A stretch of DNA of 64,000 nucleotides from positions 139,501-203,500 of the forward strand of contig NZ_CP118166.1 of the NCBI RefSeq assembly GCF_028748065.1, written 5' to 3'. Under the pieces are notes generated by a model. The model searched no databases. It was not told where the DNA came from and saw only the letters and a list, made by a program, of their open reading frames with translations. The position numbers were made by a program, and so were the translations under genes. The stretch is from Hyphococcus flavus. Lineage in GTDB: Bacteria; Pseudomonadota; Alphaproteobacteria; Caulobacterales; Parvularculaceae. Within the stretch, counting starts at the first letter, position 1. Every line of letters starts with the position of its first letter. This document shows positions 1-64,000 of this stretch, piece by piece.

Positions 1-426
1 GAATTGACGTTTCAGCTTCGCGTTATCAAGCCCGACGACTTTCGCTTTTTCCCGGATCAATTTGATGAAGTCGGCGGCTGAAACCTCTTCCTCACCGCGC
101 GCCTTGCGCTGGGCGTTCAGAGCCGTGCGAATAAAATTCATGGTCTGCACGCCGGGAATTTCCATCGGGTGCTGGAATGACAGGAACAAACCCTTCGCGG
201 CGCGCTCATTTGGATCAAGCTCCAGCAGGTTATCGCCATCAAGCGTAACGGCGCCGGATGTCGCCTCATACTCTTCGCGTCCAGCGATGCAGTGGGAAAG
301 CGTCGATTTGCCAGAACCATTCGGCCCCATAATGGCGTGCACCTCGCCCGCGGGAACCTCCAGCGAAACACCTTTTAGAATTTCCGCGCCGCCAACCGCG
401 ACATGAAGATCATTAATTTTTAGCAT
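1..426 (-). CDS. sufC: SufC, Fe-S cluster assembly ABC-type ATPase (partial, 3' end outside window)
   Basis: SufC is the cytosolic ATPase of the SufBCD scaffold that builds Fe-S clusters. The first 142 codons are present; the gene runs off the left edge on the minus strand. The start (MLKINDLHVAVGGAEILKGV) is typical for SufC. A Walker A motif GPNGSGKST lies near residues 34-42, followed by the SufC-typical SFQHPMEIPGV Q-loop region. The ATG overlaps the TAA of the upstream lipoprotein gene (TAATG at 424-428), which suggests translational coupling. Signature motif, Walker B and the C-terminus lie outside the window. Identification is firm from the N-terminal half alone. Confidence 0.95.
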   Translation of the reverse strand, partial: MLKINDLHVAVGGAEILKGVSLEVPAGEVHAIMGPNGSGKSTLSHCIAGREEYEATSGAVTLDGDNLLELDPNERAAKGLFLSFQHPMEIPGVQTMNFIRTALNAQRKARGEEEVSAADFIKLIREKAKVVGLDNAKLKRQF

Positions 427-878
427 TACTCGTTTTCTGTCGTTTGTGTGATACGTGTATTTTGATCGTGAATCAGGCGCCACTCGCCGCCTTCCAGCTG
501 GAACAGCAGAAGCAACCAAGATGACCTCGGCTCGCCTTCCGGCGTATCGCGATAGTCGTATTTCAGGAGAGCTGCCGACATGTCTTCACCTTCCATCAGC
601 TTGACCGTCTCAATATCCATCCGCCAATTTTCGTCCTGAAACCATTCACGATGAAAACCTATGACGTCGTCGGTCGTTTCGATAACCTCACCCTCCGGAA
701 AGATGATCATCAAATCATTGCGACCTGTAACTGTTGGCGCATAGGCCTCAAGGTCTTTCGCGTTGATGGCAGCCAGATGCGCCTTAACGGCAGCGTTAAA
801 ATCCGGCCGTGGCGCTTGTGCTTCACTGCATGAAGCAAGAAACAGCACATTAAGAGCTATAATGAAAACGCGCATCAT
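426..878 (-). CDS. NTF2/SnoaL-like (DUF4440-type) lipoprotein inside the suf operon
   Basis: Predicted 150-residue lipoprotein: the N-terminus MMRVFIIALNVLFLASC ends in an LASC lipobox, so the mature protein should start at the cysteine and be membrane-anchored outside the cytoplasm. The rest looks like a single NTF2/SnoaL-like domain (helical AAVKAHLAAINAKDLEAY, then strands ending WRLIHDQNTRI), a fold used for small-molecule binding or as an accessory domain. I chose the ATG at 876-878 because it forms an ATGA overlap with the stop of the RidA-like gene; an in-frame start six codons upstream also exists. It lies between ridA-like and sufC, coupled on both sides. Function unknown. Confidence 0.75.
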   Translation of the reverse strand: MMRVFIIALNVLFLASCSEAQAPRPDFNAAVKAHLAAINAKDLEAYAPTVTGRNDLMIIFPEGEVIETTDDVIGFHREWFQDENWRMDIETVKLMEGEDMSAALLKYDYRDTPEGEPRSSWLLLLFQLEGGEWRLIHDQNTRITQTTENE

Positions 879-1315
879 GGCTTTACCGCAAGACATTCAA
901 TTTCGAGCGCCGCGCCGAGAGCGAGCCCGTCAACGCCAAAGGTTGACCGCGCCGGTTTCGGCTCCGGCAAAGCGTCGGCATAGGCTGTATTCATTTTTGC
1001 ATACTGCGACATGTCATCGAGAAACACGGTGCATTTGACAATATCGGAAAGGCTGGCGCCTACCTGGTCCAGCGTCGCAGCGTAGTTTTTGAAAATTTGC
1101 TGCGTTTCCGGCCCGACGCCGCCTTCGACGAGAGTCATGGTTTTATAATCGACACCGATCTCGCCGGAGAGATAAATTACGCCATCCACAACAACGGCTG
1201 ACGAGAATGGAAAAGTTTCCGGCAGATCAGGATTACGATGATATTCGCGCTCGCCCGCTAGGGCTGCCGTTATGCCAAGCGTAGTGATGAGGAAAAAAGT
1301 CAAAACCGCTTTCAT
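875..1315 (-). CDS. Exported RidA (YjgF/YER057c/UK114) family protein
   Basis: RidA proteins usually deaminate reactive enamines and imines made by PLP enzymes. This 146-residue copy has the RidA core (VIYLSGEIGVD, TLDQVGASLSDIVKCTVFLDD, MNTAYADALPEPKPARSTFGV) and keeps the equivalents of catalytic Arg105 (Arg123 here) and Glu120 (Glu140). Unlike the classic cytosolic enzyme it begins with a clear signal peptide (MKAVLTFFLITTLGITAALA, cleavage about residue 20), so it is probably periplasmic. It sits five bases after the cupin gene and overlaps the next gene by ATGA. The substrate cannot be read from sequence. Its place in a suf operon next to a cysteine desulfurase gene, itself a PLP enzyme, may be incidental because the compartments differ. 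Confidence 0.85.
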   Translation of the reverse strand: MKAVLTFFLITTLGITAALAGEREYHRNPDLPETFPFSSAVVVDGVIYLSGEIGVDYKTMTLVEGGVGPETQQIFKNYAATLDQVGASLSDIVKCTVFLDDMSQYAKMNTAYADALPEPKPARSTFGVDGLALGAALEIECLAVKP

Positions 1316-1320
1316 ACCGT

Positions 1321-1763
1321 TTATTCCTTTGTCGCCGTTTTCGGTTCAACAATGATGTAAACCGTGGCGGTGTCGCCGATGTTCAAAGCTTCATGCCAAT
1401 CGATGCCGTCGGACGTCCATGACGCGCCCGCAGGGGTTTCCAATTCGCGCGTTCCGTTTGCGTCTTTGATGCGCATAGTCCCGCCTTCGAGGATGTAGCC
1501 GAAATGCGGTGCGTGCAAGTGCCGTTCATGCCCAACGCCCGGCGGAAACGTACATTTAAGCGCCCGCACATTGTCCGTCTCCTGCAAAAGCCCACAGACT
1601 TTTTCACCTTCCCATCCAGCCTCAAGCGGATCGGGAAGCGACTTATGCATGACAAGCGCGCCGCCGGAAGACGGGATCGGGTTTTCAGCCTGTTGCGCGA
1701 CGGCAATTGCTGGAATTAACGTCGATACGGCAATCGCCAAACAAAATCTCAACGCAGACTTCA

Positions 1764-1764
<1 letters not shown>
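1321..1764 (-). CDS. Exported cupin-domain protein
   Basis: A 147-residue single-domain cupin with a signal peptide (hydrophobic stretch to about residue 24, AVAQ cleavage). Cupin motif 1 is visible as HERHLHAPHFGYILEGG with several histidines able to bind a metal, and motif 2 as DGIDWHEALNIGD. Such proteins are often metal-dependent oxygenases or isomerases, or sugar binders; none can be assigned here. ATG at 1762-1764 forms a TGATG overlap with the sufB stop, and a GTG lies immediately upstream. A Shine-Dalgarno-like AGGGGAG lies about ten bases before the ATG, inside the sufB 3' end. It is the first of three genes for exported proteins between sufB and sufC. Confidence 0.8.
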
Positions 1765-3270
<1,506 letters not shown>

Positions 3271-3284
<14 letters not shown>

Positions 3285-3507
3285 TGTTTTTCTTTTCAAG
3301 CATCTTCTTTGCTGAAATCCCAGCAGCAGCAACTATCCCGGCAAACACAAGTAAGATTAGCGTAACTACTAAATAGACAAACGGACTCGTGGCACCATTC
3401 GCAAATGCAACAGCAAATGCAATAATCAATGCAACTCCAAAGGCTAGTGAGGTAAAGACCACAGGCTCGTTAGGCGTAGGCACTTTCATTTTCCTTTTCG
3501 CTTTCAT
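3271..3507 (-). CDS. Small two-helix membrane protein between the desulfurase and sufB
   Basis: A 78-residue protein with a basic N-terminus ([15 protein letters not shown]) and two hydrophobic segments (about residues 18-38 and 43-65), ending in a charged tail. I do not recognise the family. The ATG at 3505-3507 forms TGATG with the cysteine desulfurase stop; a GTG lies just before it and a purine-rich AAAGGGGGG Shine-Dalgarno stretch precedes it. Its 3' end overlaps the sufB start by 14 bases, so it is embedded in the operon. Its base composition is visibly more A+T-rich than that of its neighbours. It is probably a real, recently acquired or fast-evolving gene. Confidence 0.65.
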
Positions 3508-4661
3508 CACGCCGCCCCCCTTTGCTCAAAACGGGCTTTGATGCGTTCATAAGCCTTTGGCCATTCGCGGATGAAGGCGTCAGCATCTTCTTCAGTTGAG
3601 TTCCACCCGAGCGATACGCGAATGGCGGAACTCGCCTCTTCTTCGCTGGCGCCCATGGCGGTCAAAACATGACTTGGTTTCGTTTTGCCAGAAGAACACG
3701 CTGTGCCCGCTGATACGGAAATTCCTGCAAGATCCATGGTCATGAGCTGTGTGGCGCCGGAAAATCCGTCTGCTGAAATGCATAAGGTTCCCGGTAGGCG
3801 CTCATGATCTACGCCCCATGCCTTTGCGCCAGCGGCTACAGCGGCATCCTGCATTTTATTTCGAAGCGCCGCGATCTCTCCTGCACGCGCGAGGCTTTGT
3901 TTCGCAAGTTCGCTGGCGAGCCCCAGCCCGGCAATCGCCGGAACATTGTGCGTACCCGCGCGCCGATTGCTTTCATGGCCTCCGCCGCGCAGTTGTGGCT
4001 CAAGCGGCAGGTTCGGACCGGTGATGAGAGCGCCAATCCCCACTGGGCCGCCAAACTTGTGACCTGTCAAACTCATCATATCCGCGCCGGACATAACAAA
4101 GTTCACCGGGATCTTGCCCGCGGCCTGTGCAGCGTCGCAGAACAATAACCCGCCCGCATCATGAGCTATATCAGCCGCTTCTCTAACCGGCTGCATGACG
4201 CCTGTTTCATTATTGGCAAACATCAAGCAAACGACAAATCCGCCGTCACGTTCAGAATCATAACCATCCAAACGAGCCCGAAGCCATGCGAGGTCGACGA
4301 TGCCTGATGGAAGCGCCGGAATGGTTTCCACTTCCGCGCCTGTCGTTGCTGCATTGGCGCCAACGGCGGCATGTTCGAGCACGCTTATGAAAATCCGTTT
4401 GATGTTATGCGGCTTTATCGCGCCATGCAGAGCGTAATGGATCGACTCTGTACCGCCGCTCGTAAAGATGACGCCATTGACTGGCGCATTGACTAACGTT
4501 CGCACCTGTTCGCGAGCATCCTCGACAAGCTTGTGGGCGTGGCGGCCTTCTTCGTGTACGGACAAAGAATTGCCGTCCTGACGCATGGTCTCAGCAACAA
4601 TCTCGACAACTTCCGGCCGCACGGGCGCGGTGGCGTTATGATCCAGATAATACCGTTTCAT
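3507..4661 (-). CDS. Cysteine desulfurase, group I (IscS/NifS-like)
   Basis: PLP-dependent enzyme that removes sulfur from L-cysteine and supplies persulfide for Fe-S assembly. The 384-residue protein has the class V aminotransferase fold: YLDHNATAPVRPEV at the N-terminus, FTSGGTESIHYALHG, the aspartate region LLFCDAAQAAGKIPV, the PLP lysine in SLTGHKFGGPVGIGAL (Lys202) and the persulfide cysteine in SVSAGTACSSGK (Cys322). The extended loop around that cysteine puts it in group I rather than SufS-type group II. In many alphaproteobacteria a group I enzyme sits exactly here, between iscR and sufB. Its ATG overlaps the iscR stop (ATGA at 4658-4661). Confidence 0.95.
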   Translation of the reverse strand: MKRYYLDHNATAPVRPEVVEIVAETMRQDGNSLSVHEEGRHAHKLVEDAREQVRTLVNAPVNGVIFTSGGTESIHYALHGAIKPHNIKRIFISVLEHAAVGANAATTGAEVETIPALPSGIVDLAWLRARLDGYDSERDGGFVVCLMFANNETGVMQPVREAADIAHDAGGLLFCDAAQAAGKIPVNFVMSGADMMSLTGHKFGGPVGIGALITGPNLPLEPQLRGGGHESNRRAGTHNVPAIAGLGLASELAKQSLARAGEIAALRNKMQDAAVAAGAKAWGVDHERLPGTLCISADGFSGATQLMTMDLAGISVSAGTACSSGKTKPSHVLTAMGASEEEASSAIRVSLGWNSTEEDADAFIREWPKAYERIKARFEQRGAA

Positions 4662-5131
4662 TCCGCCGCTCCCGCAATTCTGTTGTCGCGTTCGGGAACA
4701 TTCACCGCCGCCATGCCGGCGACTCGCTTTTCCAGAATATCCTCAAGCGTCACTGCGTTCAGAAAGATTTCGATCTGACGGCCAAGCTCGTCCCAGAGAT
4801 CATGAGTGAGGCAGCGCGCGCTTGTGCCCTGACAACCCGTCACAGATCCCGGCGTGCAAGCGGTAGTGCGGATTTCTTCGTCCACAGCGGCGACAATATC
4901 GGCAACGCGCATCTGGGCAGGCACAGCCGTCAAGGCATAGCCGCCACCGACGCCGCGAGCGCTTTCAACCAATCCTGCTTTTCTGAGTTTTGAAAAAAGC
5001 TGCTCAAGATAAGAAAGCGAGATTCCCTGACGAAGGGCGATATCGGAGAGGGACACCGGCCCCTCGCCGCCTGTCGACGCGATATCAGCCATGGCTGAAA
5101 CCGCATATCTGCCCTTTGTAGTCAGTTTCAT
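4658..5131 (-). CDS. iscR: IscR, Rrf2-family Fe-S-sensing transcriptional regulator
   Basis: First gene of the suf operon. The 157-residue protein begins MKLTTKGRYAVSAMADIA, the standard Rrf2 winged-helix start, with recognition helix ISLSYLEQLFSKLRKAGLV and wing ARGVGGGYAL. Three cysteines (Cys92, Cys100, Cys107) plus His110 in CLTHDLW form the 2Fe-2S-binding cluster site known from IscR; spacing is Cys-x7-Cys-x6-Cys. Known IscR proteins repress their own operon when they carry a cluster. An IscR-like operator lies upstream at 5239-5251, so autoregulation is likely here too. Confidence 0.95.
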   Translation of the reverse strand: MKLTTKGRYAVSAMADIASTGGEGPVSLSDIALRQGISLSYLEQLFSKLRKAGLVESARGVGGGYALTAVPAQMRVADIVAAVDEEIRTTACTPGSVTGCQGTSARCLTHDLWDELGRQIEIFLNAVTLEDILEKRVAGMAAVNVPERDNRIAGAAE

Positions 5132-5224
5132 CTGGCTTCCCGTTTAATTTCGCCGCAGGGCGTTTGGCTGGCACGGATAAGAAAACGTGCTATACGCGCC
5201 CGCCGATTAACCTCATTTGCCGCC

Positions 5225-5257
5225 GAGATAAGAAATCCGACTAAAACAGTCAACATT
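5225..5257 (-). promoter_or_regulatory. iscR-suf promoter with IscR type-1-like operator
   Basis: On the minus strand, TTGACT (5253-5248), a 17-base spacer and TATCTC (5230-5225) form a sigma-70-like promoter. The palindrome GACTAAAACAGTC (5239-5251) overlaps the -35 box and matches the core of the E. coli type-1 IscR site (GACTrwwwyAGTC) at every position; the outer arms match only partly. This predicts a leader of roughly 85 bases before the iscR ATG. Operator over -35 and spacing are read from sequence; binding is inferred. Confidence 0.7.
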
Positions 5258-5381
5258 ATCACCGCAAAAATACTGGTGAAATCCTCCTGTTTTTGCGGAA
5301 ATTGCGGCATTTGCAGGCAATAGAAATAGCAATGCGTGGGGATATAAACGCCCAGCGCTCGACGGATTGAAAAGGGTCACA

Positions 5382-6056
5382 ATGCCTGAAGTTATTTTCG
5401 CTGGTCCCGAAGGACGCCTGGAAGGCCGATACCAAAAAGGAAAGGGCGAAAATCCGCCAGTGGCGCTTGTGCTCCATCCTCACCCGCTTTTTGGCGGAAC
5501 GATGAACAACCGCGCAACATATGAGCTTTATCAGATGTTTGTGCGGCGCGGCTTTTCGACCATGCGGTTTAATTTTCGGGGCGTCGGCCGCAGCCAGGGT
5601 GAATACGACCAGGGCCAGGGCGAACTTGCGGACGCCGCCACCGCCCTTGATTATATGCAGCAAATGAACCCGAATGCGCCATTCTCATGGGTTGGCGGTT
5701 TTTCTTTCGGCTCCTGGATCGCCATGCAACTTTTGATGCGCAGACCGGAGATTGTTGGTTTTATCGCTGGGTCTACACCTGCCAATCTTTACGACTTCTC
5801 GTTTCTGGCGCCTTGCCCCTCCTCGGGTGTCGTGATCCATGGCGAACTCGACAAAATCTGCGCCCCTGACGAAACCAAGGGCATGGTCGAGCGCACGCGA
5901 ACGCAAAAAGGTCGGAAAATAGAGTTTCAAGTAGTGCCAGGCGCTGACCACTTCTTTGAGACCCATATCGAGGAGTTCATCGCAGCTTCTGAAGCATATC
6001 TCGACATGCGGCTCGCTTATGAAAAACCGGAAGGTGAGTATCACGGCGACGCATAA
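5382..6056 (+). CDS. Alpha/beta hydrolase (serine-hydrolase type)
   Basis: A 224-residue cytosolic alpha/beta hydrolase. Visible features: oxyanion-region HPHPLFGGTMNNR, an early FNFRGVGRSQGEYD loop, the nucleophile elbow GGFSFGS, an aspartate in HGELDKICAP and the catalytic histidine in PGADHFFE near the C-terminus. It resembles the conserved 'CocE/NonD-like alpha/beta hydrolase' family found across alphaproteobacteria, substrate unknown. I chose the ATG at 5382 (preceded by AAAAGGG) over the TTG at 5367. It is divergent from the suf operon and probably monocistronic. Confidence 0.85.
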   Translation: MPEVIFAGPEGRLEGRYQKGKGENPPVALVLHPHPLFGGTMNNRATYELYQMFVRRGFSTMRFNFRGVGRSQGEYDQGQGELADAATALDYMQQMNPNAPFSWVGGFSFGSWIAMQLLMRRPEIVGFIAGSTPANLYDFSFLAPCPSSGVVIHGELDKICAPDETKGMVERTRTQKGRKIEFQVVPGADHFFETHIEEFIAASEAYLDMRLAYEKPEGEYHGDA

Positions 6057-6104
6057 GTCCGTTAACCCCTTATAAAGCGCCACTTTTGCGAGGGATTAAC
6101 ACTT

Positions 6105-6148
6105 CCGGACCAGAGTTTGCTAATATCAAGCTCTGAAGTCCGGGGGGA
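6105..6148 (+). promoter_or_regulatory. Leader hairpin before the 6155 gene
   Basis: CCGGACCAGAG (6105-6115) pairs with CTCTG-AA-GTCCGG (6131-6143), an 11-bp stem with a two-base bulge. The last G residues of the stem run into the G-rich Shine-Dalgarno stretch (6142-6147) just before the GTG start at 6155, so folding could limit ribosome access. Structure seen by eye; function inferred. Confidence 0.4.
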
Positions 6149-6154
6149 TTTCCT

Positions 6155-6574
6155 GTGCCGTTTAACTTTTCGAACATGATCTCGCGAAAACGCGCTCATC
6201 TGCGCACGTCACTCGACGGTGTTAACGGTTTCACCGGACGTGGTGAAATATCGGTCGCAATCTGGAACACAGGAACTTGCATCCTTACAGTCTTGCTACG
6301 CGGGGTCGCCGGCAGAAACGCAGATATTTTTGCAAATGAAACGCGTCTGGGCAGCATTAGACTTGTTGACGGTCGGGCTGCAGCAAAAATTAAACTCGAA
6401 AATGACCCTAACGCTTCTGCTCTTCTACAAGCTTCATCTATTGAAATTAAACAAAACGGGGATGTTATTCTTAGTGGTAAGCTCCATCAAAATAACGCGT
6501 CAAGAGCTGTATTCACTGTATTGCGTGATAAGCTCGCCTTTAACCAAAAGCGAGGCGAGAAAAGTGGTGTTTAA
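6155..6574 (+). CDS. Hypothetical protein, predicted beta-rich domain
   Basis: A 139-residue protein I do not recognise. It starts with GTG (GTGCCGTTTAAC) eight bases after a strong G-rich Shine-Dalgarno stretch. After a basic N-terminus (ISRKRAHLRTSLDG) it shows alternating strands with turn glycines (GFTGRGEISVAIWNTG, VLLRGVAGRNADIFANE, IRLVDGRAAAKIKLEN, SIEIKQNGDVILSGKL), suggesting a small beta-sandwich. No signal peptide or membrane segment is apparent. It is followed by a small membrane protein gene with an overlapping start. An alternative ATG start lies seven codons downstream. Confidence 0.6.
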   Translation: MPFNFSNMISRKRAHLRTSLDGVNGFTGRGEISVAIWNTGTCILTVLLRGVAGRNADIFANETRLGSIRLVDGRAAAKIKLENDPNASALLQASSIEIKQNGDVILSGKLHQNNASRAVFTVLRDKLAFNQKRGEKSGV

Positions 6575-6704
6575 AGATCAATCCGAACCCAATGAAAACG
6601 AATACATAGAGCAAAGAAACGATGTCAGGAACAATCCGGTCGCGCCCTATGCACTGTCCGCCGGCGTACTGTTTTTGATCGCATTGCTCATCCTCGCCTA
6701 CTAA
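6567..6704 (+). CDS. Small single-pass membrane protein (45 aa)
   Basis: GTG-started 45-residue frame overlapping the end of the previous gene by eight bases; a second GTG lies one codon upstream and GAGGCGAGA serves as a plausible ribosome binding site. The N-terminal half is hydrophilic and rich in Asp, Glu and Asn; residues about 24-45 form one hydrophobic helix ending at the C-terminus (YALSAGVLFLIALLILAY), as in tail-anchored proteins. Function unknown. The charged/hydrophobic layout and overlap support it being real, but short length leaves doubt. Confidence 0.5.
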   Translation: MFKDQSEPNENEYIEQRNDVRNNPVAPYALSAGVLFLIALLILAY

Positions 6705-6708
6705 CGGT

Positions 6709-7680
6709 CTATGCAAGCCCGGCACGGCCGATATTCAGGAATTTCTCGCGCCGCTGCTGCTTGAGTTCATCCGGCGACATCATCTCAAGCTCCGTAATCG
6801 CCGCCTCGACGGCATCACCTAAACGCTCAATCGCAAGATGAATGTCCCGATGCGCTCCGCCGACTGGCTCGGGAATAATGCCATCAATTACCCCCAGATC
6901 CAATAAATCCTGCGCGGAGATTTTCATCGCTTCGGCCGCATCCGGTGCTTTGTTGTCACCTTTTCCGGCTGCGTCTTTCCAGAGAATAGAAGCGCACCCT
7001 TCCGGCGATATCACTGAATAAACAGAATGCTCCAGCATTAGCACTTTATTCGCCGCAGCAAGCGCCACCGCTCCGCCTGACCCGCCTTCGCCAACGATGA
7101 CAGAGATAAGCGGCGCCGAGAGGCCAAGACACTTTTCCGTACACGATGCAATGGCTTCCGCCTGCCCTCGCTCTTCCGCACCGCGACCGGGATATGCCCC
7201 TGGCGTATCAACTAGAGTGATAACCGGCAAATTGAACCGTTCCGCCATATCCATAAGACGCATGGCTTTTCGATAGCCCTCCGGGCGCGCCATGCCAAAA
7301 TTGTGTTTAACACGCCCAGCGGTATCTGAACCTTTCTCATGCCCAATCAAAATGATTGAACGTCCGCGCAGGCGCGCTGGTCCGCCCAAAACCGCAGCAT
7401 CTTCACCAAAAGCGCGATCGCCAGCAAGTGGGGTAAAGTCATCAACAAGCTGATTTACATAATCAGAAAAATGCGGCCGGCCGGCATGGCGTGCAACTTG
7501 CGCCTTTTGCCAACGAGAAAGCTTGCTGTAAGCATCGGCCAAAAGAGTATCCGCTTTGCCCTGAAGTTTTTCAATCTCTTCATCGACATTAACGCCAGCC
7601 TCGCCATCCATCTGGCGCAGATCTGTGATCTTGCCTTCCAGTTCAGCAATCGGCTTTTCAAAATCGAGGTATGTACGCAT
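6709..7680 (-). CDS. accA: Acetyl-CoA carboxylase carboxyltransferase subunit alpha
   Basis: AccA with AccD transfers the carboxyl group from carboxybiotin to acetyl-CoA, the first step of fatty acid synthesis. The 323-residue protein is full length: [15 protein letters not shown] at the start, [41 protein letters not shown], the oxyanion-hole region [31 protein letters not shown], and [13 protein letters not shown]. An AAGA/GGAAG-type ribosome site precedes the ATG. It is the next gene downstream of xerD in the same direction, with 75 bases between. Confidence 0.97.
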
Positions 7681-7755
7681 CTTTTTCTTCCATAGTCTTG
7701 TAGCGGACAGTAGCGAGGCTTCATTGTTTTTTCAAACAGGATTCAATCTATTGTG

Positions 7756-8697
7756 TTATGTTTTTCCCTGCTTTTTTGCTAACGGATGCTTAGAAAAAAC
7801 AAGCTCCTTCAATCGGTCCTGCGCTATATGCGTGTAAATCTGGGTGGTTGTGATATCTGCATGTCCGAGCATCTGTTGTACGCTTCTCAGATCAGCACCG
7901 CCCTCAAGCAGATGTGTCGCAAAAGCGTGGCGCAAGACGTGTGGAGAGACTTTCGACGGCGGAACACCAGCTTTTACCGCCAAGTCTTTCAATATCTGAG
8001 CAAATCGCGCGGCGGTGATATGGCCAGCTTTCCCGCGTGAAGGAAAAAACCAAGGAGAAGGCGCTTTTTGTTTTGCTTTAGTTTCAAGAAATTCGTCGCG
8101 ACAGGTCAGATAGGCTTCGGCCGCCTCAACCGCCCGCTGCGTCAAAGGCGCAACACGTTCTTTATCGCCTTTGCCTCTTACAACCAACACGCGTTCGCCT
8201 TTTCTCAACGCTCCTAGCGGAAGACCGACAAGCTCGGATACCCGCAGGCCACCCGAGTATAAAATCTCCAGCATCGCTCTCAGCCGAAGACCTTTTGACC
8301 CCTCCATGAGTTCCGACGCTTCGAACAATGCGATTACTTCCTCACTGCTCAAAACTTTTGGCAATGGCCGCTGCGTTTTCGGCCGTTCTATCGAGGCAGT
8401 AGGGTTATCAGCACGATACCCTTCCGTATACAGAAACTGGTAAAACTGTCGCAGCGCCGACACTTTGAGAGCAGCGGTTGATGATGAAAGCCCTTCCCTC
8501 TCCAACGTAGCCAGCCACGCAGAGATGTCATCAGCGCCGGCGGTTTCAAGCGTTTCCTTACGCGTGCTTGCGAATCTACCAAACCGGCAAATATCGCGGC
8601 CATAATTTTTTAGGGTATTTGCAGCGGCAGCGCGCTCTACCGACATCATTTCAAGAAATGCGTCCAACAGGCGCGTATTGGAATCTTCAGATGACAT
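7756..8697 (-). CDS. xerD: Site-specific tyrosine recombinase XerD
   Basis: XerD with XerC resolves chromosome dimers at dif. The 313-residue protein has the N-terminal SAM-like core-binding domain (ERAAAANTLKNYGRDICRF) and the catalytic domain with SGGLRVSELVGL (first Arg), VRGKGDKERVAPL, HVLRHAFATHLL (His-x-x-Arg), LGHADITTTQIYTHI (His and nucleophile Tyr). I chose the ATG at 8697 because AGGGT lies six bases upstream; a GTG nine codons earlier overlaps the upstream stop as GTGA but has poor spacing to a Shine-Dalgarno. It follows the unknown 588-residue gene and precedes accA. Confidence 0.95.
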   Translation of the reverse strand: MSSEDSNTRLLDAFLEMMSVERAAAANTLKNYGRDICRFGRFASTRKETLETAGADDISAWLATLEREGLSSSTAALKVSALRQFYQFLYTEGYRADNPTASIERPKTQRPLPKVLSSEEVIALFEASELMEGSKGLRLRAMLEILYSGGLRVSELVGLPLGALRKGERVLVVRGKGDKERVAPLTQRAVEAAEAYLTCRDEFLETKAKQKAPSPWFFPSRGKAGHITAARFAQILKDLAVKAGVPPSKVSPHVLRHAFATHLLEGGADLRSVQQMLGHADITTTQIYTHIAQDRLKELVFSKHPLAKKQGKT

Positions 8698-8720
8698 GGT
8701 CGAACCCTGCGACCTGCTCT

Positions 8721-10487
8721 TCACTCTCCGCGGCTTGGCTTGATACGAGGTATTAAGCCTTCCTCATCCTGACGGGGCGTAGTCGACACAGGCGTTGGCG
8801 TTTCGCCCCCAGCCTCTTCTGAGCTTGAGGCCGCGTCACCACCGGACAAACCCGATTCACGCCCGGACAATCGCGCCGCCCAGGCACGTTCAAATGCGTG
8901 ACGACGCTGCAATTCGGGAAGCCCGGCTGTTTTGAGCGTTTCACTAATAATAACGCGCTCGACTTCACCTTCTCTATTTGCTTTGCCTGCACTCGCCGCT
9001 AACGCGGCAAGCCCCGCTTGGCCAACTTTGCCTTCTCCTACAGCGTTGAAAGCTGCCTCCAGGATTCGCGCTGTTACCGATGAATCTACATGCGCTCTTT
9101 GTTCAACTGTAAAGTTCTGATCTTCAGTGAGTATGGCTACGCCAGCTTGCCGAGCGACCTGCGCAGCTGTTTGCGGATCAAGCAACGCCAACAAATTTAC
9201 CCGGTCAATGAAAGCGAGTCCTACGGGCTCAGGAAGCGCCGCCACGCTCTCATTCGCACCTATCATCGCCAAGAGCCAGCGCCCCGCACCAACGCTGTCA
9301 CCGACCGCCATCCGCGCCATTGCGAACGATGACGCTTCAGTCGGCGCGACAAGAACACCTTCTAGCGCCTCAATATCATCAGCGTAAAGAAGTGACAAAG
9401 AATAGGCACGATGAAAACTATCAGCCAGCTCAAGAGCCTGTGATACGCGTGCCGCTTTATCTCTGATGAATTCAGGCGCGTTCATTGCGCTAATTGCTTG
9501 ATAGAGCAACGCATCGGATAGCGGATCTGCGGGCGCAGCTACCGCTGCCTCAGCCGCCCCTGCGATGTTAGCGACATCAAACTCTAGCGTATTAAACATT
9601 CGAGCGAGCTCGCCAGCATCTGTAACACCCATTGCTATTGCTTGCTGCGTTGCTTCAATTCGCATGGCGGGATCGGCGTCAGGGTTTTGCGCAAGCGCTG
9701 CGACCACCCCGCCTTCAGCAGTCCGTGTTGACAGTGGATTCAAGGACAAGCCCGCCGCCTCCGCCGCAGCATAGTGAAGCGCTGTTTCTGCAGGAGGAAG
9801 CGTCTTATCCGGCGCAGCTCCGGCAGCAGCAGAAAGCATAGAGGTAAGATAAGCTTCGTCGGTTGGGGAAAAAGCGCCACGCTCCCGTAATAGGTTAACA
9901 GTCAGGTCAAACGCATCAAACTCACCTGCTCGTGCATAACAAAACGCTCTAAGCCTTACCCAAAACAGCGCATCGCGGCCGGAAGCCAGATTTGTATCTC
10001 TCCGGCATGAGTTATCAAAATTACCGGTAAGCAAACCAATGACGGCTTGCGCTTCTGCAACAGAGGCATTGTTTCTTCCGCTCGTTGCGAGACTGGCAAT
10101 GGTCTGCGCCTCTTCGATGAAACCGGCCTTCACGAGCGCCAACAGCTTTTTACCGCCGAGAGACGCATCGGCGCCTGCTGGCCGCTGTCCGGGCGACAAC
10201 AAGATTCGGCGCATGGCTAATCCCATGCTGGGCCCGTTAGGACGGGTCGGCGCATGGGAAAGCAGAAAATCAAGGGTCTGCGGCTCGCTGTCCTGCCACA
10301 AGGATGGCTGGAGCGCCGGTTCGCCAGGTTTCAATGCGCCGATAGCAAAGGCGTCAGTGGCCAACTGGGCCGTTTCCACCGTTTCAGGCGCCGCAATCTG
10401 GCCAACCGCGGCGCCGGCAAGTGCGTAGCCGCCAGCAAGGCATGCCACAAAGGCGTTTGTATTACTCTTTTTACTGTGCGGCTTCAT
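8721..10487 (-). CDS. Hypothetical exported alpha-helical repeat-like protein
   Basis: A 588-residue protein with a signal-like N-terminus (basic MKPHSKKSN, hydrophobic stretch to about residue 30) followed by an Ala/Leu-rich, almost entirely helical body with many helix-turn-helix pairs, resembling a degenerate TPR/alpha-solenoid, and an acidic Ser/Gly/Thr-rich C-terminal tail (SSSEEAGGETPTPVSTTP). Proteins like this sit between aroK and xerD in some alphaproteobacteria, but I know of no function. Its ATG overlaps the 3' end of a 41-residue membrane-protein gene by 17 bases, preceded by GAGGTGGAAG. An envelope or cell-division-related scaffold is possible but unproven. Confidence 0.75.
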   Translation of the reverse strand: MKPHSKKSNTNAFVACLAGGYALAGAAVGQIAAPETVETAQLATDAFAIGALKPGEPALQPSLWQDSEPQTLDFLLSHAPTRPNGPSMGLAMRRILLSPGQRPAGADASLGGKKLLALVKAGFIEEAQTIASLATSGRNNASVAEAQAVIGLLTGNFDNSCRRDTNLASGRDALFWVRLRAFCYARAGEFDAFDLTVNLLRERGAFSPTDEAYLTSMLSAAAGAAPDKTLPPAETALHYAAAEAAGLSLNPLSTRTAEGGVVAALAQNPDADPAMRIEATQQAIAMGVTDAGELARMFNTLEFDVANIAGAAEAAVAAPADPLSDALLYQAISAMNAPEFIRDKAARVSQALELADSFHRAYSLSLLYADDIEALEGVLVAPTEASSFAMARMAVGDSVGAGRWLLAMIGANESVAALPEPVGLAFIDRVNLLALLDPQTAAQVARQAGVAILTEDQNFTVEQRAHVDSSVTARILEAAFNAVGEGKVGQAGLAALAASAGKANREGEVERVIISETLKTAGLPELQRRHAFERAWAARLSGRESGLSGGDAASSSEEAGGETPTPVSTTPRQDEEGLIPRIKPSRGE

Positions 10488-10596
10488 TCGCTTCCACCTC
10501 TATCGTCCGGGTCTCGGGCTCAAGCATCTGACCATACACGAAAAGGCCAATCAGCGCCGCCAATGCTATCAAAAGCACAATCGCAAAAAACCGCAC
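10471..10596 (-). CDS. 41-residue single-pass membrane protein upstream of the 588-aa gene
   Basis: GTG-started frame with an excellent Shine-Dalgarno: AAGGAG eight bases upstream. The product has an N-terminal hydrophobic helix (FFAIVLLIALAALIGLFVYG, residues 3-22) and an acidic C-terminal tail (EPETRTIEVEANEAAQ), so it is probably anchored in the inner membrane with the tail outside. The stop lies inside the next gene (17-base overlap), implying coupled expression. Function unknown. The strong ribosome site, the membrane topology and the overlap make it credible despite its size. Confidence 0.7.
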   Translation of the reverse strand: MRFFAIVLLIALAALIGLFVYGQMLEPETRTIEVEANEAAQ

Positions 10597-10697
10597 GCTC
10601 GCTACTCCTTTTTAAAGCCTCTCTGCACGCAGCACGCCTATAGGAAAGGTGATAAGCGGCTAGCATCCTCGGGCTCGCTCCCCTACATCTAGCCGTC

Positions 10698-11276
10698 ATG
10701 GCCCAGACGCGCAAACATCCACAATTTCAATGCATTCGGCCGATTGTTCTGGTCGGAATGATGGGGGCTGGCAAAACGACGATAGGCCGTCGCCTGGCCC
10801 CCAGGCTTGGCTTGCCATTTTACGACGCTGATGCGGAAATTGAAAAGGCCGCTGGCATGAGGGTGGGAGACTTGTTCGAGCTCCATGGAGAAAAAAGCTT
10901 TCGGGAGGGAGAGGCCAAAGTCATGAAGCGCCTGCTAAACGGACCTCCTCATGTGCTGGCAACGGGCGGAGGCGCAGTCACGCACGCCGCCACACGAGCA
11001 CTCATTGTTAAAAAAGCTGTTTCCATCTGGATCAAAGCAGATACGGATACTGTTGTGCGTCGCGCCACCCGGCGCGGAACACGCCCTTTGCTCAAAACCG
11101 GCGACCCGAAAAAAACAATCGAACGATTGCTAAAACAACGCAGCGAGTTTTACGCCAACGCCGACATTCATGTCGATAGTCAGCCCGGGCCGCATGAAAA
11201 TACTGTTGCGTTGATCATGGAAAAGCTGGAGAGCTGGCCTAGCCTACTGATTCCAGTTGAGGACGACAATTCATGA
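10698..11276 (+). CDS. aroK: Shikimate kinase
   Basis: Phosphorylates shikimate in chorismate synthesis. The 192-residue protein has Walker A GMMGAGKTT (residues 20-28), the shikimate-binding DADAEIEKAAG aspartate, FREGEAKVM, the GGGA loop (VLATGGGAVTHAAT) and the lid RRATRRGTRPLL. The N-terminus carries about 13 extra residues before the first strand, common in alphaproteobacterial AroK. It is divergent from the small membrane protein gene and overlaps aroB by ATGA (11273-11276), so the two enzymes of the same pathway are translationally coupled. Confidence 0.95.
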   Translation: MAQTRKHPQFQCIRPIVLVGMMGAGKTTIGRRLAPRLGLPFYDADAEIEKAAGMRVGDLFELHGEKSFREGEAKVMKRLLNGPPHVLATGGGAVTHAATRALIVKKAVSIWIKADTDTVVRRATRRGTRPLLKTGDPKKTIERLLKQRSEFYANADIHVDSQPGPHENTVALIMEKLESWPSLLIPVEDDNS

Positions 11277-12382
11277 CTATGCAGTCCGTACACGTCTCAT
11301 TAAGCGAACGTTCATACGATATTTTGATTTCAGAAGGGCTTCTCGAGCATGCTGGCGCCGTGCTCAATCCGTTTCTCAATCGTCGTTATGTCGCCATCGT
11401 TACGGACGAGAATGTCCACAGCGCTCAAGGCGATCGATTAATCGCCGGGCTTAAAGCTGAAAGCGTGGGTTTCGACTTTATTACTTTAAAGCCTGGTGAA
11501 GCCACTAAATCATTCGGTCAGCTTGAAGAACTTACCTCCCAATTGCTGGACCTTGGAATCGAACGGAATGATTTGGTCTTGGCGTTTGGCGGCGGCGTCA
11601 TTGGAGACTTGACGGGCTTTGCCTGCTCTATCCTTCGCCGCGGATGCAGGTTCGCCCAAATTCCAACAACATTGCTGGCGCAAGTGGATAGCGCCGTTGG
11701 CGGCAAGACAGCCGTTAATGTCAAACAAGGTAAAAATCTCGTTGGCGCGTTTCATCAACCAGCGCTAGTGCTCTGCGATGTTGCCGCTCTAAACACCTTA
11801 TCTGAACGCGAGTTGCGCGCCGGTTATGCCGAGGTCGTGAAATATGGCCTGATCGCAGATGCTCCTTTTTTTAAATGGTTGGAAGCAAACGGCCCCGCGC
11901 TTCTCAACGGCGACATTGCAACCCGAACACAAGCCGTAAAACGCTCGTGCGAGCTTAAAGCCGCGATCGTAGAGGAAGATGAAAAAGAAGATGGCGCTCG
12001 CGCCCTTCTCAATCTGGGCCATACATTCGGTCATGCCTTTGAAGCCGCGTTTGGCTATTCTGGAAAGTTTCTCCACGGTGAAGCTGTTGCTTTAGGAACG
12101 GTATTCGCTTTCGAATACTCTGTTCGGCTTGGCAGGTGCGCTCCAAACGATGCGGAACGTGTTAAACGCCATCTCAAGTTATCGGGCTTGCCCATTGGCA
12201 TCGATAATCTGCCAGGCCCAGTCAGCGCCGATCAACTTATCTCTTTCATGATGCAGGACAAAAAAGTCCAGCAGGGAGCACTGACCCTAATTCTTCCGGA
12301 TGGGATTGGCGCGGCCAAGGTTGTGAAAGACGCAGACTACGACGACGTGAAACAATTTCTGATCAATAAAATCGGCGCTTAA
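11273..12382 (+). CDS. aroB: 3-dehydroquinate synthase
   Basis: Cyclises DAHP to 3-dehydroquinate using NAD+ and a divalent metal. The 369-residue protein has the NAD-binding LAFGGGVIGDLTGFACSILRRGC, PTTLLAQVDSAVGGKTAVNVKQGKNLVGAFHQP, the metal ligand Glu region RAGYAEVVKYG and the histidines in LNLGHTFGHAFEA and LHGEAVALGT. All diagnostic motifs are intact. It starts inside the aroK stop and is followed 17 bases later by the CorC/HlyC-like gene, the usual aroK-aroB-hlyC order in many alphaproteobacteria. Confidence 0.97.
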   Translation: MTMQSVHVSLSERSYDILISEGLLEHAGAVLNPFLNRRYVAIVTDENVHSAQGDRLIAGLKAESVGFDFITLKPGEATKSFGQLEELTSQLLDLGIERNDLVLAFGGGVIGDLTGFACSILRRGCRFAQIPTTLLAQVDSAVGGKTAVNVKQGKNLVGAFHQPALVLCDVAALNTLSERELRAGYAEVVKYGLIADAPFFKWLEANGPALLNGDIATRTQAVKRSCELKAAIVEEDEKEDGARALLNLGHTFGHAFEAAFGYSGKFLHGEAVALGTVFAFEYSVRLGRCAPNDAERVKRHLKLSGLPIGIDNLPGPVSADQLISFMMQDKKVQQGALTLILPDGIGAAKVVKDADYDDVKQFLINKIGA

Positions 12383-12399
12383 GACAAATAGAGAAAACC

Positions 12400-13692
12400 A
12401 TGAGCGAACTTGAACCATCTTTCTTTTTTTCCATTGGAAGCATTGTATTACTACTGCTTCTTTCAGCTTTTTTTTCAGGTTCCGAAACAGCGCTTACAGC
12501 CACCTCCAAGGCAAGAATGCACAAACTTGAAGCGGATGGTGACCTGAGCGCACGGCGCGTGAATTTATTGATCCGGGATAAAGAACGCCTCATCGGCGCT
12601 ATACTGCTCGGTAACAACCTTGTGAATATTCTTGCAACGTCAATTGCAACGACCCTGCTAATCTCTTTCTTCGGCGAGGCTGGCGTCGCCAATATAGTCG
12701 CAACGGTGGTTATGACAGCACTCGTTCTCGTATGCTCTGAAGTCACGCCCAAAACATTAGCGATCTCGCGCCCTGATTCTTTTGCGATGGTCGTCGCGCC
12801 GATCATGCGCTGGGTGGTTTTCACATTTGCTCCCATCACTCGCATCGTGCAGCTCATCGTACGCGGTTTCCTGCACCTGTTCGGTATTGACGTATCAAAA
12901 GACAGCGCCGTTTTCTCTGTTGCGGATGAATTGCGCGGCGCTATTGACCTGCATCATTCCGAAGGCCGCGTTGACAAGGAATCGCGCGATCTTATCCGCG
13001 GTGCGCTTGATCTGAACGAAATCCGGACTGAAGAGATCATGATTCACCGCAAATCCATAGAAATGCTCGATCTTGATCGTCCCAATGAAGCTATCATTCG
13101 CCAAGCACTAAAAAGCGCCCACACACGCCTGCCGCTTTATCGAGAAAACCCGGACAACATTATTGGAATTCTCCATGCCAAAGATTTGCTCCGAGCACTT
13201 TGGGATGCGGAAGGCGATGCCGACGCCGTTGATTTTGAAGCGCTAGCCCGCGAACCGTATTTCGCACCGGAAACCACAACACTTCAGGAGCAACTTGATG
13301 CGTTTAAGTTAAAACAGGAACATTTCGCCCTGATCGTGGATGAGTATGGCGCATTAATGGGGCTTGTCACTCTGGAAGATATTCTGGAAGAAATAGTCGG
13401 CGAAATTGAGGATGAATATGACAGTCCGGTTCAGGGCGTCAGACCGCAAGGCGATGGCTCGCTAAATGTTGACGGCGATGTCACAATTCGTGACCTCAAC
13501 CGCGCTATGGATTGGAATCTGCCCGACGATGAAGCTGTTACGCTTGCCGGGCTGGTCATCCATGAAGCACAATCAATTCCTGAAGTCGGGCAAACATTTT
13601 CATATCACGGCTTTCGCTTTAAAATTCTTCGCCGGCGCCGTAATCAAATCACGGCGCTGAAGATCACTCCTATTGCTGAATCCGCTTTTTAA
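12400..13692 (+). CDS. HlyC/CorC (CNNM/DUF21 plus CBS) family transporter-like protein
   Basis: A 430-residue protein with an N-terminal CNNM/DUF21 membrane domain (hydrophobic segments about 8-28, 65-85, 95-115 and 130-150, with FFSGSETALTATSKARMHKLEADGD split by the first helix), two CBS domains (SIEMLDLDRPNEAIIRQAL; LIVDEYGALMGLVTLEDILEEIVGEIEDEYD) and a C-terminal CorC_HlyC domain (VTIRDLNRAMDW ... FSYHGFRFKILRRRRNQI). The family is linked to magnesium or cobalt efflux; older names call it hemolysin-related. It is the third gene of the aroK-aroB run. Confidence 0.9.
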   Translation: MSELEPSFFFSIGSIVLLLLLSAFFSGSETALTATSKARMHKLEADGDLSARRVNLLIRDKERLIGAILLGNNLVNILATSIATTLLISFFGEAGVANIVATVVMTALVLVCSEVTPKTLAISRPDSFAMVVAPIMRWVVFTFAPITRIVQLIVRGFLHLFGIDVSKDSAVFSVADELRGAIDLHHSEGRVDKESRDLIRGALDLNEIRTEEIMIHRKSIEMLDLDRPNEAIIRQALKSAHTRLPLYRENPDNIIGILHAKDLLRALWDAEGDADAVDFEALAREPYFAPETTTLQEQLDAFKLKQEHFALIVDEYGALMGLVTLEDILEEIVGEIEDEYDSPVQGVRPQGDGSLNVDGDVTIRDLNRAMDWNLPDDEAVTLAGLVIHEAQSIPEVGQTFSYHGFRFKILRRRRNQITALKITPIAESAF

Positions 13693-13709
13693 ACTGGAAA
13701 GAAAGTTAG

Positions 13710-15005
13710 ATGGCGAAAAAGCCAGGCCGCAGCGCCCTGTTGTTCATTTTCATTACCGTACTGCTCAACATGATTGGGTATGGCGTCATCATGCCCGTAA
13801 TGCCTCAACTGATCATGGAAGTATCGGGTGAAGATGTATCTCACGCCGCGAAATGGGGCGGATACCTCGCGGTCGGCTACGCTCTGATGCAATTCATTAT
13901 GATGCCCATCATGGGCGGTCTATCTGATCGCTTTGGAAGGAGGCCTGTCCTCCTGACATCTTTAGCAGCATTTTCCATGGACTATCTGGTCATGGCCCTT
14001 GCCCCTACTATGGGGCTTATCGTGCTCACACGTATGCTCGCCGGCACATTTGCCGCAACATTTTCAACGGCGAATGCTTATATCGCAGATATTTCTCCGC
14101 CGGAAAAACGCGCAGCTAATTTTGGCATGATGGGCGCCGCCTTTGGCCTCGGCTTTATTATTGGACCTGCTATCGGTGGTTTCCTGGGAGAAGAGTTTGG
14201 GCCACGCATGCCATTTTATTTTGTCGCGGCAATGGGTGCGATGAATTTTCTTTTTGGATTGCTTGTACTTCCTGAAACATTGAAAGCTGAAAACAAACGA
14301 AAATTTGAATGGAAAAGAGCCAACGCCTTGGGCAGCTTCAAACAGTTCGCTCAATACCCGATTATGTTGCCGATTGCAGGCGTGTTGTTCATTTCTCAAA
14401 TCGCCCATTGGACCTACCCTTCTGTGTGGTCCTACTACGCGATAGAAAAATTCGCCTGGAGCGAAGGCGCTATCGGCGCCTCATTGATGTTTGTCGGTCT
14501 CATGGCTGCAATCGTTCAAGGCGGCGTAACCCGTATCGTCATTCCAAAAATCGGCGAGCGCGCGGCAGCGATATTCGCCATGTCTGTCACCGCGATCGCC
14601 TATTGCCTGTTTTCTTTGGCCGACAAAGGCTGGATGGTTTACGCAATTATCGCTTTTTCTTCGTTAGGCGGTCTCGCTCAACCTGCCTTGCAGGGGATTA
14701 TGTCCCGTACAATGCCCGCGAATGCACAAGGCGAGTTGCAAGGCGCGATCGCTGCCCTGATGAGCATATCCATGATTATTGGTCCGTTCGTGATGACCCA
14801 GTTATTTTCGGCGTTTTCCGCGCCGGGCGAACCCTATGTGCTTTTCAATATAACGCTGTTGCCTGACGGCGCGCCTTTCTATTTTCCCGGCACGCCGTTC
14901 GCTTTTGCATCAATACTGGAAATAATCGCAATCGCGATGCTGTTCATCGCTTTCGGCCGTATACAACGCCCCCGCGATGACACTGAGGAAACGGCAACCT
15001 CCTAA
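13710..15005 (+). CDS. MFS transporter, TetA/multidrug-type
   Basis: A 431-residue major facilitator with about 12 hydrophobic segments. Motif A is present in the loop after the second helix as [14 protein letters not shown], and motif C-like [19 protein letters not shown] lies in helix 5, as in drug:proton antiporters of the TetA(DHA1) group. Substrate cannot be assigned; without resistance-region context a housekeeping efflux or metabolite role is as likely as drug export. It follows the CorC-like gene by 17 bases and its stop overlaps the stop of the convergent channel gene (CTAA at 15002-15005). Confidence 0.88.
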
Positions 15006-15451
15006 TGCCGTCCCTTGGCGCCACTCAGATGCAACTGCCCCGCAGCGTTAAAGAGAAAAGCCGCCGACAAACCAAACAGCAGCAGTCCGTTTGCCGCGGT
15101 CGCGCCAGACAACAACCGCCAGCTTTCTGGTAGTAATACATCCCCGAATCCAAGCGTCGTATAACTTGCGGCCGAAAAGTAGAGCGCAGGCTCCCACCCG
15201 TCAAAAAGGTCGAACCTAAGATAAGTCCAGGCCCACATGGCCATTTCCAGCATATGTGCGAACATTAACCAGAGTCCCAAAAGCACTAGCGCAGTGCTGT
15301 CTCGAAAAAATCGCAAGAAACCACGTGCGCTGCCTTTTGAGGCCCGGAATATAGCGGCGGCGGCAGCCACAAATACACCATGTACAAATGTCGTTGCAGC
15401 TATGACGATAGCCGAGACAATCAGCTGATGATGAATGTTTGGATCGTCCAT
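15002..15451 (-). CDS. Two-TM K+-channel-like protein (Ion_trans_2)
   Basis: A 149-residue membrane protein with a pore-loop. After hydrophobic segments at about 10-34 and 54-74, residues 91-104 read YFSAASYTTLGFGD; TTLGFGD (98-104) corresponds to the TVGYGD potassium selectivity filter with Leu and Phe replacing Val and Tyr. A last hydrophobic segment (about 115-137) follows as the inner helix. No RCK/TrkA_N gating domain is attached. TLGFGD filters occur in small bacterial channel families; potassium selectivity is not assured. Confidence 0.75.
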   Translation of the reverse strand: MDDPNIHHQLIVSAIVIAATTFVHGVFVAAAAAIFRASKGSARGFLRFFRDSTALVLLGLWLMFAHMLEMAMWAWTYLRFDLFDGWEPALYFSAASYTTLGFGDVLLPESWRLLSGATAANGLLLFGLSAAFLFNAAGQLHLSGAKGRH

Positions 15452-15535
15452 CCCTGCAGAGTCCCCTTGCTAAAAAAACATCACAGCTATGTTGCGTTTA
15501 AATCAAGAAAACAATCTTGCGCGCCTTATCGGCGC

Positions 15536-15853
15536 TTATCTAGAGCGGTCAACAGATTTCATAATAAGCTTCAGACGCCCATTGGCGCGTTTTATCGCCT
15601 CGTCGAGCTGTCTAAGGGTTTCCTCATTTTCCCGAGTTTCTTCTGCGTCTGCCTGGAGCAATTGTTTCGCCTTGTCTATTTCTAATTGCAGGGCCGAAAT
15701 CGGACTCTCACCAGGCTTAAGACGAACGCTCGCCATACCTTTCGTCTTTTTTGCGCGCGTCGTGAACTCACTCACAAGAATTCCGATGAAGAAGCCAAAC
15801 AGTGCCAACGGCCATCCAGTAGCGAGCATTTCCATCAAGGCTTCCATAAGCAT
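15536..15853 (-). CDS. Membrane-anchored coiled-coil hypothetical protein
   Basis: A 105-residue protein with one N-terminal transmembrane helix (WPLALFGFFIGILVSEF, about residues 14-30), a basic cytoplasmic stop (TTRAKKTKG) and a long charged amphipathic region (ISALQLEIDKAKQLLQADAEETREN then RQLDEAIKRANGRLKLIMKSV) typical of a coiled coil. A small inner-membrane scaffold is suggested by this layout; no family is recognised. Several Met codons near the start (residues 1, 3 and 7) make the exact start uncertain. It lies downstream of infC in the same direction, beyond a strong hairpin terminator. Confidence 0.6.
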   Translation of the reverse strand: MLMEALMEMLATGWPLALFGFFIGILVSEFTTRAKKTKGMASVRLKPGESPISALQLEIDKAKQLLQADAEETRENEETLRQLDEAIKRANGRLKLIMKSVDRSR

Positions 15854-15935
15854 TAACCCAGTCAGCGGCGCCTCTGGTTGCGCACTTTCCCAGCAAGGTT
15901 AAAGCAAACTCTGGGCCAGACGAACCGCGCCACAC

Positions 15936-15971
15936 AAAAAGCCGCCCAGACTGTATCATCGGGCGGCTTTT
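15936..15971 (-). terminator. infC rho-independent terminator (bidirectional)
   Basis: AAAAGCCGCCC (15937-15947) and GGGCGGCTTTT (15961-15971) form a perfect 11-bp stem with a 13-base loop and T-rich flanks on both strands. It lies 25 bases after the infC stop on the minus strand. Confidence 0.85.
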
Positions 15972-15995
15972 GTGCTGATAATTTAATTGTTTAGG

Positions 15996-16535
15996 TTAAC
16001 GGGGCGCCATAACCATCATGATCTGGCGGCCTTCCATTTTTGGAAACTGTTCAACTTTTGCAATTTCTTCAAAGTCGTCCTGCACTCGTTTTAAAAGATC
16101 CGCACCGCGATCCTGGTGCGCCATTTCCCGGCCACGGAACCGCAGGGTAACTTTCACCTTGTCGCCTTCTTCAAAGAAACGTTTCATCGCCTTGACCTTC
16201 ACTTCATAGTCATGGTCATCGATGTTGGGTCGCATTTTGATTTCTTTGATCTCAACGACTTTCTGTTTCTTTTTGGCTTCGGCTTTCTTTTTCTGCTGCT
16301 GATATTTGTATTTACCGTAATCGAGGATCTTACACACCGGCGGAGTCGTGTTCGGTGAAACCTCCACCAGATCAAGGCCCGCATTGGCTGCGATTTCAAT
16401 CGCTTCATCGGTGGAAACGACGCCGCGCTTATCACCCTTGTCATCGATCAACAGAACTTGCGGAACATCAATATCTTCATTGATACGCGGCCCGTCAGAT
16501 TTTTGGGGCGGGGCTGCAAATGGTCTACGTGCTAT
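15996..16535 (-). CDS. infC: Translation initiation factor IF-3, apparent ATA start
   Basis: IF-3 binds the 30S subunit and polices start-codon choice. With the start at ATA (16533-16535) the product is 179 residues and begins [21 protein letters not shown], which lines up with the usual alphaproteobacterial IF-3 N-terminus at exactly the initiator position. No in-frame ATG, GTG or TTG lies near; the first in-frame standard codon (TTG at 16451) would delete 28 conserved residues. GGAGAGAA lies about seven bases before the ATA. The C-terminal domain has [20 protein letters not shown] and [17 protein letters not shown]. Rare start codons in infC are known to allow IF-3 autoregulation. Confidence 0.93.
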
Positions 16536-16654
16536 GGACTTCTCTCCATTGGTTGCTAAAGGACAAAATTCTGACGTTGGTTCGGTGATAAACAGTTAAC
16601 CGTTTGGCCCAAATACGACAGAAGCGTGGATATATAAGGCTTTTGGCCCATCAA

Positions 16655-17641
16655 TCAACGGGCATTGGCTGTCATTGGCGGCTTAACCGGCCCATGATCG
16701 GCGAGGCTAACCAGCCCCATATTGTTCAGTGTCCGCCAGACACCCATCGGATCGACAGCCGAAGGGTCATCAGGCGCCGTCATCGTCACGATGTGGCGTC
16801 CTTTGGCGGTAAACGGCTCCTTAGCATGACAAATGACAACCCCTTCACACCCGACACTCAAGGCAAGTTGCAATTCCTCTGAACAATCGCCGACAAAAAA
16901 GGCCGCTTCTTGCGCCAAGGCAGCGAGTTGCAAGTGATCAGTCTTGCCGGTCAAATCTACAAGTTGCGGTGTGTCATGCGCGATCTCATCGCCAAAACTG
17001 TGCAGGGTCTTTGAACCCGCCAATACAGGCATGATGCCAGCGCGCACCATCTCTGAGGCCAGACCAGCGTAGCCTTGTGCTCCCCAGCGACGCTTGTCTT
17101 TTTCTCCAGGAAGCAGCAAACCAAAAGCACCCGATATCCCATACCATGATGGCTGCATATTCGCGCTATCTTTGCGTGCGGCGACTGCCCACCGCAAATC
17201 CGGCAGGCGATCATCAACTGTCAAACCAGCAGACTCGATCAACTTACCGAAAGATGGAAGAGGTTCACTTGCATCTAACTTGCTGCGTTTCGGCGCTGGC
17301 CCTACAGAAAACCATTTTGGACCAAACGGCCCCAATGCACTGCGAAGCCGGCGCGCTTCATCGTCACATGAAAGGTCGTAGACTTGCTCAAATTTAGACG
17401 ACTTTACCTGACGGACAAATTCCTTGCGCGCCTCGCGGTCACGCAGACTAGGCATTGCCGCAACCTGATCAAAATAAGGACAAGCACGAGCGATGCGTTG
17501 AAGCCCTTGTGTTGTCAAAAGGCTGATTTTAGCTTTCGCGTTCTCGTTTCGGATCGCTTCAAAAACAGGGTCGGCCGCTACGAATGCAGAAAGCCCATCA
17601 GTTTTAATGACGAGAATATTGACTTGTTTACGCCCTAACAT
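16655..17641 (-). CDS. Glycosyltransferase family 9 (heptosyltransferase-like)
   Basis: A 328-residue protein of the ADP-heptose:LPS heptosyltransferase fold: an N-terminal Rossmann half (NILVIKTDGLSAFVAADPVFEAIRNENAKAKISLLTT) and a C-terminal donor-binding half (FGLLLPGEKDKRRWGAQGYAGLASEM, then AALAQEAAFFVGDCSEELQLALSVG). It would act at the cytoplasmic membrane on lipopolysaccharide core or a related glycan. In the C-terminal motif the usual 'NDTGPMHLAAA' is changed to GDCSEELQLAL, so the donor may differ from ADP-heptose. It lies nine bases after a family 4 glycosyltransferase gene. Confidence 0.8.
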   Translation of the reverse strand: MLGRKQVNILVIKTDGLSAFVAADPVFEAIRNENAKAKISLLTTQGLQRIARACPYFDQVAAMPSLRDREARKEFVRQVKSSKFEQVYDLSCDDEARRLRSALGPFGPKWFSVGPAPKRSKLDASEPLPSFGKLIESAGLTVDDRLPDLRWAVAARKDSANMQPSWYGISGAFGLLLPGEKDKRRWGAQGYAGLASEMVRAGIMPVLAGSKTLHSFGDEIAHDTPQLVDLTGKTDHLQLAALAQEAAFFVGDCSEELQLALSVGCEGVVICHAKEPFTAKGRHIVTMTAPDDPSAVDPMGVWRTLNNMGLVSLADHGPVKPPMTANAR

Positions 17642-17650
17642 GCCGCCCCA

Positions 17651-18829
17651 TTACGCCAATAGTTCACGATAAACGCCAAGTGTCGCGTCGCACATCGCAG
17701 ATGAAGAATAAATGCTGGAAACTCGGGCGCGGGCGGCCTCACCCATCACCTTGCGAGTAGACTCGGACTGACCGCGCAAATTCAAAATCGCTGCGCATAA
17801 AGCATCCTCGTCGCCCGGCTTGACCAGCAATCCAGTTTCACCGGCGACAACCGTGTCGAGCGCACCGCCGTGTTCTGTGGCAATAACGGGTTTTCCCATA
17901 GCGCCCGCCTCGACAACCACCCGGCCAAACGCTTCCGGTTTTGTTGACGGCGCTATGACCAGATCCGCCCAGGCATAGGCAGCCGGCATATCAGCGCATT
18001 CGCCAACCATATGAATCATAGCGCGAACCCCACGTTCGTCGATCATTGCGCGCAATTTGCGTTCATAGTCCCGCTTCCCTTGCGCGCCCCCACAAAAAAC
18101 TAGCGTCAATCCTGGGCCTTGGCCAGTGGCCTGGGAAGGCTCTAGCGCCCGTTTAAGCCTCTCAACCGCCTTAATTGCCGTTTCATGCCCTTTCCAAGGG
18201 GTCAAACGCGCTGGTAGTAGGATTTTTAGGCCCAAATTTTCCCCAAGACCCCAACTGCGAGTAACATGGTTAATGCGATCGGCAGAAACCTTAGCAGGAT
18301 CAAAGAGATCAACGTCGACACCTCGGGGAATAACTCTGAGGCGATCGGCAATCTCCGGGCTAATGGCGAGAATTCGTTCAGCTGTGAAACCTGAATTGGC
18401 GATTACGCGGTCGGCTCTCAACATGGATGAATTGTAAAGTCTTTTATGTGCGCCTCCGGCTGAATACGCGCCGTGGTAGGTTGTTACAAACGGAATACCC
18501 GTCTGCCGCGCGGCCCAAAGCGCGCTCCATGCCGGCGCGCGCGATCGGGCATGTATAAGATTAACCTTTTCTGTTTTGATGATTTTCGCCAGCCTGCTGC
18601 CGTTCTGAATAATCGTCAGCGGATTCTTTGAGTTTACAGGAGCTGTGATGACTTTGCCCCCTGCATTCTGGAGATCGCTGCAAAGCCTACCTCCAGCCGA
18701 CACGACGATTGCTCGCCCTCCTGACCGAGAGATAGCGCTTGCGACCTCCAGGCTGGTCCGTTCAGCTCCACCGGAGTTAAGCTGCGGCACTACCTGTAAA
18801 ATTGTGCTCTCAAATCTGGTCATCAGCAT
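17651..18829 (-). CDS. Glycosyltransferase family 4 (GT-B)
   Basis: A 392-residue GT-B enzyme. The N-terminal domain has QVVPQLNSGGAERTSLEVA, the acceptor-side start typical of GT4, and HARSRAPAWSALWAA; the C-terminal domain has LPARLTPWKGHETAIKAV and the E-x7-E donor site within PSTKPEAFGRVVVEAGAMGKPVIATEHGG. It should transfer an activated sugar to a cell-envelope glycan; the sugar is not predictable. It forms an operon with the following family 9 enzyme. Start uncertain between Met1 and Met3. Confidence 0.85.
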   Translation of the reverse strand: MLMTRFESTILQVVPQLNSGGAERTSLEVASAISRSGGRAIVVSAGGRLCSDLQNAGGKVITAPVNSKNPLTIIQNGSRLAKIIKTEKVNLIHARSRAPAWSALWAARQTGIPFVTTYHGAYSAGGAHKRLYNSSMLRADRVIANSGFTAERILAISPEIADRLRVIPRGVDVDLFDPAKVSADRINHVTRSWGLGENLGLKILLPARLTPWKGHETAIKAVERLKRALEPSQATGQGPGLTLVFCGGAQGKRDYERKLRAMIDERGVRAMIHMVGECADMPAAYAWADLVIAPSTKPEAFGRVVVEAGAMGKPVIATEHGGALDTVVAGETGLLVKPGDEDALCAAILNLRGQSESTRKVMGEAARARVSSIYSSSAMCDATLGVYRELLA

Positions 18830-19003
18830 CCATCATATTGCTGTTTTCAGCATGTGAAAGCGTAAAACGAGCTGCAACTGTCTGGAAAACTCATCAAACT
18901 CCGGCTTAACGGTTGGCGAAAAAGACGGAATGCCTCATATCAATCAAAAGGTGCGGTTTTTGCGAACCAAGCCATTGGCCACAAGGAATAGGGTTTGCGC
19001 ATA

Positions 19004-19975
19004 ATGAAAGCGCTAATCACAGGCATAGCAGGATTCATCGGATTTCATACGGCCAAGCGGCTCGCAAAGTCGGGCTGGAACGTTATCGGTGTCGATAACC
19101 TTAATGACTATTATGATCCGGCTTTAAAACGTGCTCGGCTTGCTGTCCTTGATGGGCAGATTGCATTTCATGAGTTGGATATTGCAGCAGCGGTTGCTTT
19201 TGCAAAATTGGTGGAAACCGAAAAGCCAGATGTTGTCATTCATCTGGCGGCGCAAGCGGGCGTCCGTTATTCAATCGACAATCCATTTGCCTATGCGCGA
19301 TCGAATCTGCTCGGTCATTTGTCTGTGTTAGAAGCTTGCCGCCATGCAGACCATCTTTCTCATTTGATATACGCATCCTCCAGCTCTGTGTACGGCGGCA
19401 ACACAAAAACGCCATTCAGCGAAACCGACCCCGTTGACGCTCCGGTTTCGCTCTACGCTGCAACAAAAAAGAGCGATGAGCTCATGAGCAGCACCTACGC
19501 ACACCTTTACGGGATCAAACAGATCGGCTTGCGGTTTTTCACCGTGTACGGCCCATGGGGCCGACCGGACATGGCATACTGGACGTTCACACAGAAAATG
19601 ATAAAGGGCGAGCCTATACCGGTGTTTAACCACGGCAAGATGCGCCGGGACTTTACCTTTATCGATGACGTTGTTGACCGCGTTGCCGCTATTGCAGACA
19701 AACCACCCGTGTTCTCAAAGCATGAACGCCCGCACAAAATTTACAACATCGGCAACCACACCCCTGTACCGCTGCTGGATTTTATTTCAGCCCTTGAAAA
19801 CGCTACGGGATGCAAGGCGAAAAAAGACATGCAAGACATGCAGCCCGGAGATGTGATTGAAACCTTTGCGGATGTTTCAAGACTGTCAGAGGATTACGGG
19901 TTTAATCCCTCAACGCCAATTGAATCCGGACTAAAAACGTTCGTTGAGTGGTATCGCAGCTACCACGGAATCTAG
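19004..19975 (+). CDS. NAD-dependent nucleotide-sugar epimerase (UDP-glucuronate 4-epimerase-like)
   Basis: Extended SDR enzyme (323 residues): NAD-binding GIAGFIGFHTAKRL near the N-terminus, DNLNDYYDPALKRARL (a stretch typical of UDP-glucuronate 4-epimerases), HLAAQAGVRYSIDNP, catalytic Ser in YASSSSVYG and Tyr-x3-Lys in YAATKKSDE, then RFFTVYGPWGRPDMAYWTF and FNHGKMRRDFTFIDDVV. It probably makes UDP-galacturonate for polysaccharide or LPS. I chose ATG 19004; a TTG at 18995 has better spacing from AAGGAA and would add three residues. It is divergent from the two glycosyltransferase genes. Confidence 0.85.
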   Translation: MKALITGIAGFIGFHTAKRLAKSGWNVIGVDNLNDYYDPALKRARLAVLDGQIAFHELDIAAAVAFAKLVETEKPDVVIHLAAQAGVRYSIDNPFAYARSNLLGHLSVLEACRHADHLSHLIYASSSSVYGGNTKTPFSETDPVDAPVSLYAATKKSDELMSSTYAHLYGIKQIGLRFFTVYGPWGRPDMAYWTFTQKMIKGEPIPVFNHGKMRRDFTFIDDVVDRVAAIADKPPVFSKHERPHKIYNIGNHTPVPLLDFISALENATGCKAKKDMQDMQPGDVIETFADVSRLSEDYGFNPSTPIESGLKTFVEWYRSYHGI

Positions 19976-19977
19976 AG

Positions 19978-21591
19978 TTAGCTTCCGGGAAACGGTAACC
20001 TTGCGTCCCGCAATATTTCACGCGCCGCGTTCCTTCCAGGCAGACCGGTAACACCGCCGCCAGGATGCGCGCCGGCGCCGCAATGATACAGGCCCCTTAA
20101 AGCTCCCCGATAATCGCCATAACCGAGCGCGGGGCGGGCCGCCCATAGCTGGTCGAGGCTCATGGCGCCATGAAAAATATCTCCGCCAATCAGGCCGAAT
20201 TTCTCCTCAAGATCTTTTGGCGACAAGACCATTCTTCCTAATATAGCATCTTTGAAGTTCGGCGCATACTCAGTAATCGTATCAATGATATGATCGGCAA
20301 CGCTCTCTTTTTCATCGTCCCAAGATCGACCTTCTGGCAGTTCTGGCGAAAATTGCTGACAGAAAAGACTCGCGACATGCTCACCCTCCGGAGCCAGACT
20401 GTCATCCATTGTAGAAGGAATTAGCATTTCCACGATTGGTTTTTGAGACCACCCATCGCGTTTCGCGTCGATGAAAGCTCTGTCCATATAGTCTAAAGTC
20501 GGCGCGATAAGGATGCCGCATTGATGGTGTTCAGAAACGGTTTTCCCCGGCAAACATGAAAAGTCCGGCAGTTCGGAAAGTGCGACATTCATCCGGAAGG
20601 TGCCGGATTCACACCGCCACCCTTTCATTCTTTTATAAAATTCCTGATCGAGCGCCCCGCTATCGATTAGCTTCGTATAGAGCAGTTTGGGATTCACATT
20701 AGCGACGACTCGTTTCGCGCCGATCTCTTCCCCGCTTTCGAGGACAATCCCTGATGCACCGTTACACTCTGCATTCACCGTTCGCACAGGCGCATCGAGC
20801 GAAATTTCCACGCCAGCTTCAAGACACGCCGTTTGCATAGCTTGCGTTATGGCGCCCATGCCGCCAATGGCGTGGCCCCAAGCGCCTTTGACGCCATCAA
20901 CTTCCCCAAAAACATGATGAAGTAAGACATAGGCTGACCCAGGCGTGTCGGGACTGGCGTAATTGCCGACCACCCCATCAAATCCGAAAGCCGCCTTTAC
21001 AGGATCCGACTCAAACCAGGCGTCCAGAAACCCGCGCGCGCTCTTCGTAAAAAGGTCTAGCAAGTCCTGATGCAAGATCGCTCCACCTCTCAAAGCAGGC
21101 CAGACCTGAGATGCCGCCGTCATTGCGCCTTTTATTCCTGCACGTGGATTGGGGGGCGTTTTTAGCGACAGATCACGCAACACATCGGCGACTGCCTCCA
21201 GACGAGTGTAATAGCCGGGCAATCGCTCAGCATCATGATCCGAAAACTTTTGGAATTCCTGTTGTGTCCGCTCCAACCCACCGCCGACCTTCAGATACCG
21301 CCCGTCTTCTGTTGGCAAAAAATTTGAGATCGGCCGTTGAAGGAAACGCAGGCCATACTCTTTGAGTTTCATGTCCGCGATCACATGCGGATTGAGCAGG
21401 CTTACTGTATAGCTGGCCAAAGAATTTCTGAACCCGGGATGGAATTCCTCAGTCACCGCGGCGCCCCCGACGACAGAGCGACGCTCACAGATGCGAACTT
21501 TCATTCCCGCGCGAGCAAGATAGAACGCACAGACGAGACCGTTATGGCCACCACCAATGATAACGGCGTCATAAGCAGCCATTGATGTCAT
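19978..21591 (-). CDS. FAD-dependent oxidoreductase, phytoene-desaturase/PYROXD2-like
   Basis: A 537-residue flavoprotein. The N-terminus has the dinucleotide fold DAVIIGGGHNGLVCAFYLARAGMKVRICERR followed by VVGGAAVTEEFHPGFRNSLASY; the C-terminus has YHCGAGAHPGGGVTGLPGRNAAREIL, the flavin-contacting end motif of the carotenoid-desaturase-like family. PYROXD2-type proteins resemble phytoene desaturases but usually have no carotenoid role; no crt genes are nearby, so pigment synthesis is not supported. The first Met (21591) or Met4 could be the start. Convergent with the epimerase gene, two bases apart. Confidence 0.85.
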   Translation of the reverse strand: MTSMAAYDAVIIGGGHNGLVCAFYLARAGMKVRICERRSVVGGAAVTEEFHPGFRNSLASYTVSLLNPHVIADMKLKEYGLRFLQRPISNFLPTEDGRYLKVGGGLERTQQEFQKFSDHDAERLPGYYTRLEAVADVLRDLSLKTPPNPRAGIKGAMTAASQVWPALRGGAILHQDLLDLFTKSARGFLDAWFESDPVKAAFGFDGVVGNYASPDTPGSAYVLLHHVFGEVDGVKGAWGHAIGGMGAITQAMQTACLEAGVEISLDAPVRTVNAECNGASGIVLESGEEIGAKRVVANVNPKLLYTKLIDSGALDQEFYKRMKGWRCESGTFRMNVALSELPDFSCLPGKTVSEHHQCGILIAPTLDYMDRAFIDAKRDGWSQKPIVEMLIPSTMDDSLAPEGEHVASLFCQQFSPELPEGRSWDDEKESVADHIIDTITEYAPNFKDAILGRMVLSPKDLEEKFGLIGGDIFHGAMSLDQLWAARPALGYGDYRGALRGLYHCGAGAHPGGGVTGLPGRNAAREILRDARLPFPGS

Positions 21592-21651
21592 GCGAATGGT
21601 CCTTTTTTGTTGGATCAGGACTATCGCCAGCGCTTGATGAAGGCAAACGCG

Positions 21652-23814
21652 CTAGCCGCGCTGTTGCGATTTCGCTTCGCGCCGGCGCTGATGGAGTATG
21701 AACTCCGTGTAGCCATTGGGTTGCGAGGCGCCATCAAACACAAGATCACACGCGGCTTTGAAGGCTACACCGTCAAACCCGGGCGCCATAGGCGTATAAG
21801 CAGAATCGCCAGCATTTTGACGATCAACCACTTCAGCCATGTTTTTCATGACATCAAGCACCTCTTCGCGAGTCGTCACGCCATGACGAATCCAGTTTGC
21901 GATATGCTGAGAGGAAATGCGCAATGTCGCCCTGTCTTCCATCAGGCCCACATCATGAATGTCAGGGACCTTCGAACAGCCAACCCCCTGATCTACCCAT
22001 CGCACGACATAGCCGAGAATGCCTTGAGCATTATTTTCAAGCTCTTGCTTGATCTCATCAGGATTGAAGTTCTTTCCTTTCGCCAATGGCGGCGTCAGCA
22101 ACCGATCAAGATCGCCTGTTCCCTTGCCCGTCAGTTCTTTCTGGCGAGCGAATACATCAACCTCGTGGTAATGCATTGCATGCAGCGTCGCAGCTGTTGG
22201 CGATGGCGTCCATGCGGTCGTCGCACCGGAATTTGGATGGCCAATTTTCTGCTCTAGCATATCGGCCAAACGGTCCGGCGCCGCCCACATGCCTTTTCCG
22301 ATTTGCGCTTTTCCAGAGAGCCCGCAAGCAAGCCCGATGCCTACATTCCGCGCTTCGTAAGCCGCGATCCAGTCTTCGTTTTTAATATCATTCTTTCGCA
22401 GTACAGGCGCTGCTTCCATCGCGGTGTGAATTTCGTCGCCTGTGCGGTCGAGAAATCCTGTATTGATGAAAACAACGCGATCGCGCGCAGCATGAATGCA
22501 AGCAGCAAGGTTCACGGACGTTCGCCGTTCCTCATCCATAATGCCGATTTTAAGCGTATTCTCTGAAAGGCCTAGCAGCTTCTCAACGCGTGAAAAAAGC
22601 TCTACTGAAAACGCGACTTCTTCCGGCCCGTGCATTTTAGGCTTAACGATATAAACCGAGCCTGTTCGGCTATTTTTTATCGTGCCGGTGGATTTCAGAT
22701 CGTGCATCGCGATCAGCGATGTTACAGCCGCATCAAGAAAGCCTTCCGGTATCTCGTCACCATTCTGATCAAGCACGGCATCGGTGTACATGTGATGCCC
22801 AACATTGCGAACCAGCATCAATGCGCGACCGTGGAGGCGCACATTTTCACCCGTTGGCGATTTATATTCGCGATCCCGCTCAAGGGTACGCTCTAGCCGG
22901 GCGCCGCCTTTTTGAAAGCTTGCCGTCAGGTCACCCTTCATTAAGCCAAGCCAGTTGCGGTAAACGAGTGTTTTGTCTTCTGCATCGACAGCTGCGACCG
23001 AGTCTTCGCAATCAACGATAGTGCTGACAGCCGCTTCGACAATCACATCTGCGACGCCTGCGGGGTCCGATCTGCCAATAGAATGTTCTTTGTCTATAGA
23101 GATTTCTACATGCAGACCGTTATTCTTTAACAGGATAGCGTCTGGCTGGTGCTCACGACCTTTGTAGCCGATAAATTTTTCTGCATCTTTAAGAGACGTT
23201 TCACCCGAACTTATCTCCGCAACAAGGACTCCATCACGTATGACGTACTTAGCCACATCGGCGTGAGATCCGTTGGCCAGCGGCGCAACAAGATCCAAAA
23301 AGTTTTTGGCTCGAGCTATGACTTTTTCACCGCGAGCAGGATTATATCCGCCGCCCCTCTCGGCTCCGCCTTCTTCGGAAATTGCGTCGGTGCCGTAAAG
23401 CGCATCGTATAGACTTCCCCAGCGCGCATTAGCGGCGTTCAAAGCATAACGCGCGTTCGACGCAGGCACGACCAATTGTGCGCCTGCAGTCTCCGAAAAC
23501 TCAGTATCAACATTTTTCGTTGAGATCGAAAATTCTTGCGGCTCTTCTACGAGGTATCCAATTTTTCGTAAAAGCGCCTCATGGTCACTCACGTTAAAGG
23601 GCTTACCGGCGTGATCCCGATGCCATTGATCAAGCTGCAATTGCAGCTCGTCCCGGCGTTTTAAAAGCGCGTCATTTTTCGGTCCCAGATCTGCGACTAA
23701 CTCGGCGAAACTATTCCAGAAAGCCCTCACATCCACGCCAGTACCCGGCGCGGCTTCGCGTTCGACAAATTCGAAAAGCTCTTCAGAAATTTTCAGGGCT
23801 GCATATTCGATCAT
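21652..23814 (-). CDS. glcB: Malate synthase G
   Basis: Condenses glyoxylate with acetyl-CoA to malate. The 720-residue length is that of isoform G. Visible landmarks: [19 protein letters not shown], the [17 protein letters not shown] acidic region, the [12 protein letters not shown] and [15 protein letters not shown] active-site strands, [22 protein letters not shown], and C-terminal [15 protein letters not shown]. No isocitrate lyase is in the window, so whether it serves the glyoxylate shunt or glycolate use cannot be told. Separate promoter expected; the following FAD gene is 60 bases downstream. Confidence 0.97.
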
Positions 23815-23983
23815 TCTAATTTATCCGCTCTCATGTCTCAATCTGCACACTTAATTAGGGCCGTTATGCACGCAAACGCATCTGCGACAACAGAATTCGC
23901 TGCAGTTGCGAAAACCATGGCCTTTGACAGACCTCACCGCAAGAGTATGTAATTCCCATGTATAGCAATGCGTCAGGTTTTTC

Positions 23984-24766
23984 TTGAGAAAACAAAATAT
24001 TAGGATTGCCGTTCGCTTCGGCTCACAGCTGATGGGATTAGCTGCGGGGGCCATGGGTCTGATCACCTCAGCCAGCGCGGAAGAAGCATTGGTCGCAGTC
24101 GCCGCGAACTTCCAGACGGCGGCTTCGCAGCTGGAAGCAGATTTCGAAGCTAACAGCGAGCATACAATCACAATTACGGCCGGATCGACCGGCAAGCTAT
24201 ATGCACAAATCGTCAATGGCGCGCCGTTTGATGTCTTTCTCGCTGCAGATCAGCAACGCCCACGCCTGCTGGAAGAAAAAGGCGCGAGTGTCATAGGTTC
24301 ACGGTTTACCTATGCCGTGGGGAGGCTCGTCCTCTGGAGCGCAAACCCATCGCTCGCGGTTGAAAACAGCATATATCTGCGCAATGGCGCATTCAGACGG
24401 CTGGCTATGGCCAACCCCGATCTGGCCCCTTATGGCGCGGCAGCGCAAGAAATATTGCAATCGCTGGACCTATGGGAAGCACTTCAATCTAAAATCGTTA
24501 TGGGCGAAAACGTCACTCAGAGTTTTACCTACGTAGCAACTGGTAATGCAGAACTTGGGTTTGTCGCGCTCTCAAGCGTTTTTGAATTTGATGGCGGTGC
24601 TAAGTCATATTGGGAGCCACCTGTAAATTCTTACAGACCCATTCGACAAGATGCGGTTTTATTAAAGCGCGCCAAAAGCAACGCAGCCGCACTCGCGTTT
24701 TTTCAATACTTGAAAAGCGAGCCCGCCCGCGAGCTGATTTCAAGCTCAGGTTACGGAGATCAATGA
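23984..24766 (+). CDS. modA: Molybdate ABC transporter substrate-binding protein
   Basis: Periplasmic molybdate/tungstate binder, 260 residues with the TTG start at 23984. A signal peptide with AxA site (ITSASA, about residue 32) is followed by the ModA signature EALVAVAANFQTAASQLEADFE, TITAGSTGKLYAQIVNGAPFDVFLAADQQRP and, at the C-terminus, DAVLLKRAKSNAAALAFFQYLKS. The TTG start gives a basic n-region (MRKQN); a later ATG (24032) would leave almost no n-region. It overlaps modB by ATGA. Confidence 0.93.
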   Translation: MRKQNIRIAVRFGSQLMGLAAGAMGLITSASAEEALVAVAANFQTAASQLEADFEANSEHTITITAGSTGKLYAQIVNGAPFDVFLAADQQRPRLLEEKGASVIGSRFTYAVGRLVLWSANPSLAVENSIYLRNGAFRRLAMANPDLAPYGAAAQEILQSLDLWEALQSKIVMGENVTQSFTYVATGNAELGFVALSSVFEFDGGAKSYWEPPVNSYRPIRQDAVLLKRAKSNAAALAFFQYLKSEPARELISSSGYGDQ

Positions 24767-25440
24767 CGATGCCTGATTTAGGCCCGCTTTGGTTGACACT
24801 CAGCCTTGCGCTTGTCACGACTGTTATCCTGTTGGCTTTGGGCACACCCTTCGCCTGGTGGTTGTCGCGGACAAGATCACCTCTAAAACCGTGGCTTGAA
24901 GCAGTCACAGCGCTTCCGCTGGTCCTGCCGCCAACCGTTATTGGCTTTTATCTACTGATTGCGCTCAACCCTACTGCCCCCATTGGCGCATTCTGGGTTT
25001 CAATAACAGGCGACACGCTGACCTTTTCTTTCGCAGGCCTTGTGGTGGCCTCAATTTTCTATTCGCTTCCCTTTATGGTGCAGCCGCTTCAAAGCGCGTT
25101 CGAGGCGGTTGGCCGCGCGCCAATGGAAGCCGCAGCAAGCCTGCGCGCAAAGCCGATAGATGCTTTTTTCTCAGTTGCCGTCCCAATGTCTGCCCGAGGT
25201 TTTCTGACAGCCAGCGTGCTGACATTCACACACACGATCGGTGAGTTTGGAGTTGTCCTGATGGTGGGCGGCAATATCCCCGGGCGCACCAAAGTGATTT
25301 CAATCGCAATTTATGAGCATGTAGAAACATTACGCTACGCGGAAGCGCACATGCTTTCAGCAATTCTCCTGATCTTTTCATTTCTTGTTCTTGTATTCGT
25401 TTACGCGGCAAACAAACGGTACCCCGTTCATGTCGGATGA
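24763..25440 (+). CDS. modB: Molybdate ABC transporter permease
   Basis: Inner-membrane permease of 225 residues. About five hydrophobic segments are visible (residues 8-30, 44-62, 84-104, 136-158 and 193-215). The EAA loop that docks on ModC reads EAAASLRAKPIDAFFSVAVPMSARG, and TFTHTIGEFGVVLMVGGNIPGRTKVISIAIY is characteristic of ModB. ATG 24763 overlaps the modA stop and has ACGGAG just upstream; a second ATG lies two codons later. Its stop overlaps the start of modC by 11 bases. Confidence 0.95.
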   Translation: MTMPDLGPLWLTLSLALVTTVILLALGTPFAWWLSRTRSPLKPWLEAVTALPLVLPPTVIGFYLLIALNPTAPIGAFWVSITGDTLTFSFAGLVVASIFYSLPFMVQPLQSAFEAVGRAPMEAAASLRAKPIDAFFSVAVPMSARGFLTASVLTFTHTIGEFGVVLMVGGNIPGRTKVISIAIYEHVETLRYAEAHMLSAILLIFSFLVLVFVYAANKRYPVHVG

Positions 25441-26527
25441 AACGCTTTCAATAGATATCGAGAAAAAACTTTCCGGCTTCACGTTGCTAGTAAAGCGGGC
25501 GTTACCGCTCGCTGGCGCTACTGCGGTATTCGGCCCAAGCGGCGCGGGCAAAACCATGTTGATGCGTCTGATTGCCGGCTTTGAACCGCCGGACAAGGGT
25601 CGCATCAAAATGGGCGGTACCGTCTGGTGCGACGCGGACAAAAAAATATGTCTCGCACCTCATGTTAGGCCTGTCGGGTATATGTTCCAGGAGGGAAGAT
25701 TGTTCTCTCACCTGAGCGTGCGCGGCAACCTCAACTACGCCGAAAAGCGCAACACCAGTCATGAAAAAGGTTACACGCAAAACGATATCATCAACTCTTT
25801 TGCACTATCTTCCTTGCTTGAACGGCGCATTCAGACGCTTTCCGGCGGCGAGCGCCAACGAGTCGCCCTCGCCCGCACATTGCTTTCCCGACCGAAACTC
25901 CTGCTCCTCGACGAACCGCTCGCTGCACTGGACCGCAAACGCAAAAACGAGATCCTACCCTATTTGAAAGATTTACCGGCGAAATTTGGCGTGCCGACTA
26001 TATTCATCAGCCATGACATTGAGGAAGTAAGCCAGCTTGCTGACCAAGTGCTCGTGCTGTTGAACGGGCGAGTCCAGGAGTATGATTCCGCTTTAAAAGT
26101 AATCAGCAATCTCGATCTTGAGCCTCTGACAGGACATCATGAGAGTTCGGCACTGCTGGAAGGCGTTGTATCGGGACATGATCAACGTCTTCTGTTAACA
26201 CGCGTTAGCATCGGGGATGCTTCTCTAACATTACCCATCAACGCAGACTTAGCGGCGGGCTCAACAATCCGATTGCGCATCAAAGCGCAAGATGTGGCAA
26301 TCGCCACCTCGGAACCTCATGACATCAGCATCAGGAATGTCATTCCGGGAAAAATCAGATCGCTGCAAGCAAGCGATCAGTCGCCATATGTCGAAACACT
26401 TATCGATATCGGCCATGCACAGTTGCGGGCACAGATCACACAAGCAGCAACGGAGGCTTTGAATCTTGAAGACGGAAAATCCGTTTTCGCGCTGATCAAG
26501 AGCGTGCGGATTGATGGTGGGCGGTGA
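25430..26527 (+). CDS. modC: Molybdate ABC transporter ATP-binding protein
   Basis: ATPase of the ModABC importer, 365 residues. Walker A GPSGAGKT (35-42), Q-loop FQEGRLFSHLSV, signature LSGGERQRVALARTLLSRP, Walker B LLLLDEPLAALD and H-loop FISHDIEEVSQLAD are all present. The C-terminal half (from about residue 290) is a TOBE/Mop-type molybdate-binding domain (RLRIKAQDVAIATSEPHDISIRNVIPGKI), as usual for ModC. Its last four codons and stop lie antisense to the 3' end of the tRNA-Val gene. Confidence 0.95.
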   Translation: MSDETLSIDIEKKLSGFTLLVKRALPLAGATAVFGPSGAGKTMLMRLIAGFEPPDKGRIKMGGTVWCDADKKICLAPHVRPVGYMFQEGRLFSHLSVRGNLNYAEKRNTSHEKGYTQNDIINSFALSSLLERRIQTLSGGERQRVALARTLLSRPKLLLLDEPLAALDRKRKNEILPYLKDLPAKFGVPTIFISHDIEEVSQLADQVLVLLNGRVQEYDSALKVISNLDLEPLTGHHESSALLEGVVSGHDQRLLLTRVSIGDASLTLPINADLAAGSTIRLRIKAQDVAIATSEPHDISIRNVIPGKIRSLQASDQSPYVETLIDIGHAQLRAQITQAATEALNLEDGKSVFALIKSVRIDGGR

Positions 26528-26590
26528 GAGGTTCGAACTCCCGACCTACTGGGTGTAAACCAGCCGCTCTTCCAGCTGAGCTAACCGCCC
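26515..26590 (-). tRNA. tRNA-Val (UAC)
   Basis: Minus-strand cloverleaf of 73 bases plus an encoded CCA. Acceptor arms GGGCGGT/ACCGCCC with discriminator A; D-arm GCTCAGCTGGAAGAGC; anticodon stem-loop GCTGG-TTTACAC-CCAGT with anticodon TAC; T-arm GGGAG-TTCGAAC-CTCTC. Its 3' end overlaps the convergent modC 3' end by 13 bases. Confidence 0.97.
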
Positions 26591-26669
26591 GGTCCATTAC
26601 GCGACGCGTGAATACACGGCGTTCGGGGCGCTGTCCTTAACGCGCCTTTCGCGCGCCTGCAAGAACTTC

Positions 26670-26712
26670 GGAAAAAGAAAACGCCGACGCCAGAAGCCCT
26701 GACGCCGGCGTT
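26670..26712 (-). terminator. hup rho-independent terminator
   Basis: On the minus strand AACGCCGGCGTC pairs with GGCGTCGGCGTT (12 bp including two G-U pairs, nine-base loop), followed directly by TTTTCTTTTTC. It lies about 20 bases after the HU gene stop. Confidence 0.85.
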
Positions 26713-26732
26713 AATGTTTCAAGCAACCGAAC

Positions 26733-27005
26733 CTAGTTCAGCGCGTCCTTGAGGCCCTTGCCAGCTGAAAATTTAGGCTGGATGGATGCCGGGATCTGAA
26801 TGGTCTCCCCGGTGCGCGGATTACGCCCCTCGCGGGCCTTGCGATGGGCCGCGGAGAAAGTACCGAAGCCTACGAGACGTACATCGTCGCCAGCTTTCAG
26901 TGCATTCGTGATGGCGTCAAAGACCGCGTCGACCGCCTTGGCCGCGTCCGATTTACTCATGTCTGACATATCCGCGACTTTGTCGATAAATTCGTTTTTG
27001 TTCAT
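26733..27005 (-). CDS. hup: DNA-binding protein HU
   Basis: Nucleoid protein of 90 residues, the normal HU length. It begins MNKNEFIDKVADMSDMSKSDAAKAVDAVFDAI and carries the dimer core VRLVGFGTFSAAHRKAREGRNPRTGETIQIPAS with the DNA-wrapping arm Arg-Asn-Pro motif, ending PKFSAGKGLKDALN. A GGAGGA Shine-Dalgarno sits almost against the ATG. The long spacer upstream (27006-27318) holds its promoter. Single gene with its own terminator, so likely highly expressed as in other bacteria. Confidence 0.97.
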   Translation of the reverse strand: MNKNEFIDKVADMSDMSKSDAAKAVDAVFDAITNALKAGDDVRLVGFGTFSAAHRKAREGRNPRTGETIQIPASIQPKFSAGKGLKDALN

Positions 27006-27318
27006 TCCTCCGGCCTTTCTGTAATGCTGGGAGTTCGTAAAACTGTAACTCAGCGCGATTTTACGCGCCGCTCATGGACCAATGCCAAGGAAAAATGGCT
27101 TAAAATAAGGGCTTGCTTTCCCCACCCCATACAAGGCGCTGATTTTATTGCATTTTTCTTAGGTTAAAACTTCGAAGAGCCGCCCTTAAAAGGCTACCAA
27201 AGTTGGCAAAATGCTAGTGATTCCGCGAATTTTCGCGCAAATACCGATTCGCTGCACTGAGACTTAAGCAAGCTGCAACGGCGGCGCTCAATGCCAAGCG
27301 CCACCGTTATGGTTCTAT
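27006..27318. other. Intergenic region between lon and hup
   Basis: About 310 bases with no credible gene. It should contain the hup promoter. Near the lon end an inverted repeat AACGGCGGCGCT (27277-27288) / AGCGCCACCGTT (27297-27308), one mismatch and eight-base loop, could stop lon transcripts, but no T-tract follows it on the minus strand. Confidence 0.6.
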
Positions 27319-29709
27319 TTAATGCGTAATAACGCTTGTACTGTCGCCGCTATCGTCTGGTGCTGGTTGATCGATCGGCTCTTCCCATTCGATCGCTGTC
27401 AGCTTCTGTGTCAACGCATGAGCAAGCACTTCATCCACAGTGCTGACGGGAATGATTTTCAGACTTTCCTTCACATTATCAGGAATATCCGCGAGGTCTT
27501 TCTCATTCTCTTCAGGAATCAGCACAGTCGTGACGCCGGCTCGCAACGCCGCGAGAAGTTTTTCCTTGAGCCCGCCAATGGCCAGCACTCGTCCACGCAG
27601 GGAAATCTCACCCGTCATGGCGATATCCTTGTGGACAGGCACGCCTGTTAGAACAGACACAATAGCTGTCGCCATGGCGACGCCAGCCGACGGCCCATCC
27701 TTAGGCGTCGCCCCTTCGGGCACGTGGATATGGATGTCGGTCTTGTCGAAGAGCGGAGGTTCGATCCCGAACTCCACCGAACGGCTTTTTACGTAGGAAG
27801 ACGCCGCCGAGACCGACTCTTTCATCACATCCTTCAGGTTTCCGGTAGGCGTCATCTTGCCTTTTCCGGGCATTTTGACCGCTTCAATCGTGAGGATGTC
27901 GCCTCCAACCGATGTCCATGCAAGACCTGTCACAACACCAATCTGATCCTCGCGGTCAATTTCACCATACCGGTATTTCGGCACGCCTGCGTAATCAGCC
28001 AAATTCTCGACACTGACCGCCACTGAATCAGAGGCGCCTGTTTCAAGGTCTCGAACTGCTTTGCGCGCGAGCTTAGCCAATTCACGCTCAAGGTTTCTCA
28101 CGCCAGCCTCGCGCGTGTAGCGACGAATAAGCGTCAGTAAGCCCTCATCATCAATCTTCCATTCATCTTCTTTTAGGCCATGATTTTCGAGCAGTTTTGG
28201 GATCAAATGCCGCCGGGAGATTTCAACCTTTTCATCCTCCGTGTAACCGGGGATGCGAATGATCTCCATACGGTCCAACAGAGGCTGGGGCATGTTGAGA
28301 CTGTTTGCCGTCGTGATAAACATGACGTCAGATAGGTCGTAATCGACTTCAAGATAGTGATCCTGGAAAGTACCATTCTGTTCAGGGTCCAGCACCTCAA
28401 GCAATGCCGACGCCGGATCGCCGCGGAAGTCCTGTCCCATTTTGTCGATCTCATCGAGGAGGAAAAGCGGGTTCGACTTTTTCGCTTTTTTCATCGACTG
28501 GATGATCTTTCCTGGCATCGACCCGATATAGGTGCGCCGGTGGCCGCGGATTTCCGCTTCGTCTCGTACGCCGCCAAGTGATACACGTACAAACTCACGG
28601 CCTGTCGCACTGGCGATTGATTTTCCGAGCGAGGTTTTGCCGACCCCCGGAGGGCCAACAAGACACAGGATCGGCCCTTTAAGTTTATTCATCCGTTTCT
28701 GGACAGCAAGATATTCTACGATGCGTTCCTTGACTTTCTCGAGACCATAATGGTCTGCATCGAGAACATCCTGAGCTTTTTTGAGATCACCTTTCAGCTT
28801 GGAACGGCTGTTCCAGGGAATAGCCGTCAGCCAGTCGAGGTAGTTGCGGACAACAGTCGATTCCGCTGACATAGGGCTCATCTGGCGCAGCTTTTTAAGT
28901 TCCGCCTCGGCCTTGGTTTTAGCTTCCTTGGTCAGTTTGGTTTTCTTAATCTTATCTTCGATTTCAGAAACCTCGTCGCGACCGTCATCAGTCTCACCGA
29001 GTTCCTTCTGAATAGCCTTCATCTGTTCATTGAGATAATATTCGCGCTGCGTCTTCTCCATCTGGCGCTTTACGCGATTGCGAATTTTCTTCTCAACCTG
29101 CAGGACGCTCATCTCGCCTTCCATAAGCGCATAGACACGCTCAAGACGCTCTGAAACGCCAGCGATTTCCAGTAATTCTTGCTTGTCGTTGATTTTGATA
29201 TTGAGGTGGGATGCGACTGTATCGGCAAGTTTTGCGTAGTCATCGATCTGACCGATGGACACCATCACTTCTGGCGGGACGCGTTTATTCAGTTTTACGT
29301 AACCTTCAAATTGGGTAACAACTGAACGCGCTAGCGCCTCCAGCTCCGCATCATCGCCTTCTCCTTCTTCGACATATGACGCTGATGCTTCGAAATAGTC
29401 GTCCTCGCGAATATATTCCTCGATGATTGCACGCGCTTCGCCTTCGACCAGCACTTTCACCGTGCCGTCAGGCAATTTCAAAAGCTGCAATACAGAAGCA
29501 ATAACGCCAACTTCGAAAATATCCTCGATTTCCGGGTCATCATCACCAGCGTCTTTTTGAGCCACCAGAAGAATCTTTTTGTCATTCTGCATGACGTTCT
29601 CAAGCGCATTGACAGACTTCTCACGCCCCACAAACAACGGGACAATCATGCCTGGAAAGACAACAATGTCTCGAAGCGGCAGGACTGGATAAGTGACGTT
29701 TTCGCTCAT
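27319..29709 (-). CDS. lon: ATP-dependent protease Lon
   Basis: Cytosolic AAA+ protease of 796 residues. Domains in order: N-terminal substrate domain ([26 protein letters not shown]), coiled region, AAA+ module with Walker [10 protein letters not shown] and Walker [11 protein letters not shown], and the C-terminal Ser-Lys protease domain with catalytic Ser674 in [12 protein letters not shown] and Lys717 in [10 protein letters not shown]. All catalytic residues are present. It lies downstream of clpX in the same direction but with a 265-base spacer, so probably has its own (often heat-shock) promoter. Confidence 0.98.
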
Positions 29710-29871
29710 TCAAAACTCCATCGGCGCTGTCATATAGGCCGTGCGCCAAGACGGCTATTTGGGCCTTGCAAGCTTCTTATTCAACCAAGGCCAACACTCA
29801 GCGGCGTTTCGTATCTTCACACAACGGCGATCGAATCCATATTCCTCATCGCACCATAATGGAAACGCAAA

Positions 29872-29898
29872 CCGCCGCTGCATTATATACAGCGGCGG
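29872..29898 (-). terminator. Hairpin downstream of clpX
   Basis: CCGCCGCTG (29872-29880) pairs with CAGCGGCGG (29890-29898), a perfect 9-bp stem with a nine-base A+T loop; the minus strand continues TTTGCGTTTCC. A likely terminator for clpX, although the T-tract is interrupted. Confidence 0.5.
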
Positions 29899-29974
29899 CT
29901 GATATGATCTTAATGTGGACCGATTTCGCCCGAATTCAAGCACATAGCCTACATCCGGGGAAAAGCAGGCGCCT

Positions 29975-31258
29975 TTAAGCGCTGGCGTCGGCCTCAACCG
30001 CGCCTTTTTCCCTTTCAGAATAGATGTAGAGCGGGGTCGCGTTACCATCCACAACCTCGCCGTTCACGACAACCTCAACGACCCCTTCCAAAGTCGGCAA
30101 TTCGAACATCGAATCGAGAAGGATGCCTTCCATGATGGATCGCAAGCCGCGTGCGCCGGTTTTGCGGGCAATAGCGCGACGCGCGATCGCCATTTTGGCG
30201 TCGTCAGTAAAGGTCAACTTGACGTCTTCCATCTCAAACAACCGCTGATACTGTTTTACCAGGGCGTTTTTCGGTGAGGTAAGAATCTGAACCAGCGCAT
30301 CTTCATCAAGGTCTTCGAGAGTAGCAATCACCGGTAATCGGCCGACAAATTCAGGGATAAGGCCGAACTTCAAGAGATCTTCCGGCTCAACCTCACTGAG
30401 GATTTCACCCACCCGGCGGTCGTCGGCGCTTTTTACTTCGGCGCCAAAGCCAATGGATGACCCCTCGCCGCGATTGGCGATTACCTTTTCAAGCCCCGCA
30501 AATGCGCCGCCGACGATGAACAAAATGTTCGTTGTATCAACTTGAAGGAATTCCTGCTGTGGGTGTTTGCGTCCGCCTTGCGGCGGCACGGAAGCGACAG
30601 TGCCTTCCATAATCTTCAAAAGCGCCTGCTGCACGCCTTCGCCCGAAACGTCACGGGTGATCGAAGGGTTGTCGGACTTGCGGCTGATCTTGTCGACCTC
30701 GTCGATATAGACGATGCCGCGTTGCGCGCGCTCGACATTGTAATCTGCTGATTGAAGAAGCTTCAGAATAATATTCTCGACGTCCTCGCCCACATAACCG
30801 GCTTCGGTTAGCGTTGTCGCATCGGCCATTGTAAACGGCACGTCCAGAATGCGTGCGAGCGTCTGCGCCAGAAGCGTCTTACCGGAACCTGTCGGACCGA
30901 TCAGCAAGATGTTCGACTTTGCGAGTTCGACATCGTTGTTCTTCGCCGCGTGATTGAGACGTTTATAGTGGTTATGCACCGCAACGGAGAGCACTCGCTT
31001 CGCCTGAGCCTGACCGATCACATAGTCATCAAGCACTTTATGAATTTGCTGCGGGCTCGGTACGCCATCACTGGCTTTCACCAACGAGGATTTTGATTCC
31101 TCGCGAATAATGTCCATGCAAAGCTCAACACATTCATCACAGATGAATACGGTTGGGCCAGCGATCAGTTTCCTGACCTCATGCTGGCTTTTGCCGCAGA
31201 ATGAACAGTAAAGGGTGTTTTTCCCGTCACCGCCGCTTTTGCCGCCGATTTTGCTCAC
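29975..31258 (-). CDS. clpX: ClpX, ATP-binding specificity subunit of ClpXP
   Basis: AAA+ unfoldase of 427 residues that feeds ClpP. The N-terminal zinc-binding domain has Cys18, Cys21, Cys40 and Cys43 (YCSFCGK ... [10 protein letters not shown]). The AAA+ module shows Walker A GPTGSGKT, Walker [10 protein letters not shown], the pore loop GYVGEDVE and sensor 2 [23 protein letters not shown]. In Caulobacter-like bacteria ClpXP degrades CtrA at the G1-S transition, and the window also encodes ChpT. It follows clpP after a 200-base spacer. Confidence 0.98.
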
Positions 31259-31458
31259 TATACCTGCACTCCTTCGTCGGCGCCTCGATCAGACGCGTCA
31301 TGGCCGTTCTCACGCGCCTCGCATTGCGACGAGGCTGCGCTCCCCGGAAAAACTGCACATTCGGCGCCATGACTTCCGGGATAGAAGACATAGGACCATA
31401 TTCCGCCCAAACCAATCAAGAAACCATTTCCTTAAAGCCTTAACATTCAAGGTGAATT

Positions 31459-32097
31459 TTAGGACTCTCCGTCTCCCGGCATGACCCGCTCGGACAGCAC
31501 CTTGTCGATCAACCCGAAATTGACAGACTCTTCGGGATCCATGAAATGGTCGCGATCGAGAGTTTTCTCAATAGTTTCATAGGATTGGCCGGTATGTTCT
31601 ACGTAAATCTCGTTAAGGCGGCGCTTTAGCTTGATGATATCTTGAGCATGGCGCTCAATATCCGACGCCTGCCCCTGAAATCCTCCCGAGGGCTGGTGAA
31701 CCATAATTCTGGAATTGGGCAGCGAGTAGCGCATCCCCTTTTCCCCAGCCGCCAGCAGGAGCGAGCCCATAGAGGCCGCCATGCCGACGCACATGGTCGA
31801 GACCGCTGGACGGATGAAGCGCATAGTGTCGTACATGGCCAAGCCGGCTGAAACGACGCCACCAGGCGAATTTATGTAAAGAGCAATCTCTTTTTTGGGA
31901 TTATCAGCTTCCAGGAACAAAAGCTGGGCAATAACCAGCGTCGAAACCTGATCATGCACCGGCCCGGAAAGGAAGATAATCCGCTCTTTTAGCAGGCGTG
32001 AGTAGATGTCGAAGGCGCGCTCGCCCCGGCTCGACTGCTCGACGACCATCGGCACGAGCGTATTCATGTATATATCGTGGGGGTCTTTCATCGACAT
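31459..32097 (-). CDS. clpP: ClpP, ATP-dependent Clp protease proteolytic subunit
   Basis: Tetradecameric serine protease subunit, 212 residues. Catalytic Ser109 in VGMAASMGS and His134 in [13 protein letters not shown] are visible; the Asp lies in the [11 protein letters not shown] region. The N-terminal stretch up to [26 protein letters not shown] is standard. The first Met (32097) and Met3 are both possible starts. It stands between tig (upstream) and clpX (downstream), the conserved tig-clpP-clpX-lon-hup order. Confidence 0.98.
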
Positions 32098-32311
32098 CCT
32101 CTTTCTAGCGTCTTTTCTTAATTTGCCGCACTATAGCGGCATCATCGCGGCGAGTGGTTAATTTCGATCCTTTACATGGGGATTGGACGGCCAGGCGCCA
32201 GCCCCTCTATGGAACCTTAGCGGATCCCGCTTAAGCGAGGGTTATTCTTCAGAAATTGCAAGGCGTTGTTTTGCGAATATCCTGTCATGTCTCAAAATAT
32301 GCCTCAATACG

Positions 32312-32343
32312 AAAACAGGCCCCACTATGCAGGGCCTGTTTTT
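32312..32343 (-). terminator. tig terminator (bidirectional hairpin)
   Basis: AAAACAGGCCC (32312-32322) and GGGCCTGTTTT (32332-32342) form an 11-bp stem with a nine-base loop, 31 bases after the tig stop. Poly-T tails are present within the stem ends on both strands. Confidence 0.75.
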
Positions 32344-32373
32344 AGAATTTAGGTAAGAATAATTTCGGGACCC

Positions 32374-33741
32374 TTAGGCAAAGGCCTCTTCCCCTTCAGG
32401 TTCTTCCATTAACTTCTCTTTCGAGACAGTTTTTTCGGTTACCTCTGCGCGTTCAAGAATGTAATCAACAACTTTTTCCTCGAACAGCGGCGCGCGGATC
32501 TGCTGAATGGCCTGAGGATTCTGCTGGTAGAATTTGAGGACTTCCTGAGGTGAAATTTCCTGCCCCTGCATCTGCATCATCTGGGCTTCCCGGATCGCCT
32601 GTTGCTGTATCGCCTGCTGTAACTCGCTAGACGGCACTTGAACATCGGCGCGTTTGCCGATCTCCGCCAAGACCAGTCCCAGGCGCACGCGGCGCTCAGC
32701 AATCGTACGATATTCTTCTTTCAGCTCGTCTTCGCTCTTATCTTTATCTTCTTCATCGCGTTCTGAGCCCTCAACTTGGCGCCAAATCTGATCGAATTCC
32801 GCATCAACCATTCCCTTTGGCAATTCAAAGTCGTGCGCCTCATCAAGCTTGTCGAGGAGTGCTCGTTTTAAGTGTCCGCGCGAAAGCTGCTTATAATCTT
32901 CCTCGATGCGTTCCTTGATGCGCCCCTTTAATTCTTCAAGGCTTTCCAAACCAACCTTCTTGGCGAGTTCGTCATCGATCTCGACCTTTTCAGGCACTCT
33001 CACTTCGACGACTTTCACATCAAAGACAGCATCTTTTCCGGCCAAATCCTTGGCGTGATATTCTTCAGGAAAAGTAACCTTCACTTCGAGATCATCGTCA
33101 GTTTTTGCACCGACGATCTGATCTTCAAAACCGGCAATAAATTGGCCCGACCCCAATACAAGCTCGAAGCCCTCGCCTTTACCACCTTCGAATTCTTCGC
33201 CGTCAACCTTGCCGACAAAGTTGATGACGACCTGATCTTTTTCTTTTGCTTTCGCCGTCTTGCCACGTTCCTTGTACGTCACTTGCTGTTCAGCAATATT
33301 TGAAAGTGCTTCATCAAGATCGGCGTCCGGGATCTCCGCGACGGGCCGGGTCAATTTCATGCCAGCGACATCCATGGGATCGAATGTCGGCAAGATTTCA
33401 GCGTGAACGTCATATTCAAGGTCAGCCTTGCCCTCTATCACATCCTCAATTTTCGAATGAAAGTGTGGGTGCGGCGAGGTCGCAGGCTGAAGATCGCGGT
33501 CCGTGAACGCCTTTTGTGAAGTCTCGCTGACGATCTCCTGGATGATCTCGCTCATCATCCCTTTGCCGTACATTTTCTTCAGAAAAGAAACGGGCGCCTT
33601 TCCCTTTCGGAAACCTTTGAGGTGAACCCGGCCTTTGACTTCCTCGAGTTTGGCGACAAGTTTCTTGTCCAGCTCATCAGCCGGCACCTTCACCAGAAAC
33701 TTACGATCCAGCCCTTCGGCGCTTTTTTCAATGACTTCCAT
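32374..33741 (-). CDS. tig: Trigger factor
   Basis: Ribosome-bound chaperone and prolyl isomerase, 455 residues. The N-terminal ribosome-binding domain has the signature GFRKGKAP (residues about 43-50); the middle FKBP-type PPIase domain includes KEKDQVVINFVGKVDGEEFEGGKGEGFELVLGSGQFIAGFE; the C-terminal helical chaperone domain follows, ending in an acidic tail (EEPEGEEAFA). Gln- and Glu-rich segments near residues 380-420 belong to the C-terminal arms. It heads the tig-clpP-clpX-lon-hup block. Confidence 0.98.
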   Translation of the reverse strand: MEVIEKSAEGLDRKFLVKVPADELDKKLVAKLEEVKGRVHLKGFRKGKAPVSFLKKMYGKGMMSEIIQEIVSETSQKAFTDRDLQPATSPHPHFHSKIEDVIEGKADLEYDVHAEILPTFDPMDVAGMKLTRPVAEIPDADLDEALSNIAEQQVTYKERGKTAKAKEKDQVVINFVGKVDGEEFEGGKGEGFELVLGSGQFIAGFEDQIVGAKTDDDLEVKVTFPEEYHAKDLAGKDAVFDVKVVEVRVPEKVEIDDELAKKVGLESLEELKGRIKERIEEDYKQLSRGHLKRALLDKLDEAHDFELPKGMVDAEFDQIWRQVEGSERDEEDKDKSEDELKEEYRTIAERRVRLGLVLAEIGKRADVQVPSSELQQAIQQQAIREAQMMQMQGQEISPQEVLKFYQQNPQAIQQIRAPLFEEKVVDYILERAEVTEKTVSKEKLMEEPEGEEAFA

Positions 33742-33806
33742 CTTTTTCTCGTCTTTTCCAAGGCTCTAAGGCCAAAACGTATGTATCGCCGCAGGACGGG
33801 CGTGAA

Positions 33807-33891
33807 TGGTGCGGATGGAGGGAATCGAACCCCCACGCCTCGCGGCGCCAGAACCTAAATCTGGTGCGTCTACCAGTTCCGCCACATCCGC
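33807..33891 (-). tRNA. tRNA-Leu (UAG)
   Basis: Minus-strand class II tRNA, 85 bases including encoded CCA. Acceptor GCGGATG/CATCCGC with discriminator A; D-arm GGCGGAACTGGTAGACGC; anticodon stem-loop CCAGA-TTTAGGT-TCTGG giving anticodon TAG; long variable arm CGCCGCGAGGCG; T-arm with GGTTCGATTC. Confidence 0.96.
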
Positions 33892-33904
33892 AAATCACTC
33901 GGCG

Positions 33905-33945
33905 CAAACGAAAACGGGTCGCGGCGGCGGCGCGCGACCCCATTC
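33905..33945 (-). terminator. Terminator after the nnr-GNAT operon
   Basis: GGGTCGCG (33916-33923) pairs with CGCGACCC (33933-33940); on the minus strand the stem is followed by GTTTTCGTTT. It lies about 55 bases after the GNAT gene stop and just upstream of tRNA-Leu. Confidence 0.55.
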
Positions 33946-33993
33946 CAAAGTCCGGCGGGTTCTATAACAGAGAAAACCTCCCCGTCCAGCCGG

Positions 33994-34497
33994 TTAGAGC
34001 CGTTTTTCGAACCACATGACATCGATAAACCGGCCAAATTTGCGCCCTACCTGATTAAGCGTCGAGATATGGACAAATCCGAACTGCTGATGGAGGGCGG
34101 CTGAGGCTGGGTTTGGTGCAGCGACAAGCCCATAGGCCCGGTGAAGATCAGTGCTCTCAAGCGCCTGAAACAGTGTCGCGTAAAGGCCTCGGCCAATCTT
34201 CTTCCCGTGAGAGCCAGGATCGACGAAAATGGACGTTTTCACCGATGTCGCGTAGCCAGCGCGCTGATCGAACGGGCTGGCGCTGGAAAATCCACATATT
34301 TGCGCATCTTCGTCTTCGGCGACGATAACTGGATACCGTGGATCGCCTTCACGCTCGACGAGCCAGTTTTTGCGCTGATCGGCGGTATGCTCAACCGTCT
34401 CGAATGTTACCGTGCTTTCCCGAATAAACGGATTGTAGACAGCGTTAATGCCGCGAGCATCATCAACCGTAGCTGGCCGGAACCGAATGTTGCTCAT
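33994..34497 (-). CDS. GNAT family N-acetyltransferase (PAT/MnaT-like)
   Basis: A 167-residue GCN5-related acetyltransferase similar to phosphinothricin/methionine-sulfone acetyltransferases: IRFRPATVDDARGINAVYNPFIRESTVTFE at the start, ICGFSSASPFDQRAGYATSVKTSIFVDPGSHGKKIGRGLY (the acetyl-CoA phosphate loop is GSHGKKIG) and NPASAALHQQFGFVHISTLNQVGRKFGRFIDVMWFEK at the end. The substrate is probably an amino-acid analogue, but cannot be fixed. It overlaps the nnr stop by ATGA and is last in that operon. Confidence 0.85.
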   Translation of the reverse strand: MSNIRFRPATVDDARGINAVYNPFIRESTVTFETVEHTADQRKNWLVEREGDPRYPVIVAEDEDAQICGFSSASPFDQRAGYATSVKTSIFVDPGSHGKKIGRGLYATLFQALESTDLHRAYGLVAAPNPASAALHQQFGFVHISTLNQVGRKFGRFIDVMWFEKRL

Positions 34498-36011
34498 TGC
34501 TGCTGCGCGCCCTGCTGAGATGTTAAGCCGTCATCCTGCTCTTGAAGCGGCTTCAATAGCTGGCGAAGCACCGAGGGAACCGCCTTCGGCAAATCTTCCG
34601 CAATCAGCCCCGGACCGATTGTCTGTCCACAGGCGCCATGAAACCAAACGCCGGCGGCTGCCGCTTCAAATCCGCCCATGCCTTGCGCTTTTAACCCCGC
34701 GATAAGCCCAGCCAGGACATCACCTGATCCAGCAGTAGCGAGGTCAGGCGGAGCGTTGGAGTTGATAATCGCAAGACCATCCGGCGCCGCGATAATTGTA
34801 TCGGGACCTTTTAGTACAACGATACATCCAGCCTTTTTGCTGGCCGCCCGGGCAGCGTCTAGTTTTCCGCCATCTTTCATTTCAACCGAAAACAGACGCG
34901 AAAACTCGCCAGTATGAGGCGTCAACACATCGTCTGGCCTTAAGACATCGAACAAAGCGTCCGGCTGTCCAGCGAAACTCGTCAGGGCGTCAGCATCGAG
35001 AACGGCGCCAGCACTACTATTCAAAATTGCTAACGTTTTATCGCGTGTTTGTTCGCTAACACCTGTGGCTGGTCCAATGATTGTTACCAGATTGGATTTT
35101 TCAGCATCTTGCATGTGTCCAGCAATCTCGTCCGCAGTGTTGGCTTCGCGCAGCATGATTGAGGTCAGATGCGACGCATGAACCGGCGCGGCGGCGCTAG
35201 GGCTAAGCATCGTCACGAGACCAGCGCCAATTCTTAGCGCGCCCTCGGCCGCAAGCCTTGCTGCGCCTGTACTCATGGGACCGCCAGAAACGCACATTAC
35301 GTGACCGCGCTCGTATTTGTGGCCCATCCAGGACGGCCTTGGGAAACGCGCACCCCAAAGACTAGGATGGTTCTCAAATATCTTTGCGTCGAACTCTCCA
35401 GTTATACCGATATCAACAACATCGACGACGCCGCAAAGAGCACGCCCAGGGAACAGCAAATGCGCCGGTTGCTTTGCGTGAAAGGTTACAGTGCGCGCAG
35501 CTTGAATAGCGAAGCCAAGAACAGCGCCCTCATCTGTGGAGACGCCTGATGGAATGTCGACCGACAAAACAGGCGCGGGGTGAGCATTGATCGCTTCGAG
35601 TGCGGTTTTCACATCCCCCTCAATTGGGCGAGTCAGACCAGTCCCGAAGATAGCGTCGATGATGAGCCCGACGCCTGCAAGAGCGTTTGCATCGAACTCG
35701 CTGACCTCGCCTTCATAAAGGTCAGCCATCAGCTTGGCGTCGCCTTTAAGGGTTTCACGATCACAAACGCGTACGACTTTCACTGGCCACTCGGCCTCCG
35801 CCAGTAGCCGCGCAGCGACAAAACCATCGCCACCATTGTTGCCCGGGCCGCAAATAACCGCCACCGGGCGTTTGGACCATTCCTGCTTGGCGACTTCTGC
35901 GACTTGCTTGCCTGCCGTTTCCATGAGGGCCGCAGACGCAACGCCGCCATTTATCGCCGCCTGTTCGGCGGCGCGCATTTCTTTGGCGGAGAGAACAGCT
36001 AATGGATTCAT
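34494..36011 (-). CDS. nnr: Bifunctional NAD(P)H-hydrate epimerase / ADP-dependent NAD(P)H-hydrate dehydratase
   Basis: Repairs hydrated NADH and NADPH. The 505-residue protein fuses the YjeF_N epimerase (AVICGPGNNGGDGFVAARLLAEA, with the aspartate in IDAIFGTGL) to the YjeF_C ribokinase-like dehydratase (HVMCVSGGPMSTGAARLAAEGALRIGAGLVTMLSP; NAPPDLATAGSGDVLAGLIAGLKAQGM). I chose ATG 36011 (MNPLAVLSAKEMRAAEQAAI), which matches the family start and follows GGAAG; the open frame extends 21 codons further upstream without support. In the other direction, glnB begins about 100 bases away. Confidence 0.95.
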   Translation of the reverse strand: MNPLAVLSAKEMRAAEQAAINGGVASAALMETAGKQVAEVAKQEWSKRPVAVICGPGNNGGDGFVAARLLAEAEWPVKVVRVCDRETLKGDAKLMADLYEGEVSEFDANALAGVGLIIDAIFGTGLTRPIEGDVKTALEAINAHPAPVLSVDIPSGVSTDEGAVLGFAIQAARTVTFHAKQPAHLLFPGRALCGVVDVVDIGITGEFDAKIFENHPSLWGARFPRPSWMGHKYERGHVMCVSGGPMSTGAARLAAEGALRIGAGLVTMLSPSAAAPVHASHLTSIMLREANTADEIAGHMQDAEKSNLVTIIGPATGVSEQTRDKTLAILNSSAGAVLDADALTSFAGQPDALFDVLRPDDVLTPHTGEFSRLFSVEMKDGGKLDAARAASKKAGCIVVLKGPDTIIAAPDGLAIINSNAPPDLATAGSGDVLAGLIAGLKAQGMGGFEAAAAGVWFHGACGQTIGPGLIAEDLPKAVPSVLRQLLKPLQEQDDGLTSQQGAQQQ

Positions 36012-36079
36012 AATCTTCCATTTGTAAGGGCTTCGCGCCTTGACCCTGTCCGCAGGCACGCCCAAATTTCTCATTCTAG

Positions 36080-36456
<377 letters not shown>

Positions 36457-36457
<1 letters not shown>

Positions 36458-37143
36458 TGGTTAAGACAGCAAACACGATTCCGGCGCCTGCCGAAGACCG
36501 GATATTCGCAAGCGTTGCCGCCGCACTTGGACGCGCGCAACGCTACGATGAGCCTTACCGCCACTGGCATATTGAGAAACTGTTGCCCCACGATGTGATG
36601 CAAGACCTTGCTTCGCTCGAGTTTCCAATCGCCAGCGTTGGTGATCTTTCTGGCAAACGCGAATTTCACAATGACACCAGGCACTATATCGACAAGCAGA
36701 ATATCGCCAACTTCGATTGCACCGCCGCCCTCGCCCGTGCGTTCCATGCGCCGCGCATGGTTCAAGTGATGGAAGGGTTTTTCAAAACCGAAATCGAGGG
36801 AACATTCCTCCGCATCGAATATGCGCAGGACACGACCGGATTCTGGCTGGAACCCCATACGGACCTTGGCGTGAAGCGTCTGACTATGCTGATCTATTTG
36901 CCAAATGGCGCCGATCAAGACGATTTAGGAACGGATATTTATAATCCCGACAAAACGCACGCCAAACGAGCGCCATTCACGCCAAACAGCGCGATGGCAT
37001 TCGTGCCCGGCAATAATACGTATCACGGTTTTGAAGAACGCAAGATAAACGGCATCCGAAAATCATTGATCCTCAATTACGTCACGACCGACTGGCGCGA
37101 CCGGGAACAGCTTTGTTTTCCCGAATCAACAGTAACTCGCTAG
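36457..37143 (+). CDS. 2-oxoglutarate/Fe(II)-dependent oxygenase superfamily protein, coupled to glnB
   Basis: A 228-residue non-haem iron oxygenase-like protein. The 2-His-1-carboxylate facial triad is visible as His134 and Asp136 in EPHTDLG and His190 in TYHGFEE; Arg201 in GIRKSLILNY fits the 2-oxoglutarate carboxylate-binding position. The rest has the double-stranded beta-helix pattern (RIEYAQDTTGFW, RLTMLIYLPN, NSAMAFVPGNN). The substrate is unknown; small oxygenases of this shape act on amino acids, nucleic acid or protein side chains. Its ATG overlaps the glnB stop (TGATG at 36455-36459), so both products are made together. Convergent with the SRAP gene, one base apart. Confidence 0.85.
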
Positions 37144-37144
37144 T

Positions 37145-37831
37145 TCAGGCCGCGAGTGGTTCAATCAGCTCCGGTCCGTCGTTTACTGGCGCATTCACTG
37201 CTTTCGAAACGGCGTGGATCGACCAACTATTCGGCGCGGCGGACTTTAACAGCGGCGTTATTGACTTTATGTCGCGTTCATCAGCTTCAAGCCATAAGTC
37301 ATAATTTTCTGGCGCGATGACAACCGGTTCGCGAGCATGAATGGATTTCAGATCAGTCCCAGCCGACGTCGTCAGAATCGCCACCGTATCAATCTCCCCG
37401 CCATCAGGGTCCATAGCGGTTTCCCAAAGGCCGGCGAACGCAATCACATCGCCACCGCCGCTGCTGATCGCGTGGGGTTGCTTCGCGCCTTTGACGTCAG
37501 CTTTCCATTCATAAAAACCATCGGCGGGAATAAGGCACCTTCTGCGCCGATATGCGTTTTTGAAACTTGCTTTTTCGCCGGCTGTTTCGCTGCGCGCATT
37601 TATCATGGGTCGTTGAGTTAGTTTTTGTAAAAACTCATCCTTCGCCCAGGACGGGATGAAACCCCAGCGCATGAGCGCATATTCTGCTGTTCTGCGCTCG
37701 CTTTGGCGGACCGTAGCTATAGGCTGGGTTGGGCTGATGTTATAGCGTGGCGGAAAATTATCCCGAACATCGACACCGAAATGAGCGCCGACTTTAGCCG
37801 GCGGCGATTTGAGGTAATAACGTCCACACAT
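37145..37831 (-). CDS. SOS response-associated peptidase (SRAP/YedK-HMCES family)
   Basis: SRAP proteins crosslink to abasic sites in single-stranded DNA through Cys2. The 228-residue protein has MCGRYYL at the N-terminus (Cys2 exposed after Met removal), NISPTQPIATV, the Asn in PMINARSETAGEK, the catalytic Glu in ADGFYEWK and a His in KSIHAREPVVIAPENYDLWL. In this last motif the usual 'HDRMPVIL' reads HAREPVVI. Function in abasic-site protection is expected; no lexA or SOS gene is adjacent. Confidence 0.9.
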   Translation of the reverse strand: MCGRYYLKSPPAKVGAHFGVDVRDNFPPRYNISPTQPIATVRQSERRTAEYALMRWGFIPSWAKDEFLQKLTQRPMINARSETAGEKASFKNAYRRRRCLIPADGFYEWKADVKGAKQPHAISSGGGDVIAFAGLWETAMDPDGGEIDTVAILTTSAGTDLKSIHAREPVVIAPENYDLWLEADERDIKSITPLLKSAAPNSWSIHAVSKAVNAPVNDGPELIEPLAA

Positions 37832-37851
37832 GAGAAAATTATAGGCGATTC

Positions 37852-38286
37852 ATGAGCGGTCAGGAGAACATTTTCATCGGCGTCGGCGCGGTCGTCTTCA
37901 AGGGCGATGACATCCTGGTTATCAAACGAGGCAAACCGCCATTTCAAGGACAATGGTCGATTCCCGGCGGTGGCCTCGAAAATGGCGAACGCCTCGTAGA
38001 CGCCGTTATTCGGGAGGTCCGTGAGGAAACGGGACTTGAAATCGAACTTCTCGGCCTGCTCAACGTGTTCGAGGCTATCCCGGCTGAAACGGGCTTTCCG
38101 GCCCATACGATCCTGATCGATTATGTAGCTGAGTGGATTTCCGGCGAGCCGGCCGCCGCCGATGACGCGATGGAAGCAGAATTCGTCAGTATGGATGAGG
38201 CGGTTTCCCGTCTTTCCTGGGATGTTACTCGCCAGGCAGTGGCCCAGGCTGTTCAGAAAAGAAAAGATTTTGGCGGACCGTCATAA
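37852..38286 (+). CDS. Nudix hydrolase
   Basis: A 144-residue single-domain Nudix enzyme with a complete Nudix box (GGGLENGERLVDAVIREV followed by REETGLEI), which binds the metal that cleaves nucleoside-diphosphate-linked substrates. The domain resembles ADP-ribose pyrophosphatase or MutT-like enzymes, and the substrate cannot be deduced. Divergent from the SRAP gene, with 20 bases between the start codons, so the two promoters must overlap neighbouring coding sequence or be shared. Confidence 0.88.
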   Translation: MSGQENIFIGVGAVVFKGDDILVIKRGKPPFQGQWSIPGGGLENGERLVDAVIREVREETGLEIELLGLLNVFEAIPAETGFPAHTILIDYVAEWISGEPAAADDAMEAEFVSMDEAVSRLSWDVTRQAVAQAVQKRKDFGGPS

Positions 38287-38318
38287 TCCGGCTATATTTT
38301 TGCAGGATCAACACACCA

Positions 38319-38768
38319 ATGAAATTTCGTACTCTTATCGCTGCGCTTTGTATCTCATCCATGGCATCCACAACCATGGCGCAAGACTATGAGCAATATG
38401 TGGAACGCCAACGGGATCTAACGGTGCTGGCCGCTGTCTTCGGCGAAATGCATCATATCAGGCGCATTTGCGAACCGCGTTACGAGGCGGATGTCTGGCG
38501 CGAGCGAATGAAACAGCTGATTTCACTGGAAGAGCCTGAGGAGCAAGTGCGTAATCAACTCGTGGCGCAATTCAATGACGGTTACCGTCAGGCGCAACGA
38601 CGGTTTAGCGGATGTGATCGCCGGGCTCGTGATTACGCTGCAGCCCGCGCAGCGCAGGGCGAAGGAATTGTCCGGCGTCTTACGACTTCTCTGGAACAGG
38701 AGCAGTCATTTGACCAAGGACCTCTCTTTATTCAGCCGCAAACGGAATCATTGACCGTCAATGAATAG
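38319..38768 (+). CDS. TIGR02301-family exported protein
   Basis: A 149-residue protein with a signal peptide (hydrophobic to about residue 18, AQD site at 21-23). The mature part is helical and charged: LTVLAAVFGEMHHIRRICEPRYEADVWRERMKQLIS and a Cys pair (Cys46 and Cys97 region, SGCDRRARDY) that could form a disulfide. It matches the conserved alphaproteobacterial family TIGR02301, of unknown function and periplasmic location. It lies 32 bases after the Nudix gene. A basis for function is lacking. Confidence 0.75.
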   Translation: MKFRTLIAALCISSMASTTMAQDYEQYVERQRDLTVLAAVFGEMHHIRRICEPRYEADVWRERMKQLISLEEPEEQVRNQLVAQFNDGYRQAQRRFSGCDRRARDYAAARAAQGEGIVRRLTTSLEQEQSFDQGPLFIQPQTESLTVNE

Positions 38769-38769
38769 C

Positions 38770-40593
38770 CTAGCGGCCTAACGCCTCGTAGGTTACCAAC
38801 CGCTCACGCGATCCCTCTGCTTCGCGCATCGAATCAGCAATAACCCCATGCAAGCCCTCGTCCCAGGCGGCCCACTGCGCTACGAATTGATCCGCTCTGT
38901 CGCGATCGCCCCGATATTGCAGGTCGATGACTTCTGCGAGCAATGATGAAACCGCTTCGGGATATTGCTCATAGTCAATGACAAGTTTGCCGTCATCGAA
39001 CACAAGAAGGCCTTGATCTAAGAACCAGTTCCACTGAATAAGCTGCATTGTTCCATAAGCCTGATCGCGACGCGGCCTGTTCTTTTGCAATACGCGCAGG
39101 ATTCCGCTGGCGTACACAGCACGCAATTGTTCGTCCGTATAAAACCCAGCTTCACGAAGCCGCGGAGCCGCAAAAAGCGAAACAAGATCGGATTTCATTT
39201 CCTCAATCAGATCAGCCGTATCCTGTAACGCCGCATCGATATCTACACCATTTTTTGTCTGATCCGGTCCAAGATAGTGCCCAACCTCGTGCCAGAGCGT
39301 ACGATAGAAGTTCCCTTCAAGCGCCAGATCGCTGTGATGTGCATCCACCATAGCGGCGTTATATGATTTTTGGGATTCAGCGAATATTTGTTCGTTCTGA
39401 AGGATGTTCGAACGTATTAAAATTGTCCGGCCGAATTGCCGGGATAAATGTCCTTCATTGGGCAGAATCGTCGCGGTGTTTGTGCCACGGGCCTGACCGA
39501 AATCGGCAATGACATTATAAACGCCAACAGGAATATTGCTCCGCACTTTTTTGTTGGCTGTATAGGGCAGCGCATCTTCAATCGCCTGAATATCGCCAAT
39601 TGCGGCGGCGAGCTCGTCACTCTTTTCTTTGTCACGTTGCAGCAACGAAAGGCTGAAAAAACTTTTCACGCCATAAAGCGCATCATCATATGTTTCATAA
39701 CTGCCGATCTGCGCATTGAGACTACCAGTGAACTCGCCCGTCACCCAGGTCGCATCGCCACCATCGTAATCATCCGCCAGTAAATCACGCGCACGCAACC
39801 TCAAGAAGCGCGCAAAAGCGATATCATCACCTTGAATATGATCAGCAGCCGCGATCAGCCGGTCATAGATAAAGAAAATATCGTCAGCATAAGCGACCGA
39901 ATAAGGAAGCGCGAAATAACCTTCCGCATCTTGTACTTTTTCCCGCAAGCCGGGATGCAACACATTAAGAGCAGGACGTTCATGCAGTCTCGCCAGCGCT
40001 GCATTTTTGTTTTCAGCACTCGCTTCGCGCACCACTGCCCGCAAATGGAGGATATCATCTCGCATTTCAGGATTAGCAGTCAGAAATGCATCCATAGTCT
40101 CGCGCGTAGATCCATGCGGATAAACATTACGTGCCGAGGTTTCCGGCTCAACATTCATGAATGGCTCGCGATCATTTTCGAGTGTCGTTGCGATCGGCCC
40201 TTCCATGATCCAGAAAACATCTTTGAGATGCTGGGAGTCCTGCTTGCGACGGAGCACCGCTTCAACAGCCCTCCCTTGAGGGTGTTTCTGCTCAAGATAG
40301 AGAGAGTGCAGCCGTTCGCCTGCAGCAAGTAATTCTTCAACAGCCGCACGCTCACCTCCGGTCAATTGCGTTTCATCATACTCCAGGTGCAAACGCATGG
40401 TTTTTTCAAGAATAGGCGCAGCCTCTTCCTCACTCCATGCGCCATTGAAAAAGTCGTGAGCGGCAGACACGGCCGGCGCTTCAGACTCAATCGGCGCCGG
40501 ATCAGCAGAGACGATTGTTTCGGATTCAACGTCTGCTTCCTGACTACAGCTTGTGGCAAAAACCACAACGCTAACCATCAACAACTTCTTCAT
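38770..40593 (-). CDS. Lipoprotein metallopeptidase, M49 (dipeptidyl-peptidase III)-like
   Basis: A 607-residue lipoprotein (lipobox FATSC at residues 12-16). The zinc site reads WHEVGHYLG with His435, Glu436 and His439, and EEMKSD with Glu464 and Glu465 lies about 29 residues later. Spacing and context fit peptidase family M49-like proteins, where the pattern is HExxGH then EExxAE; here the first motif is the shorter HEVGH pentad, more like gluzincin HExxH. This family is often annotated 'dipeptidyl-peptidase 3' or 'Nudix-fused M49' in Proteobacteria. Substrate and exact family assignment remain inferred. Confidence 0.75.
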   Translation of the reverse strand: MKKLLMVSVVVFATSCSQEADVESETIVSADPAPIESEAPAVSAAHDFFNGAWSEEEAAPILEKTMRLHLEYDETQLTGGERAAVEELLAAGERLHSLYLEQKHPQGRAVEAVLRRKQDSQHLKDVFWIMEGPIATTLENDREPFMNVEPETSARNVYPHGSTRETMDAFLTANPEMRDDILHLRAVVREASAENKNAALARLHERPALNVLHPGLREKVQDAEGYFALPYSVAYADDIFFIYDRLIAAADHIQGDDIAFARFLRLRARDLLADDYDGGDATWVTGEFTGSLNAQIGSYETYDDALYGVKSFFSLSLLQRDKEKSDELAAAIGDIQAIEDALPYTANKKVRSNIPVGVYNVIADFGQARGTNTATILPNEGHLSRQFGRTILIRSNILQNEQIFAESQKSYNAAMVDAHHSDLALEGNFYRTLWHEVGHYLGPDQTKNGVDIDAALQDTADLIEEMKSDLVSLFAAPRLREAGFYTDEQLRAVYASGILRVLQKNRPRRDQAYGTMQLIQWNWFLDQGLLVFDDGKLVIDYEQYPEAVSSLLAEVIDLQYRGDRDRADQFVAQWAAWDEGLHGVIADSMREAEGSRERLVTYEALGR

Positions 40594-40630
40594 AAACTAT
40601 CCTCTGGCTTTTCGCCTAGTAGAAACAGAC

Positions 40631-41710
40631 CTAGCAATCCTCAGCAGCCCCAGCAAAACTCCAGGAAAGCGTCGCACCGGCGTGAAACGGCACAATAATT
40701 TCGTAACCAGCTTCGACCTTTTCGGGAACGCGCGTTTCTTTTCGTGCCAGCACGATGCGTTCTTCGTTCAATGGCAATCCGTAAAAACGCGGTCCATGCT
40801 CAGATGCAAACTTCTCCAGCTTGTCGAGAGCACCCTCCTCCTCAAAAACCTTTGCATAACTTTCAATCGCGAATGGCGCGTTGAATACGCCTGCGCAGCC
40901 GCAAGAAGATTCCTTCGCGCTGACGGTGTGCGGCGCCGAGTCTGTGCCTAAGAAAAATTTTGCGGACCCTGACGTTGCGGCGCGGCGCAGGGCTAGCCGG
41001 TGTTTCTCCCTCTTCGCCACAGGCAAGCAGTAATAATGCGGGCGAATACCGCCCTGAAAGATTGCGTTGCGATTAAACTCTAGGTGATGTGGCGTGATCG
41101 TCGCCGCGACTTTAGCGCTGCTCTCGTTCACGAAGTCGACAGCATCAGCCGTGGTTATGTGTTCAAAGACGGTTTTGAGCTCGGGAAAATCATTGGCGGT
41201 GGGCGTCAGTATCCGATCAATGAAAACAGCCTCCCTGTCAAAAATATCGATTTCTGCGTCGGTCACCTCACCATGGACGAGCAACGGCATGCCGATGCGC
41301 TGCATGGCTTCAAGAACCTTGTATATGTTTTTGATATTGGTGACGCCATGGCTAGAATTTGTTGTCGCATTGGCGGGATAGAGTTTGCAGGCGGTGAAAG
41401 CGCCACTCACGAAACCTCGTTCAATTTCTGCCGGATCTGCGTTGTCCGTCAGATAATAGGTCATCAAGGGTGTGAAGGATCGAGGCGCCGAGATGGCTGA
41501 CAATATTCTCTCGCGATAGCTCAGAGCAGCATCCACTGTTGTTACAGGGTGCGCAAGGTTCGGCATCACTATAGCGCGGGCGAACTGCCGCGCCGTGTGA
41601 TTCGCTACCGCTTTCAGCATCGCGCCATCGCGCAGATGCACGTGCCAGTCATCCGGCCGGCGAATGACCAGCCGATCTGTCGTATCGCGATTTTTCGAAC
41701 TTTCTGTCAT
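40631..41710 (-). CDS. pyrC: Dihydroorotase, class II
   Basis: Cyclises carbamoyl-aspartate in pyrimidine synthesis. The 359-residue protein has the first metal site [15 protein letters not shown] (His-x-His), the carbamylated lysine in [13 protein letters not shown], metal histidines in [11 protein letters not shown] and [10 protein letters not shown], and the catalytic Asp in [11 protein letters not shown]. The C-terminus ends with [11 protein letters not shown], normal for class II. The ATG (41710) lies inside a 10-bp inverted-repeat arm (see the regulatory feature at 41706-41759). Divergent with ygfZ. Confidence 0.95.
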
Positions 41711-41759
41711 AAGCGCTCTTCTACGCCGCCCCCAGAGGCGGCGTCCAGTCGCTTATGAC
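41706..41759 (-). promoter_or_regulatory. Nested inverted repeat covering the pyrC start codon
   Basis: Outer arms GTCATAAGCG (41706-41715) and CGCTTATGAC (41750-41759) are perfect inverted repeats; inner arms ACGCCGCC (41723-41730) and GGCGGCGT (41737-41744) form a second stem with a six-base loop. In pyrC mRNA this could fold as one long hairpin with the ATG in the outer stem and the Shine-Dalgarno-like AGAAGAG in the internal loop. Whether it acts in RNA or as a DNA operator is not known. Confidence 0.55.
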
Positions 41760-41798
41760 GGCTTTTCATTCTGGGCCAAGACGCCTACATGCGGGCGC

Positions 41799-42614
41799 AT
41801 GAGCAAGCCAAGTTTATTACCCGACCGCGCCGTCATTCGCATTACCGGTCAAGACCGCCATAAGTTTCTACAAGGCGTTATCACGCAGGACATGGGAAAA
41901 CTCTCGCCAGAAACGCCGATCTTTTCAGCATTGCTGACACCGCAAGGAAAAATTCTCGCAGACTTTATCATCGTTGATACGAGAGAAGCCCTGTTCGTGG
42001 ATTGCAATAAGGAAAATTCAACCGCTCTCATGAAACGGTTATCGCTTTACAAATTGCGGGCGAAAGTCAGCATTGACCTCGATGAAGAGCTTTGCGTGCT
42101 CGCGGACAAATCAAGGCCTACTATTGAAGGTGTAGCTTCTTACCCCGACCCCCGACACGAGAAGCTGGGCTGGCGCGTCGTCGCACCCTCTGGTGAACAC
42201 GTCTCGAATGCAGATTATAATTCGACGCGCATTGAATTAGCCGTAGCCGAATTCGGTCAGGATTTTGGTGCAGACGAGATGTTCCTGCTCGACGTGAATT
42301 ACGACGCGCTTAATGCTGTCAGCTACAAAAAAGGGTGCTTCATCGGTCAGGAAGTCTCCAGCCGCATGAAACGTAAAGGCGAGCCCCGCCGCCGGACGTT
42401 GATTGCAGAATTTGATGAGCCTGCCCCCCAGAAACGCGCCGAGATCGTTGCGGGCGGATCAAAATTGGGCGAGCTCATGAGCTGTTCTGGCAACCTTGCC
42501 CTCGCCTCAGTCCGCATCGATCGGTGGGAAAAGGCCATTTCCGAGAGAATGCCGTTAGAATGCGCTAACAAAAGCCTGCAATTACGCGTTCCCGAATATC
42601 TCGAACAGGGTTAG
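41799..42614 (+). CDS. ygfZ: YgfZ/GcvT-domain Fe-S cluster repair protein
   Basis: Folate-binding paralogue of GcvT that helps maintain certain Fe-S enzymes. The 271-residue protein carries the family signature YKKGCFIGQEV (Lys178 to Glu184, with Cys180), the RITGQDRHKFLQGVITQDM start and the LLTPQGKILADFII region. I chose ATG 41799 (MSKPSLLPDRAVIRITG) rather than the longer frame, whose first 45 codons run through the pyrC start. The gene fits the Suf capacity seen at the left end of the window. Divergent with pyrC, followed by the MAPEG gene. Confidence 0.92.
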   Translation: MSKPSLLPDRAVIRITGQDRHKFLQGVITQDMGKLSPETPIFSALLTPQGKILADFIIVDTREALFVDCNKENSTALMKRLSLYKLRAKVSIDLDEELCVLADKSRPTIEGVASYPDPRHEKLGWRVVAPSGEHVSNADYNSTRIELAVAEFGQDFGADEMFLLDVNYDALNAVSYKKGCFIGQEVSSRMKRKGEPRRRTLIAEFDEPAPQKRAEIVAGGSKLGELMSCSGNLALASVRIDRWEKAISERMPLECANKSLQLRVPEYLEQG

Positions 42615-42647
42615 TGTCGGGTCAAATCACTCTGGGAGAGGAAATTC

Positions 42648-43058
42648 ATGACGCCGACAGCTACAGCATTATTACTCTATGTCGCCTGGTTTTTGTTGCT
42701 TTTGATGACGCTCGGCTTCGTTCGTACATCGCTCGTATTGGGTGGGAAGCGCGCATCGAACTCATTCTCACCCTCAGGCGAAGATATGGACGCCTTCGGC
42801 AAACGACTCACGCGCGCGCATGCGAACTGCTATGAAAATCTGCCGGCAGCCGGTGCAATCCTCCTTTACGCTATCGCTACTAACCAAACCGGTTTAACGG
42901 ATAGCCTTGCTTATATTTTCCTCGGTGCGCGAATAGCCCAATCCGTTGCACATCTTATTTCGACCAGCCGGCTGTTTGTTTTCATCCGGTTTTTCTTCTT
43001 CATCGTTCAGGTCGTGATCCTGCTGATATGGCTTTTAAAGCTATTGCATTGGATCTAA
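42648..43058 (+). CDS. MAPEG-family membrane protein
   Basis: A 136-residue integral membrane protein with about four hydrophobic segments (6-28, 65-80, 82-101 and 108-133). The pattern FGKRLTRAHANCYENLPAAGAILLYAIA matches the conserved MAPEG motif (arginine and ENLP after the first loop), as in bacterial relatives of microsomal glutathione transferases. A GGGAGAGGAA ribosome site precedes ATG 42648. Catalytic activity is unproven for most bacterial MAPEG proteins. Its TAA is followed directly by the tag ATG, with no base between. Confidence 0.85.
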   Translation: MTPTATALLLYVAWFLLLLMTLGFVRTSLVLGGKRASNSFSPSGEDMDAFGKRLTRAHANCYENLPAAGAILLYAIATNQTGLTDSLAYIFLGARIAQSVAHLISTSRLFVFIRFFFFIVQVVILLIWLLKLLHWI

Positions 43059-43652
43059 ATGCCTACCAAGCAAAGTGTATCCTGCCTTTGGGCGCCGCTG
43101 GATGACCCTGTTTACCGTCAGTATCATGACGAAGAATGGGGTGTCCCTGAGTATGATGATCGAGCGCTGTTCGAAAAACTAATCCTTGACGGATTTCAGG
43201 CCGGCCTTTCATGGCGCACGATCCTCTACAAGCGCGATAATTTTCGAAAAGCCTTTAACGACTTTAATCCGGAGAAGATTGCTCGCTATAGCTCGAAAAA
43301 AATCGAACGGCTGATGAATGATGCGGGCATTATACGCTCGAAAACAAAGATTGATGCAACAATTGGCAACGCCAAAATCTATCTTGATATTATGGAATGC
43401 GAGCCGAACGGCTTTTCCGGATTCCTGTGGGATTTTGTCGATGGATCGCCGATTGTGAACAAGGTGAAGAATTACCGTGATCACATGGTGAAATCGCCTG
43501 AGAGCGAAGCTATGGCGAAAGAACTCAAACGGCGTGGATTCAAGTTTTGCGGCCCTGTGATTGTCTACGCATTCATGCAGGCCGTGGGCATGGTCAATGA
43601 TCACGAAACGCTCTGCCCGCGCTGGAAGGCGGTTCAAAAACTCGCCAGATAA
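43059..43652 (+). CDS. tag: DNA-3-methyladenine glycosylase I
   Basis: Removes 3-methyladenine from alkylated DNA. The 197-residue protein has the HhH-like fold with SCLWAPLDDPVYRQYHDEEWGVPEYDDRALFEKLILDGFQAGLSW, and zinc ligands visible as Cys9, a His in YRQYHDEEWG and the C-terminal NDHETLCPRW (His and Cys). The catalytic-site Glu is in HDEEWG. Length and motifs are those of TagI. Directly abuts the MAPEG gene and precedes the FabH-like gene by about 70 bases. Confidence 0.95.
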   Translation: MPTKQSVSCLWAPLDDPVYRQYHDEEWGVPEYDDRALFEKLILDGFQAGLSWRTILYKRDNFRKAFNDFNPEKIARYSSKKIERLMNDAGIIRSKTKIDATIGNAKIYLDIMECEPNGFSGFLWDFVDGSPIVNKVKNYRDHMVKSPESEAMAKELKRRGFKFCGPVIVYAFMQAVGMVNDHETLCPRWKAVQKLAR

Positions 43653-43722
43653 TCCGCAGGCCCCTGTTGCGCCGCCCTCAAGAACGTCGCAAATTGCCCT
43701 CATCGCATTGAAAGCAGCTCGA

Positions 43723-44880
43723 ATGACGCACCCAGAAGCAGACGTCAGAATCATCTCTACCGGCCTTTTTACGCCGCCGAACTCGATCTCTAACGAAGAG
43801 CTAGTCGCAGCGTTTAACGCCTATGTGGACAAGTTCAACACCAATAACGCTCCCGAAATTTCGTCGGGTGAAATTGAGCCATTACAAAAATCATCGGCTG
43901 AGTTCATAGAAAAGGCGTCAGGGATTAAGGCCCGCTACGTGATGAATAAGGATGGTATCCTCGACATCAATCGCATGGCGCCTTCGATCCCGCCGCGCCT
44001 AAACACTGAGCTTTCCGTACTTGCTGAAATGGCAGTGAACGCAGCCCGTGAAGCAATGCGCACTGCGGATTTGCAGCCTAAGGATATCGATGGCGTCATT
44101 TGCGCCGCCTCGAACCTACAGCGCGCCTACCCGGCTATTGCCGTCGAAATTCAAGATGCGCTCGCCATAGAAGGTTTTGCATTCGATATGAATGTCGCCT
44201 GCGCTTCCGCAACATTTGGCATTGAAACGGGTCTCGGCCTGATCCGAGCGGGATCAAACCGCATTTTGATGGTCAATCCGGAAATCTGCTCTGCTCACTT
44301 GAACTATCGTGACAGAGACAGCCATTTCATCTTCGGTGATGTTTGCACGGCAGTCATCCTTGAGCGAAATGAGGGTACGCCATCTGGAGAGTCCTGGGAC
44401 ATCCTAGGAACTCGTTTAAAAACGAAGTTTTCCAATAACATCCGCAACAATTTTGGTTTTTTGAATCACTGCGAACGCGAAACAGGCGTGGAAGCTGATC
44501 CACAAAGAGACCCATTCACTGACAAACTGTTCATTCAGGAAGGGCGTAAAGTCTTCAAGGAAGTTGTGCCTATGGTCAGCGAGTTGATCGCCAGCCATTT
44601 AAGTGACCTCCAAATCGCTCCGAATGGCGTGAAACGCTTCTGGCTGCACCAGGCGAACCTGTCGATGAATGAATTCATAGCCCGGAAAGTACTCGGCCGT
44701 GACGCCTCAATCGAAGAAGCGCCTGTAGTGCTTGATGAATACGCGAACACCTCCTCTGCTGGCTCGATTATCGCTTTTCACAAGCATCGCTCTGATATGG
44801 CGGCCGGCGATATGGGCGTCATTTGCGGCTTTGGTGCCGGCTATTCGGCTGGCTCGGTAATCGTGCGAAAGGCGGCTTAA
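43723..44880 (+). CDS. 3-oxoacyl-ACP synthase III-like (FabH-family) ketosynthase
   Basis: A 385-residue thiolase-fold condensing enzyme. The Cys-His-Asn triad is visible as Cys160 in FDMNVACASATFGI, His309 in RFWLHQANLSMNEF and Asn342 in EYANTSSAGSI. It is about 60 residues longer than E. coli FabH, mainly through an N-terminal insert (FNAYVDKFNTNNAPEISSGEIEPLQKSSAEF region, residues 31-61, here described not quoted in full), as in the longer Pseudomonas FabH2/'beta-ketodecanoyl' type. It may prime from or elongate medium-chain acyl groups rather than act as the main FabH. The start at ATG 43723 avoids overlap with tag. Confidence 0.85.
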   Translation: MTHPEADVRIISTGLFTPPNSISNEELVAAFNAYVDKFNTNNAPEISSGEIEPLQKSSAEFIEKASGIKARYVMNKDGILDINRMAPSIPPRLNTELSVLAEMAVNAAREAMRTADLQPKDIDGVICAASNLQRAYPAIAVEIQDALAIEGFAFDMNVACASATFGIETGLGLIRAGSNRILMVNPEICSAHLNYRDRDSHFIFGDVCTAVILERNEGTPSGESWDILGTRLKTKFSNNIRNNFGFLNHCERETGVEADPQRDPFTDKLFIQEGRKVFKEVVPMVSELIASHLSDLQIAPNGVKRFWLHQANLSMNEFIARKVLGRDASIEEAPVVLDEYANTSSAGSIIAFHKHRSDMAAGDMGVICGFGAGYSAGSVIVRKAA

Positions 44881-44948
44881 ACGCGCCTTCACTATTATCA
44901 GTAGAATGGTATGGCTTGGGCAAATGCCTAACCCGTAGGAATGAAGAG

Positions 44949-45563
44949 ATGGCTAATCACTTATATCAGGGCGACTTGCCGCAAGGGCTTGATCTCGGGC
45001 CGGTCGTCGCTGTCGACAGCGAGACCATGGGCCTGAACACCCAGCGTGATCAGCTTTGTGTGGTGCAGCTTTCTTCCGGCGACGGTGACGCGCATCTCGT
45101 CCAAATCAACCGTCAGACGTATGACGCGCCGCGTCTGAAAGACTTACTTGCTGACCCAACAGTGCTGAAAATTTTCCACTTCGCCCGTTTCGATATCGCC
45201 GCCTTTCAACACTGGCTTGGGGTTGAAACGAAACCCGTCTACTGCACGAAAATCGCATCAAAATTGACGCGCACCTACACCGATAGACACGGACTGAAAG
45301 ACCTGACACGCGAGTTGATGGGCATCGAACTCTCAAAACAACAACAATCTTCGGATTGGGGAGCAAATGAACTTTCAGCGGCTCAAGTCGAGTACGCGGC
45401 TGCGGACGTCCTTTACCTGCACACGCTTAAAGCGAAACTCGACGAAATGCTCGCCAGAGAAGATCGCACCGCCATAGCTGAGGCGTGCTTTGATTTTCTG
45501 CCTGTCCGGGCTGCTCTGGATTTGGCTGGATGGCCGGAAATTGACATTTTCGCCCATTCCTGA
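44949..45563 (+). CDS. Short RNase D-type 3'-5' exoribonuclease
   Basis: A 204-residue protein with only the DEDDy exonuclease domain of RNase D; the C-terminal HRDC domains of E. coli RNase D are absent. Exo I VVAVDSETMGL (Asp and Glu), Exo II FHFARFDIAAF (Asp) and Exo III QVEYAAADVLYL (Tyr and Asp) are all present. Such short forms, common in alphaproteobacteria, may trim tRNA or sRNA ends. I chose ATG 44949 because the upstream extension overlaps the FabH-like coding region. It precedes lptC by about 135 bases. Confidence 0.88.
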   Translation: MANHLYQGDLPQGLDLGPVVAVDSETMGLNTQRDQLCVVQLSSGDGDAHLVQINRQTYDAPRLKDLLADPTVLKIFHFARFDIAAFQHWLGVETKPVYCTKIASKLTRTYTDRHGLKDLTRELMGIELSKQQQSSDWGANELSAAQVEYAAADVLYLHTLKAKLDEMLAREDRTAIAEACFDFLPVRAALDLAGWPEIDIFAHS

Positions 45564-45698
45564 GAGGCGAAACCCAGTAAATAGATGATTTTCGGCCTTG
45601 TTTCCAAATGCCGTGCGCGCACATAAGATAGTGGCTGAGGGCAGATTGATAGGCCTAAATACTAGACCTGTCGGAAAGTTGAGGATAGCTGGCCGGCC

Positions 45699-46466
45699 AT
45701 GAACTCCGCCATCAAAGATAGTCCGCCAGAGGCAGAACGCGAGCGCCGAGCCCGAGGGCGACGCGTGCTCGATAGCCTTCCCATGACAGCCCGCACGACC
45801 GGTAACGAAGCGGCCGCCCGTTCGCGTCTGGTGCGACGTCTACGCATTGCCCTGCCCGCATTAGCTTTGGTGCTGGTCGCAGCGTTTATTTTTAATACCC
45901 GCTCCGATGAGGGCGATGATGCATTCCTGAAAGATTTTGAAGACATCACCGCCAGCGCAGAAGAGCTGCGAATGGCCAGCCCGCGATTTTCCGGCATCGA
46001 CAATAACGGTCGTCCATTTGAAATTACAGCGGCAGCCGCGATCCAGAATCCGCAGTCTAAAGACATCGTCCAACTGGAGCGGCCTAAAGCGGTTCAAGGC
46101 GAAGCGGACGAGCTGAATACAGTGACTGCGAATGCAGGCGTTTATCGCTCGGACCGGAAAATTCTAGAGCTTACTGACCAGGTAACTCTGGAACACGAGG
46201 TCGGCGCTGATACATATATCTTCAATTCGCCATCCGCTACGGTTTTTATTGACGACGAAACCGTCACGAGTGATGCAGGAGTGGGCGGTATCGGCCCAAA
46301 AGGGGAAACGCTGCAAGCCGACAAAATGAAAGCCTATAATTCCGAAGGGCGCGTTGTTCTTGAAGGCAATGTACACATGCGTATTTTCCCGAAATCGAAT
46401 ACCGGGAGCGAGCGCCAATCACCACCGGAATTGAAAGACCCCGCCCCTTCCACGCCACAACAGTAA
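45699..46466 (+). CDS. lptC: LPS export protein LptC
   Basis: Bitopic subunit of the Lpt bridge, 255 residues. After a basic N-terminal tail a transmembrane helix spans about 50-66 (IALPALALVLVAAFIFN); the periplasmic part is an LptC jellyroll with repeated strand pairs (FEITAAAAIQNP ... IVQLERPKAVQ; VTANAGVYRSDRKILELTDQVTLEH). The C-terminus is proline-rich. The gene begins the lptC-lptA-lptB-rpoN-hpf-ptsN series. Start could also be slightly upstream; ATG 45699 follows GAGGA. Confidence 0.9.
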   Translation: MNSAIKDSPPEAERERRARGRRVLDSLPMTARTTGNEAAARSRLVRRLRIALPALALVLVAAFIFNTRSDEGDDAFLKDFEDITASAEELRMASPRFSGIDNNGRPFEITAAAAIQNPQSKDIVQLERPKAVQGEADELNTVTANAGVYRSDRKILELTDQVTLEHEVGADTYIFNSPSATVFIDDETVTSDAGVGGIGPKGETLQADKMKAYNSEGRVVLEGNVHMRIFPKSNTGSERQSPPELKDPAPSTPQQ

Positions 46467-46469
46467 AAG

Positions 46470-46958
46470 ATGATCATGAACTCAAAACTTTTATTGCTAT
46501 CGAGCCTCAGTTTCTTAGCTCTCGGGCAAGTAGCCAAAGCTCAACTTGTATCGGACAGCGACGAACCCATAGACATCACTGGCGATACGGCTGAGTTTCA
46601 GGACAATGTCGCCATCTGGACCGGAAATGTTCGCGTTGTCCAAGGTGAAGCAATTCTCACCACAAACCGATTGGAAGCGATCCTTACCGAAGATGGGGCG
46701 TTTGAAAACATTGTCGCGATTGGCGCCGTTCGTTATTCAAATGGTAAAGAAAATATTACCGGCGAACACGCAGTTTTCGATGAGGCGGCCCAGACCATCA
46801 CGATGACCGAAGATGTGATTGTTACACAAGGCAAGCAGGTCATGTCTGCGGGCAAAGTCACCTATTGGGTTGAAACTGGCAAAGTTCTTTTCATGCCCGA
46901 GCCAGGAAAACGGATTCGCGGCCTTTTCTTTACAAAGTCTGACAAAGAGCCCGCATAA
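46470..46958 (+). CDS. lptA: LPS transport periplasmic protein LptA
   Basis: Soluble bridge protein, 162 residues with a signal peptide (cleavage after AKA, about residue 24). The mature protein has the LptA/OstA jellyroll strands: ITGDTAEFQDNVAIWTGNVRVVQGEAILTTNRLEA, NITGEHAVFDEAAQTITMTEDVIVTQGKQVMSAGKVTYWVE. It would carry LPS from LptC to LptD. It follows lptC by three bases, so the two are cotranscribed. The second Met (MNSKLL) is an alternative start. Confidence 0.9.
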   Translation: MIMNSKLLLLSSLSFLALGQVAKAQLVSDSDEPIDITGDTAEFQDNVAIWTGNVRVVQGEAILTTNRLEAILTEDGAFENIVAIGAVRYSNGKENITGEHAVFDEAAQTITMTEDVIVTQGKQVMSAGKVTYWVETGKVLFMPEPGKRIRGLFFTKSDKEPA

Positions 46959-47007
46959 TAGTTAATATGAGCTCGCCTTCACCGAACATTAAAGAGAGTT
47001 GCGCTTA

Positions 47008-47829
47008 ATGGCTGAGAATATGGAACCGCAGACAAACACACCCTCAAAATCCGCCGCTTCAGGCGACCCTCGGCCAAAGAAGCTGAAGCCGAAGGTTGTT
47101 GAGGGTGGCGGTGCGTTATCGGCGGAAAACCTTGGCAAGTCGTTCAAACGCCGCCCTGTCGTTCGTGGCGTTTCTATGAGCGTTAAGCGCGGTGAAGTCG
47201 TAGGTTTGCTGGGCCCGAACGGCGCGGGCAAAACTACCTGCTTTTATATGATCACAGGGCTGATTGCCGCTGACCGCGGCCGTATCAGCATCGATGGTCA
47301 TGACGTCACCAACCTGCCGATGTATCAGCGCGCGCGCTTGGGTGTCGGTTATTTGCCTCAGGAAGCGTCGATTTTTCGTGGGTTGAGTGTCGAACAAAAC
47401 CTGAGAGCCGTCGTTGAGCTTATCGAAAGCAACAAAGACAAACAGCAAGCGATTATCGACGACTTGCTGAACGAATTTCATATCACCCATCTACGTGACG
47501 CACCGGCTATTGCGCTATCCGGCGGCGAAAGACGGCGCGTCGAAATCGCACGTGCGCTCGCGACTGCGCCGTCCTTCATGTTGCTGGACGAACCCTTTGC
47601 AGGGATCGATCCGCTGGCAATTGCTGAAATTCGCGAGCTTGTATCGCATCTGAAAGATCGCGGGCTTGGTGTTCTGATTACGGATCATAATGTCAGGGAG
47701 ACGCTCGATATTATTGATCGGGCCTATATCATTCACGAAGGCGAGGTCCTGCTTGAGGGCGCGCCAGGAGACATCGTTGGAGACAAAGACGTACGTCGCG
47801 TCTATCTCGGCGATCGTTTCCAAATGTAA
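47008..47829 (+). CDS. lptB: LPS export ABC transporter ATP-binding protein LptB
   Basis: ATPase of the LptB2FG exporter, 273 residues with ATG 47008. An N-terminal extension of about 35 residues (Pro/Lys/Ser-rich) precedes the domain. Walker A GPNGAGKTT (69-77), Q-loop YLPQEASIFRGLSVEQNL, signature LSGGERRRVEIARAL, Walker B FMLLDEPFAGIDP and H-loop LITDHNVRETLDIIDRAYI are diagnostic of LptB. A TTG at 46999 could add three residues, but the AAAGAGAG ribosome site favours the ATG. Downstream is rpoN, as in most Proteobacteria. Confidence 0.95.
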   Translation: MAENMEPQTNTPSKSAASGDPRPKKLKPKVVEGGGALSAENLGKSFKRRPVVRGVSMSVKRGEVVGLLGPNGAGKTTCFYMITGLIAADRGRISIDGHDVTNLPMYQRARLGVGYLPQEASIFRGLSVEQNLRAVVELIESNKDKQQAIIDDLLNEFHITHLRDAPAIALSGGERRRVEIARALATAPSFMLLDEPFAGIDPLAIAEIRELVSHLKDRGLGVLITDHNVRETLDIIDRAYIIHEGEVLLEGAPGDIVGDKDVRRVYLGDRFQM

Positions 47830-47853
47830 CAATAGGAACGGTTGGGGGATCGT

Positions 47854-49320
47854 TTGGCGTTAGCTCCAAAACTCGAACTTCGGCAATCACAGCAGCTTGT
47901 GATGACGCCACAGTTGCAGCAAGCGATCAAATTGCTGCAACTGTCGAATCTTGAGCTAGCCGAGTATGTTGACGATCAACTCGAACAAAACCCTTTCCTG
48001 GAGCGCGACGAGACACCCGTTGACGGCCCTGCGGAACGTAGAGGCCAGGAAAACGTTGCTGCGGACGCACCACAATCTCCGGAGGAACTGACCGGATCTC
48101 GAACGGACCTGCAGGCAGAGACAGGCGGCGAAACCTACGGGGAATATCGTCCGAATGAATGGGCGACGGTATCTTCCGGCCGGCGTCTTGACGGCGATGA
48201 ACAAGAATTCGGCGCCACATTAAAAAAAGAGATTTCACTAGCGGACCACCTTACCGAACAGCTGCATTTAGCCACCAAAAATTCCACACAACTGTTCATT
48301 GGTGCTTACATCATCGACATGATCGATGAAGCTGGATACTTGCGCGAGGATCTCGCAGGCATCGCAGAACGACTGGGCGCTGACTTCGTTGAAGTTGAAG
48401 AAACTCATGCGCTTATCACCAGCTTTGACCCCTCAGGCGTCGGAGCCCGGGATTTGAAAGAATGCCTTAAATTACAATTGATCGACGCTGACAGGTTCGA
48501 CCCAGCCATGGAAGCGTTCGTCGAAAATATAGAACTTGTGGCCAAGAGTGATCTCAAAGGCCTTTTAAAAGTCACGGGCGCGGATGAAGAGGACGTACGC
48601 GACATGATCGCTGAAGTCCGCGCGCTGACGCCGAAGCCGGGATACGCATATGGCGGCGGCACAGTGCAAACGATTGCTCCAGATGTGTTTGTCACGAGAT
48701 CGCCTGATGGCGGATGGAAAGTTGAACTCAACAGCGAAACTCTCCCGCGTATTTTGGTCAATCAACGCTACTATGCAGAGATTGCATCGGTCGGAAAGGA
48801 AGACGAAAAAGACAAGACGTATATTTCTGAGCAATTCGCCAGCGCTAACTGGCTCGCAAAAAGCCTGCACCAGCGTGCGCAAACGATCTTAAAAGTCGCC
48901 AGCGAAATTGTTCGGCAGCAAGACGCTTTTCTAGCTTACGGCGTCAAACATCTTCGCCCTCTTAACCTCAAGGTCGTAGCCGACGCCATCGAAATGCACG
49001 AATCCACTGTTTCGAGAGTAACCTCGAATAAATATATCGCGACGCCAAGAGGGCTTTTTGAGCTGAAATACTTTTTCACCGCCTCTATCGCTTCTTCAAG
49101 CGGAGGAGAGGCTCATTCGGCTGAGTCGGTACGCCACCGGATCCGCGAATTGGTCGCCGCAGAGACCAAGGACACGGTCCTTTCGGACGATAAAATTGTG
49201 GAAATTTTACGAAGCGAGGGCGTGGACATCGCCCGTAGGACGGTCGCCAAGTACCGGGAAACATTGAATATACCCTCTTCTGTCCAGCGACGTAGGGCGA
49301 TGTTGCAAACCTCGATCTAA
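47854..49320 (+). CDS. rpoN: RNA polymerase sigma-54 factor RpoN, TTG start
   Basis: Sigma-54 directs transcription from -24/-12 promoters with AAA+ activators. With TTG 47854 the 488-residue product begins MALAPKLELRQSQQLVMTPQ, the usual family N-terminus; GGGGGA lies four bases before it. A TTG four codons upstream (47842) is the alternative. Region I (QLQQAIKLLQLSNLELAEYVDDQLEQNPFLE), the central core-binding domain and the C-terminal RpoN box ARRTVAKYRE are all present. Between lptB and hpf in the conserved cluster. Confidence 0.95.
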   Translation: MALAPKLELRQSQQLVMTPQLQQAIKLLQLSNLELAEYVDDQLEQNPFLERDETPVDGPAERRGQENVAADAPQSPEELTGSRTDLQAETGGETYGEYRPNEWATVSSGRRLDGDEQEFGATLKKEISLADHLTEQLHLATKNSTQLFIGAYIIDMIDEAGYLREDLAGIAERLGADFVEVEETHALITSFDPSGVGARDLKECLKLQLIDADRFDPAMEAFVENIELVAKSDLKGLLKVTGADEEDVRDMIAEVRALTPKPGYAYGGGTVQTIAPDVFVTRSPDGGWKVELNSETLPRILVNQRYYAEIASVGKEDEKDKTYISEQFASANWLAKSLHQRAQTILKVASEIVRQQDAFLAYGVKHLRPLNLKVVADAIEMHESTVSRVTSNKYIATPRGLFELKYFFTASIASSSGGEAHSAESVRHRIRELVAAETKDTVLSDDKIVEILRSEGVDIARRTVAKYRETLNIPSSVQRRRAMLQTSI

Positions 49321-49355
49321 CCCTTTAATCCGCGCAGACTTACGCCAATATCGGT

Positions 49356-49361
49356 TATAAT
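49356..49361 (+). promoter_or_regulatory. Candidate -10 box upstream of hpf
   Basis: TATAAT at 49356-49361, 36 bases before the hpf ATG, is a perfect -10 hexamer, but no good -35 hexamer lies at 16-18 bases upstream. A weak internal promoter for hpf-ptsN is possible. Confidence 0.3.
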
Positions 49362-49397
49362 GAGCGCGTGTGAACACCGCCATTCTCAGGAGGCCCG

Positions 49398-49979
49398 ATG
49401 GACATTCAAGTTAGCGGCAAAAACATGGACTTGGGCGACGCCCTGCAGACCCATGTGACAGATAAACTTTCGGACAGCGTCCATAAATATTTTGATCGTG
49501 GAGCTGAAGCGACTGTCACCTTCTCCAAAGAACGCCACATCATCGAATGCGATGTAACCGCCCACCTTGCGTCCGGCGTCTTTTTGGCCGCCCACGGCGA
49601 AGGCGGCGACGCGTATGGTGCATTTGAGGAATGTGTTGAAAAGCTGGAAAAACGGGTCAGGCGCTACAAACGTCGCCTAAAAAACCACCACGCGAATGGT
49701 AAAGAGCCATTACGTGCGGAAAATGCATCATATTACCTCCTGCAACCGTTTGGAGAGGAAGAAGACGACAGCTCTACAGACGGATCCGATTTGAATCCTG
49801 TTGTCGTAGCCGAATCTCAGACAACTCTAAGGGAAATGACTGTCGGCGCTGCGGTGATGCAGCTCGATCTCGCCGAACAACCTGCGATTGTATTCAAGAA
49901 CGCCGCTCACGGCCGAATCAACATTGTCTACCGGCGCCGGGACGGCCATATAGGTTGGGTTGATCCGACGGCTTCATAG
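49398..49979 (+). CDS. hpf: Long-form ribosome hibernation promoting factor
   Basis: Dimerises and inactivates 70S ribosomes in starvation. The 193-residue protein has the N-terminal HPF/YfiA domain (MDIQVSGKNMDLGDALQTHVTDKLSDSVHKYFD) and the C-terminal dimerisation domain (AAVMQLDLAEQPAIVFKNAAHGRINIVYRRRDGHIGWVDP), so it is the long form that makes 100S dimers alone, without a separate RMF. GGAGG sits right before the ATG. It lies 77 bases after rpoN; in many bacteria hpf is expressed from the rpoN transcript. Confidence 0.95.
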   Translation: MDIQVSGKNMDLGDALQTHVTDKLSDSVHKYFDRGAEATVTFSKERHIIECDVTAHLASGVFLAAHGEGGDAYGAFEECVEKLEKRVRRYKRRLKNHHANGKEPLRAENASYYLLQPFGEEEDDSSTDGSDLNPVVVAESQTTLREMTVGAAVMQLDLAEQPAIVFKNAAHGRINIVYRRRDGHIGWVDPTAS

Positions 49980-50005
49980 GTCTAAAGCGGCCCGATTAAG
50001 TCCAT

Positions 50006-50051
50006 CAGCGGCATTGTTTGGACAAGATTAACGTAAATCTTAAAGCCGCTG
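50006..50051 (+). promoter_or_regulatory. Nested hairpin between hpf and ptsN
   Basis: CAGCGGC (50006-50012) pairs with GCCGCTG (50045-50051), enclosing AAGATT (50024-50029) and AATCTT (50036-50041). No poly-T follows, so it may attenuate or stabilise rather than terminate. Function unknown. Confidence 0.35.
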
Positions 50052-50095
50052 AATTACGATAACGAACCGTTGTTTATGTGAGTTGTGTGAGTGTG

Positions 50096-50560
50096 ATGGG
50101 ACTTGATGATCTTCTAAGCCCGCAAGGCGTGATCCATAATCTCAGAGCCAGATGTAAACGTGAAGCGCTACAAGCGCTCGCTGAGGCGGCTAGCCGGCTG
50201 GTGAACCGTCCCGCAACGGAGATTATGGAAACTCTGTTAGAACGCGAACAGCTCGGTTCGACCGGTGTTGGCGATGGCGTCGCCTTGCCACATGGCAAGA
50301 TAGAAGGTCTGAATAAAATTGTCGGGGTGATGGCGCAACTTGAAACGCCCGTCAGTTTTGACGCAGTCGATGATCAACCTGTAGACCTTATTTTTGTGCT
50401 GCTCGCGCCGGCGAACGCAACCGCCGCTCACCTTAAAGCTCTGGCAAAAGTCTCACGGCTGCTGCGTGATAGCGACGCCAGAAATGCTCTTCGCGGAGCC
50501 GATACAGCTGAAGCATTATTTGCGATCGCCACTTCTGATCAAAAGCATTTTGCTGCTTAA
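50096..50560 (+). CDS. ptsN: EIIA-Ntr, nitrogen PTS phosphocarrier
   Basis: Non-transport PTS component that links phosphoenolpyruvate and nitrogen status to regulation of potassium uptake and envelope functions. The 154-residue protein has MGLDDLLSPQGVIHNLRA and the phosphorylated histidine in GVGDGVALPHGKIE, followed by the conserved VDLIFVLLAPANATAAHLKALAKVSRLLRD. The start is uncertain: an in-frame GTG at 50078 gives six more residues; neither site has a strong Shine-Dalgarno. Last gene of the lpt-rpoN cluster on the plus strand. Confidence 0.93.
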   Translation: MGLDDLLSPQGVIHNLRARCKREALQALAEAASRLVNRPATEIMETLLEREQLGSTGVGDGVALPHGKIEGLNKIVGVMAQLETPVSFDAVDDQPVDLIFVLLAPANATAAHLKALAKVSRLLRDSDARNALRGADTAEALFAIATSDQKHFAA

Positions 50561-50593
50561 ACTTAAGGCGCGGCTAAGGAGGGGAACCAGATC

Positions 50594-50890
50594 CTAATGG
50601 ACGCTGACCGGCGTCATTTCATACTGACGCGCGGCGGCGAATGCGAGTTCCCGGTCACCTACAAGGGCTAACCGTTCTCCAGTTGATGAGTGCACGGAAT
50701 ACAAGGTGTCGGACTCGTCGATCTCCATAGCAACATCGCCATCTTCATCGACAAGGTCTTCAAGCACATCGCGAGCAACCACTGTGCGAACATAAACAAG
50801 CTTACGCCCGCCCAGCTCGGCAAAATCGCGCGCCGATAACGGCGCTTGTCCGTTTTCTGTAGCAATCGCGCCATTTTTCATCAGTGTCAT
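50594..50890 (-). CDS. DUF1150-domain protein
   Basis: A 98-residue protein with the DUF1150 family core: SARDFAELGGRKLVYVRTVVARDV, an acidic middle (EDLVDEDGDVAMEIDES) and the conserved end SSTGERLALVGDRELAFAAARQYEMTPVSVH. In alphaproteobacteria DUF1150 genes usually sit next to a small heat-shock (Hsp20) gene; none is adjacent here. I chose ATG 50890; the frame is open another 33 codons upstream to ATG 50989 but the family starts near this point. Function unknown. Convergent with ptsN. Confidence 0.75.
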   Translation of the reverse strand: MTLMKNGAIATENGQAPLSARDFAELGGRKLVYVRTVVARDVLEDLVDEDGDVAMEIDESDTLYSVHSSTGERLALVGDRELAFAAARQYEMTPVSVH

Positions 50891-51166
50891 AACTTCAATT
50901 ACCTTTGCCGCATGATCCGCCGACCTTATCCTTGATCTTGCCTGAAAACTGGCTAGTAAAACGTGAACGTCAGCGAACAATTTAGACATTCATTTAAGAG
51001 ACAGCCTGGGCGGTTTTAGGTCCGTTTCACGACAATTCCGCCATGATCTGCTCTTAATATCCATTTATGGATATAATATAACATTTCAACGCTTAACTTT
51101 TCCACACCGCTAAGCAATTGAATCTTCATAACAGCTAAGGCATTGTTCTTATTGTGTAATATTTCT

Positions 51167-52168
51167 TTACGCGCGATTCCGCAGCACGGAAGCGAAAAGC
51201 GAAGGATCCACATTCCCACCGGAAAGCGTGACCGCAGTCGCCTTTCCCTTACTATCAAATTTTTGTGAGAGGATCGCCGCCAAGGCCACAGCTCCACCCG
51301 GCTCCACAACCAGCTTCAGGTGCTCATAAGCAAACATCATGGCGTCCCTAACTTCGTGTTCAGTAATTGTGACGCCTCCACGCACAAGACGTTGCAGAAT
51401 TGGAAAAGTTAACCAGCCCGGACTGGGGGTCGCGATTGCATCGCAAATTGTGGGCTTCGTCACGTCTGCTTGCAAGCGCTCGCCAGCCTGAATAGAAGCC
51501 CAGGCTTCGTCGTAGCCTTCAGGTTCCGCTATCCAGACCGCAGTCTCGGGAGATACTTCCTCCAGAATTGTTGCGCACCCCGACGTCAGTCCACCGCCCC
51601 CGCAACAGGCGATAAACGCATCCAATGTAACGCCCAGTTCGGCTGCATCTTCATACGTTTCGAGCGCCAACGTACCCTGCCCCTCTACTATATGTGGGTG
51701 ATCATATGACGGCGCCAGCGCCATGTTCCGCTCACGCACTATTGTCATAGCGATCGCTTCGCGGTCTTCCTTGTAGCGATCATAGGAGACGATATCAGCG
51801 CCCAGGGCTCGGACATTGCGCGCTTTTATTTCTGGAGCGTCATCAGGCATGACTATTGTAGCCTTTGCTCCAACCAGACGTGAAGCTAATGCAACACCTT
51901 GGGCGTGATTGCCGGAAGACCAGGCGAGAACGCCGTTTTTTCGTTGTTCATCAGTAAGCTGTGAAATAAGGTTGTAAGCGCCGCGAAACTTGAACGAGCC
52001 GTATCTTTGCAGCACTTCGGCTTTTAAAAAGACACGCCCTCCCGCACGTTCATTCAGGATTTCATTCTCAATAAGAGGCGTCCGAACAGCTTTTCCCTTG
52101 AGTCTTATGGCAGCAGCACGAACACCTTCTGCTGACACGGTAATTTCTTCGGATTTTATTGATGACAT
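51167..52168 (-). CDS. PLP-dependent threonine/serine dehydratase-like enzyme
   Basis: A fold-type II PLP enzyme of 333 residues, the length of catabolic threonine dehydratase or serine racemase rather than IlvA (no C-terminal ACT domain). The PLP lysine is in GSFKFRGAYNLIS, SSGNHAQGVALASRL is the phosphate-side loop, and CCGGGGLTSGCATIL the PLP-phosphate glycine loop; [14 protein letters not shown] also fits. Threonine dehydratase, serine dehydratase, serine racemase and 3-hydroxyaspartate dehydratase share these features, and cannot be separated here. Confidence 0.85.
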   Translation of the reverse strand: MSSIKSEEITVSAEGVRAAAIRLKGKAVRTPLIENEILNERAGGRVFLKAEVLQRYGSFKFRGAYNLISQLTDEQRKNGVLAWSSGNHAQGVALASRLVGAKATIVMPDDAPEIKARNVRALGADIVSYDRYKEDREAIAMTIVRERNMALAPSYDHPHIVEGQGTLALETYEDAAELGVTLDAFIACCGGGGLTSGCATILEEVSPETAVWIAEPEGYDEAWASIQAGERLQADVTKPTICDAIATPSPGWLTFPILQRLVRGGVTITEHEVRDAMMFAYEHLKLVVEPGGAVALAAILSQKFDSKGKATAVTLSGGNVDPSLFASVLRNRA

Positions 52169-52266
52169 GACTTGTAAATCTCAATCTATCTTTTGCTGAC
52201 TTTGAACCAGAAGGAGTGCAGGCCAAAGCGCTTTTGCAGATTTGTTAAGGCAGGAAAGCGCGAATA

Positions 52267-53082
52267 TCAATTAGCAGTAAGCGCACCGGCAAAGGTGAGC
52301 AACACGATACCGAAAACGATCCTGTAGATGACAAACGGGGTAAAGCTCATGGTCTGCACAAGCCGCATCAACACAGCAATGGCGGCGTAAGCGCATATAA
52401 ACGACAACACGGCGACGATGAGCGCACTGGACAGTGTCGCATTCGCACCTTCACGGAGGATTTCAATGCAGGCAAAAGCACCCAGCGCCAAGATGGTCGG
52501 TATTGCCAGCAACATCGAGAACCGCGCCGCTTCGGGCCGTGACCAGCCCAGGTACCGCGCCATGGTCATGGTTACGCCGGACCGGGATACGCCCGGCACC
52601 AGTGCACACATCTGAGCTAGGCCGATTGTCATTGCCTCACGCCAGGTCATGCGATCAAGGCCCGCCTTTTCACCCTTAGACCGATCAGCGTGCCACAAAA
52701 GCGCTCCGAAAATAATGCTGACCCAGCCGATCACAACCGGCGATCGCAACACGCTCGTCAAGTCAAACAGGACAAAAACCGCAGCCAGCGAAAGCGTGGG
52801 AATTGTCGCCGCAGCAATAAACAAAAACAGCTTGCGGTCATCACTGCGCCTGAAACGCAGCGTATCTATTCCACCCCGAAAAAGCATTGCCGTTTCGGCA
52901 CGAAAATATAACAGCACTGCGCCCAACGAACCTACATGAGCGGCAATATCGATGAGCGGACCCTGATCCTGCCAATCCCTCACCGTCAGCGGCGCCAGTA
53001 TCAAATGCGCGGACGACGAAATAGGCAGAAATTCTGTAATCCCCTGAATGACCGCCAGAACGACAAGCTGAATAAGAGTCAT
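52267..53082 (-). CDS. uppP: Undecaprenyl-diphosphatase UppP (BacA)
   Basis: Membrane phosphatase that regenerates undecaprenyl phosphate for cell-wall and glycan synthesis. The 271-residue protein has the two diagnostic motifs GITEFLPISSSAHLIL near the N-terminus and ALVPGVSRSGVTMTMA in the middle, with about eight hydrophobic segments. Both motifs are complete, so activity is expected. It lies downstream of the response-regulator gene across a spacer containing a small hairpin (53131-53152). Confidence 0.97.
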   Translation of the reverse strand: MTLIQLVVLAVIQGITEFLPISSSAHLILAPLTVRDWQDQGPLIDIAAHVGSLGAVLLYFRAETAMLFRGGIDTLRFRRSDDRKLFLFIAAATIPTLSLAAVFVLFDLTSVLRSPVVIGWVSIIFGALLWHADRSKGEKAGLDRMTWREAMTIGLAQMCALVPGVSRSGVTMTMARYLGWSRPEAARFSMLLAIPTILALGAFACIEILREGANATLSSALIVAVLSFICAYAAIAVLMRLVQTMSFTPFVIYRIVFGIVLLTFAGALTAN

Positions 53083-53130
53083 ACGATGCTCATAAACGCG
53101 TTCGCCGCCCAGCCGCCATAGCGATATTAA

Positions 53131-53152
53131 TGAATAAGTTTGGCCTTATTCA
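53131..53152. repeat. Short perfect inverted repeat between uppP and the regulator
   Basis: TGAATAAG (53131-53138) and CTTATTCA (53145-53152) are perfect inverted repeats with a six-base loop, in a 94-base spacer. It could be part of a terminator for the response regulator on the minus strand or an operator; no poly-T stretch supports the first. Confidence 0.4.
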
Positions 53153-53176
53153 GGCGGAAACCGACGCTAATAAAAA

Positions 53177-53599
53177 CTAACGCTTATCGCTATTCGCAAC
53201 CTTCTGGGCTGTTGGCGCCTGGCTATCGATCACACCGATTTCAGCAAATTTTGCCGCAACCAAATCCTTGTCGAAAGGTTTTAGAATATGGTGGCGGGCT
53301 CCGGCCGCCTTGGCGAGCGTAAACTGTTGCGGATCGTTTTCCGTCGCGCAGAGGATAATCTCAGGGCGCTGCTTTTCTTCAAGCTCTGAAACGCCGCGTA
53401 GGAAATCGAGTGCAGCCATGGAAGGCAAGTCCCAATCGAGCATAACGATGTCCGTTTGATGCTCCCGGCAATGATCGACGCCAGCTTCAGCGCTATCGAC
53501 TCCATCGGCCTCTACGCCGAGGTCATCAACCATGCGAATGGCTATCTCACGGATGAGTTCAGAATCCTCGACAACAAGGCAGTGCTTGGGGGCAGTCAT
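53177..53599 (-). CDS. Single-domain response regulator (receiver only) adjacent to chpT
   Basis: A 140-residue receiver domain without output domain. Phosphoacceptor Asp55 in IVMLDWDLPS, acidic pocket Glu11-Asp12 in LVVEDSELIRE, Thr in LCATEND and Lys in HILKPFDK are all present, so phosphotransfer should work. I chose ATG 53599 (MTAPKHCLVVEDS); nine extra codons are open upstream. It is transcribed after chpT with 87 bases between. It is not CpdR or CtrA by sequence. Candidate phosphorylation partner of ChpT or a separate signalling input. Confidence 0.85.
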   Translation of the reverse strand: MTAPKHCLVVEDSELIREIAIRMVDDLGVEADGVDSAEAGVDHCREHQTDIVMLDWDLPSMAALDFLRGVSELEEKQRPEIILCATENDPQQFTLAKAAGARHHILKPFDKDLVAAKFAEIGVIDSQAPTAQKVANSDKR

Positions 53600-53685
53600 C
53601 GCAGACGTCCTTCTATGGCTCAATTGATCGCAATTGTGCCTTAAAGGGCGTTATTTCAGAGTTAACGTATCGCCACTGAAGGCGA

Positions 53686-54342
53686 TCAATCGCCAAATGA
53701 CGCCTTGAATACGACCGCTTCGTCCGAGCGTTTGACCCTTAATACGCCGCCAGCCGATTTGACGAGTTGCGAGGCGATCAACGCCGGCGTCATTTTCGGC
53801 GTGAGGTCGCTAGCATCGCCGCCTAACGCGCGCACAAGCGTGTCGTTGAGAAGCAGCTTTTTACCGGTAGCCGTGATTGAGAAGTTCTGGATGTCGCCCT
53901 CGATAACAACCTCGCCGCCGCGCGGCACGCAATCAGCTGCAGCATAGGCGAGCACCATGAGCACTTTAACATTTTCCTTGGCGGCCAGCCCCGTGCCAAT
54001 CTTCCACTCCAGATTAGCTTTAGTGATGGCGAACAGCTCTTTCAGCGCTTTTTGGGCGTCCTCGAGGCTGATCTGCGCGCCGAAGCCGCCAGCGGCGCCA
54101 TAAGCCAGCCGAGCATAAGACAGGAGCGCCACAGCCTTTTGCGTGCCGGATTTTACCAGGTCCATGGCCGCCTCGCGCATCGCGCCTTCCATGGCCGGGT
54201 CTTCAAGCACTTCAAGGCCGGAACTCAAGGCGCCAACCGGGTTGATAAGGTCGTGGCAGACTCGCGAAGACAATAGCGCTGAAAGGGTCAACGCATCCGG
54301 GTCTTCGTTATCGGGCGGGGTAAGGTCTAACGCTTCAGACAT
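53686..54342 (-). CDS. chpT: ChpT-type histidine phosphotransferase
   Basis: In Caulobacter ChpT passes phosphate from CckA to CtrA and CpdR. The 218-residue protein has the DHp-like helices with phospho-His in SSRVCHDLINPVGALSSGLEVLED and a degenerate ATPase-like domain lacking usable nucleotide-binding boxes, ending VFKASFGD. The family is restricted to alphaproteobacteria. cckA and ctrA are outside the window. Its presence, with ClpXP 22 kb away, suggests a Caulobacter-type cell-cycle circuit. Confidence 0.9.
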   Translation of the reverse strand: MSEALDLTPPDNEDPDALTLSALLSSRVCHDLINPVGALSSGLEVLEDPAMEGAMREAAMDLVKSGTQKAVALLSYARLAYGAAGGFGAQISLEDAQKALKELFAITKANLEWKIGTGLAAKENVKVLMVLAYAAADCVPRGGEVVIEGDIQNFSITATGKKLLLNDTLVRALGGDASDLTPKMTPALIASQLVKSAGGVLRVKRSDEAVVFKASFGD

Positions 54343-54414
54343 GGGACAGGAACTCTTGGTTGCAAAGAGTTCCTTATCGCCGATTCGCCGGCTCTTGGCT
54401 GCGAATATTTGGCC

Positions 54415-54762
54415 TTAAACTTCGCGCCAGTTCCCAGACTGGTCGCGAATGCACTGCCCGCGGCTTGCCTGGTTCAACAGCTTTTCCGCCGTCAGAGCCG
54501 CCGCAACATCTATGGTAACGCCATTGCGGCGGGCAATATCCGCATAAACGGCTTTGCGCTGCTGGTTGATATCAGCAATCTCGCGGCGCAGCTCGCTGCT
54601 GGCGTTCTTGCCAGTTACAACACCGATGTAGCCATCAGCCTGTTCGCCCACGATGCAGTCATCCTTGGCGCGCTCAACGATCGCACTCGCCGCACTGACA
54701 GGGCTTAAACTGGCGGCAAGCAGCATAGCCGCAGCAGCAGAACTAAAAATTCGTTTTTTCAT
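54415..54762 (-). CDS. ydbL: YdbL-like (DUF1318) periplasmic protein
   Basis: Last gene of the ydbH-ynbE-ydbL set. The 115-residue protein has a signal peptide (AASLSPVSA, cleavage about residue 25) and the DUF1318 region GYIGVVTGKNASSELRREIADINQQRKAVYADIARRNGVTIDVAAALTAEKLLNQA, ending with a short Cys-containing tail. In E. coli YdbL works with YdbH and YnbE in outer-membrane lipid homeostasis, likely as a modulator. I chose ATG 54762 (MKKRIFSS) over one four codons upstream. Confidence 0.88.
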   Translation of the reverse strand: MKKRIFSSAAAAMLLAASLSPVSAASAIVERAKDDCIVGEQADGYIGVVTGKNASSELRREIADINQQRKAVYADIARRNGVTIDVAAALTAEKLLNQASRGQCIRDQSGNWREV

Positions 54763-54785
54763 TGAATGATCCATCGCTTTCCCCC

Positions 54786-54983
54786 TTAGAAAATATCCGG
54801 ATTGTCGGCGATTGCATCTTCAATCTCACGTTCCAGCTTGACACGAACCTCGCCGGACACGTTGACGTTGAGATTGACTTCAATAGGCTTATCGCCGCCT
54901 TCGAGCTTTACACTCGTGCAGGCCAGCATGGCCGCCGCAATGGGCGCCAGTACCGAGAACCTGATTAACTGCGTTTTGATCAT
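54786..54983 (-). CDS. ynbE: YnbE-like lipoprotein
   Basis: A 65-residue lipoprotein. A short signal peptide ends with the lipobox MLAC (Cys22); the mature part (KPIEVNLNVNVSGEVRVKLEREIEDAIADNPDIF) matches the YnbE family, where the protein pairs with the end of YdbH in the periplasm. It lies between ydbH and ydbL, with 138 bases after ydbH and 23 before the chosen start of ydbL, the same order as in E. coli. Confidence 0.85.
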   Translation of the reverse strand: MIKTQLIRFSVLAPIAAAMLACTSVKLEGGDKPIEVNLNVNVSGEVRVKLEREIEDAIADNPDIF

Positions 54984-55121
54984 TTAAGACCGCCCTCCAC
55001 GCTGAAACATTATCGGATGCAAATACGCGCTGAACTGAAATTCGACAGTAGACTACTGCACCCTTTAGGCGAAAAACAGGCGGAAATGCGCTTTCCAGCC
55101 TCTTCATCGTCATATTTCGCA

Positions 55122-57947
55122 CTAATTTGCACCTCGCCCCGATAGTTCCTCCTGCACCTTCAGCTCAATTGACCTGAGCAAATTCGCCTGTCGAATCAGA
55201 TCCATGTTCTCCACGGTAAGATTGATGCGGTAAAGAACGGGCACATTCTGAACGCTTTGATTTCGAACTGTAAGGTCTCCCGTTCCCTCAAACCGGAGTC
55301 CGAAATCAAGCTGACCATCGAGAGCTCCGTTGACCGTCACCTCGAGCGATTTGTAGCGAAGATCGCGCAGGAAATCGAAAGCGACCTGAGCGTTTTCGCC
55401 AGCAGCGGACGCCGCATCCGCTGCAGGCCCGGTATATCGAATAGCCCCGGGCCCGTTTGAGCGAAACACGCCGTTTTCGATCCGCGCCTTGCCGTCTTCA
55501 AAGACGAGCGGCAGCGATCCGCTTAAAACGCCTTCACCCGATAAACCTTCCACGCTGGCAAAATCCAGCACCTGTTCCAGATGAATATTTTCAGCACGTA
55601 ATGGAATCGTTGCAGCACCAGAAAAAGAGGCTGTCGCCTCATATGCGCCAATAGTTCCGCCAAACCAGGGGAACTCTCCGCGTTTCAATTGCAGCGTATC
55701 ATTCCCTGGAAACTCAAACGAGACTTCACCATTGGTGAGTTCAAGGGCGCCAGCGTCAACAATGTTAAGCGTCAAGGTTTGAACACCTTCTGTTGAAACG
55801 GGCAGAAGGTTGTTCAATGTCACGGAGCCATTCACGCCAGTTGTGCGCGTAACAGCCAAAGTAGGTCCGTCGAATGAGATGTCATTGAGATCAAAATTCG
55901 CGCCGGAGGTAATGCCTTCTTTCGACCAGCCAAACCTGACTGCGCCATCTGCTCCGCCTGTCGCCGCGGAAACAATACCCTTCAGTCCCGGCGCTAATTC
56001 ATTGGGCTGCAATCCTTCCGGTTCGAAACGCAAATCCTGAAAAGTGAAAGTGGTTTCGCCACTAGCAGTAGACATGTCGTGGCGGCCTGTCCCAACGCCG
56101 AGCGCGTTTCCAGCCGGCGTCATCAACGAATACTGAAATGTAGTATCTTTGCCTTCCAATTCAAATGTTCCGTCTGCAATCACAGGCGTGATAAACTTTA
56201 GCTCCGCGCTTTGCTCGGCGCGAACACGGTCGACCACGCCGCTAGCACGCATTACTGCGGGATCAAGAGAAAAATCGAACCGCCCAATCATTGCTGACAA
56301 GTCGATCATCTCGTTCAGCGTCACATCGCCACCCGTTGCAATCCCTTCAATCGTCGTCCGGCTATCGAGCGGATTGTAGACGGCATTAAAGCGGATATTC
56401 GGCGGACGGCCGGACGCACTGGTTTCGCCAAGACTAAAGCGTCCATTCGCAGAAGAAATTTCTCCGTTTAAGGAGCAAACCATATCGCCCGCCCAGGTAA
56501 ACACCAGAAGCGGACCGTCTGCATTACATAGCTGCGTGCGTCCCAGTGATGCTTCTGCGTTCTGCTCCTCAAGCCGCAACTGACCGCGCTCAAAAGTGAT
56601 GCACTCTTCCCTATTGTAGATGTTTACTGTCTGGGCCGACAAATTGCCTTCGGCCCTGAATGCTGAAGTAAAAGGCGCGTCTGAAACTGACAGCCTGCCG
56701 ATCTGCGCTCTGCGCAGTCCTGATTTCAGTGCAAGATCAGCAGTTAAATCATCACCGTTCAGCACACCGGAAAATTCAATCTGAGAATCATCGAGAGAGA
56801 GTTCGGGAGAAGAATATTGTTCAACCGTGATTGGCGCGGCGACACGCCAACGGTCGTTTTCGCGTTCTATATCGGCTGACCCAGCGGCATTTACACCAGC
56901 GCTTTTGATAGCAAACTGAAAAGATGCTGTCTCCCGCTCACCCCGGAGAGCGTAGAGCGGCGCAGCGCCGCTCTGGGCTATCGTAAGCCCCGTTCCATCA
57001 GGCGCCGCTAGCGTTACGGGCGCACTTTCCCTTAACCGCACTTCAAACACGCTGTCCGAAAAGTTTACGTCAAACTCACCTTCCAAAGCAGCTTCGCTTA
57101 CAGACTGTCCGAACGCCAGTTCTATTGGTGCAAGTTGGTTGAGTGTTTCCTGGTTTTGGGCAGAGCCGAACAAGATCTGTGGCGCACTAAAAGAGATATG
57201 CGCGTTTCCTGCGACAGTGTTGCGTTCGCCCTCAATCAAATCCCGCCAGTTGACGCCTTCTCCGTCAATCGCCAGCGAAACATTGTTCGCCGCAACGCCT
57301 TGCGCAAGCATATCGCCTTTAAACGCAAAGACGAGCGCCGTCGAACCGCTTTCAGCTAATTCTAATTCCGCATTTATTTTGCCCGCTGGAATTGTCAGCT
57401 CCTTCAAGCCAAAATTGTTGCTTTCCAATTCAATTTCAGCCCTGCCGCCTGTTTCTTTCTCAAATTCCGCAGAGAGTTCTCCCACAGCACTCCCGGCAGA
57501 TGTTTCAGCGTGAAGCCTAATGCTGCTTAGAATTAACGACTGGAATGGAAGCTCTGCGCCACCGCTGCCCTCTCCGCCGCTAGCCAAACCGGGAATTGAA
57601 ACCTGACCGCCATCTGAAATGTTTACTCTCAGAAGGCCTGGTCCGGCTCGAACCGCTGCAACTTTTTGCGCGCTGAGCAATTGACGCCAATGATAGTCAA
57701 CCTCGATCACGTGAAACTGAAACGCCTCGCGTGCCTCAGCTCCACTGGAAACTTTTTCTAGACGAATACCGTCAAAAGTTAACGCGGTAACTGTCGCTTG
57801 CGGCTGCTCTAACCCTGCGCCAGCCATAGCGCTGCGCACAGCCCAACCCGCAAGGGGCAAACGAATGAGATAGAGCGCCGCGGCGATAATCGCCACGAGC
57901 AACAGTAAAATCGCCAGGAAGCGCGCCGCCCGCATCTTGTTACCCAT
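55122..57947 (-). CDS. ydbH: YdbH-family AsmA-like intermembrane lipid transport protein
   Basis: A 941-residue periplasm-spanning protein. One N-terminal transmembrane helix (FLAILLLLVAIIAAALYLI, about 9-27) is followed by a very long beta-rich body of repeated short strands, characteristic of AsmA-like bridges; the C-terminus (LRSIELKVQEELSGR) has an amphipathic end. Paralogues TamB, YhdP and YdbH move phospholipid between membranes. The neighbouring ynbE and ydbL identify this one as YdbH. ATG 57947 is chosen; a TTG three codons before and an ATG four codons after are alternatives. Confidence 0.88.
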   Translation of the reverse strand: MGNKMRAARFLAILLLLVAIIAAALYLIRLPLAGWAVRSAMAGAGLEQPQATVTALTFDGIRLEKVSSGAEAREAFQFHVIEVDYHWRQLLSAQKVAAVRAGPGLLRVNISDGGQVSIPGLASGGEGSGGAELPFQSLILSSIRLHAETSAGSAVGELSAEFEKETGGRAEIELESNNFGLKELTIPAGKINAELELAESGSTALVFAFKGDMLAQGVAANNVSLAIDGEGVNWRDLIEGERNTVAGNAHISFSAPQILFGSAQNQETLNQLAPIELAFGQSVSEAALEGEFDVNFSDSVFEVRLRESAPVTLAAPDGTGLTIAQSGAAPLYALRGERETASFQFAIKSAGVNAAGSADIERENDRWRVAAPITVEQYSSPELSLDDSQIEFSGVLNGDDLTADLALKSGLRRAQIGRLSVSDAPFTSAFRAEGNLSAQTVNIYNREECITFERGQLRLEEQNAEASLGRTQLCNADGPLLVFTWAGDMVCSLNGEISSANGRFSLGETSASGRPPNIRFNAVYNPLDSRTTIEGIATGGDVTLNEMIDLSAMIGRFDFSLDPAVMRASGVVDRVRAEQSAELKFITPVIADGTFELEGKDTTFQYSLMTPAGNALGVGTGRHDMSTASGETTFTFQDLRFEPEGLQPNELAPGLKGIVSAATGGADGAVRFGWSKEGITSGANFDLNDISFDGPTLAVTRTTGVNGSVTLNNLLPVSTEGVQTLTLNIVDAGALELTNGEVSFEFPGNDTLQLKRGEFPWFGGTIGAYEATASFSGAATIPLRAENIHLEQVLDFASVEGLSGEGVLSGSLPLVFEDGKARIENGVFRSNGPGAIRYTGPAADAASAAGENAQVAFDFLRDLRYKSLEVTVNGALDGQLDFGLRFEGTGDLTVRNQSVQNVPVLYRINLTVENMDLIRQANLLRSIELKVQEELSGRGAN

Positions 57948-58024
57948 ATCCCTCAAACGCGACCGCCGCTTTTCTCTATTGATTAACGACGTTTTCGTCT
58001 AATGAGCGAAGCGGCCTTGCCAGC

Positions 58025-59911
58025 ATGCCGAAAATTGAAGCGTTTGGCGAGGCATGCGATGAAGGTGATTTGCGATGCAACATGAGGGCGGCCAAACATA
58101 ACATGTCGGACGAGTTTGTTCATACAGGTCAGAGCCTTACGGGTAATGGCGCTGCCTATTGCCCAATCGAGCGCAAGCGCCGTGGCCCGGGCGCCCTTGC
58201 CGCAGCTCTTAGTATTCTTGTTTTAGGGGCTGGTTTTCTGGCGATTTCCGCCACATCTGCGCCCCAAAAAACCTCAGAAGCGCCTATCAGCATCGCCCTT
58301 CAGCCCGAGACTGAGGCACGTGAGTCTGTGGCTGATGCGCGCAATATCGATATCGCATCCGCAATCGAGCAATCCCGGTCAGCACGGCTGGATGCTTCCG
58401 CTAGCAATGCAGAAACGATTTCCCGAGACTCAGACACGTTCGCTCCCAGCCTGAAACCTTCGAGGACTGAAGGGGCGCCTAAAGACAGCGCATCGCAAGA
58501 AAATAAATCAGGGACTGAACACGCGCTCGCCCCAAGACTTAAGCCAGCCGCTTCCGAAACGGTCATTGCAGAAACCAATCCCGTGACGCAGCCGATGAAA
58601 CTCGGCGGATTGTTTTTGGCGAGTGATGACGATGCGCCGCCGCCAGTGTTTTTTACGAGCGATATCGAACGCAGAGTCATCACGCACGCCAACCCTCAGA
58701 TTCAACTCGTCAAGGACATCGTTTCTGAACCGGAAAACGTGCGAGTCAGGCTGTCGCGCGGCGAAAACTTTGTCGATGCTCTAAAACGGGCCGGTGTCAG
58801 CGCTGAAGATGCAAACACGGCCGCCTATGCGTTTGGTCGTCACCACAACCTGCGGCGCCTGCTGCCAGGACAAGAATTCGCGTTAACGCTTGGCTGGCCG
58901 AACCAGACGCTCTTTCAACAGGTAACACAAGCGCAGCAAGCGCGCCTTATCCGCTTGGAATACCGTGCTGACGTTGAGAACCGAGTGATCGTCCGGCGCG
59001 AGCTAAACGGAGATATGACAGCGGAGAAGAAAACTATCCCGCTGACGACGCGTGTCATGTCCGTCGCCGGTCGCATTAATGGCAGTCTTTATATGTCAGC
59101 AAAAGCAGTCGGGGCGCCTGACGAAGTGATCGCGAATTTAGCCGATGCATTTGCATATGATGTAGATTTTCAGCGCGAAATTTTTGGCGGCGACGAATTC
59201 GAAGCCATCTTCGAAGTAAAATATGACGACCTTGGCAAACTCGTTTCATCAGGAGATATTCTCTACGCACGGCTTAACTGGCGTGGACGCTCTCGTGAAA
59301 AAGGGTACTACCGCTTTGACGATGAAAGCGGCGACCGGGTCGAATTTTATGATGCGACGGGGCAAGGAGCCAAACGCCTCTTGATGAAAACGCCTATTGA
59401 CGGCGCGCGACTTTCTTCCGGGTTTGGCACGCGAAAACATCCTATCCTGGGTTATCGGCGCGCACATAAGGGCGTCGATTTCGCCGCCAATCGCGGCACG
59501 CCTATCAAAGCCGCCGGCGACGGGATTGTCGAACGGGCGAACCGTTATGGCAGTTTCGGGAATTACATTCGTATCCGGCACGCAAACGGCTATCAAACCG
59601 CCTATGCGCATCTAAATGGTTTCGCGCGCGGCATACGCTCAGGCAAGCGCGTTCGCCAAGGCGACATTATAGGCTACGTGGGAACAACTGGCCGCTCGAC
59701 CGGACCGCATCTTCATTACGAAGTTCATCTCAACGGCAAGGCCGTAAACCCGCAGCGATTGAAGATTGCCACTGGCAAGAAACTAACCGGTTCTGAACTT
59801 GACCGTTTCCGAATCCAGCGAGACATCATCAACGCCATGCGCATGCCCGAAGCTGAACGCGAGGCGCTTTACGCGCGCGATGAGTCGTCTAGCTCTAATG
59901 AAACACTGTAG
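58025..59911 (+). CDS. M23-family metallopeptidase (LytM domain), membrane-anchored
   Basis: A 628-residue cell-wall peptidase of the LytM/M23 group. A hydrophobic helix at about 56-75 (GALAAALSILVLGAGFLAIS) anchors it; a long, low-complexity Ser/Ala/Glu-rich linker (80-200) precedes an OapA/LysM-like region, and the C-terminal LytM domain has zinc ligands His481 and Asp485 (AHKGVDFAA) and His562 and His564 (TGPHLHYEVH). The complete HxxxD...HxH pattern predicts an active endopeptidase. Starts at 58025, 58082 and 58103 are possible; the first is listed. Divergent from ydbH. Confidence 0.9.
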   Translation: MPKIEAFGEACDEGDLRCNMRAAKHNMSDEFVHTGQSLTGNGAAYCPIERKRRGPGALAAALSILVLGAGFLAISATSAPQKTSEAPISIALQPETEARESVADARNIDIASAIEQSRSARLDASASNAETISRDSDTFAPSLKPSRTEGAPKDSASQENKSGTEHALAPRLKPAASETVIAETNPVTQPMKLGGLFLASDDDAPPPVFFTSDIERRVITHANPQIQLVKDIVSEPENVRVRLSRGENFVDALKRAGVSAEDANTAAYAFGRHHNLRRLLPGQEFALTLGWPNQTLFQQVTQAQQARLIRLEYRADVENRVIVRRELNGDMTAEKKTIPLTTRVMSVAGRINGSLYMSAKAVGAPDEVIANLADAFAYDVDFQREIFGGDEFEAIFEVKYDDLGKLVSSGDILYARLNWRGRSREKGYYRFDDESGDRVEFYDATGQGAKRLLMKTPIDGARLSSGFGTRKHPILGYRRAHKGVDFAANRGTPIKAAGDGIVERANRYGSFGNYIRIRHANGYQTAYAHLNGFARGIRSGKRVRQGDIIGYVGTTGRSTGPHLHYEVHLNGKAVNPQRLKIATGKKLTGSELDRFRIQRDIINAMRMPEAEREALYARDESSSSNETL

Positions 59912-59912
59912 G

Positions 59913-60503
59913 CTACTCCGCTCCCCACGGTGCGGGCGGTGCTGACACTGGTGTCGTTAAATCAAACTCAACCCGGAAAAACCTGTTCTCACGGGAGAGT
60001 TCATAAGCGAAAACGGTATCGGTAATTTCAAGGGCCCATACATTTGTGACAGACGCCGTAAGGGCTTCGCGATGAAAAAGTTCCACTGAATACGCGTCAA
60101 CCGGAAATTCGGCGCGGGTTTCGGAAATTACGCTGCTATCGCCGCCATATTGAGTCACAGCATCTTCCGAACCATCCTCATGCCGGTGATCGTGCTTGAG
60201 ACGCAATCCCTCCTCAGTTCGTGTTAGAACCCATGTTCGCGATCGGTTATCGCCTACATGGAAAGGAACCCTGATCTCATTGTCAGAACATTCCCTGACA
60301 TGCATCACCATTTTTTCGGCGACGAAATCAGCATCAACTTCATCGGTTGAGACCAACTTGCCTTCAAAAGCCTCTCCACAATTTGAGGCTATTCGCGCCA
60401 TGAATTCGTCAGCAGGTTCTTCCCCATCGACACTCGGCGCCTGCGAAGAGCATCCGCTCAACCAAAGCACCGCTACAATCAAACGCGCATAGTTCATGTT
60501 CAT
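59913..60503 (-). CDS. Hypothetical lipoprotein downstream of the SFPD-repeat gene
   Basis: A 196-residue predicted lipoprotein: signal peptide with lipobox LSGC (Cys18) after MNMNYARLIVAVLW. The mature region has a Cys pair (GEAFEG ... HVRECSDNEI) and several beta strands (RTWVLTRTEEGLRLKHDHRH, SVELFHREALTASVTNVWALEI, RFFRVEFDLTTPV). I do not recognise the family. It begins 13 bases after the SFPD-repeat protein gene and is probably cotranscribed with it, so the two may act together in the envelope. Convergent with the M23 gene. Confidence 0.65.
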   Translation of the reverse strand: MNMNYARLIVAVLWLSGCSSQAPSVDGEEPADEFMARIASNCGEAFEGKLVSTDEVDADFVAEKMVMHVRECSDNEIRVPFHVGDNRSRTWVLTRTEEGLRLKHDHRHEDGSEDAVTQYGGDSSVISETRAEFPVDAYSVELFHREALTASVTNVWALEITDTVFAYELSRENRFFRVEFDLTTPVSAPPAPWGAE

Positions 60504-60516
60504 CAAGGTTTTCCGT

Positions 60517-60849
60517 TTATGGCCAGCCCGGAAAGCTATCAACCAGTTTTATTTTTACATCAGGAAAGCTATCCACATACTGAATTTTCACGTCCGGAAA
60601 ACTTTCGACAAATTTCCATTGGCCGCAATCGTCAGGAAAACTCTCTACAACCTGAACATTCAGATCCGGAAAGCTTTCTACCACCTGGACCGTGATGTCC
60701 GGAAAACTGTCAACCACCTCAACGTCGCCATAGAGTGGGAAGCCGTTATATGTACAGGCGTCTTGATCAATTCCCTCTCCCGCCACCGCTGAATTGGCAA
60801 GTGCGCATAGCAAGACTGGTGCGCCGAAACGGGACAGAGCTGCTTTCAT
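60517..60849 (-). CDS. SFPD-repeat protein, probable 7(1) septoil-knot family
   Basis: A 110-residue exported protein (signal peptide to about residue 23, AVAG). The mature part is six near-identical units of V-x-x-[VY]-V-[DE]-SFP-[DG] with the SFP motif at residues 48, 59, 70, 83, 94 and 105; spacing is 11, 11, 13, 11 and 11 because of one insert (DDCGQW) that splits three units from three. Two cysteines (Cys32, Cys75) may bond. The architecture, including a closing G-W, fits small proteins named '7(1) septoil knot domain-containing' (formerly DUF6150), the most complex knot predicted so far. Function unknown. Family assignment is recalled, not searched. Confidence 0.75.
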   Translation of the reverse strand: MKAALSRFGAPVLLCALANSAVAGEGIDQDACTYNGFPLYGDVEVVDSFPDITVQVVESFPDLNVQVVESFPDDCGQWKFVESFPDVKIQYVDSFPDVKIKLVDSFPGWP

Positions 60850-61184
60850 GTGATGATTTTAGGCAACATCACGGCAGAGGACCAGCCTCAAACCGGTTCC
60901 ATTTCTTCGTGTGCGTTGACTCATCTGCTGAAGCTTCGTAGTCCCCATAACTACAAATGCTGCGATGCAGCGCGCGCTATCGGCCAATTAGGGCCCTACT
61001 ATAAGACGCCAGCGCCTTCACACATCGCAACAATCTCCCCACTGGGGAGGCATTTGAACCGATGACGCATCGCTTCCAAACGGCGGAAGAGCGGGGCGTT
61101 GGAAAACCAACTCCCGCCGATGCGACATAGTCAGAACATACCGCCCCTAAGGCGCGTTCCGGCAACAAACTAGACGGAGACTGA
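60850..61184. other. Non-coding region between the SFPD-repeat gene and rhlE
   Basis: A stretch of 335 bases with no supportable gene. It must hold the divergent promoters of both neighbours. TATAAG (61000-61005) is a possible -10 for rhlE without a good -35; CTCCCC-ACT-GGGGAG (61035-61049) forms a tight hairpin in the putative rhlE leader. Long structured leaders are common for cold-inducible DEAD-box genes, but nothing more can be shown here. Confidence 0.45.
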
Positions 61185-62603
61185 ATGTCATTCGCTGAAC
61201 TCGGCTTATCGCCGAAACTCCTCGAAGCCATCGCCAAAGCTGGCTACGAAACGCCAACCCCTATTCAAGAGCAAGCGATCCCCCCCGCTACGGAAGGGCG
61301 AGACGTCCTCGGCATCGCACAGACCGGGACGGGAAAAACGGCATCTTTCACGCTGCCGATGATTGAACGCCTTTCAAAGGGCCGCGCAAGAGCGCGTATG
61401 CCACGCAGTCTTGTGCTTGCGCCTACGCGAGAACTCGCTGCGCAAGTTGCAGAAAATTTTGAAAAGTACGGCATCAATCACAAACTATCCATGGCGCTCT
61501 TGATTGGCGGGGTTTCATTCGGCGATCAGGATGCAAAACTTACGCGCGGCGTTGACGTCCTCATCGCAACCCCGGGCCGTTTGCTTGACCATTTCGAACG
61601 TGGCCGCCTTCTCCTTACCGGTATCGAGGTGATGGTTATCGACGAGGCCGACCGCATGCTCGATATGGGCTTCATTCCCGACATTGAAAAAATCTTCAAA
61701 CTGACGCCGATCACACGTCAAACACTGTTCTTTTCAGCGACCATGCCGCCCGAAATTCAGCGGATTACCGATCAATTTCTGCATAATCCGGTGCGTGTTG
61801 AAGTGGCAAAACCCGCGACGACTGCCGATACGATCACGCAACGTATCGTCAACATGCCATCCAAGGACGATAAGCTTAAACGAAATGCGCTTCGTGAGTT
61901 ACTAGGCCTTGATGGCGTCAAAAACGGAATCATCTTCTGTAACCGCAAATCGACGGTCGACATCGTCGCCAAGTCTCTGCAAAAGCATGGCTTTAATGCA
62001 CGCCCTATTCATGGCGATCTCGCACAGGCGTTTCGCACGGAAACGCTCGACAAATTCCGCAATGACGAAATTCAATTTTTGGTGGCGTCGGATGTGGCTG
62101 CGCGCGGCCTCGATATTCCAGCAGTAAGTCACGTTTTCAACTATGATGTTCCAATCCATGCTGATGATTATGTTCACCGGATTGGCCGGACTGGCCGTGC
62201 CGGCCGGAAAGGCGCAGCGATGATGCTGGTTACGCCAGCAGACAGCAAGTATTTCGACGCGATATTGAAAACGATTAGCGCTGATGAAATCCAGGCATTA
62301 GACTTTACGAAGTTTTTTGAGGAGAATCCTGGAACCGAAAAGCGCCGCCGTAAACCGGATGATAAACGTAAACGCACCACGAAACGGAACAGCCGTAAAG
62401 ACGGCGATGCGAAAGCTGATGACAACAGGCAGCCGGAAGCAAGCCTGAAAGAGTCCGGTCAGGATGACAATCAACAACGCCCCGGTCGCCGTAAACGGAG
62501 CGAATCCAAGAGTTCATCGCGGCGACGCGAAAAAGCGCCTGAACCTGTTGTTGGCTTGGGCGAACATGTCCCGGCATTCATGACGCGAGCGGTCGCAAGA
62601 TAA
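61185..62603 (+). CDS. rhlE: DEAD-box RNA helicase, RhlE-like
   Basis: A 472-residue ATP-dependent RNA helicase. Q-motif (FAELGLSPKLLEAIAKAGYETPTPIQEQAIP), motif I AQTGTGKTASF, Ia PTRELAAQV, Ib TPGRL, II VIDEADRMLDMGF, III FFSATMP, IV IIFCNRK, V DVAARGLDIPAVSHV and VI HRIGRTGRAGRKG are all in order. The C-terminal 100 residues are a Lys/Arg-rich disordered tail (EKRRRKPDDKRKRTTKRNSRKDG and SKSSSRRREK), as in RhlE. A role in ribosome assembly or RNA turnover is likely. Preceded by GGAG seven bases upstream of ATG. Confidence 0.92.
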   Translation: MSFAELGLSPKLLEAIAKAGYETPTPIQEQAIPPATEGRDVLGIAQTGTGKTASFTLPMIERLSKGRARARMPRSLVLAPTRELAAQVAENFEKYGINHKLSMALLIGGVSFGDQDAKLTRGVDVLIATPGRLLDHFERGRLLLTGIEVMVIDEADRMLDMGFIPDIEKIFKLTPITRQTLFFSATMPPEIQRITDQFLHNPVRVEVAKPATTADTITQRIVNMPSKDDKLKRNALRELLGLDGVKNGIIFCNRKSTVDIVAKSLQKHGFNARPIHGDLAQAFRTETLDKFRNDEIQFLVASDVAARGLDIPAVSHVFNYDVPIHADDYVHRIGRTGRAGRKGAAMMLVTPADSKYFDAILKTISADEIQALDFTKFFEENPGTEKRRRKPDDKRKRTTKRNSRKDGDAKADDNRQPEASLKESGQDDNQQRPGRRKRSESKSSSRRREKAPEPVVGLGEHVPAFMTRAVAR

Positions 62604-62684
62604 AAGCTATTAACTTTCCGGTAAGCTCTGTTTCCGAAATACTGAATGAAGGGTTTAGCCAAACCTTTACCATGTTTTTCTAGG

Positions 62685-62716
62685 CTCCCCATGAGCTAGG
62701 GGGAGGCGAACGCCTC
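62685..62716 (+). promoter_or_regulatory. Mutually exclusive hairpins before the GGDEF gene
   Basis: CTCCCC (62685-62690) can pair with GGGGAG (62700-62705), or GAGGC (62703-62707) can pair with GCCTC (62712-62716) over a GAAC loop. The bases 62703-62705 are shared, so only one can form. This lies 20-50 bases before the ATG at 62738. No match to a known riboswitch is seen. Confidence 0.3.
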
Positions 62717-62737
62717 GATACAAGTCAGCAGGACAAC

Positions 62738-63796
62738 ATGGCTTTAGATACTGAAACATCGCATCGTTATGCCGAGATCACTTTAGGCGCATTAAAACAA
62801 TCAGGGCTTTCTTCGACGCCCGATAATTATGAGCTGTGGTACGCCCATGTTGAAGGCGGAAACGCCGCCTTGTCTTCTGCAATACAAAAAGCGACTGATA
62901 AGGATGGCAAGCTATCGCAGGAAAAAGCTGACCGTCTTTACAAAGAATTTATACAGCACGCAGAACTTTCCCATGACATGATGAAGCTGGTCGCACGGTT
63001 TCACGAAGAGGTCTCTGACCTTTATGATGTTGTTGAGCAAGGCGGCGAAAACGCGACCGGTCACAGCGAAAAGCTGACCAGCATTTCAGATCAGTTAACA
63101 GCAGCGGCTTCAGACACGCCGAACGTCGGGGATCTGCTCGAAAGCATTCTGAATGTCGCTAAGACCATGCGTGCTGAAAACGAAGCCTTAGAGTCAAGGC
63201 TCGCGGAGTCCGCCAGTGAAGTGAGCGCTCTACAACGCGACGTTGAAGCTATTCAAGCAGAAGCCATGCGCGATGCGCTGACTGGCGTTGCAAACCGGGC
63301 GACTTTTGATCGCTCTTTAGTCGTACATATGCAAGAAGCGCTTGATGAAGAAGAACCTCTCGCCCTCTTGCTTGGCGATATCGATCATTTCAAGAATTTC
63401 AATGACACTTGGGGTCATCAGACTGGGGATCAGGTGCTGCGTCTCGTTGCCGACGTCATGAATAATAACGTGAAGGGGCAGGACTTGCTGGCCCGGTATG
63501 GCGGTGAGGAATTCGCTGTCGTACTGCCGGGTACTTCGCTCGCGAACGCGAAGATGCTTGCAAACCGCATTCGTGAGGCAGTGCAATCGCGACGATTGAA
63601 AAAGCGACGTACTAACGAAGACTTGGGCGTCATTACGATGTCTATCGGCGTTGCCACGCTCAATGAAAATGATTCGTCAGAATCATTAATTGAGCGCGCC
63701 GACCAGTGCCTTTACGCAGCAAAACATGCCGGCCGCAACTGCGTGATCGGTGAAGAAGAGCTTTCACAAAAGCAAGCTGACAAGGGCGTGGCCTAA
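62738..63796 (+). CDS. Diguanylate cyclase (GGDEF domain)
   Basis: A 352-residue cyclic-di-GMP synthase. The N-terminal half (1-170) is helical, ending in a coiled coil (ENEALESRLAESASEVSALQRDVEAIQ), and resembles the helical sensor seen upstream of GGDEF domains in Caulobacter-like DgcB proteins. The GGDEF domain begins DALTGVANRATFD, has LLGDIDHFKNFNDTWGHQTGDQVL (metal site) and the active loop GGEEF at 255-259. The inhibitory RxxD site is degenerate (KGQD, 246-249), so product inhibition may be lost. Soluble; no membrane helix. Confidence 0.93.
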   Translation: MALDTETSHRYAEITLGALKQSGLSSTPDNYELWYAHVEGGNAALSSAIQKATDKDGKLSQEKADRLYKEFIQHAELSHDMMKLVARFHEEVSDLYDVVEQGGENATGHSEKLTSISDQLTAAASDTPNVGDLLESILNVAKTMRAENEALESRLAESASEVSALQRDVEAIQAEAMRDALTGVANRATFDRSLVVHMQEALDEEEPLALLLGDIDHFKNFNDTWGHQTGDQVLRLVADVMNNNVKGQDLLARYGGEEFAVVLPGTSLANAKMLANRIREAVQSRRLKKRRTNEDLGVITMSIGVATLNENDSSESLIERADQCLYAAKHAGRNCVIGEEELSQKQADKGVA

Positions 63797-64000
63797 CCCT
63801 CCCCCAGACGTCGCAACAAAAAATCCCTCGCCTCGTTTATTTTTGAGGCGAGGTAATCAGTCCCGCCCCGGTCGGGATGAAGCTGGGAAATCAGTTTCCG
63901 ATGCGCGGCTCGAACAGCACCAGCGTCCGCATCTTTTTCAAGGCCAAGTACTGAGAGCGCTTCATCTTCGCTCATTTTCCTGTCGTTGCGAGACGGTGCT
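63793..64000 (-). CDS. DnaJ-like J-domain protein (partial, 5' end outside window)
   Basis: A C-terminal J domain with HPD in ISQLHPDRGGTDYLASKINEARDFLLRRL. The frame is open to the right edge of the window (no stop before 64000), and an ATG at 63975 with AGGAAA is present. The sequence (MSEDEALSVLGLEKDADAGAVRAAH) is the J domain found at the C-terminus of a longer alphaproteobacterial membrane protein resembling TIM14/DjlA, so I treat the gene as cut rather than as a 60-residue protein. Convergent with the GGDEF gene, the stops overlapping as CTAA (63793-63796). Confidence 0.7.
   Translation of the reverse strand, partial: APSRNDRKMSEDEALSVLGLEKDADAGAVRAAHRKLISQLHPDRGGTDYLASKINEARDFLLRRLGEG

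Follow-up and report, generated by a model that had tools for sequence, protein, structure and literature searches.

A predicted exported relative of the 7(1)-knotted protein Q9PR55 in Hyphococcus flavus

Introduction

To our knowledge, the 7(1) knot of the Q9PR55 type is the most complex backbone knot known in proteins, with one solved protein and an unknown biological role. A small gene of Hyphococcus flavus, whose product carries a regularly repeated SFPD motif, raises the question whether its protein belongs to the same family, whether its chain would be knotted as well and what such a protein might do. We analysed the gene within a window of 64,000 nucleotides (contig NZ_CP118166.1, positions 139,501 to 203,500); all coordinates refer to this window. 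The alignments used are A1 (broad, 34 family members), A2 (narrower than A1) and A3 (100 sequences). The features discussed are the following:

60517..60849, minus strand: SFPD-repeat protein gene, 110 aa, homologue of Q9PR55 and phrog_6462, under purifying selection
60781..60849, minus strand: Sec-type signal peptide, residues 1-23, cleavage between AVA and GE predicted by eye
60754..60756, minus strand: Cys32, invariant in A3, probable disulfide with Cys75
60529..60708, minus strand: six SFP(D/G) units, residues 48-107, spacing 11, 11, 13, 11, 11
60616..60633, minus strand: longer central connection DDCGQW, residues 73-78, with Cys75, Gly76 and Trp78 invariant in A3
59913..60503, minus strand (ATG at 60503): lipoprotein gene, 196 aa, lipobox LSGC, independent family

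A repeat protein of the Q9PR55-like family

The protein of the open reading frame 60517-60849 reads MKAALSRFGAPVLLCALANSAVA up to the predicted cleavage site and GEGIDQDACTYNGFPLYGDVEVVDSFPDITVQVVESFPDLNVQVVESFPDDCGQWKFVESFPDVKIQYVDSFPDVKIKLVDSFPGWP thereafter. SFP starts at residues 48, 59, 70, 83, 94 and 105, the sixth unit being SFPG; among 20,000 composition-preserving shuffles of the protein the maximum was two SFP, compared with six in the real sequence. In all homologues compared (66-77% DNA identity) dN amounts to 0.10-0.32, and dS is saturated or far larger. The gene is under strong purifying selection, and a dN much below dS in every one of these comparisons shows it to be real. Scanning for promoters and terminators revealed nothing beyond chance.

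Searching the PDB by phmmer with the window protein alone retrieved UU089.1 (Q9PR55; 8iwa and four more entries) with an E-value of 4.3e-10, and family profiles found Q9PR55 over the repeat region at 6e-15 (34 members) and 8e-16 (100 members). The two proteins share 44-47% identity, and the window protein displays the 11-residue SFPD units, the longer central connection and the six strands of the Q9PR55 family. Judged by these matches, it is close to certain that it is a member of the Q9PR55-like SFPD-repeat family. Residues 17-110 also match positions 11-103 of the 103 positions of the phage profile phrog_6462 (E 1.9e-29). In Pfam and NCBIfam, neither the SFPD gene nor the lipoprotein gene has a match at a meaningful E-value.

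An earlier sequence-only reading of this locus had described six near-identical 11-residue units (spacing 11, 11, 13, 11, 11), an export signal with two cysteines and a relation to a 7(1)-knotted protein. All of this held: the open reading frame contains the units as described, a Sec-type leader is seen by eye and C32 and C75 are conserved, and the relation takes the form of homology to Q9PR55 (E 4e-10 to 8e-16). The same reading had named DUF6150 (Pfam PF19647), and here it was mistaken, the window protein having no Pfam match at the cut-off of 27 bits. None of the 34 members of A1 matches the DUF6150 HMM, and a profile-profile comparison (hhalign) of the SFPD family with four DUF6150 members yields a probability of 0.5%; the HMM scan and the profile-profile test together rule out membership. 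A very remote link between the two families is conceivable, given a plan that looks similar by eye. Four of the collected loci (L124, L152-L154) encode DUF6150 proteins with three strands, a Trp-containing linker and three further strands; no relation to the SFPD family is detectable in their sequences.

Export and the cysteine pair

The N-terminus, MKAALSRFGAPVLLCALANSAVA followed by GE, reads by eye as a Sec signal, and hydrophobic, variable leaders are likewise seen by eye in nearly all family members. The mature window protein contains exactly two cysteines, C32 and C75, which are invariant in the 100-sequence alignment; of about 110 loci, only a few do not have both. Both are absent in L102, L148 and L149, and in L146, too, neither position holds a cysteine. 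Since the cysteines are kept or lost as a pair, a C32-C75 disulfide is very probable. Thus, for an exported, cysteine-paired branch, the leader and a both-or-none pattern of cysteines were found, and the bond itself is predicted. Conserved residues lie in the turns, the core valines, the C, G and W of the linker (DxCGxW) and the N-cap; no catalytic-looking polar surface residue is invariant.

Some relatives depart from this picture. Two viral SFPD proteins of about 83-86 residues (L148, 5965-6222; L149, 4895-5143), on contigs that also carry phage structural genes, have neither an evident leader nor the cysteines and possibly represent a cytoplasmic form. A SHYAD-type paralogue (L043, 1495-1800) keeps both cysteines and CGxW, and its genome (G148) also has an SFPD-type copy (L036). 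In the divergent loci L040-L042 of one alphaproteobacterial family, the SFPD letters are lost and the C, the CGEW and the spacing are kept.

Predicted fold and the question of the knot

The 7(1) knot of Q9PR55 was predicted with AlphaFold and then confirmed by crystallography and NMR (PMC9278004; PMC13352647; PMC11223836). For the window protein, AF2 with 34 sequences gave a confident six-strand model with a core pLDDT of about 97; with 100 sequences and the mature part, the model again has six strands (core pLDDT about 97, pTM 0.82). The beta strands of the models comprise residues 41-45, 52-56, 63-67, 77-80, 87-91 and 98-103, and confidence is low for residues 1-24. When both models were searched against the PDB with Foldseek, Q9PR55 entries, one of them titled '7_1 knotted Q9PR55', were the sole significant matches (probability 0.99-1.00); a structure search of BFVD returned no significant match. 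For both models the overlay on Q9PR55 is poor, with an rmsd of 10.1 Å and a TM-score of 0.34-0.37 (taking either the mature model or the crystal chain for normalisation), and an identical global topology is therefore not demonstrated. A low TM-score does not, however, prove that the folds differ: the repeats can be aligned in two near-equal registers, and a slip from one to the other would ruin the overlay. Indeed, shifting the alignment of the window protein with Q9PR55 by one repeat hardly changes the score (122 versus 117), and the ambiguous register could alone account for the low TM-score.

Independent of the models, we calculated APC-corrected mutual information from 118 distinct family sequences and found the strand pairs 1-4, 3-4, 3-6 and 2-5 at the top. 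Relative to the average pair, covariation is 1.55 between the first and the second half, as against 0.7 and 0.95 for sequential two-sheet and one-sheet solenoids, respectively. The graph 14,34,36,25 is the best among 720 relabellings (4/720; fraction 0.0056, the minimum given the symmetry of the graph) and the matching 14,25,36 is the best of 15; these figures apply to a graph picked partly after seeing the data and to a Neff of 24-90, depending on the weighting. By this covariation, strands 4-6 pack on strands 1-3. Such packing fits the expectation for an intertwined torus knot, but also that for a stacked three-sided two-coil solenoid.

The latter deserves consideration: the exported branch of the Q9PR55 family may form an unknotted or less knotted three-sided beta-solenoid, with strands 1-3 in a first coil and strands 4-6 in a second, stacked without threading. 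Stacked coils would produce just the covariation 1-4, 2-5 and 3-6, and the low TM-score against the 7(1) structures (0.34-0.37), at a Foldseek probability of 1.00, points the same way. Moreover, related proteins with differing topology have been reported in this family, since P73136 (112 aa), which is 48% identical to Q9PR55, is predicted by AlphaFold to form a 5(1) knot where Q9PR55 forms a 7(1) knot (Brems et al., PMC9278004). Against the solenoid stand the 44-47% identity to an experimentally knotted protein with the same 3+3 strand plan and longer central connection, the register ambiguity, which might explain the TM-score by itself, and the finding that neither model matches any other beta-solenoid in the PDB. 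Weighing these points, we consider the solenoid a possibility of lower rank, and the backbone of the window protein to be, by homology, probably a torus knot, with either the 7(1) topology of Q9PR55 or the 5(1) topology predicted for P73136.

The adjacent lipoprotein gene

The lipoprotein ORF starts 13 nt after the stop codon of the SFPD gene on the same strand, so that co-transcription of the two is plausible, and the sequence-only reading had cast the lipoprotein as partner or receptor of the SFPD protein. This layout recurs in the loci L008, L010, L044, L046 and L049, which speaks for a pair. Including the window (L001), however, these are the only loci in which the lipoprotein adjoins the SFPD gene (tblastn), all of them from one subclade in or near the Parvularculaceae; it was found beside the SFPD gene at no non-Parvularculaceae locus. 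Among 36 genomes searched for both genes, the lipoprotein occurs in 8 of the 12 with the SFPD gene and in 12 of the 24 without it (Fisher p=0.48), and in only 3 of the 12 are the genes adjacent. In five genomes (G320, G340, G294, G296, G301) they lie far apart or on different contigs. The proposed partnership therefore did not survive the co-occurrence check, the lipoprotein being absent beside nearly all other family members; a pair of partner proteins is very improbable, and a two-gene system fails in view of the many genomes with the lipoprotein alone and the mostly separate loci where both are present. The lipoprotein gene is an unrelated neighbour of the SFPD gene. Its family is widespread in the order, has no Pfam match and occurs independently of the SFPD gene.

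Distribution and phage copies

In the order, 29 of 100 genomes carry the SFPD gene; for the class the figure is 13 of 385. A profile search of GTDB contigs, made with A2, gave 117 loci, some of them in metagenome bins, from at least nine phyla (including Pseudomonadota, Cyanobacteriota, Bacteroidota, Spirochaetota, Ignavibacteriota, Chlorobiota, Bacillota, Myxococcota and Chloroflexota). A Klebsiella plasmid gave a match at an E-value of 1. The gene tree is poorly resolved with phyla intermixed, and no neighbouring gene recurs across phyla; synteny is limited to lineages, as with the DEAD-box helicase in the Parvularculaceae. The SFPD gene stands alone, scattered over phyla.

In viral sequences, whose hosts (Leptospira, Bacteroidales-type) are named by similarity, the gene has a more defined context. 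Two phage-like plasmids of Leptospira weilii carry an exported SFPD gene, as do nine prophage contigs of Leptospira type, and in those plasmids and contigs that were examined it lies in the tail module between the gp25-sized phrog_5564 and baseplate J, with LysM, the hub phrog_4930 and phrog_5275 upstream. In L155 (3929-4243), L157-L165 and L171, the exported SFPD gene of the tail operon overlaps the start codon of baseplate J. Two further viral contigs (L150, 6001-6363; L151, 5887-6237) carry a leader-bearing copy that is flanked by DUF6046 and a phrog_4930-like hub and lies on the opposite strand; in L151, the block of tail genes including the SFPD gene appears inverted. The two phage groups have the gene at different positions and in different orientation, so the copies were probably acquired separately near baseplate genes. 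Phage carriage is rare: 2.9 million viral contigs yielded about 15 distinct loci, and INPHARED no homologue.

Could the protein then be a phage-linked envelope protein, expressed from prophages to shield the host surface or to block a second infection, with the chromosomal copies domesticated? The phrog_6462 match is in line with this, as are the Leptospira copies between gp25-like and baseplate J genes downstream of the hub and the copies of L150 and L151, which have their own leader. Yet the rarity of viral copies argues against it, and chromosomal loci, the window included, contain no tail genes within 5 kb, which rules out a prophage context for them; in the window, the gene is surrounded by genes for an M23 peptidase and a DEAD-box helicase and by housekeeping genes. 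We therefore judge this reading unlikely. Even so, the tail-module copies, though rare, are the best available functional lead and a more specific one than the lipoprotein.

Proposed mechanism and meaning

The explanation that we favour, with somewhat more confidence than doubt, is that of an exported, disulfide-fastened and probably knotted envelope scaffold of the Q9PR55 family that acts alone. The SFPD protein would cross the membrane unfolded via the Sec route and, once in the periplasm, adopt a compact all-beta fold with strands 4-6 packed on strands 1-3, which the C32-C75 disulfide would then fasten. If the chain is knotted, the knot must tie after Sec export. The product would be a non-enzymatic, very stable envelope protein, working alone as a binding or shielding scaffold, which might be exchanged between phages and hosts. 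We prefer a non-enzymatic scaffold because conservation sits in the turns, the core and the N-cap and linker rather than in a polar site; as deduced from this pattern, the envelope-scaffold role itself stays tentative. More speculative, and rather improbable in our estimate, is a reading in which the exported 7(1) or 5(1) branch knots outside the cytoplasm after Sec export, is locked by the disulfide and is carried by phages beside baseplate hub genes for an action at the envelope in infection or exclusion. If true, a biological role would thereby be known for the first time for a knot so complex.

What is new here is an apparently exported relative of an already known 7(1)-knot family. The family is, by prediction, largely exported and disulfide-bearing. 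With its cultivable hosts (Maricaulis, Henriciella, cyanobacteria), it becomes testable whether a torus knot can tie unaided by cytoplasmic chaperones once the chain has left through the Sec channel, and what the function of the protein is.

Comparison with known systems

DUF6150 (PF19647) resembles the window protein by eye, with three strands, a Trp-containing linker, three strands and repeats of about 12 residues. The function-unknown phrog_6462 is nearly entirely covered by the window protein; its members, however, are phage genes, and those seen here belong to tail modules of Leptospira phages and of phages of Bacteroidales type. The window gene lies on the chromosome and has no phage neighbours. 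P73136, compared by description only, was placed in the Q9PR55 family by Brems et al. and is close in length to the window protein; its structure is an AlphaFold prediction only. Q9PR55 (UU089.1) of Ureaplasma (PDB 8iwa, 8iwb, 8iwc, 8jrm, 8w68) is likewise close to the window protein. Its PDB chain has 89 residues and is experimentally 7(1) knotted, whereas a knot in the window protein is probable by homology; equivalents of C32 and C75 are absent from its aligned region, where its one Cys sits elsewhere. What unites the two is homologous sequence, an SFPD turn every 11 residues, a longer middle connection and the same plan of strands.
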